DNA from: Symbiodinium natans
Lineage: Eukaryota > Sar > Dinophyceae > Suessiales > Symbiodiniaceae
DNA: 64,000 nucleotides
Assembly (NCBI GenBank): GCA_905221605.1
Contig: CAJNDS010000247.1
Coordinates: forward strand, 23,501-87,500
Direction: 5' to 3'
Part shown: one piece after another, positions 1 to 64,000 of the stretch
Layout of the letters: the number at the start of each line of letters is the position of its first letter
Numbering within the stretch: position 1 is the stretch's first letter
Made by a program: the position numbers and the translations under genes
Notes under the pieces: generated by a model
The model's input: the letters and a program-made list of their open reading frames with translations, nothing else
The model's database searches: none
What the model was told of the DNA's origin: nothing

Positions 1-2390
1 TCCTATGGTCGCACCTCCGATCATGCACGGCGGCGGGCAGACTGCTGGGCCTGCGACTGAGAGACCTCCGATTCCCACCATCCTGTACTGCGCAATTTCA
101 TGAAGAAATATTCTTACCTGGCATGCTTGCCAAGGGACTGGCTAGTCTCATCGACTGGCCCGGCATTGTGTGCTGGTCCGGATTGCATCAAACCCCTTGG
201 TGGGGAGGATACATCTGATGACTGCGATCAGAGCCCCAAAACGTTGCTACTGAGCGGCAGCAGCAACGCTTGTTCAGTTATGCAGGCCCATGCCTCTTGC
301 TAGTGGCTATGCATGCGCCGTCTCGCATGGATGCTTCTTCGTTTCCAAGCTGTAGAGAAGGGATTTTACGATGCGCCTCTTTGCTTCCTTCTTTTCAACT
401 GTATCCTTTTTCCTTCCCCTTCCCGTTGTTGTTTTCCAAGGGTCTCCCTTCTAGTTCCCCAATCGGCATGATGCGTCTGTTGAAAAAGATGGTTCATGTT
501 GCCTGCGGAGACAACGAATCTCGGAAAGGGGAAGTTCGCACATGTTACAGATGTCCCGCGTCTCCCCGGCGCGCTTTATGCGTTGTTGCAAAACCTCCTG
601 ACAGCAGCCTCCAGGTGGGATTTTAGGTTCCATTCTTGTCTCCCTTTTCGTCTCGTTGTCTCGCTTCTTGTCTCCCTTCTTGCGCCTGGAAGCCGTTCCA
701 TGAGACATGCCGCAGCACCCTGCAGAATTGTGACTCTTGCGTCCGTTCCATGCTTCTTATTCTCTCTTTATGTTCTCCTTCTTGCCCCCCCCCCCCCCCT
801 CTTGAGTCCTCTTGAGTCCGAGAACCTGATGACGCTCCCCCCCTACAGAATCTGTTGGATCTCGCGTCTCGTTGTCAGCCGGGCACCGGATCGTGTTGAT
901 GTGCCCTGAAAATTGCTTATGGTTGTCTGTTTTTGTTTGCAGATGGGCTTTCTGGCTGGGAGGAATGAAGATTCTGGCCGGCCCCGGCCCTGCGGTGGGT
1001 TTAGTGTTTAGGGTTGCTGTTTGGGGCCAAGGCCAAGGCTGGTTTGTTTTCTTTTTCTTCTTTTGCTGGGTCTGGGCCGTTTCTTGCACTGAGGCGACTT
1101 CCTGGTTGTCCTGAGACTGAAGCTCCCACGGTCGCCGACTAGTGGGACTAGTAGGCCCGACACGAAGTCGCTGAATGATCTTCGGCCCCGATGTGTTTTC
1201 GAAAGAAAGTGGGGCCGACTCGGTGAGGTAACTCCCAGCACTTGCTGAAATTTGCAGAACAAGTGGTTTGTATACGTCGTGTCTGACGAACGGCTTGGCC
1301 CAGACGTTTCACCAAACCTATAGAATCTATGCGCCTATCGGGAAGAAGTTCAACGCTAGATAGTGGTGCATGAGTCAACCGATGTTTGCGGCATGGTTGA
1401 GATAGCTTCCCTGGAGGGTCTTCGAGAGTCAGCAGGCATACCCTTTCCAAGAAAGGCTGTGCCCTGAGCAGGTAGCAAGGGCTGGTGGGTGCCATTGGAC
1501 AATCAAGCTGTCTGTGTCATAGGTTCTAGCGGTCACGGACAATGGCATCAAAGGCCCAAGGCATACTGCGTCTTCATTCCCTGGCACAGAGCTGTGGGCT
1601 GCGACCCTATGATCACTCACCTACGACAGAACGACACTCTGGAGCATGGATCTGGGCCGTTGGGTCTCTCTACTGCCTTAGCAGTTTGGAAGACAGATAG
1701 ACGTAGGCAACCCGACAAAGCCGGACGCAGGAACAACGCGTGACCAATTGCGTCGATAGAAAGACAAAGGACCCGCAGCTGACGCGGCTTGAGAGGTCTG
1801 GTTCTGTGAGCGTGCATTTGCATGGAAGCCGTAGAATGACTAGGACGATACACGCAATTTCGAACTTGCTTTGGACAATGACCCCAAGATTCGCAACAGG
1901 CCGAGCGTCGGTCGGCGGGACACGAGGAGGTCCTAGGTGTGTTTTGCTCCAAGTGCCAGCCGCCCTTCGTGTTACTGGTGCGGGACATGTTGCGGTGGTT
2001 CACGAATCTTTCCCGTGTAGTCAGGCATGGCATGAGATCTAAACATGATTCGTGAGGTTGGGACAGGGCGTGCAACAGTTGCGCTCAGAACAGGCTTGAG
2101 CTTTGCAAAGCCAGTTCGTGACATGGTGCGAGTGCCAGAATGTTGAACAGGCGAGGCATGCCAGTGAGCTGAAGGAGAACTGTCGTGCCAAGACCTTGAT
2201 GGAAACAGAATGGAAGCTGCAGTTGTGCTGCAGCGAGGAAGCCTGTGCACCGTGTGCTCAGGCGGAACAGAGGCGCGTGCGCCGCAGCCCTGGGTCGTTG
2301 CTACTTGTGGCTTGATTGTGTCATGCTCAACAATTGAAACAAACCAGTAGGTAAACAAGATGTAGACATGCAAAAAGCAGTCGAAATATT
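1..2390. other. no supportable gene
   Basis: I find no exon with a recognisable family motif here. Open frames on both strands (for example the 152-codon frame on the minus strand at 1617-2075) have uneven composition and no clear splice context, so I treat them as chance frames. A C run lies near 786-800. The stretch is ordinary intergenic sequence or undetectable divergent exons. Confidence 0.4.
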
Positions 2391-2394
2391 ACGG

Positions 2395-2700
2395 TATATA
2401 CACAGAGAGATACGGATACATACATAAATAAATAATTAGATAAATAAATAAATAAATATAGATGTAGATAAACAAAATAATTAAGTAAACAAACAAGCAA
2501 ATAGCATACATATATATATTTATACATGTATATATATATATATATTATATTCTGTTATGTTCTATTCTATTGCATCATATTATATTATATGATATTTTAT
2601 TATATTATATTGTACTTATACATACATATTACATATCTAAAGAAATGATTGATATATATATATATATATACATGTACATATTTGCATCATAGAAATTCTA
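2395..2700. repeat. AT-rich simple repeat block (TA, AAATA, ATATT)
   Basis: Alternating purine-pyrimidine AT sequence with AAATA-like and (TA)n runs, sharply different from the mixed-composition flanks. No coding potential is visible. Comparable short (TA)n tracts occur near 10255-10310, 11965-12172, 39045-39075 and 61965-61982. Confidence 0.8.
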
Positions 2701-2847
2701 TATTCACATACATGCATCTTGTTTCTTGAGAATTGGTGTTTGGAAGAGTTGTCATGTCACATCATCTTCTAACAGGTCAGAGCATCAACGACTCACAGGC
2801 CCAGCACCTTGAGCAGCAACAACATATGGAGAGGTTGGGCCCTCATG

Positions 2848-2906
2848 CAGGGGTTTAGGGTTTAGGGTTTATATAGGGTTTAGGGTTTGGGGTTTAGGGT
2901 TTAGTG
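2848..2906 (+). repeat. interstitial telomere-type repeat (TTTAGGG)n
   Basis: About eight units of TTTAGGG with variants (TTTGGGG, TTTATATAGGG). TTTAGGG is the telomere unit reported for dinoflagellates, and here it lies inside the window instead of at an end. Confidence 0.9.
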
Positions 2907-4620
2907 TGACGCGCGATTCAGCACGCCGACATGCAGTGCCTGAGCAAAGCCTCAGGCTGGAAAGCCGCATGGACACGGCCATCCAGGTGCTACAATCAAG
3001 ACTGCGGCGGAAATTTGCAGTGCGTTTGCAGCTTGTTTTCGCTTGGAGGCCCTCACCTTCGAGTGCCAGACGCTGCACAAGTCTTTGCCCCGGATCACTC
3101 CTGCGCCTGTCAGCCCCTCAGGCAATCCCGGCCTGAACTTCACACATCTTTCACGGCTGTCAAGTCAGGCGTCCATGGCATCTGCTTGCCAAGTGGCCGA
3201 AGGAGACCTCGTTGTTAAATCGGTCGTCGGGGTGTGATCAGGGTGTGACTTGTAAACCTGGCATACCTCGCCTGAATGAGGAGCAGTGAGCGCTCGGCGG
3301 TCCTCCAGCAGGGGCCTCGTCGCTTCGGAATACTTCGGAGATCCGACCCTGGGAGTGACAGAGCCAGGCCTGCCTCCTCCGCAGCATCAAGAGTCATGAC
3401 CCCATCCGGCCTTGCATTTCGAGTGCAATGCGAGGCGCAGGGGATGCTTTTGGCAGCAACTGAGGTTGCGAGGCCATGTCAACACCGACCCCACGCGCAA
3501 GACTAGCGAGGAAGCAGCATTTGTTGCAGCGAAGGCCTGGCCCTCCGCTGTGAGAGAATAGACTTTGGCCTGCTAGAGTCTGCTAGAGTGATTCGGTCTG
3601 CGATCCGTGCTTTGCCAGGCGAGGTCACATCACAGCCAGCGTTGCCCCAGCAGTCACAGCCACCGCAATCATCACAGCTCGCACAGCTCGCACGGCCACC
3701 ACAATCAGCACATCCACCACAACCAATGCAACCCACACGGCGGGGCCATTGCATCTGCCGAGCAACACAAAGCACGGCAAAACCCAATAATGGGTGCTGA
3801 TCGCAGCAACCAGTGCCAACTTCTCCACAGCTACCAGCCCAGCCAAGAGCAAAGGAGCAGCCACTTCCGACCTTTGGGCAATGCAGTGCATGGAGGGGCA
3901 GTTGGCCATCCTACGCAGCATGACTGCCTGAACCCACCGCAGCCACCACCGCAGCATGCCTGGGACGCTGCCCGGATGCCAGTGTCACAGGAATCTCCGA
4001 GCTTTACTGTCTGCAATGGTGGCAGCGGGGACCGAGCATGTCCTAGGCCGTTGTCCCCGCCAGCAAGTACGCCGCGTGTGGTACCGCCGCCAGCAGGCCC
4101 CTGCTCTTTCAAGCTCAATCAGCTCAATCCCGGAAGTGGAGTGCGACGCCTTTCCCAGGCCACTGCCAAGTTACAGGGCCTCCGGCAAGCCTTCCGAGGC
4201 CCCGGAACACCAGCTTCTCATGCTTCTCATGCCCCACGCGCCAGCGACGTGCCAGGGACTCGTCGGACTTCCCGCGCAGTCAGCACACTGACGTACAGCC
4301 TGGTGCTCAGCTCGACGGGTCTGGCCGGCATGCACCGCAATCCCTGCGCAAAGGTCTCATCATCCAGACCCGGATGTCATCAAGCGTTTAGAGGCCAGGA
4401 CTGCGGCCTTGTTTTGGTTGGACTCCACGGCTTGCTTCATTCTTCAAGGCCTTGGAAGGCCGCTACAGGGAAGAGAAGAGAGGCATCGGGCCCTTTCACA
4501 TTCTTTTGAAAAAGTGAAAGCCCACATCTCTTCTTTCTCGAGGCCACGAGTCTCCAATCGCTCCAAGCTCACCCAGCAGCCCGGGGAAGAGACTTGAGGC
4601 CTGGCATCCGAAACTCCTTG
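2907..4620 (+). other. uncharacterised stretch with long low-complexity open frames
   Basis: Frames at 3043-3237 and 3607-4509 are open. The 300-codon frame at 3607 is rich in His, Ser, Gln and Pro because of a CAC/CAN triplet-like run at about 3640-3740. No known domain is visible. The frame at 2906-3136 is Arg-rich and could be helical. I cannot decide whether any of this is exon. Confidence 0.25.
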
Positions 4621-5016
4621 TTGTGTGATTCAGAAGTATACTTAGAAGGATCTCAATCTCGCAATGCTCAGCTTTGAGCAAAGGCCGCGCTCCCCGAGAC
4701 GAGGGTCAGGACCTGGCAACGCCTTGTGCAAAGTTGGGTAGCGCTGCAATGGCAGTACATCTGGCTGCAGCATGGAAAGTGGAAGTAGGTTATGACAGTA
4801 GCAGCCGAGTGAGGTATATTGTTGCGCCGAAAAAAGGCAAGCGCTGATTCTTTCTGACACTTGGCTCGCAGGGCATGTAGATAGCGCCGCGTTGAGCGGC
4901 TAGTCACTTCAGAAGCCAGGCGGCCAGTGCCAGGACGGGGGCATCTGCTGCATTTTGAGGGGCAGGATCGAGTTGTGCGATTGCCCACCCGAGTTTTAAA
5001 GACTCTCCGGCCTATC

Positions 5017-5129
5017 CCCAAACAGCCCAAAGTACCCCTTGATTAAGGAAGATACCTTAAATCATATGAAGGATCCCTGTATCATTTAAGGTCTATTCCT
5101 TAAAAAAGTGGTATAAAGGGCTCTCTGGG
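5017..5129. mobile_element. palindromic MITE, family 1, copy A
   Basis: A 113-bp near-palindrome that starts CCCAAACAGCCC and ends GGGCTCTCTGGG, with internal mirrored ACCTTAAATCATA / TATCATTTAAGGT. It shares ends and interior with copies at 20938, 29827, 30688, 36182, 46669, 53866 and 55396. No coding capacity, which fits a non-autonomous miniature inverted-repeat element. It ends 26 bp before the IFT54 start codon, so it probably lies in that gene's promoter or 5' leader. Confidence 0.88.
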
Positions 5130-5155
5130 TCCTTGAGGAGACAGGCCCGGCTGCC

Positions 5156-7382
5156 ATGGCAGAAGACTATGTGGTGGCCACGCAGCAGACGATAGGCACT
5201 CTCATTTCCAAGCCGAAGATGGCTGACAAGTACCTCAAAAAGCCGCCCTTCAGGCTGGGCTGAAGTAAAGTCTCCAGAAACTGCGGGTTTGCTTGCAAAG
5301 TTGGCTCAGTGTCGGTGATGTGCGCCTGATCACGCCACATGTTGCAGGTTTCTGCATGACCTCGTCATGGAGGTTACGCGAACCACAGGCTTCGCCCAAG
5401 GACTCTATAACACGGAGGAGAGCGATGCAGAGCAGCTTAAGGAGAAGGGTGCCAAGCTGGACTTCCTGAACAAAGCCATCAGCGCGACCTGCTTTGCCCT
5501 TGGCGAGACCATTGACGTCTCTGCACCTTGGGCTTGCAATTCAGTCGAAACTCGCAAGCTTCTGAGTTTTGCTGTCCGATGCTTCTACGTTTGGTCCATG
5601 GCTGAGGCGAGCAAGATTGTGGCCGGACTGGAGCCAGAGAAGACAAACGCATGGCTTGTCAAGCTCCATCAGGCTGCCACCAGCTGCGTCGGCGAGAAGT
5701 CCGAAGCAGCGGTGCAGCGCGTGCTGAGCGGCGAACTCATCGGCGCAGCCAAGGAGAAGAAGAAGAAGCCTAAGGAAGAGGGCGCACCAGGCGCACCTCC
5801 ACCTCCACCCGAGGGCCCGGCTGAGGAAGCCCCAGCAGCACCTTCGGCCGATGATGAAGCCAAGAAAGAGGAGGAGCGCAAGAGGCGAGCTGAGAAGAAA
5901 AAGCGTGAGGAGGAAAGGAAGCGCAAGGAGGCCGAGGCTGCAGCCGCTGCTGCAGCCGCTGCAGAACCTGAGCAGCCTCCCCCTGAACCCCCAGCCCCTC
6001 CACAAGACGACGAAGAGGAGAGGAAGAAAGAAGAGAAGCGTCGAAAGGAGGAGGAGCGCAAGCGTCGCAAGGAGGAAGAGAAGCGGCGATTGCAGGACGA
6101 CCCATGTAGGCTAGTGTGGGCCATAGGCAAGGCTCCAAGAATCTATGAGGCAGCGAAGCCAGTCAGCAAGTGGAACCCCAACAACTCAGAGGTGGGTAGT
6201 ACCGCGTAGCAGCTACTGTAGCAGTTCAATGTGCTCGAGGTGGTAGGGCGGCAGCATGCTCATTAGTGCCCACCTCCCATTCCCCAGGTTGTGCTTCGTA
6301 TGACATTGCAAGGCCATTTTCCTCGGTGTGATTGAGGGCGGTGCTCATGACAGCTGATTCGGGTCTTTATTTGACAAAATCTGTTCTTCCACCTGGCTGC
6401 TTGCAGAGTGTTTGTATGGCTGCCTTTCGCTGCGGTTCTTTGTTGCTGCGAGGAGGAAGAGCAGCGCCGGCAGGAGGAAGCAGCGGAGGCAGCGCGTGAG
6501 GAGGAGCGCCGAGCAGCCGAAGAGGCCCAAGCCGCCATGGCCCACGCGGGCATGCAAGATGACGGCTTTCAGGATGCCCCGCCTGCTCCGCCGGGTGCCC
6601 TCTCAGAAGGTCCGGCTTCCGGGCCAGATGAGATCGCCCAGCGTGCTCAGGAGATGCTTGCACAACAGAGGGCCGCAGACGGCCGGCCACGCACAGCCGG
6701 ACGCAAGCCTCCCAAAGTAACCTCCAAGGTTACCACCACCGAGCAGTCAACCGCTCCGACAAACGTGCCGGCGCCAGTGGTAATAACCGAGGGTGCAGCA
6801 GAGGAGGAGGAGGACATGTTCGAAGCGGGCGGAGCTCCGCCGGGGGCCCCGCCTCCCCCACCGCCTCCAACAGATGACGGAGGGCAGCACGGCGCCCTGG
6901 TCAGCGATCTCCTGGCAGAGAAGCGAAAAGAGGAGGAGCGAGAGAGGCTCAAGAAGGAAGAGGAGGACACTCGCGAGGAGTTTGATGACGGCACCAAGGG
7001 CATCAAGATGAAGCTCCGCCGGAAGAAGGACACCGGCAGTGCTATGGTCGAAGTGGATCCTGTTAAGCTCGGCGAGGCTATCCAAAGCTTGTGCCAAGCA
7101 GCCAACCCTCTTGGCAAATCGATCGATCTGGTGCACCAGGACATTGCCAACATGGGGAAGGAGCTGGACCATTGGAAGCAGGAGTACCGTGAAGCGAGTG
7201 AGGCCTACGGCCAACAACTCAAGATGACAGAGGATCTTTTGCAACCGCTCTACCAGAAGATCGCGGAACTAGACGACAAGATTGCAGAGCAGCAAGCAAA
7301 GATCCGAAACAGCAGATCCCGCATCTCCAAGAATGACTTGAAAGTCCAGCAGCTGCTGGAGTCTGTGGTTATGGTGAGATAG
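5156..7382 (+). CDS. IFT54: intraflagellar transport protein 54 (TRAF3IP1/MIP-T3 homologue)
   Basis: IFT54 is an IFT-B complex subunit that binds tubulin and is needed to build cilia and flagella. Predicted exons are 5156-5253, 5348-5522, 5607-6191 and 6453-7382, giving about 595 residues with stop TAG at 7380-7382. The N-terminal CH-like domain is recognisable from exon 1 (motif KKPPFR) running across a GC-AG intron into FLHDLVMEVTRTTGF, followed by KIVAGLEPEKTN near residue 94. A Lys/Glu/Arg-rich charged middle with Pro-rich runs follows. The C-terminal third is a coiled coil (IAELDDKIAEQQAKI), as in the animal protein. The start at 5156 is chosen because the upstream sequence is a MITE and the downstream residues match the family from this Met. 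Intron 5254-5347 begins GC. Segment 5523-5606 is an in-frame stop-free stretch that I interpret as a second GC-AG intron, because removing it restores the family spacing. If it is retained, the protein has 28 more residues. Intron 3 (6192-6452) begins GTGGGT. The last few residues could instead be spliced to a further exon at GTGAGA (7374). Confidence 0.9.
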
Positions 7383-9990
7383 CTTCTAGGCATGGCTGTA
7401 CAGATGCAAGTCGCCACAGCTTCACTTCTCATCGTCAATCCCTTTGCAGTCCCAGCAAGAATCGCTAAAAAACATACATCCACAAAAGTCCTCTGGGTTC
7501 ACGCAGTTGAGCGCGGGGGCTGTGTGATGAATGAGACTTGTCACCCTGGCTGCAGACGCCCAAACTGCACCGAAGTTGCTTCTGCTTGACTTGTGCATGC
7601 TGCTTCCACCCGACGGCGGTGGAGAATCCGAGACTCGAACTGAACATTCCGAAAAAGATGAGCGCCTGGGTTTGTTTACACGCAAGAACTGTGAGCCGTA
7701 AAGTCGACCCAGAACCTTCTGACGAGACAAACTTGGGAGAAAGAGTGCCCAGAGAAGACACGTCGTCCTAGTAGTGCTCCTTTGCTGTAACGCGCAGGTA
7801 CCCACTGTCTGTAAGCCGCAGTGACCATGCACCGCAGTGGAGCCATGCTGCCAGGATGAATGGCGCCAGTGTGGCGCAGGGGTCGCAGCCTCGTGGTTCA
7901 AGCTGCGCTCCCGAGGCAGCGCCTTGTGCGATGGGCCACGCGTGCAACTCAGGTGTGGGCTGACTCCTCCGGCTGGTCTGACCATGGAGTCCGCCCCCCA
8001 GGAATCGAAGAGCATTGCTGAGCCTCGCAGCTGTGCTCGCGGCCTGATTTTGCCCATGTCTTGAACGACTACCAAGCAGGTCTGTGATGCTGGGTCCGCA
8101 TGCTGGCCTGACCCCAGTGGTTGGTGCCCCAGGGTGGCGTAAGTCTATCACGAGCATGCTGGTGCTGGAAAGAAGCGCCGTGCCTTCGGCAAGTTTCCCC
8201 TGCGCTAAACAGGTGACGGGAGGCGTCTGGGCAACGCCAGATCCACCCTGGAAAGCGCATCAGCAGGACGGCTGGTACTCCCGCTTTGACTTTCTGAGTT
8301 TCTGGCTCTCGGAAGAATATAGGCTGCACAAGCCTGCACCACACTCCCTGGTCATCCACACCTGCCACTTGCAGGCATCTTCTGTGCCTAGCGCTTCCCC
8401 ATGGTCGAAACCCGAGTCGATGCAAATGTCTTTGAGGGAGGTCATGCGCGGTAACATCTGGCACGGCGGTTTACCAGCTTACGTGGTTTTGGAATTTCCC
8501 ACAGGCAAGCCAAACTCGGCAAAGTTAAAGTTAAAGACTTCCTTGCTTTCAGATAGCACGGGTCGCTGGCACTGCCGGGTGCAAGAGTTGTAGGTCAGCC
8601 CATGTCCGCTCGATGCGGGGGGCACGATTTTGTGTCCTTTCAACGGAGTTAAGCGCCTAAGCGCCCTCACGTATATGCCTTCTCGGACCCGACTCTGCCT
8701 GAAGCCCACAAAGCCCCAACAGAAGCCATGCAGGGTGGTTCCCGCACTCCCTCCTCCACCGTCTCCAAGGACTCCCAGGCCCAGCACCCACCTGGGAAGG
8801 TCACAAGAATCGGTAGAGGTGTTCCTGAGTGTTCCCTTCCGAGAGCTCGCTCCCTCTCTCTTCTCTCGCGGACCGTGGCGTGTGGGAGGTTGGGCTAAGG
8901 AAACCTTCCGGCTAGGGGGGGGGGGGTTCACCACGAACTGCACAACTCGATCAGTGGCCAAGTTTGTGCCACAGCAATGCTTACAGGTCATGTAGGTCGC
9001 GCATCCAGATGCAGGCCAATGACAGCTGCAGAGACTGGCCAAGCAATGGAAAACAGTCCGGACAAGGCCATGGGTTGCTGTCATGCGTTGTTTCGCTGGT
9101 GGTATGGGCCAGCTGTTCCCTTAGCGTGCCTGGTTGCAGCAGGCTTCTGCAGCCCCCGGGTTGGGCGTGGAGGCCAATTGTGTAGCTGTGGCATTTTGGG
9201 ATCTTGGGAGCTGTTCTGTGGAAGTCGTGGAAGATCGTGGAAGGCCGTCTCTGTCCCTCGAGGGCTGAGCCAGTCGGGAGCTCAACATGTGTGGAATTCA
9301 GACTCGTGAAGTTAAAGCCATGTCCACTTGGCCTGCGCTTTCCTTTGACTAAGGCCCTCCCCAAGTAGTCCCCCTCTGCCTTGGTTCGGGAACTCAGCTG
9401 TCATGGTCATGACGTGGTGATGATATGCTAAGATTTCCCGAGGTCACCCATCGGCGGATCCCTGACAACAGGCATCCAGCAACCCTGCCGGTTCCTCTAA
9501 GCCATTTGAGTGCCAATGAGTGACTGAGTGACATTACAGCATATGACGCCCGCATATCATGTTCGGGCGGGCTTAGGTCATGACCAAAGCCCTCCCAGCA
9601 GTGGACCAAGACACCGGGTCTTCTGTAGCATCGGTGCAGCACTGTGCCAGAACATCACCGCATTCATCGCTATCAGGCCCGCGGTTGGAGAGCCCATCGC
9701 TTCAGCTACTGGGACATGGAGAGGGGCTCGAGGGGAAGGCATGGGAGGCGTAGAGAGTTGCCGAAGTGCGAGGTCAGCGACACCGCTTCCAGCTTTCTCA
9801 CTTCGGCTTCCAGCACCGCCTGGCGAGCCGGCCTTGTGTGTTGCGCATCCGTTGTCCAATTGAACTTCAGTCAACTTGCCAGAATATCTAGGTGCGGATC
9901 ATCAAGGGGGCCTCAATGATTAGAAAAGGGTTCTGGGGATATTCCACCCTGTCTTGAAACATCAAGGTATGGAGGTTGCACCCGGAGCCA
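7383..9990. other. no firm gene
   Basis: The only long frame is 8084-8593 (+, about 169 codons). It reads without obvious low complexity (contains WYSRFDFLSFWLSEEYRLH) but matches no family I know and has no convincing splice boundary. It may be an exon of an unknown gene or a chance frame. A G run lies at 8917-8926. The frames near 9528-9919 overlap on both strands, so I do not call them. Confidence 0.3.
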
Positions 9991-9992
9991 CT

Positions 9993-10100
9993 CTAAACCC
10001 TAAACCCTAAACCCTAAACCGCTTACGCCAGTGTGAGAGTCGAAACCCTAAACCCTAAACCCTAAACCCGAAACCCTAAACCCTAAACCCTAAACCCCAA
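9993..10100 (-). repeat. interstitial telomere-type repeat (CCCTAAA)n
   Basis: Three blocks of CCCTAAA units, interrupted by a short unique segment at about 10020-10044. The orientation is opposite to the block at 2848. Confidence 0.92.
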
Positions 10101-11169
10101 AACCGTGTGAAATTGCCCCCTTCAGGCAGCCTGATGGGGCGGGCATGCTTCGCCTGACTCTGCCAGGGGGGGTTTCCAGGGGTCTTAGGGCGACCAAGGC
10201 GATGCTTCTTGGGCTCCCCTTGGGGATTAGCAGCAGGGTATTAGTATAATGCATAATGTATATATATATATATACATATATATATATGTGTGTGTATATA
10301 TATGTATATGCGTATTTCTTTTTAGATTGCTTTGCGTTCTGGCTGTCTATACAGGGAGAGGACAGAAAGATTTCTGAACCAAGTGTACTTAACAAGTACA
10401 TCGACGAGATTCTGCGAACCAGGGGACTCTGAGCCGTCTCACTGTGCCAATGCCCCGTCGACCCAGCCCACATGCATCTCTCTTCGTGGAAGCTTTCCAT
10501 GCCCATAGCTTTGGGGATCTGTCGGCATGTGCCGTAGAAGCAATGCCCTGTATTGATTTTGCCAGTGCAGGGAAGCTGTCGTCAGTGCAGGCAATATTCC
10601 ACCGAGTGCTGCAGCAGCGGGCGAGGGTCAGTTTCATACTCGCTGGCATTCGACGGAGTCGTCGCAGGGCTAGGTCAGATAGTCCCTGTGCATGATGTGC
10701 CGCGCAAAGAATTTACCGCGGCGCCAGCTAGAAAACGTCGACAATGCCATCACGCATGCTTCCGTCGCTACCTGTGTCAGGGGCAAGGCAGGCGAGCTTA
10801 CACCAATAGTGCTGGGTAGACTTCGTGACTGTATGTTCTGAACAAGTATTTGTGCTAACGTTTGGCTCAGACTGGTCGCGCCCTTGGATGTTAGACTTTG
10901 CTGATGACCGTCGTGAAGAACTTAGTCGCAATACCGTTGCATACGAGTATTTCCTGCTGTGATGGCTTGCGCTTGGCCCCGAGTCATTACCCATCGCTCG
11001 GGAGATCCTGACCGATGCAGCTCAAGCACAGGCCACGGCCTCAACGATTTGTCGCTTGCAACCGGTTTCCGGACCCTTCATAGCTTGAGAGTCATGACAA
11101 AATCACCATTGCTGTGACGGTTGCCGCGTGATGCTGTCTGTTAACATAATCGCAGCAACCCTTGTCATG

Positions 11170-11284
11170 CTTAGCAGTTGGGATGTCCCCCCTTGTACCA
11201 ACACTTCTTTTTGGGATTATGATAGGGGGTAGTATAATCCCTATTAAGGACTGCTTGTACAAGGGGGAAAATCCCAACTTAGCA
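11170..11284. mobile_element. palindromic MITE, family 4
   Basis: Inverted ends of about 34 bp: left AGTTGGGATGTCCCCCCTTG, right CAAGGGGGAAAATCCCAACT, with AATCCC/GGGATT mirrored in the core. A related but right-truncated copy lies at 36661-36740. No coding capacity. Confidence 0.82.
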
Positions 11285-11959
11285 GCTGAGCACTTAGCAG
11301 CTTAGCTGGTAAATCTACTGTCCCGATTGAAACAACCCAGGTTCAAGCTTGGGACGAGCGCTTTGGAACCTCACCGGCCCCTCAGCGTGAGCAATCTGTA
11401 TGTAGACGTGGCAAGACACCCTGAAAGAGATGCACAGAGTGCTTCGGATGTGGGAGTTAACAAAGCAGCCGCTTTGAGCACGGCTGGTGCGATGCTGCAC
11501 TCGAGTTGACCTGCTTCCTTTGCTGCAGGCTTCCAGCCAAACCGTGAATGCCAAGGCACCAGCAACCATGTCATTGAACCAGCTTTACAGTCCTCGCACC
11601 ACTAGCAGCATGAAGCCCCAGGCCCAAACCGAAGCCTTTGCAAAGAGAGATGCCACTGGCGTGGAGGCCTGTCTGACATGGTTCATGGTGCTTGTAGAAG
11701 GTGTCGAAGCCTCCAACAGGCAGTCCATGATGTCATGCCGACGGAAAAGGATATCTTTGAAGAATTCCTTTCGGAGGCTGTTCGGCTGTTCTTGAGCAGC
11801 ACGCAACTGGCATTGTCGCACGCGGCGAATCCACTTGTCGATTTAGGATGGCTTGTGCTCTGTGTTGCACAGGCGGCTGCCATGTCGACTGCGGACAGGT
11901 TGCATGCGGGCTGGCTCAGCTGCCCTGCTCACCCTCGCCTTGATGAAGTTCTGATTCAC

Positions 11960-12132
11960 ATGTGTATATATATATATATATATCTACATGACATGTGTGT
12001 GTGTGTGTTTATGTTGCATGAAGATTTATATGCATGTGTGAATTATATTAATATGTGAAATATACATGAATACATGAACCCACATACATATGTATGAATG
12101 TATGTATGTGCGTATGTGCTTATATGTATATG

Positions 12133-12165
<33 letters not shown>

Positions 12166-12172
12166 CTATACA
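11960..12172. repeat. TA/TG/TATG microsatellite
   Basis: Runs of TATATA, TGTGTG and TATGTA-like units over about 210 bp. Non-coding in composition, probably intronic or intergenic. Confidence 0.85.
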
Positions 12173-12477
12173 CATATCAGAGATCCTTGCCTGCCTGCGA
12201 GGTGTTGGATTTTGGTTGCGGAGACGGACGCTATTTGCAGCGGCCTTCTCGGCAAGCTTTGTCTTGGCCTTCCATGAGTACGCATCACGACGTATGTCTA
12301 CTACAATACACTGCATTTTCTACATTACAGCATCACGTTCTGCATAAGCATACGCATATATAGTACATCCCGCCTTTGGCCGTTTCTTTCGTGCGGGACT
12401 TGCCGAGGCAGTTCTTACGCAGCGCAGAGGCTCCCACCCTCTCATGGAGCTTCTTCTTCCGTTGCCCGGTGTGGCGG

Positions 12478-12513
12478 GTTTAGGGTTTAGGGTTTAGGGT
12501 TTAGGGTTTAGGC
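12478..12513 (+). repeat. interstitial telomere-type repeat (TTTAGGG)5
   Basis: Five consecutive perfect TTTAGGG units. Confidence 0.95.
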
Positions 12514-13245
12514 GCTGTCACCTTGGGTTGCTTCAGGCCATTCAGCCCCGGGGAAAAATTCTGCGGGTCGTGGCCTACGAAGTCTCGGTGCGGACTCCTG
12601 GAGCTTATATCCCGGTCCATGTACCTACATAGCATACACTTGGGCCTTAAAGTGGTTCCCATATGGCAGCCTCAGGGCCCAAGTATATGCTGTATAACAT
12701 GGACCCTGAGGTAAGTCATGAGATGCGAAGCCTCGGTTCTTGTGCCAGTGCTGAGGCGGAGGCTCTGAGAAGCTTTCATGCGCAGGCACCTCGGTTGCAA
12801 TTCCTTTGGGATTCAGGGTTGAGTGTGTGTCGGTTTCAGGGTCGGGTTCGTTGTTGATGCAGCTGAGCTGAGATTCATGTGGGCCCGTGCCAGTTGTGGC
12901 TGACAGGGCTGAGCCTGAGTGGCTTGACATCTTGAGGGGGAGAGGTGTGGCTGAGCTGGTTTGTGTCTTCGGGAGACGCTGTGAGCGAAGAAGGACGAGG
13001 ACAGCAATGGGAAAAGAAAGTAAGCAAGGAAGGAAAGAAAGACGGCAAAGGGAAGACATGAAGAGCATGTCCTTGGCCCAAATTCTTGCAATCTTCGGAT
13101 GGGTGCTCAAGATCCGGATCAGGGGCGAATGGACAATAAATCTTTAAAAGATGTCCCAGTCCGGTGCCGGAAACCTCGAATCTGAGAGGCGCTACAAGAG
13201 GGGCTCCAGAAGGCGGAAGAGCTCCGCAAGGTGGCTGGGTGATGA

Positions 13246-13580
13246 AAATAATAATATGAACAATAGCAAGAACAGTAACAAGAAATACAACAAAAAAATA
13301 ATTATAGCAACAATAATAATAATAGTAATAGTAATAGTAATAGTAATAGTAATAGTAATAGTAATAGTAATAGTAATAGTAATAGGAATAGTAATAGCAA
13401 TAGCAATAGCAATAGCAATAGCAATAGCAATAGTAATAGTAATAGTAATAGTAATAGTAATAGTAATAGTAATAGTAATATTATTAGTAATAGTACTAGT
13501 ACTAGTACTAGTAATAGTAATAGTAATAGTAATAGTAATAGTAATAGTAATAGTAATAGTAATAGCAATAATGATAAAGT
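13246..13580. repeat. hexanucleotide satellite (AATAGT)n/(AATAGC)n
   Basis: An AATAGT array about 330 bp long with an internal block of AATAGC at 13396-13432 and an ACTAGT patch near 13494-13512. The open frames it creates (Ile-Val repeats on +, poly-Leu on -) are by-products of the repeat. Array purity is high, which suggests recent expansion. Confidence 0.95.
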
Positions 13581-13599
13581 CAAACTGGTGCCACCCCGT

Positions 13600-14250
13600 G
13601 CTACGCAGCTCAGTTTGAGGGTTGGCAACGGAACGGTTGCTGGGGTTTATCGGGCTTACGGTTTGAGGATCTAAAGGGGGCTTGTGAAGCTTATGTTGCA
13701 GATGTAGTGTTGAACAGTTCAGCGCAGTCTCCGTGCTTCAGGACGACGTCCAGCTTGTCCCCCTCCTCGGACGGAATCTGCAGCTAGAGCGGCAAGCTTG
13801 GTTCGGTTGAACAGCTGATCTTTGTCAGCAGTGCGGCATTGGTAGGAAGCTTTTCTTTGCTTAACAAAGGAGTTCCAGATGCAGGTGTGTAGTTGATGCC
13901 TGCAGCTTTTGCGTTCCCAGAAAAAACCAAGCGCAACAAGCCCGTCCAGTTATTCCCATGCTCAACGAAAGATGCGCGCAACATTCGCAACATCCCGCTT
14001 AGAAGCCCCTCTTTTCCACAGCCACAGAGCCATGTCGGTAGTACGACTGCCCTTAGCGCTGCTGGTCCTGCTCTCTCTGCATCTGTGCGCAGGCCCGCTT
14101 CTCGGAATGTGTAGGGCTGTGAGATTTCGGTGAATGTTCCTAAGTTGGCCTGGAAGCGCTGTTTTTTGAACTTAGCAATTGTGTTAAAGTGTTGTTTTTG
14201 AAAGAGCGGAGAACAGTCTATGAAAAAAGGTGAGATTTTTGAGAAAGTGG
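13600..14250. other. no firm gene; upstream of the exchanger
   Basis: A minus-strand open frame of 219 codons (13784-14443) overlaps the region but shows no domain and runs antisense into the exchanger's 5' part, so I do not call it. Candidate leader or promoter region of the exchanger gene. Confidence 0.35.
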
Positions 14251-14254
14251 CTTG

Positions 14255-17200
14255 ATGAAAAACATAGTGGAGACGAAAGCAGACTTGCAATGTAATTGTC
14301 AGCAAGAGCTGCCGCATCTGGCGCCGAAGTCTCCTGGTAACCTGGTAGGCCGTACGACCAACAGCTCCGAATCGGAAGAGATGGAAAGGTTCCAGACGAT
14401 CCAGGACAGGGTGAAGACCGCTCAGCCAGCCGCCCTGTTTCAAGCGCCCCTAACTCTAGCGCTTTCTGAGCGCGCTTGCGGACGCTCTGGTGCCGCTGCA
14501 GGAGGCCATAAAGGAAGAAGGGACCGAAGGCATCGTGCACGAATGGACCGGACTGATGGTTTGCTGTTCGGCATCTGTGATGATCGCGCTGCTGATCGGC
14601 AACTTCCTGCACGTCTGCGAGGCGACGGTTTCGCAGTCGGAGCGAGCCCCCTCCTCCCAATCTCTCTTGACGATTCGGGCATCTTGGTTTTCGTGGGATG
14701 ACGGAAGGTTTCAGCATGGTTCAGCTTCGGATGAGCTCAGTTTGGACTGCTGCTGTGTCTTGCGAGTTCTTGTGGTGAAAAACCTGCCAGGTCAGCATCG
14801 TTAGCGAATCCAGCGTGATTATTTTGGTGGGCTTCCTGCTTGGGGTGATCTTGCCCACGGATGGCTCCATACTGGGCTGGGGGATGGGAACAGTCGATGT
14901 GGAGACGGAAGGGCTGCTGATGGCGACCTTCTTGAACCTGTTCTTGCTGCCGGTGATCATTTTCGAGGCTGGCTGGTCCATGACGCACCGGGACTTCATC
15001 AATCAGCTGACGCTTTGATGCAAAAAACTGCACAACCAGACGTCATGACAGGCCATTCGGCCAACATGGTCTGCTGCAAAAGTCATGGATGCCAAGGTTC
15101 ACCATCTTGACGTTTGCGGTGCTTGGCACGCTGATCTCGATGCTTGTTGTTGGACTTCTGATTATGTCGACTTGCCACATTCATGGCGTGTGCCGTGCGG
15201 CTTCGTCGCATGAAGAACCTTTTCTTGCACGAAGTGCCGCTAAGCCCCTGGCAGAACATGGCATGTGCAGGCCCGAACAGCTTTCACCTATGCTGCCCTC
15301 ATTTCGGCTGTGGATCCCGTGGCAGCTTGCATGCATGCCGGTCTGCTCTCAACGTGCCCTGGCTCAGCACAGCTCATCACAGCCTGGTGGCTTGACTCAG
15401 GCCACCCTTGCCACATATGCGCACCTGCAAGTCGATCCACTTCTCAATATCATCGTTTTCGGTGAGTCTGTTGCGGCTTGCTTGCAGACTAGATGTTGGA
15501 TGTGTCCGAAGCAGTTGCAGACGGAAGCCTCCATTCAAAAGGACGGTCCCACGTCCGCTAGACTCTGTAGAGCTTTCAGTCATTGCATGAGCAGCTCAGC
15601 ATGACCAATGCACTGCCCGAGAAACGCGGACATGTAACGACGTTTGAGTGGCCCCACCCTGGCCGAAAGACTTCAGTCACACTCATCAGCTGTCAGGTTA
15701 ATGATGCAGTGGCCATTGTGCTGTTTCGTGTGTTGAACAGCAGCTTGGATCAGACGATGGGGATGGTTGCAGCCAAGCCTGAGTTGATCCATTCGGAGGG
15801 TGGCAGGTCTAATGGAAGCATATTCCCCTCCCCCTGCTAATATAATTATATTGGGGGGGTATTAAATGTTTGGGGGTAAGGGGGGGGGGGGTTGAATATT
15901 AGGGGAGGGGGGTACACCATCTCTTCATGTTCAGGTTCGGAGAGCTTCGAGGACATGAGCGTTGGGCAGGTCAGCGGACGCAGCGCGCCCACGACCGATC
16001 AGAGGATGAGTCTATTGCACGACAAAAATTTGGACAGATGAGCTGTTTCGGTTGCAAGGCATTGGATCCCAGACTCTTTTGCTGCTCTTCGGCTCCGTTG
16101 GACTCGGCATCATGCTGGGGTTCCTCCTCATGTGCCGCGGCCGACTGGATTGGTAAGCAAGGTACATAGTTGGGTCTTCGTCTTTGCAGATCTTCAAGAC
16201 AACAGTGCCCACTGGTCCCGAGGCTGACCACTCGCTACTGCCGTGCGAAGCTTACGCGGAAGATTATGGACGTGTTCCAGTCATGCCCACTCAGTGAGAA
16301 TGGTCTGCTCGCACAAGCGGTGATGTGATGTCCAGCTGTATGGAGTATAACATAGAAGACCCCCCCCCCAACAGCAGTCGTCGCACTCATACTGACAGAT
16401 ACGATACCACACTCATGGAGAAAAGGCCGAGAAGACATGCTCTGGCTCTGGCACCGGCAGCCAGTCAAGATAACATGAAAACAAAATGGGGGTTTCCGAT
16501 TAAGGGGGGGAAGGCCGATGAGTCCTCTTGCAACTGATTTTTCGGCTTGCTAGCCGAGCCGTTGATGTCTTTCTGTTTGCCAACCGCACAACGGCTCATG
16601 TGGCTGACGGCTTACACCAACATGAACCAGGCGACAGTCCTAGCTCTGAGCCGAGAGGAAGGAAGCATCGTGGCGCGTAAGCCCGTGCATCTCACCCCGG
16701 TACAGAAACACACTCAACCGGACAGGTGGCAACAAGAGCCGTATGCAAGCTGAACCGCTATGACCCTGGACTAACTGACCAGTTCCTAGTAGCTAGAGAG
16801 GTGGCATAAGGTGGCATGATCCGCACAGGAAGGCTCTCTTCTTTTTTTTTCTCTCTCTGTCTCTCTCTGTCTCTCTCTGTCTCTCTCTGTCTCTCTCTGT
16901 CTCTCTCTGTCTCTCTCGTCTCTCGCTCTCTCTGTCTCTCTCTGCGCTGGGTGCTGTGCTTCGAGGCCTAGCGGACCAGACCCCCAGCCTTGTACTTTTC
17001 GTGTTTGTCTCCAGCTTCTTCATCTATTGCTTTGCGGAGCGAGTGTGCCGCGCTTGCACTACAGCACGGTTCCGCCTCTGTCTGCTTTTGACTGCATTTC
17101 AACTCTCGGCACTATCCCTCAAGCAAGTGTCTAAGGTGCGGCATGTCAGGAATTATTACCGTGCTCATCGCTTCCATGTTCGCGAGCGGTTTCGCCAAGC

Positions 17201-18253
17201 ATCAGTTTTCCCCGGAGGCGACGATGTTTTGCGCCTTGCATTGAGAGAAGCTGCGAAGCTGTCGCAACCACCCTCCCCTTGCGCTGAAGCTGCGTGCTCT
17301 TTTTGGGGTGAAACTCCTTAGGCTTGTCAGAGCTAAGGCGCCTTTGCGCTGAAGCAGGCAGCAACTCTAGCGGACATGGCTGCTGCCTCACGCATCTTCA
17401 AGAATGTTAGCAGTTCGCCATGCCACTTGTTTCAGATCATGCCGGTGGTCGGCTGTCAAGGTGGTCTTCCTCTTCTGCGGCATTACCGCAGTGTACTGTG
17501 ATATGCGAGGCGGGATGGGCATCCATCAAGTCCTGTGCCTATAACAACAACATCAACCAACAAGCGAAACTGGCCAAATACATGTAAAAGAGCAAGTTGC
17601 GCAGGCATGGTTTTCGGTGGGCTGGTCATCGCTTTTTGCCTTCTCGGAAGAGCGGCCGCCGCACCTTCCCCGGACCGACACATTGTCTTGGTGGATGATC
17701 TGTGATGCAGACGTTTTCCGGTATAGACCTGTGATGGAGGTGTTGCCGCTTGCGCTGCTCACGAATGGCTTGAAGGCTAGCAGCTAGCTGGTAGCGAATC
17801 GGTGTCTCCATGCTGGCATGTCTTCCTGGAAGGCGGCGACTGGTCGGGGTGAGAGCTGGGAGAGAAGCTTGAGATTAGATTGGAAGAAGGCGGGGGTTCT
17901 CGTGCAGCACATGTTTGCACACATTTTGCTTCGAAAGCGACTCCTCCACAAGCTGGCCTGAGCCTTGCGCAGAGAGGGAAGCAGACGTTGTGACAGTGTT
18001 GTGGGCTTTCCTGCACGCCCTGCAGATCTTCATGATGTGGCACGCGGGATTGCGCGGTGGCACCTGGGATTGAGTCTGTTTCTCGGACTTTTGTGGGCAT
18101 TCTTGAGAGCCAAGTGTGGTCCTTGCTAGGCATTGCTTTGGTCCTCACGCTGGAGCTTGAGCCGTGGGTTGATGAGGGCACGCCTGGCCAGAGGGACACC
18201 CTTCGCAATGCCACGATACTCATCATAGCCACTTGCAGCACTTGCACTTGCGT
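14255..18253 (+). CDS. Na+/H+ exchanger, CPA1/NHE family (partial at both ends)
   Basis: A membrane antiporter exchanging Na+ for H+. Inferred exons: 14460-14627 (first TM, VMIALLIGNFL), 14791-15008 (IILVGFLLGVILP and LLPVIIFEAGWS), 15097-15187 (ILTFAVLGTLIS), 15271-15321 (ALISAVDPV), 15401-15472 (ATLATYAHLQVDPLL, VFGESV), 15697-15799 (VNDAVAIVLF), 15935-15969 (a 35-nt exon), 16073 to about 16150 (a TM helix), possibly 16216-16285, about 16988-17041, 17136 to about 17235 (MSGIITVLIASMFASG), about 17345-17405, 17605-17690 (FCLLGRA), 18026-18059 (MMWHAGLRG) and 18130 to about 18250. The order and spacing match the NHE fold. The Asn-Asp pair in FGESVVNDAV is the ion-site signature of electroneutral CPA1 exchangers. 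Donors include GA (15009), GC (15322, 18060) and GT. An open stretch from Met at 14255 may be the N-terminal exon. The C-terminal tail was not found. The subtype looks closer to endosomal or plant-type NHEs, with low certainty. Confidence 0.88.
15822..15918. mobile_element. G-rich imperfect inverted repeat in exchanger intron
   Basis: Left arm CCCCTCCCCCTGCTAATAT and right arm AATATTAGGGGAGGGGGG are roughly complementary. Between them lie two G runs and a palindromic TAATATAATTATATT. It occupies most of intron 15800-15934, just before a 35-nt exon. It could be a decayed miniature element. No second copy was recognised. Confidence 0.5.
16837..16945. repeat. (CTCTCTGT)n microsatellite
   Basis: About twelve units of the octamer CTCTCTGT inside an exchanger intron. 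The 3' end supplies a pyrimidine-rich stretch about 40 bp before the next exon. Confidence 0.93.
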
Positions 18254-18259
18254 CTTAGC

Positions 18260-19335
18260 CGTCTCCGGAACCGTCTCGGATATCTCGGTGGCTTTGTTTC
18301 AGTAGTCCACCAAGCGCTGCTCGTTCTCAGCCTCAGGTTTTCTTCCTGCTCTTCTTCGGCAGCTGGCCAGCATAGACTCGGCACCTACAGGTGTAACACT
18401 CTGCAACGGCTTTGCCGGTACATTTGGCAACAATTGAGCAGTTGGAGAGCGTCGGAGTGATACGCACGCGTGCAGAAGGACTTGCCCGTAGCTGAGGGTT
18501 GGATGATGTTGGTATGCTAAGGAGGCAGCACCAAAGTCTTGCTGAAGCCCGCAGCTAAGCCTTGCCAAGTGCAGCATGCAGGGGACGCGCGCTGTCCTAG
18601 CACTTGAGACCCAAAGAATTGCTGATTTCGGTGCCGCGCGTTTCGGCTTTCGGCGCCGAGGAATCTGGGAATCCCGATGGAAGGCCGATCGCAGCAACAG
18701 CAACCCACGCGAGTGGAAACACCCTACTTCAGAAAGGTAAAGCGGCGACGTGAGCAATAGGGCATGGTAGTGCGGCGCTTGAGTGAGAAAGATCCCACTT
18801 CCAGGTAAGGCCAAGCCCATGCATATCCACCACGGAAAGTTCTGGCGCTTCCTTCATCGCATTCGCTATCACGTTTGCCACCTAGGAAGCTGTTTCTGGA
18901 TACGCAACAAGCAAGTTACCTAATTTCCGGTGGCAAGTCATGGAAAGCTGTTGGCTTGTGAGGTGCTTGGCCCGATGTTGATCGCAGACTCATCAAAGCT
19001 GTTCCCTGTTCGCACTTAAACGACTCGGGGGTCACCGGACATCAGACTTCCTTATAGTTCCGAACAAGCCCGCTGAAGCCTTGCCCAGGAACGAGGGCGC
19101 CCTTCCTCAGCTCATAGCCCTGGCCTTTGCTTCGCTTCATTTTCATGACCGGTCCCTTGCGCTCTGGGCATTTGTTTGCCAGGAATGCTGGAAGGTAAGT
19201 CGTACAGACACGTCATGAGCAGTGGGCCTTTCGACCCCGCGTCGAGGCTGATATCGCTGCTGTTGAGGGGAGGCAGAGTTCTTCCGTTTCTGTGCTGCAA
19301 ATCCAAGTTCTTTGGTCAGGAAGACCTAGCCGCAA
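18260..19335. other. no firm gene
   Basis: The exchanger's C-terminal exons would be expected here, but none is convincing. A GTAAGT donor-like site at 19196 follows a possible short exon (RSLALWAFVCQECWK), which is too short to assign. Confidence 0.3.
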
Positions 19336-19340
19336 CAACA

Positions 19341-19463
19341 TGGGGGTTTACGAAAATAGCGGACTCCTAAACTAGACCCCCCAAATAGTAGGATTCCCTG
19401 TCTCAAAAAGGACCGCAACAAGGTGCCCCTAATTTCGGAAACCATCGGAAACTCCCCCCCCCC
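19341..19463. mobile_element. MITE, family 2, copy with poly-C tail
   Basis: Begins ATGGGGGTTTACGA and contains AGACCCCCCAAATAGTAGGA and AAGGTGCCCC. It ends at TCGGAAACTCC followed by an 18-base C run. Shares these blocks with copies at 35296, 46090 and (partial) 21953. Confidence 0.7.
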
Positions 19464-19689
19464 CCCCCCCCCAAATCCCACAGAAGCTGCTTTTGAGTCA
19501 AAAGGCTTCGCTTCCACCCGGCCAGCGCTCTTCGCGGCTCCCGGCCGCTTGGCTTGAAGCTATCCTGCTTTTGCAGACTGTGCCCATAGTGTAGTCGTAT
19601 GATTTCGTATGATCATAGTCAGACGGCTACTTCTGCCAGGCACGGGGGGCCTGGGCTTCACCACAATCTCGGCTTCGACATGTTCAACA

Positions 19690-19879
19690 TTCGGTCGTCC
19701 GCGCAACCGAGGTGATCCAATCGCAGCGATCAATAGATGCCCGGCGTGGCGACGAAATGGTCAGCCTTTTCGGAGCCTCATTCTTCCAAAATCTTTTGCA
19801 CCAGGACATGCGAAATTTGAGGCTTGCGGGGTTCTTCCGGCTTGCTTTGGTGGTCCAGCTGGCCACCATACCTCAAAAA
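19690..19879 (+). other. exon-like open segment, unknown protein
   Basis: One + frame reads VVRATEVIQSQRSIDARRGD, then EMVSLFGASFFQNLLHQDMR and LRLAGFFRLALVVQLATIPQ, ending at TAG 19877-19879. The composition is protein-like (helical, mixed charge). No family was recognised and the splice limits are unclear. Confidence 0.35.
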
Positions 19880-19959
19880 TAGACATCTGTATTTCCCCAC
19901 CCTCGGTGCGGGGTTGTTAGATTTAAATTAAACTCAACTCTTCTTCTCGTCCTCGCTCA

Positions 19960-20205
19960 TCCCTGGAGTGCCCAACCCCAAAGTGTCCCTGGAGTGCCCA
20001 ACTCTAGAGTGTCCCCAGACTTTTCTGGAGGTCCCCCCCAGAGTGCCCACCCCAGAGTCTCCTGGAGTGCCCAACCGCCCCCAGAGTCTCCTCAATTCCA
20101 GAGTCGCCCTCGGTGCCCAACCCCAGAGTGTCCCCGGAGTGCCCAGCCCCATCCCTGCAGTGCCCAACCCCAGAGTCTCCCAACCCCAGAGTATCTCTAG
20201 CAAGA
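19960..20205. repeat. minisatellite, unit about 18-24 bp (TGCCCAACCCCAGAGT core)
   Basis: At least nine imperfect units built on GGAGTGCCCAACCCCAGAGT, with several internal deletions. Its open frames on both strands are repeat artefacts. Confidence 0.88.
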
Positions 20206-20631
20206 GAGGGTGGGGATGTTCGAAGTAAAATACTTATTTGCAGCGTGGTTGGCAACGCGGTCTGTGAAATTGGCTCAATCTAGCCACGGCTTATGCCAAG
20301 GAATGGTGGACCCCTTGAATGCGAACGAGTCTGGCTCAGAAGGCCTAACCGATGCCAGCAGCAGTGAGGCCGGCTGGGCCTCCCGACATCCCGGGCATGT
20401 GCAGTGTGCTGTTTCAGCCTGTTTCAGCTCTGTATGCAGTAGCATCTTCAGTGGAACTTGGAGACCATAAGTTTGCACCTCTGGTGCCGAAAGACCCCTG
20501 GTGCCGCAAGACATGTCAACAAATCTCTGAAGGAGCACCTGGCAAATTTGAGAGACCTGTGGACTTGAGTTGGGGCTGCACACTTTCCTTCCTGTGGATG
20601 TTGGGGTTTCTTCAGCTTGATGCAGCGCTAC

Positions 20632-20850
20632 CCTGACCCCTAAACCCTAAACCCTAGACAAAAACACCCTGAACCCTCTCTGGACTGATTTTTCAGAGAG
20701 CGCGCGCCAAAAACCCTAAAGGGGAGGGAGCCTTTCGGCTAGAGATGTCCCTAAACCCTAAACCCTAAACCCTAAACCCTAAACCCTAAACTCTAAACCC
20801 TAAACCCTAAACCCTAAATCCTAAACCCTAAACCCTAAACCCTAAACAGG
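20632..20850 (-). repeat. interstitial telomere-type repeat (CCCTAAA)n
   Basis: A short CCCTAAA cluster at 20637-20655 and a long array at 20752-20848, with single-base variants (CTCTAAA, CCCTAAATC), separated by about 95 bp of other sequence. Confidence 0.93.
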
Positions 20851-20937
20851 ACGAGGCCGACTCGGAGACGGAGGAGTGATCAGCCCTTCCCCGCTTTCTA
20901 GGGGGGGCGTACACGGCCAATGCTTTCACTTATCATT

Positions 20938-21049
20938 CCCAAAGAGCCCTTTTATACCCCTTGACTAGGGAACATGCCTTAAACCATATAGGGGATCCTT
21001 AGTATATGATTCTGAAGTAGATTCCTTATTTTGAAGGGGGCTCTCTGGG
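20938..21049. mobile_element. palindromic MITE, family 1, copy B
   Basis: Starts CCCAAAGAGCCC and ends GGGCTCTCTGGG, 112 bp, same interior plan as copy A. It lies about 90 bp after a telomere-type array. Confidence 0.88.
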
Positions 21050-21952
21050 TTATTAGTTTCGGTTCATGATTCAATACCTTTCGCTTGATGTACGAGGCAG
21101 CTCTAGGGGGCAGCTCAAAGGGGCACCCAGAGCAGAAAACGACAAGAAAGTCTGTTGGGGGGATGTCCGCAGGGCCCTTCCGCGATTGTTTTTGGATTGG
21201 CTACCGTTCTCCTAATGCGCTCAAGCAGGAGGTGAACTAAGACTAAGAGCATGCTGAAAGGCAGCCACACAGCACCTTAGATTTCTGCCTAGGGTTTGAG
21301 GCGCTCGCACAGTCTGTATCTGCAGTCGGATAAAGGTGTAGTGGTTAAGAACCTTCTGTAGACAACTCTCGCGCCTCCGAAGGCTTGTCGGATGTACTGC
21401 GTTTTTTTTTTTTTTTATATTTTAAATGGTAGTTTACTTGTCAATGTGAGTCAAAGCGTACATCTCAAGCCGACGCTGTCCCATGCTGTCCCCCCACCCA
21501 CCCCATGGTCAATTGCGGCTTCACATGCTTTTTAACAAATACGGGTTGCATCTGCGGTGGCGGAAGCAGCGGAATCACGCTTGCCGTGCTCTCTAGGTTG
21601 TTGTTTGTTCCTCTTCGTTTGCTTTCACCTTTGCTTTCCTTGTCTGTTCCGTTGACCTCTGCAATATCTCTGTGCCTTCCGAGTCCACACAGGCGCACTC
21701 AAGCACTCTCTCTCTCTCTCTCTCTTCTCCTCTCCGTGGAGGCACTGGAGTGCAGAGGTTTACGCATGCCCTGCAACGGCAAGACGTGCGCTGTGTTTGC
21801 TGAGGTTTGTGTTGGGCAGCTGTACCATGACGGCCGTACAGGTTGGCGAGGCCTCTGACTCTGAGAGTCTCAGAGCTTCAGTCAATGCATTGAGCACATC
21901 ACGATTGCGGAGCTTGCTGCCGCTCAAGGACTTATTCTGGTAGCAGGTAGCA

Positions 21953-21995
21953 TGTGGGGGTTTCCGATATTAGGGGGTACCTTATTGGGGTGTCC
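21953..21995. mobile_element. MITE family 2, terminal fragment
   Basis: GTGGGGGTTTCCGATATTAG followed by GGGGTACCTTATTGGGG matches, in reverse complement, the end of the copy at 35296-35393 (AATAAGGTACCCC, GCGGAAACCCCCAT). Confidence 0.65.
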
Positions 21996-23626
21996 ACCAC
22001 TGCCGCTCCTGTATGCGCATCAGAAGACTTGGCCAGCCAGACTCGGGACACCAGCATCCGCCCTGACGTATTGGACGCCACATGAACAACGGTTGAGTCG
22101 GGTGCCAGTACAATGGAAAGTGAAGCACGGTAGTGATTCGGCATCAGCATGCGGAAGGGTTTTACAGGACCCAGAAGATATGGTGCAGATGAACAGCGGC
22201 AGGGGACCGGGGCGGGGGGAAAGGGCAGCAAGGCAGGAAAGTGTACCGGTGCGTTTCGTATGCTCTTGGGCGGGAGGCCTGCAAGACCAATAAGACCAGC
22301 ATCCGGTTTTCATACTGTTCGACCCCGAGCTCGACCAGCGATGCGCAACAAAGCACTCTTTAGTCGTTGTGTCCGCAAAAAAGGGGCATGACCATCTTCA
22401 GCAGCTGGACCGACAAGTCACAGCAGCATCACGCCAGAGCCACAAGAGCGCTGAAAGAGCCTCTTGCGAAAGCATCCCTGCAGAACGCCCGCTAGCTTTC
22501 GCACAAGAAGAGAGAGGGTGTAGGTGTTGGGTTCGTTTTGTTTGGTTACAAGGTGCTCCGAAGATGGGAGCCGGTCTTCGATTTGGCAGTCATTGGCATT
22601 GGCCTGGGATGATTCGGATGATGTGCTCTCTTGTCCTGTGTCAGCTGATATATGACCACAGCGGCGCAGTTCCAAGGCTGGGGGTCCCGCACTCAGGAGC
22701 TTCCTGCACATGGCGATGTGACGACGTGTGATGTTTGTACCCGACCTTCGTCATTGTGGGTGCGATTCGCCCAGGACGCTCTCGTCCATCCCGCGTCTGC
22801 CGGGGCTCAGTGCGGAGGACACCCATCTCTCGCACTTGAGTCGGGAGCCGTCCGCGTCAGCGTCTTGATTTGACGCCCCAGGACATCATGGTCATGCTTG
22901 GGCACCAAGATGACGGCCACTGTATCGCGCTGTCAATGGGGCTGAAGAGGCATGCCCTTGACTAAGGCTCAGCCAGCTGACAAGGGCTGTCATGCAGCCT
23001 GAAGGCATTAAGTGTTCCCTTCAGCCGACAACACGCCTCCCCTGTCCCTCACACCAAGGAATGTGGTCTCTAGCACCAATAACCATGTCCTGGCCTCGAG
23101 ATGGCAGCTGATGGCGATTTGGGGTTGAGCCGCACCTCTTCGGAAATCTGGGAGGGTTTCTTCGTCCTTTCAGCGGAGTCTGTTGTCAGAGTCCATCGCT
23201 TTCAACATTCAGCTGACGCTCTCAGCTGAAAGGCTGGGAAGGGTGGTAGACTATGGCAGACTCATGACGTGATTCTGGTTAGTTGGCCATTTGCGACGTG
23301 CATCTCAGCGACTTTTTTCTTGCAAGGTCAAGTTTCAGCGCGCCTTTGAGGCAGTTCTTGTCAGCATGATGAATGAAAGTGCGGTCTATTTGAGACTCTC
23401 TCGGACAGTGTCAGACGCCACTTTCTTTTCGCATGCCTGCGAACAGCACGTTGATCTTGCCATTGGCTCAAGCCTGGCAGGCAGGGCATGCGTTGCAGCA
23501 CGAAGCACAGGCAGATCCTCGCAATTTCTCGTATACATTCTCATTTGGCATTTCTCAGCTGCCAGCATAGCGTGGGGCCCCGTGGCACTTCTGACAAAGC
23601 CAGGAGGCCGGTCGTGTCCGATGAAT

Positions 23627-23661
23627 AGGGTTTAGGGTTTAGGGTTTAGGTTTAGGGTTGA
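23627..23661 (+). repeat. interstitial telomere-type repeat
   Basis: Four to five TTTAGGG units with one GTTTAGG shortening and a TTGAGGG variant. Confidence 0.9.
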
Positions 23662-24129
23662 GGGTTCAGGGGTCGGGGATGGGCGGTGCGGTTGCGACTT
23701 TCGTTCAAGAGATCTCCAAGCACGCGGGGGGTGATTTGTCAAAGCTCTCCGGAAGCCGCATGGCTTGAGGTGTGGCCGACAAAGGTCATGGGCACTGCAC
23801 AATCGAGCTGGGTGGCATCCTCAGATCAAGACTTTCTGCCGGTGCTGTCACCAGCACACCGTTGTCAGGCAATTCTGGCCCGAACTGCCTGAGACTTACA
23901 GCCATGAGCTAGCTGGGAACGAGAAGCCCCGATTTGCTCCGGCATTCGTTTCCACAGGCCGACCCCGAGAGCGAGCGTCAGCAGCGCCCAGCTCACCAGT
24001 TTCTTGGCAAGTGTTGTTCGGGAAAGGGGTGTTGCATTCGGGTACAGGGCAACCCCTGGATGCCCACAGCACGCAAGAGAAAGGGATGGAGTCCTCATGA
24101 AAAGGGCCTGCCCCTTCGACCGCCACGAG

Positions 24130-26416
24130 GTTTCCGAATGGTGCCGTCTATGAAGGCGGGGCGTTCATGCTGCTGCAGTCTTTTCCAGCTGCGCTCCGGG
24201 CACCAGACACCAAGGTCAGTGGGTTGGGCCAGCACGAGAAGGTTACGGGGTGCGCGCACAGAGTGCCGTCATTGTGGTTAGTTCTCACCCAACGGTGAGA
24301 CGTAGCAGTTTGTGTTGAAATATTCATGGGCAGCGGTTTCGGGGAAGGTAGGGATGAGCTTGCTTAACTAACAGACTAACTTGGGGTGCATACTGCCACG
24401 AAAATTTGCAGCCAACATGCGGGGAAGGTACAAACTTGGCCAGATGGAGCGTCCTACACAGGACAATGGGTGAAGGAGAGCTGCCAATGTTGTTGACATG
24501 ATGGCGTCGGAACACGGGGGAACATTGCTGACTGCATGGCAGGACAAAGCTCAGGGGATGGGTAGGTTTCAGCATGCCGCGGGCGATTGGTGCCCGTCAC
24601 TATGCTGGGACACTGCTCGCAATAATTTTAAAGGCTGAGGCAGACCACAGCACCAGCAACCTTGTGTAGCAACAGGTACGAAGGCAATTTCCTTGACGAT
24701 ATGCAGCATGGGTATGGCGTTGGCATGTATGCGGTGTGCTTACGACAGTGACACGCCAGTGCCTTTCTGGAAATGGCCAACTCAACTTTGCTCAGATTGA
24801 TGGCTCCAAGTACACCGGCCAGTTTGCTTGCGACAAGCATCATGGAGAGGGAGTGGAGGCTTGTTATTTTCCCGAAGCGTTTGGACCTGAGTGCGGCTTA
24901 CACTGCACAGGTGTGGCCAGATGGAAGCCGCTTTCAGGGAAGCTACTTCCAAGGAATGAAGCATGGTCCATATCCCAGGATACCCCTACGTTTATAGGGT
25001 TCTTCAGGGAGGGGGATGCATGGAGGGTAGGTACCTAGGGAACCTTAAGGGAAGCTTAGGGAGCCTTAGGGAGTAGTAGGGAGTGTTAGCGAGCCTGGGG
25101 TTACTCGTTGTGGAATGTTTGAGGGCATGTCAGATCTTGACTGGATCCCAGGTCATGGCTTGTACTTGCCATCGCCCTAGTTCTGAGATGTGGCAGCAGC
25201 TGCCATGCTGGATTCTACATGCTCCGTGTTCTTCGAGCAAGGTGGCCGGATGGATCGAAGTACGATGGCACCTTCGAATCAAACAACATGTGGCAGACTC
25301 GGGCATGAGCGAGCGGCGAGCAGAGAGTTCATGCAGGAACGCTTATGCCCCATAGGGTCTTGAAGAGCATCTGTTGTTCTATTCACTATTTTCATAAATA
25401 TCGCAACAACAATACTGAATACTACAGTACTGCTTCTAGTGTGTGCGTGTGTACACGCATGCTTATGACCTGTTGGCCGCCTTATGTCAGGAGTGGCACT
25501 GGAACTTACAACTGGGCTGACGGGCGCTCATATAGCGGCCAGTTCATGCCCCAGAGTGTTGCTTTGCTGACGTCTCTAATGTAGTTCCTTTTAGGGGGTT
25601 CTAGTAGACTACCCCAAAAAGGATCAAAAAGGTACTACATAGGAGCCCTTAGGTTTGCTAAAAGCCTGTAGACCTGAAAGTGCAGAGTTTTCTTGCTGAT
25701 CCTTGAGGTGGGAGAGGAACACAATGCACGGTTTGGTGCTGAGCAAGAGCAGACAATCTCTGCTATGCACTTGTCTGTGTAGGGTTCTGGTACGGAAGCG
25801 CGGAAACGCATGCCCGCGTCGTCACCGCCAAGGGGCCAGAGGTAAGCGACCGCTGATGCTCAGGCAAGGGCTCCTTCAACTATGGTGATGGCCGCAGCTA
25901 TGAAGGCAGACGCTGTGCCGTGAGTAGCATGTTGAGACTTGACATGGCGACATGACATGACGACGTGACGACATAACGACATGCAGGCGACTTCTTTGAA
26001 GATGTCAAGCATGGCGCAGCCCTGAAATGATCATCACTGCAGAACTGTTTAGTCGCACGAGCCGGTCGTGAAACGCTCCAGCCTCCCCAGGTCAAGGCAC
26101 TTTCCGGTGGCCAGATGGAAGGACACCTCCGTTGAAGCGGGCAGTGTCCACCATCCTGCCGGGATCACAACCCAAGCAGCGTTGCAGGAGCTACACGGGC
26201 GAATGGAGAAATGGAAAGCGCCATGGTCGGGGCAGGTCTCGATCTCAGCTGCAGCCGCGCAGGCCTTGTGACACAGCTTCGGCGTGCAGGTACACTGCGG
26301 CAAGCCACAGGACCAAGAACGGAGTATTCGAGGCCACCACACTGAAGCATTTTGCGAGCACCGGCCCGACCCGTGGTTCTGTGAAGGATGGGAACCTGGT
26401 GAAGTGGGAGGATTAA
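24130..26416 (+). CDS. MORN-repeat protein (3' part of gene)
   Basis: MORN motifs (Tyr-x-Gly-x-Trp/Phe with a following Gly) act in membrane or cytoskeleton attachment, and in alveolates often in flagellar or cortical structures. The function here is not known. Exons, each about one motif: 24130-24214 (FPNGAVYEGGAF), about 24430-24475 (WPDGASYTGQWVKES), 24676-24733 (YEGNFLDDMQHGYGVGMY), 24796 to about 24860 (IDGSKYTGQFACDKHHGEG), 24911 to about 24964 (VWPDGSRFQGSYFQGMKHG), 25242-25289 (WPDGSKYDGTFESNN), 25491 to about 25556 (GTGTYNWADGRSYSGQF), 25864-25919 (GKGSFNYGDGRSYEG), 25986 to about 26016 (GDFFEDVKHG), 26091 to about 26126 (GTFRWPDGR), 26188-26235 (SYTGEWRNGKRHGRG) and 26290-26416 ending VKDGNLVKWED and TAA. 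Phases join cleanly at several junctions (25289/25491, 26016/26091, 26235/26290). The start codon and the first exons were not located. Confidence 0.88.
25579..25642. mobile_element. short palindrome in MORN-gene intron
   Basis: ATGTAGTTCCTTTTAGGGGG faces CCCCAAAAAGGAT and AAAAAGGTACTACAT, making a 64-bp imperfect hairpin. Its AAAAAGG/CCTTTT ends resemble MITE family 3, so it may be a short derivative. Confidence 0.55.
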
Positions 26417-27340
26417 GGCTCTCACAAGAATTGAGGCAAGTCACCACGATCGCTCTGCTGCCCTAGAGGTGTTTTTTTCAGTTGAGTTACTGGGGGCACC
26501 TGTGCAACCTAAGCCGCTGCGCTAGGCCCCGCTAGGCTTGCTCATGGACACGCACCAGCTTGGATGTGGCGTGAATTGAAAATCTCAGGCAGCTCAAATA
26601 GCTGTCTTTCTGTTGTAGCTGGATCTGTTTCACTGAGAAGCCAGCTTTATCTTCTTAGGCTGCAGAATGACCAGCAACTAGCCTGAGATTGTTCCTTCTC
26701 GGAGTGAGAAAAGGTGACTTCTCAGCCAACGGCAATTTGGCAAAGGCCTACTTTACCCAATGAGGTGCTTCCGGATCCTGTTTTCTAAAGAAGTTTCTAC
26801 TTGAACTCAAGACCGGATAGCTTTGACCCATCCGCCATTTGATTCCACCTCATGTCACCTTGACCAACAAAAGAGATGCTAAGCATCGTCGTTGCGTGTG
26901 GTACATCTTGTGAGAAATTCCTGGCGCGTTCTGTGTGCGTTCAGTGCTGCCGATTCCGGTAGGAGAGCTGACCCACATCGTCTAGCCTGCGAGCGAAACC
27001 AAGAAGACAACTGTGTCCGGAAATCTGCGCAGCCTCAGGCAATGCGCAAAGCTTACAGAGAAACCAGCCGACCAGCTGTGCAGTCCTGGCAGCTTGCCTA
27101 GCGTATGTTCGACTCGAGATGGCGCTTGGTTTATTCGTCAAGAGATCTCAGGTTGGAGAACAGGATTGGCCTAGCAAGCTTCGACAGATCGTGCGCTGGC
27201 AGCTGCATGTTGGACTTGTGGTGGTAGGCAGTGCATGTGTGTCATGACGAGGTACTACTACACCGTAGACACAAAGCAGAAGATGTTTTACGCGGCCATC
27301 ACAGCTGACTTAGAGGCACCATCTGAGCTTTTTGGGCCAC
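26417..27340. other. no firm gene
   Basis: Mixed-composition sequence after the MORN stop codon, probably the 3' untranslated region and intergenic spacer. A 69-codon + frame at 26892-27101 has no recognisable motif. Confidence 0.35.
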
Positions 27341-27343
27341 TTA

Positions 27344-27856
27344 AACCCTAAACCCTCTTGAGACGATGGGCCCTTCAGCCGTTGCTTTTGCTGAGAGTTA
27401 GTAGTAGGTTGATATTGTTGGCTGATGTCGTTAGTGTTTACTGCCTGTGCTGGACCACGCCCCAGTCTCCTCCTACGGTATCCTGGATTTGTGCCTGTGG
27501 AGTAGGCCCCTTTGCGGTGCGGGCAAAGCGGGTGGCAAAGAAACCCTAAACCCTAAACCCTAAACCCTAAACCCTAAACCCTAAACCCTAAACCCTAAAC
27601 CCTAAACCCTAAACCCTAAACCCTAAGCCCTAAACCCTACACCCTAAACCCTAAACCCTAAAATCCCTAAACCAAAACAACCGCTTCTCATTGGAAGGCA
27701 GCTCGGTTGGCAGAAGCGGGCTTCGACGATGTGAGGACGGTAGTTGTGATGGTTCTAGAGAGTTCAATGCCCCTTAGTCAAAGTCTGGGTTTAGGGTTTA
27801 GGGTTTAGGGTTGAGGGTTTAGGGTTTAGGGTTTAGGGTTTAGTTTTGGGTTTAGG
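27344..27856. repeat. interstitial telomere-type arrays in opposite orientations
   Basis: (CCCTAAA)n at 27343-27356 and 27541-27667 (about 17 units), then (TTTAGGG)n at 27788-27856 on the other strand sense. The two arrays face each other across about 120 bp of unique sequence. Confidence 0.94.
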
Positions 27857-27974
27857 GTGTAAAGGCACGTGCCTTATCGTAAGCTATATGAGAGTTTATT
27901 CATCTACTTCATTCTAGGCCTAGCGGCACGGGCCTGCCCCCGCCCCCGAAAACACGAAGGCGAAACCTCGAACC

Positions 27975-28420
27975 TTGCACTGTCTCTTTCCCTTCTTCTT
28001 TGTCTTTTGTTTTTCTAGCTCTCCGTCTCTCCCTGTCTCTCTCTCTCTCTCCCTCTTTTTCTTTCTTTGTTTCCTCTTCTCTTTACCTGTTTGTTATTTA
28101 TCTTTCTCGTTCGGTTGCTCTGTTGCTTTCTATCTCTCTTTATCCTCTTATTTCTGTTGCGCTTCCTTCTTTTTATTTCGTCTTTCTCTTTCCGTTTCCC
28201 TTTCCCTTTCTCGTTCTCGTTCTCGTTCTCTTTCTCTTTCTCTTTCTCCTTCTCCTTCATTTTGTTTGAATCTTATCTTTCTTAATCTTTACTACATTTT
28301 TTCTTTCTCTTCCTCTAGCTCTTTCCTTTTCGCTTTCTCTCTCTCTCTCTCCCTCTCTCTATCCATGTCTCTCGCTCTCTCTCTCTCTCTCTCTGTCTCT
28401 GTCTTTCTCCCTCCCCGAGG
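27975..28420. repeat. pyrimidine tract (CT, TCTTTC, TTCTCG)
   Basis: About 440 bp that is almost purely C and T on the + strand. The open frames it produces are Ser/Leu/Phe-rich artefacts. Confidence 0.9.
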
Positions 28421-28427
28421 GCGGGGG

Positions 28428-28856
28428 GAGCGGGGAGGCGAGGAGGGCGGGGAGCAGAGGCGGGGAGCAGAGGCGGGGAGCAGAGGCGGGGAGCAGAGGC
28501 GGGGAGCAGAGGCGGGGAGCAGAGGCGGGGAGCAGAGGCGGGGAGGAAGGGGGGTTTGGGCATGCATTCGGGGGAGGGCGGGGGTGGGGGCAGCAGTGCG
28601 GGTTTGGGCATGCATTGGGGCCCTTAAGCACTTCATTTTCATGGTGTAGAGGAAGGGGAAGGGCGGGGTGAGCGAGGATGCAGGAGGTAGAGGCATTGGA
28701 GAGGGCGGGGACCGGGGGCGGGGGGAGGGGAGGAGGGCGGCGGGGAGGGCGAGGAGGGCAGAGGTGGGGCGTGGGGTGGGGAAGGGCTAGGGAGGGACGA
28801 AGGGGAGGAGGGCAGGGGGGGCGGGTGGGGAGGGGGTCGGAGGTAGGGCACAGAAA
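28428..28856. repeat. 13-bp minisatellite and purine-rich GGGGAGG region
   Basis: GGCGGGGAGCAGA repeated about eight times at 28444-28547, then imperfect G/A-rich sequence to about 28850. It directly follows the pyrimidine tract, so strand composition switches from CT to GA within a few bases. It could form triplex or quadruplex structures, which is inference. Confidence 0.9.
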
Positions 28857-29059
28857 CCCTTCTGATTTCGCTAGCGCCGACAGCGGGGTCGGCGCAGAAG
28901 GTATATTCCTGAGTTAAGGGGCATTAGCTTCTCTGGATTGCCAAGACAAAAAGGGTCATCACCGGGCTTCATCGGTCCCAGATCCTGACTCACAGCATAC
29001 CTGCAGGATACGCATCTGCAACATCATAAACTTTTTCGACATCAAAACCAAGCCGCTGT

Positions 29060-29680
29060 CTCAGATCACTGCAGCGAACATTCCTTGATGCTCACGAAGC
29101 ATCTACTGGAGGCCAAAGGCTGCTCGGATCAATGCTGCCGTCATCCGCCTGCTCGAGCGCCTGCGACTCCGACAGCGGCACAAGCTGTGCTTCACGAAAG
29201 TTGGTGGATTGAGTGCATTTGCTGTGTTTTTAGGCGGAGACGTGTGGCGTGCGCAGCTTCTGCTCAGTCGTGGAGTGGCTTTCACCTCGGCACACCCTCC
29301 GCACATGACGTGTTAAATTTCCACCGACACCAGCGTGACGAGGCACTAGCTTTCAAAAAGCCGCTTTCGTCCATGCGGGTAGGCTTGCACTTGGCCATTC
29401 TGTGCTGTTCACGTATGTTCGCGTATACTTCAGTCAGGCGATCTCAAGAGCACCAGAGTCTGTCGTCAGGCAGCTGCATTTTCGACGCATCATCTGAGCA
29501 CAAGCTTTATGGACAGGCACCATCTGCGAACAGCTTGCAGCACCGCCTGTGTAGTGTGGGTGATGCCGCTGCAGTGAATCCCCTGTGCATGATGCTGGAG
29601 TTTTTGCTTGTGTATCTCATGTCCACCGGATCCGGTTTTGGCTTGCTGGCTGCTAGTTGCTCATTAGAACCATAGGAATT
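29060..29680 (+). other. exon-like segments upstream of the PPR gene
   Basis: A + frame at about 29118-29307 reads INAAVIRLLERLRLRQRHKL and later VWRAQLLLSRGVAFTS, with protein-like, weakly PPR-like helical character. I cannot place boundaries. It may be 5' exons of the PPR gene or a separate gene. Confidence 0.3.
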
Positions 29681-29826
29681 CGTCCACCACTTTGTGAAAG
29701 AGCATCTGGCCTGCTGCACCACATGGCCGATGAGCTGCCTGTGGACCCGGACAGGTTACTTCGAACGAAGCGGCCTGGCGGACATCAGCCACAGGTGTCT
29801 TGTGGTTTGCTGACCCTAGAGCCCTG

Positions 29827-29915
29827 CCCAGAGAGCCCAGTACCCCTCAATTAAGGACTATTGAAGATTCCTTAAATCATCATAAGCACCCCTTCATAAT
29901 TTAAGGTATATATAG
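29827..29915. mobile_element. palindromic MITE, family 1, copy C (right end lost)
   Basis: Starts CCCAGAGAGCCCAGTACCCC and continues through the TTAAATCAT core and TTTAAGGTATAT, but stops before the GGGCTCTCTGGG end. Confidence 0.75.
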
Positions 29916-30062
29916 GGTTGCCATCCGAGGATGGCGGTCTTGCGGCAGCGCCCGAAGCTCGCAACAGCGCTCATCTCCGTGTGTAGTCAGGCGAAGGGTC
30001 CAGGCGCAATTGCCTCCAGCCAATTTAAGAGGATTCTAGTCTATTTGGGGTATAAAAGGGTA

Positions 30063-30082
30063 CCCCCCCCCCCCCCCCCCCA
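30063..30082. repeat. poly-C run
   Basis: About 19 consecutive C between GGGTA and AATTTTGGG, in a short stretch that also contains GGGGTATAAAAGGGTA. Similar C runs sit in MITE family 2. Confidence 0.85.
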
Positions 30083-30140
30083 ATTTTGGGAAATACCCAT
30101 GTAGTCTTCAATGCACACGTTCCTGGGACGCCTGTGCAGG

Positions 30141-30395
30141 GTACGTTTTGCGCGTGCTGCAGCGTGGCCACGTTCAAGTCAATGTGTTCCACCACAACGC
30201 CGCCATCTCTTGTCCCTTGGCTCCAGCTATCAGGAGCTGTCGTTATCTAGTAGTATTCACGGTGCATCACCAATCCCCGGTCTCGCGCTTAGGCTGCCAG
30301 AACTGGCAATGGCAGCAGGCAGCTGACATGCTCTTCGGATCAGACTTGGAGTTACATTGGGGCGGTACAGCCGGCTACCCATTCAGCGCGTTCTA
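30141..30395 (+). CDS. PPR-like exons (partial)
   Basis: Two segments look like pieces of pentatricopeptide repeats: VLQRGHVQVNVFHHNAAISC at about 30148-30207, matching the typical dinoflagellate PPR helix-turn pattern (…NAAISAC…), and NWQWQQAADMLF at about 30300-30335 after a CAG acceptor. They are probably upstream exons of the PPR gene that continues at 31.8 kb. Confidence 0.55.
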
Positions 30396-30451
30396 GAGCT
30401 ATGTAATCTTAAATGCTGCGCATCGTCTGCCTCGATCGCCTCGATGCGGCT

Positions 30452-30470
30452 TTAGGGTTTAGGGTTTTGC
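30452..30470 (+). repeat. two telomere-type units
   Basis: TTTAGGGTTTAGGGTTTT within an exon-like stretch (30413-30616). Too short to be called an array, but consistent with the dispersed blocks. Confidence 0.7.
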
Positions 30471-30687
30471 CCAAGACATCCGGTACGAGGCCAGAAAAAC
30501 TGGCAGTCAATTTGATGCAGCATGTCTTGGACAGGCAGTTATTTCCATGCATCGCGCATTCTCTGAAGATGTCCCTGTACCGACTTTGGCTGCACCATGC
30601 TTTTTTTAACACCTGAAGGAAGTTTTGGGCAGGACGCAAACGCAGTCCGGAAAAAGAACCCTAGTGAGGAGAATGCAGGAGCCGGAG

Positions 30688-30791
30688 CCCAGAGAGCCCA
30701 ATACCCCTTAGTTAAGGAATATACCTGAAATTATAAAGGGATCACTACTATGATTCAAGGAGTATTCCTTAGTTAAATTGGGCTCTTTGGG
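30688..30791. mobile_element. palindromic MITE, family 1, copy D
   Basis: Starts CCCAGAGAGCCCAATACCCC and ends GGGCTCTTTGGG, 104 bp. It ends 7 bp before the ATG of the small coiled-coil frame at 30799. Confidence 0.88.
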
Positions 30792-30798
30792 TAGTGAT

Positions 30799-30939
30799 AT
30801 GAGGCAACTGCTGGAGAAAGCCAAGTCCATAGTTCAGCAACGTGATGACATCGTTGAGGACTCGGAGTCCCAACTGCGAAGTTTCATCAGAGGGTCCCTC
30901 GTTAAACAACTCCAATCCTCAAGGGTTATGACATTATGA
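30799..30939 (+). CDS. short coiled-coil open frame, possible first exon
   Basis: Forty-six codons from ATG to TGA: MRQLLEKAKSIVQQRDDIVE, then DSESQLRSFIRG. It has heptad-like, charged helix composition typical of a real exon. No family was identified. It may be a first exon spliced before its stop (a CAG lies inside the CATCAGAGGG segment), perhaps to the PPR gene, or an independent small protein. Its start lies immediately after MITE copy D. Confidence 0.45.
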   Translation: MRQLLEKAKSIVQQRDDIVEDSESQLRSFIRGSLVKQLQSSRVMTL

Positions 30940-31800
30940 GTGGTGGACCACCAAAACCTGGAGTAAGATCCAAGATCACCCCTATAAAAGTGCGATGTAG
31001 AGCTAATGTACGGTAAAAATTAAGGGTGTTACCCACAACGAACGATAAAGCCCTTCATCAAGTGTAGTTTTAAAAGCAAAGTGGCCCTTAACACCCAGGG
31101 GCGACACGCCCAGCAAGGGTCAGTGAGTCTATCCGGTGCACGGGACTCCAACTCTCCACTTGGCCTGCAGACGAACCTTCAAAAATGACGACTTCGTCAC
31201 CTCAGACATTGGCACAAAGTCAAACACATGGCTTTGAAGCAACGAAGACGAGCAGGGCGAGACAGACTTCTGTCCAGTGCTAGTGCTAATGCTGATTGTT
31301 TAGGCGCGTACTTGAGCTGGCTACACTAGTTTGTTGTGATCCGGAAGGTTGTACTGATTCAACAACATGACTCGACATCTCAGTAGTGCACCTCCCAGGT
31401 GAACGTGAACGGCCAGGAACAGCATGACACTCCCAGGTGGAGTCTTCAGAAACCTGTGGCCACACCTCAACACAAGGGTCGGTCCATTTTGAAAGGGTCC
31501 ATGGCTGGTCACCGCGGAAGGGAAGCCGAGGAACTCAATTCCCAACGCGAGAAGATCGAAGGGGAGGGAGGAGGAAATTTGGGAATCAGGGGGTTCATCG
31601 GAACCTCTGACGCCTTACGGTCCGAGACTGAGGGGAATTAATTGGCATACTTGCTCAAGGACTCTTCGTCGACGGGTTCCCCTTCCCTTGCGGAGAACCA
31701 TCATAGAATGGCAAACGCAGGCATATTAAAGTGTGTGGAGGGCTATGTCCAAGGCTGTAGATTGAGTTGGGTCAATACTTCCTGTGATGCAGAGGATTTT
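30940..31800. other. no firm gene
   Basis: Contains a weak inverted pair (TTAAGGGTGTT near 31020 and CCCTTAACACCC near 31086) that may be the remnant of another miniature element. Otherwise nothing is recognised. Confidence 0.35.
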
Positions 31801-31812
31801 GGGGTGATGCAC

Positions 31813-33409
31813 TGAAAGTGAGGCTCATTGCGATCTCGCAGTGCGCAGTGCCCCCCAACACGGTGAGCTGCAACACAGTGTTAAGAGCCCTGGACGTTGC
31901 TGGCCACTGGTCTCTGGCCATTGCTGCTGCAACATCGTATGTAGCGATTGGCCTCGATGTGGTCAGCTTCAACACAGCTGCGCAGCCTCCGATTGTGCAG
32001 CAGCGTAGACGAGTGTTACGAAGCCATTGGTCATGTGTAGGGGACTTCGGTGCAGTAGTTCGTTTGTGTCTTGTGGCACGGGTTAGCCCTGTTTGCGAAG
32101 TGTTTCGAAGAAGATCAACAGCCAGTGCGGCAGTAGCAGGAGCAGATAGTCCCAGAAATTCAAGTACTGCTAGCAGAAGCAGCACTGGCAGAACTGGCAG
32201 GGAAGTAGCAGAAGTAGCACTTTCAGAGCTGCCAGAAGTGTCAGCATTTGTTGGCAGAGCGTTGGGAAGCTTTTTTTGTCATTGAGGCTTTTTTGAGAAA
32301 ATCCATGTCCGTCTCCCATTGGCCGTCTTCTTTCTAAGGTTCTCTCGGCACTGTCTCGCAGTTCCTCGTGGACAGCTGCGCTGGGTTTTCTGCGGAACAT
32401 GAGCGGCCCAGAGTCATTACTTGTGCCAATGATGGCAATGTATCTTGAGCAGACTGGCGTAGAATATGTGAGGCGACATCGAGGCCCAGGCATCTGTGGG
32501 CACAGGCCACAATGTGCTCTCACCAAGGTACGCAGCAGCAGCCTGCAGACACCATTACTTTTAACTCTACCGTGTCTTCCTTGGCACGACGAGGATGGCT
32601 CTATGGGCAAGCACGTCAAGCGTGTCCGAACTGTCGAGCGAGCATTGAATGAGTCGTGCCATGTTTTGAAGAATGGCGTTTGCACACAAAGGATCTGACA
32701 TGGCGTGTTGTTAGCTCGGTCAGAGAAGTTTCAAGTGTGTCTGCGCATGTTATCACAAAACGGCCCATTTGCCTTGGAGCCTGCAGGACTTTGGACAGAA
32801 GCACTTTCATTCGTTGCAGTGCTAAGACAACGACGCATGCAAGCTGAATTCGTGAACGAATCAGGCGCTTTTGACCGTTGCTTTCTTGCCGTGCTTGCCT
32901 GCCACATGCTTGCGTGATTCCTTTCGATTCGGTGTGCTGTAGTTGTGTACTAAGTATACTACAGACAGGCAATGCTGCGGTGCTGCATGCGATGGAGCAG
33001 AAGGGGCGCTGGCAGACAGCAGTTGTTCGTCTAAAGGCTGCAGTGGCAGATGGCGAACTGTACCATTGGCGGCTCATCTTAACCACACAGGGTCATAGTG
33101 AGCTCCGTTCCACTTGCACCATCCGACGCTCACCCGCACTGCGTTGCCTGATGAAGGAGTGCCATCGGTGCCACAACATCTGCATGTGAGAAGGGGACCG
33201 CCTGGGAATTCGCTGTTGCTGTGGTCACTCACATCTCCAAGCAGGGCATGCAACCAGATGGAATGTGCATCAGCGCCATGGTGAGCGCCTTGGAAAACTG
33301 CAGCCGATACTTCGCCGAAGTGAGGAGCATATCATGATTACTATTGTTGTTATCATTATTACTATTACTATTATGACTATTAATACTACAACAACAAGAA
33401 CAACAACAG

Positions 33410-33466
<57 letters not shown>

Positions 33467-34530
33467 TCAGAATCCTGAAGCATGGAGAGTAACCTGAAGA
33501 GACTCTAGCAGTTCCAGGATGGCAGACCGCATTGGCCTCTGTGTCTCTGATGCCGACTGGCCGCTTGGAGCTGGACACGATCTGCTGCAGCGGCGCAATC
33601 AGCGCCTGCGAGAATGCATGTCGCTGGCAAGCTGCGGTAGTATCCTGCATGCAAGTCTGTTTGTAAACGCTTGGCCCCCATGCCATGTGCGCTGCTATGT
33701 CTGAGGGCAGTCTCGTGACGCAGGTAGTTTAGAGTTGCAGCTTGACCCCGGCACAAGTCAGCGCAGATGCTCATAAAGCGTAGATTCAGTAGAGAACAGA
33801 TGTTTCAGTAGAGCACAGGTTCCCAGTGTTTTTCCTTGTTCGAGGCTCTGTTGCACCGGTTCGCGGACTTGAGTTTGGTACCATCGACTATCACTTTCAA
33901 TGCCATGACTTTGACGTGTGCGAGGGGAACTCTTTGGCAAGCCTCGCTACAACTCGTGCGGCGCTTGAATCTCGGGTGGCATGGCAAGCGAGTGCCGGGG
34001 TGCTCTTTAGTACTTGAGAGCCACACACAACGTGCAGTCTTGCAATGTCGTGATGCATGTGCAATCATGTCCATTTGCAATCTGTTTTGTTGCAAAGGAC
34101 TCCTTACACCGATCGCCAGACCTTTAATGCAGCTTTGGCATCACTTGCGCCAGACGGAAAGTGGCGGCACGCAGCGGCTTTGGTAAGTGACATGATGGCA
34201 CAAGGGGACTTGCCGGACGAACTCAGTTGCGACGCTGCTTTTACCGCATGCGAACGGGCATCGCAGGGTGTTGCGGCAGTTTCTTACTTGCGGACTGTGC
34301 AGCGTTTTGGAGAGCGCCTGCTTCTCCATGTGCAAAAAGACTTGACAGATGCTGGCCCGCCTGGTTTGGAATAGCTTCCCGCAGTTAATGCAGCATACGG
34401 CTGCATGCCAGTAGCTGCTCCAGACTTGCTAACCCTTCTTTGTCAGCTCGAGTCTGGAATCTGGAAGGTGGCGCGCTACTTCATTTCAACAGGGCGGCTG
34501 CTGCCTCAGGTGTGCCCAGTGAAGTGATTA
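31813..34530 (+). CDS. pentatricopeptide repeat (PPR) protein, multi-exon
   Basis: PPR proteins bind organellar RNA in a sequence-specific way for editing, splicing and stability. Repeats are recognisable exon by exon: about 31840-31985 (VPPNTVSCNTVLRALDVAGH), about 32710-32850 (LWTEALSFVAVLRQRRMQAE), about 32967-33060 (NAAVLHAMEQKGRWQTAVVR), about 33193-33325 (AVVTHISKQGMQPDG, ISAMVSALENCSRYF), about 33510-33660 (SGAISACENACRWQAAVVSC), about 33836-33985 (VPSTITFNAMTLTCARGTLW), about 34096-34340 (TFNAALASLAPDGKWRHAAA, DELSCDAAFTACERAS) and about 34385-34527 (LLTLLCQLESGIWKVARYF). The Trp at the start of helix A and the NAAISAC-like turn are typical of dinoflagellate PPRs. Exon edges are approximate. 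TGA at 34526-34528 may be the true end. An organelle-targeting N-terminus was not found. A (TAC)n tract fills one intron. Confidence 0.85.
33334..33480. repeat. (ACT)n / (TAC)n trinucleotide microsatellite
   Basis: About 17 pure TAC units at 33413-33466, preceded by imperfect ATT/ACT/ACA triplets. It lies between two PPR exons. Confidence 0.94.
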
Positions 34531-34542
34531 GTAGCAGCAGAC

Positions 34543-35223
34543 ATGCCAAAAGTCCGAGGTCGAGACTGTGCCAGCCTTGACCCACGACCATCGCTGCAGA
34601 AAATTGGCTCGCGCATGCTGCTGTACCTCCTACTTGTCGGGTTTTGTTGGAGAGAAGCGGGGTTCGGACCAGGTGCCGGGATGGTGGTGCTTACTCAAGT
34701 AGCCGTGGCCATATCATGTGAGAGCCCCCAGCTGGAGAAGAGAAGAGGTTGACCGGAATTTGACGCAGGTCGCGAGTCCTAGAACAGCACAGGTTTCTTC
34801 GCACACTCATGCAGCACAGATCTCAACTCGACATGTTGTCACTGCTTCAGAGAATGTCACCAAGTGATAACTTCCACTATGCCACTCCTAGCTTTTGTAA
34901 GCGTTTTGCTTTCAGGAAACCCTGGTGGTTTTGATGGACGCGTCCATGATGCAAGCGCTCTTGCAAATGGCGTGTCGTGATGTCTGGTGTCGCAATGTAT
35001 CAGCAGCCTTGCGAAAACCATGCTTCGTGGGAATCGACGCATATTCGGCCCAATGGCAAAACTAATCGAATGGACCTGGTACTTCCTACCACCTGGAAGC
35101 TTCAAGCAAACAGGGACTCACACGGTTGTTTTCAGCAACCTACGGAGTGACGCAGTGATCGACGCGGGCATCTGTGAGCAATTTGTGCATGTTCTATGCT
35201 CGCGAGCTTGTCACCTTGCTTGA
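34543..35223 (+). other. exon-like segments, unknown protein
   Basis: The + frame at about 34918-35064 reads ETLVVLMDASMMQALLQMAC followed by VWCRNVSAALRKPCFVGIDA. An overlapping frame at 35012-35223 reads GNRRIFGPMAKLIEWTWYFL and VVFSNLRSDAVIDAGICEQF. Both look protein-like, so an intron boundary or frameshift near 35010-35060 is possible. No family was recognised. Confidence 0.35.
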
Positions 35224-35295
35224 GTGGACTTTGGCACTTGGCGTGTGGAATCTAGGCCCTGGACTGGGGACAGCATGTGGGAGTTTGCGAAAATG

Positions 35296-35393
35296 AGGCA
35301 CCACGAAAATAGACCCCCCGAATGGTACGATCGCCTTATGATAAGGACACATAAGGCCCCCAATAAGGTACCCCGAACTGCGGAAACCCCCAT
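35296..35393. mobile_element. MITE, family 2, full copy
   Basis: Contains AATAGACCCCCCGAATGGTA, CCTTATGATAAGG and AATAAGGTACCCCGAA, and ends CGGAAACCCCCATGG. Shares these blocks with 19341 and 46090. Confidence 0.75.
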
Positions 35394-35559
35394 GGACTGG
35401 AGCGGCCAAACGAATCGATGATCGCATCCTTTGGCTTGAGTGTGGCAATCAACATACAGTGCATTGTGCTTTCACTGTGGCGCCCTTTGGAGGGTGGTCA
35501 TGGCCTTAGTTGCTATTCCCGTGTGCAGATCCATCGGAAAAGAGTAAAGAATGGCTATT

Positions 35560-35585
35560 GTTTAGGGTTTAGGTTTTAGGGTTAG
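35560..35585 (+). repeat. short telomere-type block
   Basis: GTTTAGGGTTTAGGTTTTAG followed by GGTTAG: three to four degenerate TTTAGGG units. Confidence 0.8.
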
Positions 35586-35589
35586 TGCA

Positions 35590-36181
35590 GCAACTTGTAG
35601 CCGAGGCCTGAACCATTTCCAGCATGATGATCGGTGTTGGGAATCACTGAGGCGCTGGCCGCGCGATCATGTTCCACACTTGCAGAGCCCTAGCCTGAGG
35701 CGCCAGCAAGCCAGTAGTGTTTGAGCCAGTCCTGGTAGCTCGAACATCTATTGTTGCATGTCGCTATAACTTCACAAACAAGCAAATAAAAGCCCTAACC
35801 CGTGGGGTAGGTACTGTTGCGTCAACATCCCGTGCAGTGGGGCACAGAAACCTAAATCTGTAGAGTTGGAAGTCCTAAGTACGAGGCCTCTTGTCACAGA
35901 GGGGGTGTTCACAATCAACACCAGCCTCACCTACCCGCGGAGCCGTCTTTTGTCTCTTTAAGCAATCTAGCGCCGGCTGCTGCCTTCACCCCTTTTTACC
36001 AAATGAACGCTTCTGTACTATTTTGTACTGAAATAGAAGAAGAAGTTTTTAGAAGTTTTTTTCCCGGGGGCCGGGGGAGGGGGGGTGAGCATGATACAGT
36101 ATGATAGCATTGCCTGCCGTAATGGTAGGAGGTAGCAGCAAGTCCACCTCGTAGACTAAAGTGCAGCAAGTCAGTGGAGAA
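35590..36181. other. no gene seen
   Basis: Mixed sequence with a direct AGAAGTTTTT duplication near 36040-36060 and a G run near 36070-36088. No exon-like segment. Confidence 0.4.
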
Positions 36182-36290
36182 CCCAAAGAGCCCAATACCC
36201 CTTAAATAGGGAATATTCCTTAAATCATATTAAGGATCCCTTAATCATTTAAGGTATATTCCTTAATTAAGGAGTATTGGGCTCTCTGGG
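36182..36290. mobile_element. palindromic MITE, family 1, copy E (best preserved)
   Basis: Starts CCCAAAGAGCCCAATACCCC and ends GGAGTATTGGGCTCTCTGGG. The arms TTAAATAGGGAATATTCCTT and ACCTTAAATCATATTAAGG mirror each other, so the 109 bp fold into one long hairpin. A good reference copy for the family. Confidence 0.92.
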
Positions 36291-36660
36291 GATATGGTTT
36301 TGGTGCTTGTTGGAATCTGAGGCCTGGCGCCCTGGTCAGGCTTCACGTGGGGGTCCTCAAGACATGCTCTCGCATGCCTACTTCTCGCGCCGCCGTGGGG
36401 GGTTTCGGCGTGGACTTGCCTTTGCAAAAACGTGTTGCGAACTTTGGTGCGTGTCAGCTACATCCAAAGTCTACTGTTATTTCCTGAGGCGCATCTTTAT
36501 GTGCGGCCTTGCGCACGCACCCTTTGAAGGTTACATGCAGGCTTGCCGGAGACGTGGACAGGGCACACTTCAGGGCACCCGAAGCACGTGCAGGTTTGGA
36601 TCGCAGACGGCTGGCGCAGCCAAAGATGCTGCGGCGCACTCGGTCTTGTGTAAGCATGTG

Positions 36661-36740
36661 TAAGTTGGGATGTTCCCCCATTATGCTAACAGTCCCTTAA
36701 CAGGGATTGTAGTAGTAAAGGACCTGCTCGTAAACGAAGC
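36661..36740. mobile_element. MITE family 4, truncated copy
   Basis: AAGTTGGGATGTTCCCCC followed by ACAGTCCCTTAACAGGGATT matches the left arm and core of the element at 11170-11284. The right arm is missing. Confidence 0.65.
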
Positions 36741-36834
36741 TCGTGCTCTGATTCCGTTAAACAAGGCATGGTCGCGCCGAGCCTTTCTGACTCTGGCAGG
36801 CCGATGCATCACACGCTTGAAGCGTTTGAAGCTG

Positions 36835-36870
36835 CCTAAACCCTAAAGGCCCTAAACCCTAAACCCCAAA
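36835..36870 (-). repeat. short telomere-type block (CCCTAAA)
   Basis: Four units, one split by an inserted GGC (CCCTAAAGGCCCTAAACCC). Confidence 0.85.
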
Positions 36871-37189
36871 CAAACAGCAGTACGAGACGGCAGGTGTCGG
36901 ACTGGGATCTGCTGTTGCGGTGAGCAAGGCGCCGCCCCCTGTGCCCTTTACACAGACTTTGTGGTTGGTGGCACCAGTGCAGTTGAGTTGTCAAAACACT
37001 CAAAAACCCAAATGCCCGCAGAACTCATCAAGTCAAGCCGCGGAGTCTCACCTCAGTATGGCCTGAGCGTCATTTAGAGGTTGCTGTGTTTCGCCATTTC
37101 TGCAGTCATAAACGTTGAAAGCGCACGAGTGATTGGATTGGTGTGCCAGGAGCATTCTCCAATTCCGGGCCCGGTCGTATTAGAAAATG

Positions 37190-37310
37190 TCGCCATTGCA
37201 TTTTTAGTCTGTTAGTATGTTCGCATATTTGAATATCTGCTACTGTCCCTTAAACGGTTTGAAAAAGTGTTAATACGTATTTGAGATGCGAATATACTTT
37301 AGCAATGGGT
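37190..37310. mobile_element. degenerate palindrome, possible old MITE
   Basis: CATTGCATTTTTAG … GTATGTTCGCATATTTGA faces GAGATGCGAATATACTTTAG … CAATG in reverse complement. The arms share about three quarters of positions. No second copy was recognised in the window. Confidence 0.5.
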
Positions 37311-37582
37311 TGAAGCATGCTAAATATCTTTTCATATTCTATTGTAACATACTGTAGGTAGGAGATTCAGCATGATCTGGCAGACTTTTCTGAAGTAAAA
37401 AAACCTCGCTTCGGTGGGGTTGCCGATAGAGAGTTGTGGCTCTTCGGTCCAGTACATGAGGTACGGGCTGTAGACCGATGTAGGCATTATGGGCCTTTGA
37501 TGGCTGTGCGGCTAGCTAGGCTGAACGTATGGCCAACTTTTCCAGAGCAAAGGGATGAAGTTGTAACTAGGTGGTGAGAGTT

Positions 37583-38446
37583 TCAAGTGCAGGAGCCATC
37601 CACAGCTCGCAGCTCAGGGAGTTGAGATGTTTCTGGGTTGTCTAAGTGTGACCAGGACCCCCCACTTTTCAGAGAAGTCGTGTTGAACTGCAGATCTGTA
37701 GGGTTGCACTTCCCGACCCCATTCGTGCCTTCGCGATGAGGTGAGGTGAACAAGGAAGTCATACGCACCTAAGGAGCTAATGCATGAGGACGATCCATGG
37801 ATAGTCAGGGCAACAAACCGAGCTTGGGCAAAGCTATCTTGTTGTACTTCTGCTGATGCAAGCTTGGTCTAGGAACTGGTGGGGTCGTGTGCTGCGAGCT
37901 CAGGGCACGGCCTTGCCCACGTGCTCATGTGGCCGTTTCTTCCACGGGAAGTTGATGGGGAGTGCCAGAACAGGCAGGTAAGTCGAGGGGAACCCACAAC
38001 GGAGAAGAGGTCGAATTCGTGGGGAATTGCTGGATGGCTTAGATCTTTAGGCTTCGGTTAGCAAACTTGCAAGAACGAGCCGCACCAGAGAAGCATAACG
38101 CAAAAAAAACACTGGCCACGTAGTGTCCCCAGTCATCAATGACTGAGTCGATGCGATTTTCTAGGTCCTCTGAGATGAATACAGGGTTTTGCGGCTTAGC
38201 GGCGATCGACAACTCTTGATGCCGAGGCCCGGTCAGCTGAGACAAGCCAGCCGGGATCCAAGAAAGGGCACAGCAGTGTACTATGGGTATGACCGGGAGA
38301 ATTAGTTTGAGTGGGACAGCGTCCTGAACGTGTCGCAGCATCTTAAACCCAGTGGCCTGAGGCACCACTATGCCATCCTCGCAACCCCCCGGCCCCCTTT
38401 CCCCGTTGGATATGTGCTGGTAAATCATGGCATGTGCCCTGTTCAC
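37583..38446 (-). other. candidate minus-strand exons, unknown membrane protein
   Basis: The minus frame 38446-38039 (about 135 codons) has protein-like composition with two hydrophobic stretches (LKLILPVIPIVHCCALSWIP and VASVFFALCFSGA) flanking an acidic segment (FISEDLENRIDSVIDDWG). A second minus frame at 37768-37583 reads GTNGVGKCNPTDLQFNTTSL. If real, this is the only gene in the window on the minus strand. No family was recognised, and a chance frame is possible. Confidence 0.35.
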
Positions 38447-38462
38447 TCACCTTCGCAGCCTA

Positions 38463-38610
38463 CTTGAAGGTTCATGGTACTTACAAACCGATTATAACTG
38501 GGCTTATAACCCTACTTACTTATAATTGGGATAACCCCTATAAGGCCCTTTAGGGGTATTATAAGTAGGGTTATAAGTACAGTGATAATTGGTTAGTAAG
38601 TACCATCAAG
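38463..38610. mobile_element. palindromic MITE, family 5
   Basis: A 148-bp hairpin. Both arms read TGGTACTTAC-AACC-ATTAT-ACTG-CTTATAACCCTACTTA with few differences, and the centre is CCCTATAAGGCCCTTTAGGGG. No coding capacity. Single copy in this window. Confidence 0.88.
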
Positions 38611-39044
38611 TATTGGGTGTCCCTGTAACTTGAAGTTGCCATTTACTTGCTTGGCAGGCAGAGTCTTTGTGTGGTTGGTGAGGCAGGCTGCACGTGCAAA
38701 CAGAGGTACACTGATACACTCTTCACGGCTAAATAGACATCGACGGCACCAGCTCAAGACGAGAACACCTTCTTACTCTGTGTGAAGTCGATTAGGCTTG
38801 TTCGAGTTCGAGATGTTCGAACATCTTCTTACTGGACCAGTGCCGCGACCCTCTGCAGCCGCATGGCTCGTAGGGCCTAGAGGCTGCTGTAGCTGTTGGG
38901 TGCAGAAAGGGGCACAGACCAACCATAGATTCAAGTCAAGCACGCTGAGACTACCAGAGGCACCCAACCAGAGAAAGTCATTTTCTTACCCACACGATGC
39001 TTAAGGCTTAGGGTGACAAGGTGACACTCTCAATGACATGTATA

Positions 39045-39075
39045 AGATATATATATATATATACATGTATATATA
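39045..39075. repeat. (TA)n microsatellite
   Basis: TATATATATATATACATGTA and continuation, about 30 bp. Confidence 0.9.
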
Positions 39076-39207
39076 CACATATTTTTTACAGACATCTACT
39101 CTCTGTGTGCTTAAGAGCCCCCTTCTGCGTCTGCCTGGTTTTCCCTTCGATGCATCTCGGAGATGGTCGACAATTCCAATGTGAGCAAAGCACACGAGGC
39201 ATCGCAC

Positions 39208-39300
39208 CCCAGGGTTCAGGGTTTAGGGTTTGGGGTTTAGGGTTTGGGGTTTGGGGTTTGGGGTTTAGGGTTTGGGGTTTAGGGTTTGGGGTTTAGGGTC
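39208..39300 (+). repeat. interstitial telomere-type array, TTTAGGG/TTTGGGG alternating
   Basis: About twelve units in which TTTAGGG and TTTGGGG alternate nearly regularly, beginning TTCAGGG. Confidence 0.93.
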
Positions 39301-39411
39301 TTGGAAGTTGCTGCTGTTGAATGGGGAACTGAGGGCAGTTTAGGGACCAGAGTTTTTGCCTAGATAGGGCGGGCCATTGCAATTATTTGGGTAAGTTGCA
39401 CCCCCCTTCAG

Positions 39412-39889
39412 GAATTGGCAGAAGTGCACGAAGTGGCAAAGTCACTGAAATGCATGACTTCTGTGTTGGCCACCAGCTCAGACTCTTTTTGTTGAGGCAT
39501 AAGAAGCTGCTCTGCACATTATTTTCTCAGTTGAAGAGAGGGGGCCTCTCATGTCCAGCTGCGTGAGCACCAAGGATAGCAAATTAGGACGCCTTCAAGC
39601 CAAGTGCGCGCAAAGTTTGAAAGGCATTGTTGAAGCTTGGCAAGAAATGGTCGTGTGACACAACCTGTGCTCTGAAGTTCGGGGTGAGCATGCTGCTTCA
39701 ACTTTTTCTGCTTAGCTGCCTGCAGCTTGTGCCCTGGAGTAGTCTTGAGAAGTAACCTGCCGGAAGTGTGGACTGGGTCTCAGAACACCCGAGCTCTGGC
39801 ACCTTGCCTGTGCGTCTCAGGAAGACCTCACCAAATGTGTTCAGAAGCTGGAGGATGAAGTTAAGCAGGCCCGTTCACAGTTACGATGA
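39412..39889 (+). CDS. small coiled-coil protein exons (3' part)
   Basis: Three + segments after AG acceptors have strong helical heptad character: 39412 to about 39465 (ELAEVHEVAKSLKCMTS), about 39547-39652 (LGRLQAKCAQSLKGIVEAWQ) and 39821-39889 (EDLTKCVQKLEDEVKQARSQ, then LR and TGA). The donors after the first two would be GTGTTG and GTGTGA. No family can be named. Likely a cytoskeletal or scaffold protein by composition only. The start exon was not found. Confidence 0.5.
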
Positions 39890-39930
39890 AACCCCGAGGT
39901 GAGAAAGGCATCGTTTGTTACTCATGTAAA

Positions 39931-40000
39931 GATATGGCCAGTTCTCTACCTGATAATACGGACCACAAAAGGGACCATAATTTAGCGAAGTGACCATATG
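39931..40000. mobile_element. MITE family 3, internally deleted copy
   Basis: GATATGGCCAGTTCTC … AAAAGGGACCATAATTTAGC and GAAGTGACCA match the ends of the copy at 46512-46605. Confidence 0.6.
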
Positions 40001-40437
40001 CACTCGCAGCATTTATACCAGCACTCATGGAGGGAGAGGCCGGGTCGATTTGCACGGGTTGGGACGAAGAAGCTCGCAACAAGATTTCTTGTCGTTTGTT
40101 GAAAGGAAGGAGGGAGTCGGAGAGGGAGTGCATCTCTCGAGTTGATGTGCCTGAGTGCAGGGTCCACTGGCCTTCCTTAACTTGAGAAAGAGAGAGTCCC
40201 TTCTGGGCCACCCACCACCGGAACCGACACCCGACTGGCCACAGTGGCACACCTGGACGAGCCCATGCCCGACCCAACGTCTGCCATGCCACCATGTGAA
40301 CCAGCATCGGGACCGGCCCCACAAGGGTGCAGACGGAGCACACACCGAAACTGTCGGTGAAACCCCTGACTGTAAAGCCATGGAAGACTCATAGCAGGGC
40401 TTTTTTTGGTGTTTGGCCTGGCCTTCGCCTGGTAGCA

Positions 40438-40572
40438 GATGGAGGAGGCGGAGGAGGTGGAGAAGGCGGAGGAGGCGGAGGAGGCGGAGGAGGCGGAGGA
40501 AGCGGAGGAGGCGGAGGAGGCGGAGGAGGCGGAGGAGGCGGAGGAGGAGGAGGAGGCGGAGGAGAGAGAGAA
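40438..40572. repeat. (GGAGGC)n hexanucleotide microsatellite
   Basis: About 20 units GGAGGC with GGAGGT, GAAGGC and GGAAGC variants. It produces poly-Gly, Glu-Ala and Arg-rich frames on + and Ser-Ala/Leu frames on -, all artefacts. Confidence 0.95.
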
Positions 40573-40867
40573 CACTCTTAGTTTCACACCGAGACCTGTA
40601 ACGCACGCCCTTTTGGCCGGCCACTTTGGGGGTAAAACGTGCAGGAAAGCAAGAAGCAAGAGGGAGAGAAGCAGGGGTCCGGCCCAACCTTGTAACCTTC
40701 TTCCCTGAAGAGAGAAGAAGAGAGATGGATCAGTTGTAGGGCTTGCCACCCGGCGTTACATTACATGTGAGACTGCCGGTGGTTTTCAGAACGGGATCCA
40801 CCCCGGAAGAATCTCAGATTTGGACATGTGTGAGCAAGATGAGGTCAATCCTCAGTTGTGAGGGTAA

Positions 40868-41232
40868 CCAGTCTACAAGCGGGTAGGTTAAGTCGTACCT
40901 TCTGGTGCAAAGTCGTATCTCGGGCGCGTGCACACTGGGGATTCACGAGTCCAAGATTGGTCAGAACCCACTTGCACCCCCAAGCAGAAATCTCATTCAC
41001 GCTGACAAAAATGTGCTCCCCTCCCAGGCGTGCGGTGACAAGTGCGTGTTTTGCATGTGTGTCGAGGGCATGCGTGTGCGGCGCGTGCACATTGGGGGAA
41101 AGGCTTCAACATATGTCTCTGTGATGCGACTTTACGCGGGGTGATGTGACTTCGCACGCAGCCGCGTGTCACTGGGGAGATGTGACTTCACACGCGAAGA
41201 TGTGACTTAACCTACTCGCTTGTACGAAGAGT
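40868..41232. mobile_element. 365-bp terminal-inverted-repeat element with internal iterons
   Basis: TACAAGCGGGTAGGTTAAGTC at 40874-40894 is repeated inverted at 41204-41224 (one mismatch). Next to the right end, GATGYGACTT occurs four times (about 41122, 41143, 41179 and 41199). Next to the left end are AAGTCGTACC and AAGTCGTATC, the inverted sense. It looks like a non-autonomous DNA element with subterminal repeats. Confidence 0.65.
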
Positions 41233-41387
41233 CTAGCTTTACAGCGCGCCCGAGTCATTTCGTGTCGCCCCCCCACTTGCACTAGTGGCCCGCTGAGCGC
41301 TGTTAGTGTGACTGTTCCAGTGTGCGGGCGAGCGGCTGTGTACAAGAAGGGCCCGATGTTGGCACCGACCCTCTTGCCCCGGTCAGA

Positions 41388-41525
41388 CGACGAAGAAGAA
41401 GAAGAAGAAGGAGAAGAAGAAGAAGAAGCAGAAGAAGAAGAAGAAGAAGGAAAAGAAGAAGAAGAAGAAGAATAAGAAGTCGAAGAAGAAGAAGAATAGG
41501 AAGAAGAAGAAGAAGAAGAAGACGA
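41388..41525. repeat. (GAA)n trinucleotide microsatellite
   Basis: About 135 bp of mostly GAA with GGA, GCA, TCG and TAG interruptions. Confidence 0.94.
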
Positions 41526-41754
41526 GATGCATAGAAGATTTAGAAGACAGCTGGTAGCAGAAACAAATGAGAAAATCTGACGAGGAGACGGTATTGTCTT
41601 CTCAGCTCGCTGCGCTCACGTGCCCGCGCGCGCAAGGCCATTTCTGATGAAGCACCGCCCTCACCAAAGGATCCGAACGGCGGACACCAGATCCTTGGGC
41701 TTCGAAGCGCTGTGATCACAGAAGTTCGCCAAAGCAGATAGTTTCGGCCCTTAC

Positions 41755-44700
41755 ATGGCTCCTCGACATGTTACTCAGAAAGCTGTAGTTCCGGTGCAAC
41801 CGCAACAGCCAAGGATTGCATTACCCGGAGTCAAGCATAGGAGCCGAGATTCGGAGGAGGAAGCGGCTGTCGAATCGGGGGAGCATGAGCATGGCACCAC
41901 TACTTGCCACCACAGTAGCAGATCTGACAGTCAGCTCTTGCAAGTCGTTCACATGTTGTTTACTTGGAGCACGCTTGAGTCGGGAATGTTGTCGTGTCCA
42001 TATGGCACACCAAGGTATTTTGCAAGCCCCCTTTAAAGCCCAAATGCATCTGCACGGAGGTTGGTTCGTGTTTTGTTGACATGGCAGCTCGATGCCCTAT
42101 GCTGTTCCAGAATCAGGAGCATGCCCTCGACGACATTGTGGAAAGAGAGAGGTCTTTGGACCAAGAGCAACTCATGGTATCCGAAGGCGGTGCTTCCTCG
42201 CCGAAGGCGGTTCCTTGGATCTTAGTCTTAGCAGCCTTAGCATTGAGGGTCAGAGTGCGAACCAGAGTTAGCGACGGTGGAGGAATGCGTTGAAAACGAG
42301 CAGGTGGTCAATCGCTGGTTTGACAATACCATTGTGTCAAGTCCAAGTAGAAGGGCAGCCATCAGTAGCAGTGGGCTTTACCACCTTTTTGGGTCCTGCC
42401 GCTGGAGTGCGAGGCTGACGACGCAGCTCTGATACCCTTCAAAACACCGGCAGAAGTCTGCTTGGTAGATCCAAGTTGGACGAGCAAACTTGTCTGGGAC
42501 ATCTACGTGATGTGCTGGACTCAGCTGCACATGCCATCATGCCTGCAGTAGTATTGCGACGCAGGCTGGCCAAGATGTAGGGGTGTGAGGTCATCACTGC
42601 TGCCGTGCTATGCTTCATGACAGGCTCGTGGTGCTGATGGATGCCATGGTGCTGCCTTTCCAGCTGTCATTCAAGAACGGCCACTTGCCTTTCGCGGAGT
42701 TTGGTAAACCCAGTCTGCAAGTGTCGAGGCAAGGAGCACTCTTGCACGCCCCAAGAACACACAGTTTTCGCTCGCCATGATGTGCCCTAGGACTGAACCC
42801 GGATGGTTTTGACGACTTCTGGTTCTGGCTCACAACTATGACCTTCAGTGCCGACGCCCTCCTGCAAGTGTCGCACGTATGACCCACCTAAACTCCGGTC
42901 AACCCACGGGTGCATGCTTGATGCCTTGACTCAAAGGCGTCAGGCAACCACAGCTGTGCATTCCGCAAGGTGGCGCGCGCGTCGCGGTGGCGCGTCGCGG
43001 TGGCGCGGCGCTAGTCTTTCAACCCTGACATGGTGCATCAGTCTCCAACACGCATCTTGAGCATCGACCACGGGCCCTTCGGCCTTCAACGTGAGCATCA
43101 TGAGCATCAGACGCATCCCACGACCAAGCCGGGCTCAGTGCCAGCTTGTGCTTGGCTTTCAGACCAGGGGTTCAAAGTCTCTTGAGTGCGGCCCTCGGGA
43201 TGTTTCAGGCCAAGGCGTGCTGCGATCAACCCGTAGCGAGATTCAGGGCTGGAGTGCTGCCTTCATTCAGAACCCCAGTGCGGGTAGGTTGCAAGACTAC
43301 GGAAGAGCAGTTGCAGGTTCCTCAGCTGGCAAAGACTCATAAGCATCGTGCGCTGGTCAAGGAAATGCCTTCGGGGCTCTGGACGCGATGCAAATGTGTC
43401 GCCCGCATGGCACGGCGCTGCGACAGCACGCGAAGCATCGCGAAGCGCAGTTCGCTGTGTAGGGGTCTTCAGATGGATGAAGATTGCAAACCGAAGAGCC
43501 CGAAACCTTGATGACCTTGGTTTCGTGCTTGTAGCAGTAGGCTGACATGGTGCGCGCTAGTGATTTGGCGTGGACGTGGCTTTTGCCTTTCCGTATATGA
43601 GGCATCACCCAAGACTGCCGCATGGCGTCCAGTTCCGGGAATTGAATGTCCGCCCATCTAGAGCAGCCAAGAGCTGAGGATATTCTCGCCAGCTTTAACA
43701 CAGCCATCCCTCGTGGTGACGATGTTGACGTGGATGATGCCAAGGCCCACAGCTCACGATCTAGGGTGGATATGGGTTGATGTTGCCTCGCAGTCGCGAT
43801 GAGCAAAGGGCGGTCTGGGGTTAGGGAAGGGTTTGGAAGCGCATGGGAAGTCGACTGCTGTGGCCCCTGCAAGGAGGCTCTCATTGTCGAACGACGGGTC
43901 ATTGCCGTCACGTACCTCAGAGGTTGGTTCGTGCTCGACTTCGTGAGTACCGTACCCTGGAGCCGGATAGCCGCCCGACTTCACGCAACGCATTAAACGT
44001 GGCCCACACTGGGCACATTCTACTTGAGAGCAGGGTGCGGATGGGTTCTGCCTTCTCCATGTTTGCCGAGGTTGACAGCATGGTGGGACCTGGTGGTGGG
44101 CCCATGGTGACTGTGGCGAAACTTGCCAAAGTGTGTTCTGGCCAGCAATCCTGGACCTCGCGTGCAGGTTGTAGTCTGTTATAGTGATGCGTTGGAAAAA
44201 CAGTGCATCAAGCCACCTAAGGTTGAAGTTCATTCGCATTATCCGTTTAATGAAGATGCTTCGCGCCAAGAAGCTCAAAGACATCTGGGAGCAAGTGGAA
44301 AGACGAATTGGTTCGGTTGCCATCGTGCAGGGCATGATGCTGATCCGAGTGCTGCTGGTTGTGGTGGGGATTTGCCACTGGAACGCCTGCCTTTTTTGGA
44401 TTGTCGGGGCGACTGACAGCATTGTCACAGATTTCCTGCCCACGCCGAGAGCTGAGCCTTCTCCCTTGGGGAGACCTTGACACATGCAGATGTCCGGGAA
44501 GTTTCCTACTGTGGTAGCTATCTGACGGGACTTTGGCTGCTAGGTCCTTGAAAGAGCAGTTCGACAGTATGCCGCATTGGACGACCACCTCAAGGATATT
44601 CTTCCTCGCAAAAGTGCGCTTTCTTTTTCCGCTAGGAGGCCTCCGCAAGCTTTGCACTTGGCAGGAGCAACGCCCCGGATCTAGAAACCTGGAACTACGC

Positions 44701-45684
44701 AAGCAAGCCCATGCCCGGGCCACAGCCCTCTCTGAAGAGTGGGGGGGGGGGGGGGGGAAGGGGCATTTTGTTGGAGTTGTTCCTGTCCTGAAGGTTTGAG
44801 CAGTACATTTTCTGCTTCTACTGGACTCTCGGGGTCATGCGGACAATGCCCGCTGAAGTGACCCCAGTGAATGTCGTGGAGCGCGACTTGCCTGCTCTCT
44901 GCATCTCTTGCTGTAGTCTTAGCAGTGACACGAGACACTGCGCACGAAGCACCGCAGTCCCCAGCTGAGGCGTGTTTGTTCTCTGCTTTATGTTTTTCGC
45001 CTTATCTGCATTCGCGGTGTCGGTTGCCTCCCTTACGCAAGCCTACTTCAAAATCAGCTCCTTGGACTACATCAGCTCTTGTTGCCTTTTGATGGCAGGG
45101 GTCAGTGATCACTCAAGACCATTGCTGGCACCTGTAGCTGCTCGTCACACTACGTCCTGAAGCCTTAGCTCCTAAACGTGCATCCTCACCTCCTTGTGCC
45201 AGAGAGTCGAAACCTACAATTGCATGGCTTTTTCAAGGACACAGTTCGACTAGTGTACCAAAGCAAACAACAGAAGCACACCTCTCCTACGGCGAGGTGA
45301 GCGGGGCCGGAGCTTTAACGACGAGATGTTCGCCATCCGCATGCACCTCCACAAGCTTCGCATGGAGGAAACGTCCCAGCGGAAGATCAAGGACCCTTAG
45401 TGGGGTATGGTTGGTTCAGGCTCAAGCCTAGAATGTGCTGGAGACACGTGCCGTGCCAGCGGGGCTGTCTCAGGAATATCTCCACCACAAGTTCACACGA
45501 AGACGGATTATGGCCAAGGAGGCCAGACATTGTTATTGTTGAAAGCAGTCTGCCAGCCTGCCGGCCCAATCCAAACACACATTTCTGGGCCTGATCTCCA
45601 CTTGAAGGATCTCCACTTGAAGTCCACGTAGCTCATACTTAGTCATAGAATATAAAATTAATATATAATACTTATATTGTACAT

Positions 45685-45719
<35 letters not shown>

Positions 45720-48220
45720 ATATATATAGTATATAAAATATAACATATAACATATAATATATAATATATAATGTATTATATATAACATATAACATATAAT
45801 ATATGATATATAATATATAATATACAATATATAATATATAATATATAATATGTTATAAGATATTATATACAATAAATAATATATAATACATAGTACTTCC
45901 GGGAGAACAGTTCTAAAGTTGGTCTGACCGGGTCCTCTTCTCGCAGCCTCGAGGCGAACCTTCTCAAGGAGCTTCCGCCAGCTCTGAAGGATGAGGTGGA
46001 GACTGCAAAAGTACTCCAGCAGGTGCACCACCTTCCATGCACCTTTTTTCGCATTTTGGGCATTTTGGGGGCTTGCGAATCACGGGGGGGGGGGGGACCT
46101 GGGATATGACGAGCCCCGAATAGTAGGATCCTCTGGTCAAGAAGGACCCTAATAAGGTACCTCCTAACATCTTCAGCCCCCATGCGTGTCCCTGGGAGCC
46201 ACGACGGTCCAGCAGACGTGAAGAAAAGCACGAGCACATTGATTTTGGCGTGGCAGAGCAAAGACTAAGGCATGTCAGCCTTGTCCAAGGACGCGGTCAA
46301 GCAGGTCTGCAAGGGTTTCTCGGAATGGAGCAGGCAGATTTCGATCAAGTTGTCATTTTCGCTGCTGTTGAGGCGGAACTGGGTGTTATTTATCATGTTT
46401 GTTTTGCTTGTTTTCCCCTCACTCCTTCCTTGTTCTAGATTCTCAGTGGTGTCTTCTTGACGCGAAGGGGTTTTCCGTTCGTCTCGCTGTTTTTCGCTTC
46501 CTCCATCATATGGTGAGTTCTCCAAATGATGGTCCCTTTTTGAGTACCCTAAAAGGGGCCACCTCATAATAGGTAAGCAGGAGACCATAATTCAGAGAAG
46601 TGACCAGACTTCCCCGATCCGTTATTCTCGTCCCCACTTTCCTCAATCCCACACCACCACCTGCACATCCCTCAGGGAGCCCTTGACCCCTTGGTTAAGG
46701 AATATACCCGCAAAATGCCGTACAAAATGGAACCGGAACATGATTATTGGTGGTATACAGGGCTCTCTGTGCAAGCCACCCACACCCCCACGCCACCAAC
46801 ACCATTCCAGTCTGAGCAGAAGGTGTTTAGGGTTTAGGAGTTTAGGAAAAAGGGCTTAGGGTTTAGGGTGTATATTTGCGGGCTTGAGCCAACAAAACGG
46901 TGCCAGCATGGGCAAAAAAAAACTTGCAGGAGCACCGAGTAGAAGAGCAAATCGCAGTCCAGTGAGGCGTTCGCCCAGCCAAGGTGCAGAATTCCTTGAC
47001 ATCTTGCCGGGCGAACATCTCGTCAACGCTGGAGATGAAGCACCCTCAGTTCGTGGGAACTACCAGTATATGGCAGTTCGTGGGAACTACACCAGTATAT
47101 GGCAGTTCGTGGGAACATGTGGGAACTACCAGTATGTGGCAGTGCATCAAAGCCTCATAGCCGAGGTCGCAACCTGTGCTTGGATCGTCTGCTCGGGGAC
47201 ACTTGACTGACCAAGTCACCCTAATCAGGGTTTAGGGTTTAGGGTTTAGGGTTTAGGGGGGCTTGCAGGGCGGCCTTGGCTCAGAGGGGATGTTATCGAG
47301 GCGGGCGAAGTCTCTTGGAAAAGGGTTTAGGGTTTAGGGTTTTTGCAAGGAGTCCAGTTGCAAAAAGGGTTTTTGCAGAGAGGTCCCAGTAAACCATGCG
47401 CCGAGTGACTTCATGTCAGCCGTGCGGGAGCGGAACAAAAAACCCCTGAACAGCAGCTGCACGAAGCCCCCAGCAACCCGCTCATCTTGAGGACCATCAA
47501 AGTGGAGGATGCCCAGGGCCCGAAGCCCAGTGATGTCTATAAGAACACAGTAATATAGTCGTAGTAGAAATACAATTATATACAACTGTAAGTATATTAA
47601 GCGAGTAATTGTAAACGCTTGCGCGCGCGCCGCCTCGGCATCCGGGCATTTGCGGAGGCACAGAATCCTGTGTCTCCGCCCCTGCCACACCCTGGAGTTG
47701 CTCACCAGGTTTGTGCCGTCTGGTGTGCGATGCCCGCGAGCGATCGCCGTTGTCTGCCGGCCCACGGACAGGAAAGGAGGTTTCTGGGAAGGGCCTCAAC
47801 AAAGGGGAGGGGGGGGGGGTTCCAGAGAAGGGTCTCAGTGGTCCCAGGGAGGTATCAGGGGGTTCCCAGGTGCCAGGGCGTTTTAGAGGGGTCCCAGACT
47901 TTTTGAGCGCCCGGGTGCGACACATTATTTGGGGGTTCGGGGGGAAGGAGCTGCTTGTTCCAAACGCTTCTCGGCAGGAAGCCCAGGCGAATATCATAAT
48001 GTCAAAATAAAGCGATATCTATTTTTTATCTACAAACATATAAATAAAGAAAATCATGGAAACCATGGTAGAGCTGCGCGCACGTGATTGTTTTCGTTGC
48101 AGGGCAGAAATGCGTCGTGGAGGGTGACCCGCCAGTGATCAATGGAGAATGCCTTCTCACAGAGGACAGCTTGTCACACACAGAGTGCAGTTCCGCGCAG
48201 CCATTGCTGAAATTGCTAGA
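41755..48220 (+). CDS. six-TM voltage/cyclic-nucleotide-type cation channel with aberrant pore
   Basis: Resembles the EAG/HCN/CNG superfamily. Inferred exons: possible N-terminus at 41755 to about 41890 (MAPRHVTQKAVVPVQPQQP) and about 42251-42370; 42427-42523 (KLVWDIYVMCWT, start of S1); 42624-42679 (VVLMDAMVLPFQLSFKN); 42791-42867 (FDDFWFWLTTMTFSADAL, S2); 43679-43729 (DILASFNTAIP); 43874 to about 43969 (YLRGWFVLDFVSTVPW, S3); about 44206-44440 (S4 LKFIRIIRLMKMLRAKKL with a basic residue every third position, then S5 IRVLLVVVGICHWNACLF); 44544 to about 44589; 44794-44882 (pore, YIFCFYWTLGVMRTMPAEV); 44970-45056 (S6); 45297-45391 and 45947-46010 (C-linker, LLKELPPALKDEV); 46990-47048 (ILPGEHLVNAGDEAPS) and 48103 to about 48190 (INGECLLTED), the last two resembling a cyclic-nucleotide-binding domain. 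The filter reads TMPAEVTP, with no GYG. Several donors are GC. S3-S4 junction and end are uncertain. An exon with a stop at 48658-48777 may be the tail. Confidence 0.86.
45640..45900. repeat. (ATAT/AATATA)n AT-rich satellite in channel intron
   Basis: About 260 bp of ATATAATATATA-type sequence inside the intron between the two C-linker exons, ending about 50 bp before the next acceptor. Confidence 0.93.
46083..46182. mobile_element. MITE, family 2, copy with poly-G head
   Basis: A G run (46085-46097), then GAGCCCCGAATAGTAGGATC, GAAGGACCCTAATAAGGTAC and CAGCCCCCATG. Same block order as 35296. Confidence 0.72.
46512..46605. mobile_element. MITE, family 3, copy in channel intron
   Basis: CCAAATGATGGTCCCTTTTT near the left end and GACCATAATTCAGAGAAGTG near the right, with GTACCCTAAAAGGGGCCACC between. 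Related to 39931 and 55516. Confidence 0.68.
46669..46770. mobile_element. palindromic MITE, family 1, copy F (diverged)
   Basis: GGGAGCCCTTGACCCCTTGG then TTAAGGAATATACC, and right end GGTATACAGGGCTCTCTG. The central AT core has diverged. Confidence 0.7.
46827..46872 (+). repeat. degenerate telomere-type block
   Basis: TTTAGGGTTTAGGAGTTTAG then AAAAAGGGCTTAGGGTTTAG: about five units with interruptions, in the same intron as three MITEs. Confidence 0.85.
47048..47140 (+). repeat. three-unit tandem repeat at an exon end
   Basis: Units AGTTCGTGGGAACTACCAGT+ATATGGC at 47048-47074 (27 bp), 47075-47103 (29 bp) and 47104-47140 (37 bp). The first begins at the predicted donor of the channel's CNBD-like exon, so the donor context AGTTCGTGGGAAC is present three times. 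Confidence 0.9.
47225..47345 (+). repeat. two short telomere-type blocks
   Basis: About four TTTAGGG units at 47228-47257 and two at 47323-47341, within the putative last intron region of the channel gene. Confidence 0.9.
47346..48100. other. intronic or spacer sequence, G-rich
   Basis: Contains a duplicated GGGTTTTTGCA segment (47333 and 47367), a G run at 47808-47818 and GGTCCCAG/GGTTCCAG-like iterated segments at 47818-47900. No exon recognised. Confidence 0.4.
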
Positions 48221-48229
48221 CCTTGTTGC

Positions 48230-50090
48230 TTACAAAATCCATGGAACAGGAACCGCATCGATCACCCACCACTGTCACAACCACGAGCACCTGCCACGAG
48301 ATTGCACGCAGCGTTGAGTTGTCGCAGATCATTTTTTTGACAGAAAACTACCCATGCTGATCAGGTGAGCTTTACAAGCTAGAGAAGACGAAGTTCTTCG
48401 AAATTGCAGCCCACCATCTGACACTCCTCGCAAATTTATTGTTCATGTCTCAAAAGCTTGTGTTCCGCGGCACAGATGGATGCAACTTGGGAGGGGGGGG
48501 GGGGGGCAGGACAGCCCAGTAATTCCAAGTTTTGCCAGGAAGCCAAAAGAGTTCAAAATGCGACGTCAGCATTCCGGGCCGACTGCGATCAATGTCATCT
48601 ACTCAGTATTTTTCCACGTTGACCACTGACCTGAACCCCAAAAAGCAACATCATGCCGGCACAAGATGCAATGTTTGCAAAAACCGTGGTTGGCGGCATT
48701 GAGGTGGAAGAAGCGACAGACCGGGTCACAACGCCTCATGCCTCGGCTGGCGCAGCAGCTGCAATCTCAGCTGGCTAAGAGTTTTTGGTTTCACGTTCGA
48801 TGAAGCGGCCAAGGCCGCCATAGGGTTTGGGCATGCTTCACATATCCCCACATGGCCTGCGCAACACGCGCGTGTCAAAGTGCCTGGGGCTCGAGGGATG
48901 CTCTCCAGGCGCAAGGCAAGCGCATGTGGTTCCATTTGCAAAAGTCGTTGTAAGTTTCCACAGCTTGTGTTGGTTGTGCATGGCCATGTGGAGCATGCAC
49001 GCAGAACTGCTCTGAACATCAGCTTGAATCCGGATCAGCCCTCTTCCGCAGTCGTCGCATTCTAAAACGTCGTGCAGTATAACCGTACAACATCTTACAA
49101 CGTTAGTTACCACTTGTCGACTTGCTACGGTGGAAGATAGGTTCGCCAGTTGCAAGCAGCCGCGGGTAGTGGGAGATTCTTAAAGCTTTCAGCCTTGAGT
49201 TTGGAACATATAGCACACCGCGGCTTGCAACTGACAGTGCGCACGGCAGAAGTGGCAGGAACAAAGCGATTCTTGCCCAACCATGCTTGTGCTGGCGTGC
49301 AAATCAACAAGTTGAGCCGATTGTCAGGATGTCGGATGTTGAGTTTTATGAAGGGGCAACCTCAGCATCGTTTTGGCAAGCAGCTCACTTGAAACGTGCG
49401 TGTGACAATCACACAGACACAATCATGGCCGACTTTTTCACCATCGCAACTTGATCTTTTGGCTCATTAGAATGAGCCGGCTTACCCGCCATGAATCGAC
49501 GCTGGCAGCTTCAGTTCAACAATGACATGATGATGTAGGTGTAAGGTCCAGGTAGCAGTTTTGTATCAGTCAGCTGTGTTGCCCGATGCCCGGGATGCCG
49601 TTCAACTCGTCATTCTCGGACATGCAGCAGGGACTTGCAATGAATGCGTTTTTACAGCGGTTGTTGATTCCTGACAAAGTAGTGAAGTGAAGCTGTGACA
49701 AAAAGGAGAACGTGTTGTCTTCAGTTGTTCTGCGACTCGGTGCAAGCAGAGAAGCAAAGGATGGTGGCAAGACCCGTTCCGGTTAGAAAGTCAGTGTCGC
49801 AGGCGTTGTTCGATTTCCTTCCCGTCAAGACGGCAGACGGCCAACAGGCCTTCCTTCCTCGGCCTGGAGGCCATCGGAATTGTGCTTTAGGGATTTGGTG
49901 TGTAACATGTCCGACGTCAGCAACTCTCCATGTCCGATTTCAATGATCAAGATATGGTATATAATATATTGTATACAGTTTATCATATATAGTATACATA
50001 GTATGTAGTAGATAATGTATATTAGTAGAATGTGTAGTGCATTTTTGTCTCAAAGACGATCCTTGCACCTCCGAGTCCGAAGGCTCAAGT
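48230..50090. other. no firm gene apart from a possible channel tail exon
   Basis: The + frame 48658-48777 (AQDAMFAKTVVGGIEVEEAT … ISAG, TAA) looks like a C-terminal exon and may end the channel gene. Frames at 48838-49155 (minus) and 49150-49392 (plus) overlap antisense partners and have no motif. A G run lies at 48493-48505 and an AT-rich stretch at 49955-50030. Confidence 0.3.
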
Positions 50091-50136
50091 TCCTTTGTTG
50101 CGCAGCCTGAAGCGGCCAAACGTTTCTCGCTGCATC

Positions 50137-52740
50137 ATGTTTAAGAAGCTTACCAAGTTCCTGGCACTCCTGGCAGCGGTCCATCAGGCCGCTGCGCAGG
50201 AGGAGGGTCTCAAAGCTGATGCTGAGTCAGCTCTGGAGACGGCGCCGGAAGTCGAAGCGACGCCAGTCATTCCACCCACGGTGCCAGTTTCCCCTCCAAA
50301 AGCTGCAAAAGTGTCACCGCCGCCGGCCCCTCCTGTCCAGCCGGTTGTGAGCGCAGCCCGCCGATTGGAAGAGGAAAGGGCGGTGGCAAAAGAGCAGCTC
50401 AACCGCGACTTCTTGGATGCCTGCCGCAAGTTCGACAAGGACACAGTTGAAGCGCTGCTTCGGCAAGGCCGGGCCAAAAAGTAGGGATGGCCCGCTCAAG
50501 AAGAAGCCAGCCACAGTTTCAACAAACAAGGCAACTAGAGAGAAACAAACAGGAACCATGCCGTTGTTTGCAGGTGCAAACATTGATGATGTGCCTCGGC
50601 ACGAATGAAGGTAGGCCGCATGACGTGCATGAAGGCCGCGTGAAGTGACAGATGCCGCATTGTCCTCAGATGTTCGTTGCATGCAGTCGTTCCGGAAGTT
50701 GAGCAAGGTATCAGCGAGTGGGCCGCGCTGGTCCGCGCTCGCAGAGGCTGCCCTGAGCTCAGAGATGCTCGTTCGACTCGCGATGATAGCGCTCGCCAGA
50801 TCTTCGTTCAGCAGCCCCACATGCCTTGGAGGGAATTATTGATCAAGGGGCATTTGTGAAGGCTCCAGGTCAAACCGCCATGCCATGCAATGCCAGTAGC
50901 TGATTACTATTACAGTTTCCCAGGTCCCATGCACTTTCCTCATCTTCCAGTAGGCTTCTTCAACTTTGGGATTGTTGACCCAGGCGGTGAACCGGAACTC
51001 GGACCTGGCATTCTATCTTTTGGGCAAAAGAGCCAGCCCTGATGTGGAAGACAACCGTGGGCGCACTCCTCTTTTCCATGCGGCGACATGGCATCAATCT
51101 ATTGTTAACGGCATGCTGGCTAAGAGCGGTGTCGGGTTCATATGGCTTCGCACGACAAGATGTGCAGATCGTTCGCACAGTGTAAATTGCATATGAGAAT
51201 ACTTATATCTATATATCTATGTAAACGCACACACATTTGTTATATGTTCGGTATTAGTTATGACCTAGTTCAAATTCGACAATAGATTTTGCAATGACAT
51301 ATGATGTATGATGTATGATGTATGATGTATGATGTATGATGTATGATGTATGATGTATGATGTATAATGTATGATGTATGATGTATGATATATGATATAT
51401 GATATATGATGATCACCTGTGGTTATATGATTATATGATTACATGATTATATGATTATATGATGATATGATGATATGATGATATGATGATAGGATGATAT
51501 GATGATATGATGATATGATGATATGATGATATGATGATGTGATGATGTGATGATGTGATGATGTGATGATGTGATGATGTGATGATATGATGATATGATG
51601 ATATGATGATATGTTACAGATTATACTAGAAATACACACGCATATATTTTTGTATGTATATGTACAGTTGTATTTTACATTATATCATTTAACTCATAGT
51701 ATATAGTGTATACGGCATGCTTTATTGGAATCGTTATAGCTAGAAATATAACTATAAATGTAGCTAGAAATATAAATATACATATAAATATAAATATCAG
51801 TATAAACTGAAATACGAGTAGAAATATACGTATCAATATTAATACCAATATCAATATATATATATATGCATATACATATGTGTATTGTTATTCATTTTTC
51901 TTTGCATGCTGTGCATCACCTATTTGTATATGACATTGAAATGTTCTTTGCTATATGTGCTATATATTGATATATATTTCTATATGGCATATCACGCCTT
52001 CTGCTCTGACCGTTTATTCTGTATCTTGTATTCTATACATTTCATACGTTATAAAGTATGGTGATATAACTGAATACTTTTCATGATCTACCGCATCGTT
52101 TAGTTGGAGATGGCGAGTTTGATGTGCAGCTTCAGGTGCGCTACAACCTGGGCAGCGTGGTCACTGAAATGCTCAGGACAGCCAAGAACCTCGGGCCGGG
52201 ACCCATGCGTGATACCGTAATGCTGCAGTTCCGGCACATGGTTTCTCAAGCTCCCACGAACTTCGATTTTTACAGACATTTGCTGTTGGCAGTGCTTCGG
52301 ATGGCGATGGTGTGGACATGCTGACGCGGGCGGTCCCTATCTTACTCAGCTCTGTTGGCTTGTTGCTTGTGAGCGCATCTCCCTGAATTGCATGAGCTCG
52401 ATGAATCGCGGGAACGAATGGAGGGCCCTAATGGCAGTTGCGCATCGAAGGTGTGGCAGGAGCAGACTGACATTGCGAGGATGCTGAAAACAGCTGGTGC
52501 GACGTCCGCTAGAGCAACAAAAGCTGCCTCATGCCCGAACTTAGAGCAGTGCGTTTGATCGTTGCCCCAAACGTACCAAACAAACGCGGTTTTTTTGCTG
52601 CATGTTCTGGCTAGAAGCAGGCTGGTGACTCCAAGAACGCAGAGATCCGGAGGATTTTTGGACACGGCGACGTCATTCCTGCGCCAGCAGTCGCGCCAAC
52701 GCCTGTGGTAACACCAGTGGCGTCGCCTACGCCCCCGTGA
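50137..52740 (+). CDS. secretory-pathway ankyrin-repeat protein with Pro-rich ends
   Basis: Exon 1 (50137-50467) starts MFKKLTKFLALLAAVHQAAA, a clear signal peptide, followed by a Pro/Ala/Val-rich linker and a helix leading to VEALLRQG. A GC-AG intron joins it to 50574 (GANIDD), which completes an ankyrin loop. Next are 50708 to about 50800 (RWSALAEAALSSEMLVRLAM), about 50955-51119 (NRGRTPLFHAATWHQSIVNG), about 52125-52275 (VRYNLGSVVTEMLRTAKNLG), about 52390-52520 (QTDIARMLKTAGATSARATK) and 52621-52740 (GDSKNAEIRRIFGHGDVIPA, then a Pro/Val/Thr-rich tail and TGA). Ankyrin repeats are protein-interaction modules; with a signal peptide the protein is probably lumenal, surface or secreted (inference). 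The 17-nt second exon and the exon at 52.1 kb are the least certain. The start is the first ATG in frame before the hydrophobic core. Confidence 0.82.
51295..51620. repeat. (GATGTAT)n and (GATGATAT)n satellite in ankyrin-gene intron
   Basis: About ten units ATGTATG at 51297-51395, a (TTATATGA)n stretch at 51420-51460, then about 16 units of GATGATAT / GATGATGT to 51613. All lie inside the roughly 1-kb intron between ankyrin exons. Confidence 0.95.
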
Positions 52741-53385
52741 CTTGCTGCAATATCGGAAGATATCAGCAGCATGCGCTGGGAGGGTAGCAGGGTGGGGAGC
52801 TGCAAATATCCACCCGAAGTATGGCAGAGTGGCAAAGTAAGTTTTTCCTGCGGCGCAAAGGTCCCTGTATGCGGGTGCATAGTTGGCTCATGGACTGCTT
52901 GCACCAGGCCTGTCTTCGGCAGCCTTGCTCTTGAAAGAGTGTAGTTGTGTGCATGAACTGGGAAGGAGAATCCGTGTAGAGCTGTGAGAAAGACTGTGAG
53001 AGAGGCTGTGAGAGGTGAATGCCATGAGCCCTTGCAGTAAGAGCTTCCACGTCTTCAACGGAGCTCCTGAGTTGCGGCAGCCGGTACATGCGGGCGCGGA
53101 ACCTCTCGTCCGACTTCTCACTTTTCGTGGACCTGGTGTTGATCTCGAGTTCTATGGTCAGGTCTTGCACTGGGACAACATGTGGAATCCATTCTCATTT
53201 TTGAGACCTGTTTCCGCAGGTCCACGTTTGCGCACGTGTGTGAGTTAGAGAATTCGTGCTTGGATTTCAAGAAAACCTTGCACATCCGTGCACAAAAGTG
53301 CGACACTCATGCCTGGTCGCCTGGAACTGCAACTGTCCCTAAGAGCCAACATGTGCGACCCTTGGCCCTAATAATGGGATTTTTG
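52741..53385. other. no firm gene
   Basis: A minus-strand frame of 135 codons (53170-52763) starts MQDLTIELEINTRSTKSEKS and is protein-like at first, but degenerates and lies antisense just past the ankyrin stop. I leave it unassigned. The + side is probably the ankyrin 3' untranslated region. Confidence 0.3.
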
Positions 53386-53389
53386 GGGT

Positions 53390-53500
53390 TTAAGGTTTAG
53401 GGTATTAAACCCACCCTAAACCCTAAACCCTAAACTCTAAACCCTAAACCCTAATCCCTAAACCCTAAACCCTAAACCCTAAACCCTAAACCCTAAACCC
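53390..53500. repeat. interstitial telomere-type array (CCCTAAA)n
   Basis: A short forward TTTAGGG piece at 53390-53402, then about 12 CCCTAAA units at 53415-53500. Confidence 0.93.
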
Positions 53501-53610
53501 ACAATCGGGACCTGGTCGACTTGTTGTCGTGGGGTAGGGGAAGGGGCACCGCGAAACTTTGCGACTGGCAGGCGCGCCTTTTAATGTGTGCCTGGCTGCG
53601 AGGAGGCCTT

Positions 53611-53670
53611 GGGGTTTAGGGTTTAGGGTTCAGGGTTCAGGGTTCAGGGTTCAGGGTTCAGGGTTCAGGG
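53611..53670 (+). repeat. TTTAGGG to TTCAGGG variant array
   Basis: Three TTTAGGG units followed by about seven perfect TTCAGGG units. The switch is abrupt, so the variant unit expanded locally. Confidence 0.95.
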
Positions 53671-53865
53671 CTGTGAAACGATGCACTCTGATGATCCTTC
53701 CTACGGGTGTGATTTTAAAGGGCTTTGAGTTTTCGGCTTTCGTGTAGAGCCCTGCAAAATGGATTCCTTGTGCAAAGCTTCAAACGGTAGGTTTCGGGGT
53801 CTAAGGTATGGGGTTAACAGGTGACTTTAGGTGTTACTATGGCGGAGCATGTCCTTTTGAAGGAA

Positions 53866-53969
53866 CCCAAAGAGCCCAATACCCCTTAAGTAAGGAATGC
53901 ATCCTTAAGATGGTTCAAAGGTTCTAAGGTTCTATTGTTCACTATTTAAGAGGTCTACAGGGCTCTTCT
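53866..53969. mobile_element. palindromic MITE, family 1, copy G
   Basis: Starts CCCAAAGAGCCCAATACCCC then TTAAGTAAGGAATGCATCC. The right end CTACAGGGCTCTTCTTG is diverged. Confidence 0.8.
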
Positions 53970-54096
53970 TGAATCTGATAGAGCGGGATGCGCTTCATGC
54001 TTCATGGAGGCTTGGTGTCCATGTCAGCTACCTTGGAGCTCTCTCTACCGACATGTTCGGCGAGGCAAGTGCACAGAAAGCATGAAGCAATGGCCA

Positions 54097-54730
54097 GGGT
54101 TTTTAGGGTTTAGGGTTTAGGGTTCAGGCTTCAGGCTTTAGGGTTTAGGGCTTATCGGGGTTTATATGCGCCAGCATAGGCGCCCCCCCCCCCCCCCCCT
54201 CCACCACCCTGTGGTTCATGGTGGGTTTTGGGTTCTCCGCCCCCCGCTGTGGTTCATGGTCTGTGGTTCATGGCTTGAGGGTTTAGGGTGAGGCTGTAGA
54301 GTTCAGGATTTTCACTCTGAGGCCCTTGGTCCATTGGTTCACGGTGGGTTTAGATTTAGGGTTCAAGGTTTGGTGGGTTTACGGTTTCCTCTCTTCATGT
54401 GGTTCATGCTGGGTTTGGTTCAGGGTTAAAGCCAGGTTTCGGGTTTACCCTTCTCCCCCCTCTGGTTCATTGGTGGGTTGAGGTTTTAGGGCTTATGGTT
54501 CAGGGTTTGGGGTTTAGGCTGAGGGTTTGTCTCTCCCCCCCCTGTGGTCCGTGGTGTTTTTAGGGTTAACGGGCAGGGTTTGGGGGGATACCATTGGGGG
54601 AGGTGTCGACTACGCGGAACGCGGGCGCACATAGGGTTTACCGGGTTTATAGGGTTTCGAGGGTTTAGAGTTTAGAGGTTTATAGGGTTTATAGGGTTTA
54701 GGGTCTTGGGGATCCATGCCGCAAGAAACC
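54097..54730. repeat. degenerate telomere-type and TGGTTCATGG repeats
   Basis: A mosaic of TTTAGGG, TTCAGGG, GTTTATAGGG and TGGTTCATGGTGGGTTT-like segments with C runs (for example 54182-54199). It looks like an old decayed telomere-type array. No gene. Confidence 0.8.
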
Positions 54731-55395
54731 CTCAACGGCACCAAGACCTCAAAACCTAAAACCGCAAACCCTTTTTGCCCTGCAAGATCCTCAGCTCCGA
54801 TCACCGTGCAAACAATATAAACCTAAATCCCCAAGCCACGAGACCAACTGAAGCCCTAAACCCGAAACCCTGGGCGCTTCACAGAGAAACCTCGAGACAG
54901 TGTCTACATCGCCTGGCTTGTCCCAGTGTGAGCGATTACACCCCACAAACCCAACCAGTAGCCCAGAAAGCCTACCCTTTCTAGGGGGCTTCTTGCTCTG
55001 ATTTCATCTGATTTCCTTACATATCCCCTTAAACAGGAAGGTTGTTTGGGCCAGAGGTGAACCCTACTTGCCAGGAGCTGTATAAAACGCTGGACGCCGA
55101 GCAGGTCGACCTTACCCTAGCCCGGGCCTCTGTGGACTCCAAGTTAGGGTTTAGGGTTTAGGGTTTGGGGTTTGGAGTTTAGGGTTTAGAGGGTTAAATA
55201 CCGCCTGAAATACCATTTACAGGAACCCTAGATTCCCATCATCATGGTGCACTTCTCTAGGCCTTATAAGTAAGGTCCAGGTAGGCTTTAGGCTTTTGCG
55301 GCTTTGAGGTGCGCTTGCCTAGGGTTAGGAAGCTCGCATAAAGACACTGCGCACGACAAGATTGCGCGAGTCGCACATGTCGGGGAGGTTGCATG
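54731..55395. other. no gene; scattered telomere-type remnants
   Basis: Isolated CCCTAAACCC and a TTTAGGG block at 55144-55187. Otherwise unassigned. Confidence 0.45.
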
Positions 55396-55507
55396 CCCAA
55401 AGAGCCCCATACCACTTAAAATAGGGAATAGACCTTAAGTCACATTAAGGCTCGCTATATGATTTAAGGCATATTCCTTTTAATTGAGGGGTATTGGGCT
55501 CTTTGGG
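55396..55507. mobile_element. palindromic MITE, family 1, copy H
   Basis: Starts CCCAAAGAGCCCCATACC and ends GGTATTGGGCTCTTTGGG, 112 bp, with the mirrored TTAAGTCACATTAAGG/ATGATTTAAGG core. Confidence 0.9.
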
Positions 55508-55515
55508 TGCAAACC

Positions 55516-55585
55516 CAAATTATGATCCCTTTTAAGGTACCCTAAATACTAGGTGGCGTACTAGAATAGGGATCCAAAAAGGGAC
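55516..55585. mobile_element. MITE, family 3, 70-bp copy
   Basis: Left CAAATTATGATCCCTTTTAA and right AAAAAGGGACCATCATTTTG are inverted complements at 16 of 20 positions. It lies 8 bp after MITE copy H. Confidence 0.75.
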
Positions 55586-55589
55586 CATC

Positions 55590-57360
55590 ATTTTGACAAC
55601 CACCCCTAGCAACATCCCGAGGTGGGGTTAAGGCCACACTCTCCGCCTTGGCAGACGATGCACCCCACACGCCGTCGCCAAACATCTCCTGAACCTGGCG
55701 AACCTGAGAGCGGGTAGTTGACTTGAGAACGTGTGCGAGTGTGAACGTCAAAGCTTGCAGCTAGCCTGCAAAACTACACATTTTCTAGACCTAAGAGCTC
55801 CGTGCTGGAGTGGACCTGATGAAGCCTGGAAGCCCGAATCCCGAAATCTTGGGACTCGAACTCGGAAACCCATCTCACGCCCTCAGCCAGCAAGAGACGC
55901 GTGGCGCTTGATCCCCTGGCTCGTCCCAGCTAGGCAGATGGCAAAACAAAGCAGCCTTCTACAGCCCGGATCATCCCGGCCCATGACAGTGTCCCCATCA
56001 AGGAATTGCTCTCTTGACACATGTCATAACGCTTTTGTGGAGGAAGGCTTTCGACACCTTTCCGTCTGTTAAACTTGAGGGCTTCGACTTCAGCATTTGG
56101 GGTGCATAGGTCAATGGGATCAAGCGAAATAAGGCAACTAAACGGGATTAGCTTTATGCACCCTGACTCCTGAATCTGAACACCGTAACCCTCAAGCCCA
56201 CACAAGTGACCGCCTGGTCCAGGCCCCACGTGTGCCAAACCCATCAACGTTGGCCTTTGCACTGCTGGCATGTTTTGGGCTTTGGGCTTTCCGTTTAGGG
56301 TTGAGGGGGCTTAAGGCTAAGGGTTTATCGCCTCAGGAATGGGCGGGTTCAGGATTGGGATTGGTTGCTCATATCGTAGGTTTCTGTTTGAACCGGATTG
56401 TGGACAACTTGGCGAAGCAGTTCTGACAAATTTGGGATTGCCAGCCACGCAGACGATCGATGTTATTCAACAATCCTCAAAACATCCGGAAGTGTGTTGG
56501 ACGAGTGGAGTGGGTCCAGAATCCTCCAAGTGAGTTGAGCCGACCTTCACAACTTTAGAGAACCGTTGCATGCCATTTGTGCCATTTCTAAAAGGGGCAA
56601 GAACGCCACTTGGCCGACGTGACAGTTTTCCCTTTTGGTGTAGCTGGAGACGTAGGGCCGGCGGATGCCTGCGGCTCCAGGTAAGCAAGCCGCCAGGGGC
56701 TGATGTTCGTTACGCGCCGCGGCCCTACTAATCTCCATCTATACCTCCTTTCTGCCGTGTGATGCCATCGCGCAGTGCGATAGTGCGATACTAGCGTGAG
56801 ATCGTGCTTGTGGCAGCGCGAGGTTCTTCAAGGACAACGCGGCCGACCGAACTTTGACGGCCAGGACTGTGCGTGACTGGGAGAGTGCTTGCTTAACAAC
56901 GATGCCCTCTGTTGAACAAACATGGCTAGCTGCTTACGATCATCGAAAGATCGCCGCTTGGGATCCGTCGATCTCTTGGTAGCATGGGAGGTAGCGACAT
57001 CTAATATGAATAATAGTAACAATCATAAGAATAAGACTAGTGAGAGTGCGAGTGAGAGTGAGAATAAGAATAATACGAGCATGGTGGCAGGACGGTCGGC
57101 AAGGCCATGGCAGCAAAGTCATTTGGAGCAGTACACGTTAGCATGGGAGTGTCGATCTCGGTCTGAGTGAATCACTTCAATGCAGCTTCTGTTGCGCATC
57201 GGCAGCTAAGGGGGTCTACAGTGATCTAAATTCGTGTGCATGGATGATGGTCAACGGCGCGCGATGATGCACATATGATCTGGGTCTGCGGATCCTCCAC
57301 CCCCTCCCCCTGTAACCTTAAACTGTAGCCACGAACCACAGAAGCGGGGAAACCCCAAAC
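55590..57360. other. no firm gene
   Basis: Overlapping frames at 56232-56533 (+) are protein-like in two registers (one contains LGEAVLTNLGLPATQTIDVI), but neither shows a motif or clear splice sites. A G-A/T-rich AATA/GAGAGTGA segment lies at 57000-57075. Confidence 0.3.
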
Positions 57361-57368
57361 CCCAAGCC

Positions 57369-57392
57369 AACCCCCCCCCCCCCCCCCCCCCC
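57369..57392. repeat. poly-C run
   Basis: More than twenty C in a row with one G following. It creates the Gly-rich minus-strand frames seen around it. Confidence 0.9.
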
Positions 57393-57399
57393 GCCCCTC

Positions 57400-59860
57400 T
57401 ATCCGACCAAACCCCAAAGCCGAACGCCGGTTTATGAGCAGACGTCGCCAACAAATCTGCAATTGCTACCAAGCGAACCGGTTGGTTGCTGTTCTTCGGG
57501 TTTTTCTGACCAACTGCTTGTCGAGAAAAGCTGAGCTGGCGACTACACACACCTTTGGACGTGCCGCCCCCGCGTCACTCTGCCCGCCGTCCCACACCAC
57601 AGCTCGTGGCCCGTGCCACCAAAGGACGCAACGGAAGATCGACGCAGGCTTGACATCAGTCCTGAACGGGGCCAACACCGCAGCGCTGCGCTGCCCACTG
57701 ACACACAAACGGGACCCCCCCGCCGCACTGGATCCGTAAAGGGTGCGACTTTCCTGGCTCAGGCTTCGTTTACATTGGGACACATCTCTTCACTCGAGCC
57801 ACAGTAGGGGAATGATGTGGCAGTGGAAGAGCAGAGGTGTCCTCTCAACCACGTGCCAAGAAACCCTCGGCGACGGAAGTGCCTGCTGGGCCAGAGGGAT
57901 CATCACAACCCAGGGGTCCTGCAGCGGTGCCGCTAAAGGCATTCGTATCACCGCGGCAGCGGTTTGCTCTGGCTGCGTACGGTTCCCATACTTCCAAGCG
58001 CTGGCGCTATACTGGCATTTGAGAGGACTTCGAATCTGTTCCTGACGCCGGACGTGGCTGCATTCCGGGCTTGTTGTTAACTTTGGGAGCCTTTGAGGCT
58101 CTGAAAAAACAGAGGCTCGTCTTGACAAACTTAAAGATCTGGGGCCAGGTGCCTCATCGATCACCACGGGTTTGGTTAAGAGAATTGAAGGCGGGCAAGA
58201 TTTCTTATCAGTACTAGTAGTTATTCTCGTTCGTCCTCTACTCAAATGTGCTGCGACGGCGCAAGGTCGCGGCAGCGAGGCGGCGCGGCAGCGAGGTCGG
58301 CCGGGCGGCGTCGCGGCGTAGCGGCGCAGTGGCCTGTAGGCGAGGGATGGCGATGGCCTGGCCGGCATTGTCATCGCGATTCATCGCGTCTGCGTTGGCG
58401 CTTGGGTTCGCCAACCGCGAAATGGTTTTTGTTTCTGGACGTCTGTGTTCGCCAAATACGAAATGACCATGCAACATTGCATTGCCTTCGGTTTTGGATT
58501 TCTGGCTCGCATGGTCTTTCCATGTGTAGGGGTCAAACTGTCTAATGTTCCAACCGCTCACCAGCTGCAACGAAGGTTTGTCAAGTTAAATGATATGATG
58601 TTGTGATGTGTTGTTGTAGTTGTGGGACACGCCCATGTGTCTTAGCAAACAATCGCACGCACACCGTTCAGCGCAGGCATGGTTCGAACGAACTCTTGTC
58701 TTGTCACTTCTCCCAGCTGGAGTCTGTTGGTTTGAAATTGCCCGGCCCGGCAATTGGGCGACCGCTTTGGACCGTGTGGGGAGCTGGTCCAAAGCTGACA
58801 AGTAGCGTCGAACAGGGGAACCCGAGTTGAGCTTTGTTGTACCTGGGTTTGCAGCCGGCGCTCGATGACCTGCAGCACGAGCTCCGCGATGACTTGGGTG
58901 AATGAGGGACGGCTCCTTGAATGATCGCGACATATCGCGAAACTGAAAGTGAAACAATATGTACATGATCAACCACATCTATCAAACAGTGCGACACGAA
59001 TCAGACCAACAGAAGCCAACGGTTCCCACAACAGTTAAGCAAACATGACAGTGTCATGATACGACTAGCATGAAGAACGCATACTGTGTGCAAGAACCAT
59101 TCAGGAAAGTGCAGGAGCCGTACCAGGCGAATCATGCATCATGCTGTTGGTTTTCTTGGATTGCTGCGATCGCTTCCGTTCAGGATGCTTTGGCGTCCTT
59201 GAGGATCCCACATCCGCTCTCGTTCGGTTTTCGCCCCAGTGCGCCCAATAATGTAGTTGTCCGATGGCTGAAGCGTGTCAGAGCCATAGTCACCTCACAT
59301 TTCCATGCGCATTGCCAAGTGGCACTTCAGAACACGAGTCCCTGCAAAATTACTTGCGGTGGCAACCACATCCACCCATACATGCGGAAACCGTTCTACA
59401 TGCCATCGTGGCCCTTGTCGATTTTGTGCCTCCGGTATCCTGCGGTGCTGACTCGCTTCAGCACGCTCTTTAGCAATGCGCCGCCAGCGATGGCGCTGTC
59501 ACATCATCCCTCGACACATTCAGCACGGAGCCCCATGTCAATGCCACACGCAGCATCGCCTTTGTGGCCCAATGTGTGCCTTGCCGCGGCGGCGTCTAAG
59601 CACCCAGTTGTCCCTGCGCGACAACAAAAGTAAGAGCCCTGTGCGGCCTCATGGTTAAGCGGCGGGTGTGCAGCCGTTCTTCTGGCACAAGGGCAACGGG
59701 CGAGATTGCTGATGTCGTCCAGGAAAGGCAATTTTGCGCTCCCCGTGGCTGAGAAGGTGATCGACGTGCTGTAGCCAACCCCAAGGGCTCTGAAGCGCTA
59801 ACTCCCACACAAGCAGAAGACTTAGCAACCGCGAAAAATTGCCCACCGGAAACTCTGGCA
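57400..59860. other. no firm gene; GC-rich open frames
   Basis: The + frame 57837-58022 (VPAGPEGSSQPRGPAAVPLK … RFALAAYGSHTSKRW) and a helical piece at about 58100-58200 (RLDKLKDLGPGASSITTGLV) are protein-like but unassigned. The 187-codon + frame at 59070-59633 has no motif. Some of this may be decayed retroelement sequence belonging to the copies that follow. Confidence 0.3.
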
Positions 59861-59862
59861 GT

Positions 59863-60180
59863 CGACCATAAACGCGCTGTCGCCCACGTTTGCCGGGAGA
59901 GCGCCGCGCGAGTCGCACGCAACAGTCACGCAACGTCAGGCTCGCTGACATGAGCATCGGTGTTCCTGTCAGCGACGCCGGTTGCATTGAGGTCGTCGCA
60001 AACGGCCTGCCCCTTTGGCACTGGGTGCGGCTCGCGACGCCGCTCTCGGCAGTCCGGTTACGCGAGCCGGCGGGGCGCCGCCGCCCTCCTGGAGCTGCCG
60101 CTTGGTGGTGACCTTTGCGACGCGGCGCCTGACCTGCACGAGGTCCTTGCTGAGGTCCGCGGTGGCCGCTCGGCGCCTTG
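59863..60180 (+). pseudogene. decayed non-LTR retrotransposon C-terminal domain, copy 1
   Basis: The + frames read RAVAHVCRESAARVARN, then after a frameshift VRLADMSIGVPVSDAG and IEVVANGLPLWH, then after a deletion LLELPLGGDLCDAAPDLHEV. The same words in the same order occur in copy 2 at 60.7-61.25 kb. I recognise this from memory as the region downstream of reverse transcriptase in dinoflagellate LINE-type elements, possibly an endonuclease-like domain. The copy has frameshifts and an internal deletion, so it is dead. Confidence 0.7.
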
Positions 60181-60589
60181 AACCAGTCCGTAGATGGCAG
60201 GCTACCACGGTAATGGTCCGTAAAAAAGGCGCATGAGAAAAAACACATAACCGCTGATTTTTCTGGACGTGCTGCAAAATCAAACCGTTGTAAATCCGCA
60301 GGCTCCGCACTCAATGTCAAAATGAAATTGCCACATGCAATCATATGCACACATCAGATATATGTTGCGAGGCCAAGGCCAAGGTCGCGTGGAACGTTCG
60401 AGTTGCCCTTGCCCACCCCCCTGCCCGTGGCATCGGGGATGAGCCTGGCGATCATTTGAGGCAGCGCTGTGCCGCCCGGACCTGTGATGAGCGCGCGTGC
60501 GAGACGAATCTTGCTGACCTGACACCTGCGTCTCGCGCGCTGCAGCCCGGGCCTCACTCCGCGCGAGCCCTCACTGTCGCGCCCACCAA

Positions 60590-61265
60590 TGATGGCGTCG
60601 TCATCCCAGTGCGCAATTTCGGGTGCTCCTGCTCCGACGCTTGCGACTCCTGCTCCCGCTGGCCCCTGGTGTTTGCAGCCACGGGCGCCTGGACGTTTTG
60701 GGAGCGCGTGCGCTACCTTGGGAGTGCTCGCGACGCGTGCGCTGCACTCGGACGGGCCGTCGCGAGGGTGTGCCGTGAGGCCGGAGCCCGTGTCGCCCGC
60801 AATTTCCGGGTCGCCGACATGAACGTCCAGGTCCCGGTCACGGACACGCGGCGCATTGAGGTCGTCGCCAACGGCCTCCCACTGTGGCATGGGGCCCAAC
60901 TCGCCCTCGACGCCACCATTGTCTGGCTGGTCACCCGCTCCGGCGACCCACGCCCGCGGCCGTTGACAGTGCCGCCAGGCGCAGGCGGCGCCTACCCTGA
61001 GCTCACGCGGGCGCGCCGCTGCTGCCGTCGTCGTCAGCGTTGAAATCGGCGGCCGCTTTGGGGCAGAGGCTGCGACGTTGCTGCGCCTGCTCGCCCGTCA
61101 GCGGGCCGGCATTGTGCCGGCGCACCTCATGCACGCTGTCGCGTTCCAGCGCGCCTACGCGAATTCGTTGCTCGAGCTCCCACCCACTGCTGAGTTGTAC
61201 GGGGAGCAGGCTGCGCCGCAGCTGCATGAGGTCTTTGGCCGACGGCCGCTGGGACCTCCCCCCGC
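60590..61265 (+). pseudogene. decayed non-LTR retrotransposon C-terminal domain, copy 2
   Basis: The + strand reads ACAALGRAVARVCREAGARV, VADMNVQVPVTDTRRIEVVA, NGLPLWHGAQLALDATIV, YPELTRARRC, then in another frame VEIGGRFGAEAATLLRLLAR and LLELPPTAELYGEQAAPQLH. At least two frameshifts separate the blocks, and an upstream Cys-rich piece (60.62-60.75 kb) is in yet another frame. It is longer than copy 1 and shares its blocks. A fossil element with no intact frame. Confidence 0.75.
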
Positions 61266-61269
61266 CCGC

Positions 61270-61960
61270 CCACAGAAGAGCCGCCCGGCCCAGCCCCCCG
61301 AACGAGACTTGCATCCGCAGGCGCAAAAAGGATCGAAAAGGTGGGAAATGCATAAAGTCGGCAGAGGCGCGGAAAGTTCACGACATTTTATGCATGTTTC
61401 ACGATGATTTGCTCACATATCATAGGGCGAGCGCTGATCTTCTCGAAGCTCGCGTAGCCAACGTTGAGTTTCGAAGATTTTGAAAGAAGCCTGGAGTCCC
61501 TGTATCACCCACCCTTGTACATGAGCAGAAAACTCACGACGGTGGGTATACAGTGGGAAATGCCGTTAGGAAACACGCATTCGATCACGGTTTCAGTGCG
61601 AAAAACTTGAAGCTGGCAATATTGGGCGGCCCGGCACTTCCTTTCCTCGCGAACCCCATGCCGCAGCACCCAGCTCCCGCCTGCAATGCCCCGCCACCAC
61701 CGCCCGGTGTTCTCTTCCCACTTTGTGCCACCTGTAGAGCTGAGACCACGGTGGACTTGGGGAAAAAAGATGCACTGACGAATAAAACCATTGTTTGCAT
61801 CATGCGGCAGTCATGCGTCATTACTTTGCTCATGAATCTCGATTTTTGGCACGATCATTCTGGCACTGAGGTATCTTGCACTTTGTGGTGTGGCGCGAAC
61901 AATCAAAAATCTCACTGACCAAAGCGCAGGGTCTTTTGCAGAGGGTGGGGGTTCTTTTTG
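61270..61960. other. no firm gene
   Basis: Sequence after the retroelement copy, with a CA/TG-mixed composition and a 121-codon + frame (61553-61918) without motif. Confidence 0.35.
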
Positions 61961-62019
61961 GGTATATATATATATATATATGTTTTTTTTTTTTTTTGTT
62001 TGGTGCCATTTTTGGTTTT

Positions 62020-62295
62020 CTAAAACCCTAAACCCTAAACCCGAAACCCTAGGAGCGAAAAAAAAACCTAAAACCCGAAACCCCGACAGCCCTAAAGCCC
62101 TAAAACCCTAAAGCCCTAAAACCCTAAAGCCCTGAAGCCCAAAAGCCCTAAAGCCCTAAAGCCCTAAAGCCCTAAGCCCGAAAGCCCGAAAGCCCTAAAA
62201 CCCAAAAACCCTAAAACCCTAAAACCCTAAAACCTTACAACCCTAAAACCCTAAAACCCTAAAACCCTAAAACCCTAAACCCTAAACCTTAACCC
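62020..62295 (-). repeat. telomere-type array, 7-bp and 8-bp variants (CCCTAAA, CCCTAAAA, CCCTAAAG)
   Basis: A few CCCTAAA units, then a long stretch in which 8-bp CCCTAAAG and CCCTAAAA units alternate (62090-62275), then CCCTAAA again and a C/A-rich tail (AACCCAAAAACATAC-like) to about 62360. Confidence 0.95.
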
Positions 62296-62378
62296 CTTAA
62301 CACAAAAACATACCCCAAACCCAAAAACATACAAATAAACCAAAAAAAACACCCAAAAAATCCTGGCTCCTTTTGCAG

Positions 62379-62712
62379 ACCCGTTTCCTGTGAATATTCC
62401 ACGCCAAACACCTCCAAACTGCATGACAGCAAGGCCATTACGCTGGAGGACGCGAGCATGGAGCAGGCGGCGTGTTGGTTGGACAAGTTCTTGCACAAGG
62501 GCACTGACGATTTGCACGACCTTTCACCAAGGCTTTCCAAGAAGCTTTTGCGCAGGTCCACAAGATGGGAGGCAGGTGTCGGGCATGCAGGGCACGTCGG
62601 CCAGCTGTTGCAGCAATGGATGGGACCTCGCTTGCTGTGTGTGAGGCCTTACATCGTTCGACCCCAATCTGCGCGGGCCTATGATCAAAGGCAGCCGGCG
62701 CCTTATGCTTGA
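62379..62712 (+). CDS. exon-like frame, unknown protein
   Basis: After the acceptor TTTTGCAG (62371-62378) an open + frame of about 110 codons reads KLHDSKAITLEDASMEQAAC, WLDKFLHKGTDDLHDLSPRL and HVGQLLQQWMGPRLLCVRPY, with stop TGA at 62710-62712. Composition is strongly protein-like, helical and mixed-charge. No family was recognised. It begins only about 20 bp after the C/A-rich tail of the telomere-type array, which would then be its upstream intron. Confidence 0.5.
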
Positions 62713-62714
62713 AG

Positions 62715-63405
62715 CCCTGCAGTAGCAAGGCGCGAACATGTCATCCTCGGTGCACGTTCGAACATGTGTCTGCGTTCTAACCAGTTTTTTCAAAACCCGT
62801 TTGATGTTGAAGGCTTTTGAGAGCTAGGGCTGACTATTGAGAAGTTGAGTGATTTAAGGGCTCTCCAGGTTTTCCGCTGTTTTTGGTTGCCAAGTTTTCG
62901 CGTTTTGTCGGACTCATAGGGGCAACAAGGGCTCAACTCTTTCGGAGCAGCAGTTGGGCGTGCAACTGGGGTTGGACAAAGTAAGAAGGGGTTTCAGCCC
63001 TCTGTGAGGCTTTGTTTGGGGTTAGAGTTTGAGGTGTAGGGTCCAGGGCTCCCCACACTTGCCGGCCCAGTGTGCCGAGCTATGCCGAGCTAGCAGGCCG
63101 GGCCTTCGGGTTTTGGTTGTGGGGTCTAGCAGGTTGGGGTCGATGGTTGAGCAGTGTCCTCAGGTCTCTGTGCCGGGGCTTTGGGTTTGGGGGGTTTAGG
63201 GTGCGGGTTGAACCTGGAACCTTTCAAACAAACCCCCAGCCAAACCTTAAACCCGCATTCGGAACCCCCGACCTATTCCCAAAGACAGAGGTTGCTTGGA
63301 CTGTAGGGGCTGAGGTTGGTGTAGACCCGGGCCTTGGGTTGGGACTAGGGTTGAAGCTTTGGGGAAAGGTGTTTGGGGTTGAGAACCCGGGAGGTGTGAA
63401 AAGGT
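62715..63405. other. no gene; GGGTTT-rich degenerate repeat
   Basis: Many GGGTTT/GGTTGGGG words at 63000-63400 suggest decayed telomere-type sequence. No exon recognised. A GGGCTCTCCAGG word at 62857 resembles the end of MITE family 1, but no second arm is present. Confidence 0.4.
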
Positions 63406-63409
63406 TTTG

Positions 63410-64000
63410 ATTGGTTCTAATCGTTGTAGCGAATCGGTAGTTCAGGTTGGTGTCTGAGCCTGAGAAGGTAGGACGCGGCAAAGCCTGCAGCAAGAAAAAA
63501 CCCAAAAAAGCGTCACTTGCCGGCCTTGTAATGTTTCTTGCCAATCTGAATGGTTTGGGACACGATGGCAACCGAACTCGTTTATGAAGCTCAGGTATTC
63601 TTGGCAGTTGTTGTAGAAGCAATGCAGGGCGTCCTTGAAGCTTTCTGGGATACCCTGCGGGCGAAAGTGTTTTGCTCACTGCAGCCGAGAAGTAGAAACA
63701 GCAGGTCCGAAAGATATGTGGAAAAAAGAAGAAATCACCAAAGCATTCGCGAACCCAATCGCCCCTGACGGCACTCTTGGGCGCGTCAAGTCTCGTTGGA
63801 GCGAAGCAGTTGCCGAGCTACGTTCGCCCGTGCCTCTCACAGCAACTTGCGCAGTGAAAGCGAACCGTGGCCCCAGCTGCGTTGCGCTTTAAGGAAGCCC
63901 TGTGGTTCCAACCCCAATCAATTCGCAGCAGTCCAGCCCTACCTTCTCAGGCTCAGACACCAACCTGAACTACCGATTCGCTACAACGATTAGAACCAAT
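63410..64000. mobile_element. element bounded by exact 63-bp inverted repeats (cut by window end)
   Basis: 63410-63472 (ATTGGTTCTAATCGTTGTAG … GAGAAGGTAGG) is the exact reverse complement of 63938-64000. About 465 bp lies between. The right arm reaches the last base, so the full repeat may be longer. Frames inside are open for up to about 150 codons on the minus strand but show no transposase motif. A young terminal-inverted-repeat or foldback element is likely; an assembly palindrome is the alternative. Confidence 0.75.

What the first reader, a model, noticed from the sequence alone, without database searches (positions are those of the whole stretch)
44794..44882. Channel pore with Pro-Ala-Glu in place of the K+ filter
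Seen: the exon reads YIFCFYWTLGVMRTMPAEV followed by TPVNVVER, in register with the conserved pore of K+ channels (YW…T-T-V-G-Y-G-D-x-TP), between S5 (HWNACLF) and S6. Gly-Tyr-Gly-Asp is replaced by Pro-Ala-Glu, one residue shorter. Known: CNG channels also lack GYG and use a Glu in the filter (TIGETPP). Inference: this is a non-K+-selective, possibly Ca2+- or Na+-permeable channel with a filter type of its own.
Basis: partly seen in the sequence, partly recalled or inferred. Interest (0 to 1): 0.82.

Follow-up and report, generated by a model that had tools for sequence, protein, structure and literature searches.

The report
Channel family with unusual ion filter
A dinoflagellate-type genome carries a small gene family of HCN/CNG-like channels in which the usual potassium filter is replaced by a different, strictly conserved sequence, which suggests these channels pass ions other than potassium alone, although nobody here has recorded from them.

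Summary
The exon at 44794-44882 reads QYIFCFYWTLGVMRTMPAEVTPVNVVER in frame, between S5 and S6 of an HCN/CNG-type channel. It is not an oddity of one gene: five further genes in the same genome carry the same pore. Across the six, 21 of 21 pore residues are identical while 16 of 21 codons differ silently. Five of six spliced models run from S1 into the C-linker without a stop and are 50-68% identical overall. No GYG-type reading lies between S5 and S6 of the window gene. The nearest in-genome relative read through the pore in one exon has an ordinary TSVGYGDISP filter. The new filter, T-M-P-A-E, is one residue shorter than a K+ filter and has the loop length of animal CNG channels (TIGE), which a published survey names as the only clade with a departed filter. 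Best reading: a subfamily of CNBD channels with its own filter, probably a non-K+-selective cation pore with a Glu ring. Permeation, expression and ligand binding are not shown, and the tree leaves single origin open. Other non-GYG pores (QFTPASME, PSPP) also occur in this genome.

The parts
42462..42511 (+). S1, first half (LVDPSWTSKLVWDIYV); the open frame starts earlier, at 42369
   Evidence: spliced alignment, donor GT; open frame
42624..42679 (+). S1, second half (MLVVLMDAMVLPFQLSFK)
42791..42847 (+). S2 (GLNPDGFDDFWFWLTTMTF)
43674..43717 (+). S2-S3 piece (TEDILASFNTA), weak exon call
43877..43969 (+). S3 (ALIVERRVIAVTYLRGWFVLDFVSTVPWSRI)
44175..44470 (+). S4 with a basic residue at every third place (KFIRIIRLMKMLRAKK) and S5 (ICHWNACLFWIVG); both edges uncertain
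   Evidence: 49% identity to C2137 over 83 columns
44794..44882 (+). pore helix and filter exon: QYIFCFYWTLGVMRTMPAEVTPVNVVE; coding frame certain from 44801
44970..45056 (+). S6 (RVFVLCFMFFALSAFAVSVASLTQAYFKI)
45297..45391 (+). start of C-linker (SERGRSFNDEMFAIRMHLHKLRMEETSQRKIK)
45474..45521 (+). C-linker (EYLHHKFTRRRIMAKE)
45954..46038 (+). C-linker end (ANLLKELPPALKDEVETAKVL..)
46270..46329 (+). probable helix before the nucleotide-binding-like domain (MSALSKDAVKQVCKGFSEW)
   Evidence: weaker
46990..47039 (+). CNBD-like strands (FLDILPGEHLVNAGDE)
   Evidence: Pfam does not call the joined CNBD pieces
47166..47214 (+). CNBD-like strand (VATCAWIVCSGTL); 3' edge not resolved, the aligned stretch runs into a stop
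   Evidence: similar exons in paralogues
48365..48405 (+). CNBD-like end (CELYKLEKTKFFEI)
   Evidence: weaker

Best explanation
The gene encodes a subunit of a channel of the HCN/CNG (CNBD-channel) class with a charged S4, presumably tetrameric like its relatives. It belongs to a six-gene subfamily in which the K+ filter T-V-G-Y-G-D has become T-M-P-A-E. The Thr at the inner end of the filter is kept, both glycines and the tyrosine are gone, and the outer acid is kept as Glu, so the loop is one residue shorter. Shown: gene, class, filter and its conservation. Inferred: four such loops form a wider, rigid, proline-containing pore lined by Thr, Met, Pro and Ala carbonyls with a ring of four Glu at the outer mouth. 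This could not coordinate bare K+ as GYG does and would act like a CNG pore, passing Na+, K+ and probably Ca2+, opened by the S4 sensor and modulated through the C-linker.
For: Six genes, 21/21 identical pore residues with 16/21 codons differing silently. Synonymous differences are saturated (pS 0.70-0.76) against pN 0.23-0.35 in 10 pairs of 5 genes. Class membership comes from S1-S5 without the filter (HCN4 E 4e-15), from the window's S4 to C-linker (TAX-4 CNG E 3e-14, aligned ungapped through the filter) and from the profile of five genes (HCN4 E 8e-27). No GYG reading lies between S5 and S6 of the window gene. In-genome relatives C2302 and C1840 have TSVGYGD in the matching place.
Against: No current, structure or transcript. 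The Arg before the filter (RTMPAE) is unexplained and might pair with the Glu, taking it out of the pore. The nucleotide-binding domain is poorly resolved. Pfam Ion_trans is found in 4 of 5 spliced models but not in the window's own. The tree does not settle that the six are one clade.
Confidence: 0.6

Rival explanations
1. The subunits do not conduct by themselves. The altered loop makes a silent or modulatory subunit that assembles with GYG-bearing relatives or serves as a voltage or ligand sensor.
For: GYG-type relatives exist in the same genome. The loop holds an Arg and a Pro, unlike K+ and CNG filters. A chain of a Tetrahymena mitochondrial complex IV entry matches the channel profile (7w5z_C, E 5.7e-18; entry identified), so channel-like proteins may serve elsewhere in alveolates; its pore was not seen.
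Against: A dead pore should drift, yet the loop is identical in six genes, and S4 and S6 are kept.
Confidence: 0.22
2. The pore is narrow and selective (for Ca2+, Na+ or H+) rather than nonselective: the Glu ring acts like the EEEE ring of calcium channels.
For: Glu in the filter of every member, invariant.
Against: Loop length matches CNG, whose single Glu ring gives poor selectivity (recalled). The T-x-E-x-W loop of Nav/Cav (recalled) is not there.
Confidence: 0.15
3. The exon is a decoy: the gene is a pseudogene, or another exon supplies a K+ filter.
For: No transcript was available; the exon calls rest on permissive donor rules.
Against: No GYG-like reading between S5 and S6 in the window (0 in 681 bases). 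The other five intervals hold 2 readings, not in pore context, against 4 on the reverse strand; the C1943 interval did not reach its true S5 exon. No stop in the window model. Strong purifying selection. Same filter in six genes whose introns around the pore differ.
Confidence: 0.03

Closest known systems
Animal CNG channels (TAX-4, CNGA; filter TIGE)
   Same: S4 to C-linker similarity (E 3e-14), no GYG, a Glu in the filter, same loop length, ungapped alignment through the pore
   Different: Gly-Glu replaced by Pro-Ala-Glu; the Glu lies one place further out; Arg in place of a Thr before the filter
HCN channels (CIGYG)
   Same: best profile match over S1 to C-linker (HCN4 E 8e-27), charged S4, C-linker
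   Different: GYG absent, loop one residue shorter (HMMER alignment)
Protist CNBD channels of Pozdnyakov et al. 2020 (PMC7576140; abstract, passages, part 1 of 2 of the Results and the Methods read)
   Same: same class; dinoflagellates among the organisms
   Different: those are reported with TVGY/FG or close variants; the animal CNG clade is named as the only clade-wide exception
C2302 and C1840 genes of the same genome
   Same: S4-S6 similarity (C2302 30% identity over query 4-111); N-I-V/I-E-R after the filter
   Different: ordinary TSVGYGD filter

Membership tests
CNBD channels (HCN/CNG/KCNH class) | six transmembrane segments S1-S6 in order with a pore loop | tested here: met
   spliced models of the window and four of five paralogues; profile match over S1 to C-linker
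CNBD channels (HCN/CNG/KCNH class) | basic S4 | tested here: met
   KFIRIIRLMKMLRAKK in the window, basic residue at every third place; likewise in 3 of the 4 other models of A1, the start of S4 being unresolved in C567
CNBD channels (HCN/CNG/KCNH class) | C-linker after S6 | tested here: met
   alignment to TAX-4 and HCN runs on into the C-linker
CNBD channels (HCN/CNG/KCNH class) | cyclic nucleotide-binding domain | tested here: inconclusive
   CNBD-like pieces found by spliced alignment to a partly recalled consensus; the joined pieces give no Pfam match
K+-selective channels | T-V-G-Y/F-G filter | tested here: not met
   TMPAE in six of six genes; no GYG reading in the window's S5-S6 interval
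Animal CNG channels | TIGE filter | tested here: not met
   TMPAE; aligned ungapped with TIGEV of TAX-4
Animal CNG channels | nonselective, cyclic-nucleotide-gated cation current | not testable with these tools
   needs electrophysiology
[quoted passage not shown]
   only one repeat modelled per locus

The most novel reading that the evidence does not exclude
Dinoflagellates have used the CNBD-channel scaffold to evolve several clade-wide non-K+ filters (TMPAE here, QFTPASME and PSPP in relatives). They would form a natural series of new permeation mechanisms, and TMPAE would be a selective, Glu-ring filter unlike CNG, Nav/Cav or K+ pores.
Probability: 0.3. Interest if true: 0.85.

Novelty: new variant of a known kind. 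Interest (0 to 1): 0.66.

Why it matters
Clade-wide loss of the K+ signature in this class was reported for animal CNG channels alone among the sequences surveyed by Pozdnyakov et al. 2020 (plant CNGC is named there too, but was left out of that analysis). A second, strictly conserved solution would give a natural comparison for how a K+ pore becomes a cation pore. It would also name candidate Na+/Ca2+ entry routes in a group where, as that paper says, the physiological role of such channels is not understood. The genes are specific enough to express and record from, so the question is directly testable.

Tried and rejected
Dead ends. (1) TMPxEVTP codon patterns in viral contigs (8 matches) and, with one more residue, in prokaryote genomes (11 matches): none of the 19 reads as a channel pore in the flanking residues translated. 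(2) Profile search of viral contigs: 64 stretches matched a peptide pattern, none encodes a relative. (3) A YW..GVM pattern gave six places, one of them, C1885, not of the family; it does not read as a channel. (4) Twenty of about 150 listed Ion_trans matches were fetched (L032-L051) and scanned by regular expression for pore motifs; no CNBD-type pore turned up. (5) Two papers on Tetrahymena respiratory complexes, searched by term to explain 7w5z_C: 7W5Z is their complex IV dimer, with no mention of a cyclic-nucleotide or ion-channel subunit. (6) No structure model was made: the spliced protein is not readable letter for letter from the DNA, as the fold tool requires. (7) A genome-wide count of ordinary GYG filters and of the S6 motif did not complete, so the ratio of PAE to GYG genes is unknown.

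Rejected ideas. Assembly duplicates: silent sites are saturated and introns around the pore differ. Ascertainment: 7 of the 21 conserved pore residues were fixed by the search pattern and one more was restricted to NCN codons; the other 13 were not. The protein search (29 matches from 30 candidates; its query contained the PAE pore) found no seventh member and no other relative above 40% identity.

Weak spots. The C1943 model upstream of the pore is spurious (one stop). Its real S5 exon lies about 13 kb upstream of the pore exon, so C1943 was left out of the alignment A1 (5 of 6 genes) and of the dN/dS pairs, and its S5-S6 interval was only partly covered. The tree: against the GYG rows the six PAE genes fall on one side of a branch (support 87/90, and 80/82 with the filter masked), but the two PSPP rows and TAX-4 were not counted in that test, the fork joining C2137, C1943, the other four PAE genes and the outgroups is open, and the outgroups are long branches. 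So single origin is neither shown nor excluded; the grouping rests on sequence identity. In one search the L082 pore is split by a probable intron; I joined its pieces by eye for the tree. The spliced aligner allowed only GT, GC and GA donors, so the donor types are no free evidence; the G after AG (8 of 10 acceptors in the window) was not imposed.

Full report
What was checked. The window lies at C247:23501-87500 of an unnamed 759-Mb genome of 2543 contigs. I take it for a dinoflagellate (inference): the spliced gene model has G after AG at 8 of 10 acceptors and uses GT, GC and GA donors (2, 5 and 3 of 10), and a table row in PMC5177918 gives GC/GT/GA, GT/GC/GA and GT/GC as predominant donors of three Symbiodinium genomes (passage seen, column heads not shown). 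The aligner allowed only those three donors, so the acceptors are the freer evidence. The species is not identified.

The observation. Read from 44801 the exon gives QYIFCFYWTLGVMRTMPAEVTPVNVVER. S4-S5 lies before it and S6 after it, each in an open frame. With a query that carried an ordinary TTVGYGD filter the same exons were chosen (the last one shorter), score 664.8, while the best of 25 controls (other parts of the window, the reverse strand, a shuffled query) scored 59.2. Between S5 and S6 of the window gene no reading resembles a K+ filter (0 in 681 bases). The other five intervals hold 2 such readings, neither in pore context; the reverse strands hold 4. The C1943 interval did not reach its true S5 exon.

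The family. A codon pattern for TMPxEVTP has six matches in the genome and none for the reversed pattern. All six sit in the same protein context. A protein search with the window's S4-S6 (29 matches from 30 candidates) found the same six loci: C247 (the window), C567, C1800, C1943, C2137 and C2293. The other places matched at 40% identity or less. The best of these by E-value, C2302, runs through the pore at 30%; the one at 40%, C289, has E 0.61 and shows no filter on reading. Over FCFYWTLGVMRTMPAEVTPVN the six are identical at 21 of 21 residues, and 16 of the 21 codons differ silently. Seven of those residues were fixed by the search pattern and an eighth restricted by it; thirteen were free. 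Whole models are 50-68% identical in the ten pairs without C1943 and 43-56% in the five with it, where the C1943 model is partly wrong. Synonymous differences are saturated (pS 0.70-0.76) against pN 0.23-0.35 in ten pairs of five genes. Introns cut the pore at different places in different members. These are old duplicates under strong selection, not assembly copies. A tree of S4-S6 puts the six on one side of a branch against the GYG rows (87/90; 80/82 with the filter masked), but two PSPP relatives and TAX-4 were not counted there and the central fork is open, so a single origin is not shown.

What it is. A PDB profile search with five spliced genes is led by HCN channels (HCN4 E 8e-27, S1 to C-linker), followed by plant K+ channels, CNG and EAG. 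C2137 from S1 to the pore helix, without the filter, still finds HCN4 at E 4e-15, over S1-S5. The window's S4 to C-linker is closest to the CNG channel TAX-4 (E 3e-14), aligned without a gap through the filter. Pfam Ion_trans is found in 4 of 5 spliced models; the window's own model is the exception, although its S4-S6 piece scores 18.6 bits, below the cut-off of 25. Downstream lie CNBD-like pieces that I could only partly resolve; ligand binding cannot be told.

The filter. The nearest relative in the genome that runs through the pore in one exon, C2302, reads FYFCAYTLTSVGYGDISPKNIVER, and C1840 reads LYFCTYTMTSVGYGDIGP. Against these the family reads FYWTLGVMRTMPAEVTPVNVVER: a Thr (Ser there) and the outer acid are kept, both glycines and the tyrosine are lost, and one place is missing. 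The loop length equals that of CNG (TIGE), with the Glu one place further out. I infer a pore that cannot coordinate K+ as GYG does and that carries a ring of four Glu, hence a CNG-like, probably Ca2+-permeable cation pore. The invariant Arg before the filter is unexplained and may brace the Glu instead. Nothing here measures permeation.

Relation to what is in print. Pozdnyakov et al. 2020 (PMC7576140; abstract, passages, part 1 of 2 of the Results and the Methods) surveyed CNBD and Kv-like channels in many protists, dinoflagellates among them. They state that strong departures from TVGY/FG belong to individual channels, with the animal CNG clade as the only exception; plant CNGC was left out of their analysis. 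The strings TMPAEV, MPAEVTP, QFTPASM and RTMPAE occur in none of 5.39 million open papers searched. In the listings (6 of 6; 12 of 12; 14 of 16; 15 of 28; 15 of 264; 15 of 41) no title or abstract start reports such a filter; these are titles and abstract starts only. Subscription papers and sequence databases are not covered, so annotated copies may exist.

Wider picture. The genome holds further CNBD-like relatives with other non-GYG pores: HWSLTQFTPASME, clear in two places (C55, C524) and partial in a third (C1793), and NAPSPP/NTPSPP in two (C2107, C2499). The present family may be one of several departures from the K+ filter in this lineage.

Verdict. A real, conserved filter type in a known channel class: a new variant of a known kind. 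Existence of the family and its filter is close to certain; the nonselective-cation mechanism is a reasoned inference at about 0.6.

Noticed in passing
L083 (C55:71253-71276 -), L085 (C524:54521-54544 -), L084 (C1793:592014-592037 +): A second non-GYG pore, HWSLTQFTPASME, read clearly in C55 and C524 and partly in C1793; pattern 3 matches, reversed control 0.
   Followed up: partly
L076 (C2107:382980-383560), L079 (C2499:150390-151000): CNBD-like channels with YLHALRYVINAPSPP and YLHAMRWIVNTPSPP in the pore place; L079 matches CNGA1 in PDB at E 6e-6.
   Followed up: partly
L078 (C2453), L081 (C435): Two more relatives whose pore regions (SIHWVWTSAVDN, SLHWALSQFSG) do not read as GYG; exon ends not resolved.
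   Followed up: no
L025 (C247:17632-17997), about 5.5 kb upstream of the window's first base: An S4-S5 piece of another Ion_trans channel on the same strand, type not determined.
   Followed up: no
six loci of the PAE family: Introns cut the identical pore at different places (for example after W in C2137, before R in C2293, after TP in C1800 and C2293), so introns moved or were gained while the protein stayed fixed.
   Followed up: partly
PDB 7w5z_C: A 1471-aa chain of a Tetrahymena mitochondrial complex IV entry matches the channel profile at E 5.7e-18; its pore was not seen.
   Followed up: partly
window 45640-45900: About 260 bases of AT-rich TATA-type repeat inside an intron of the gene.
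   Followed up: no
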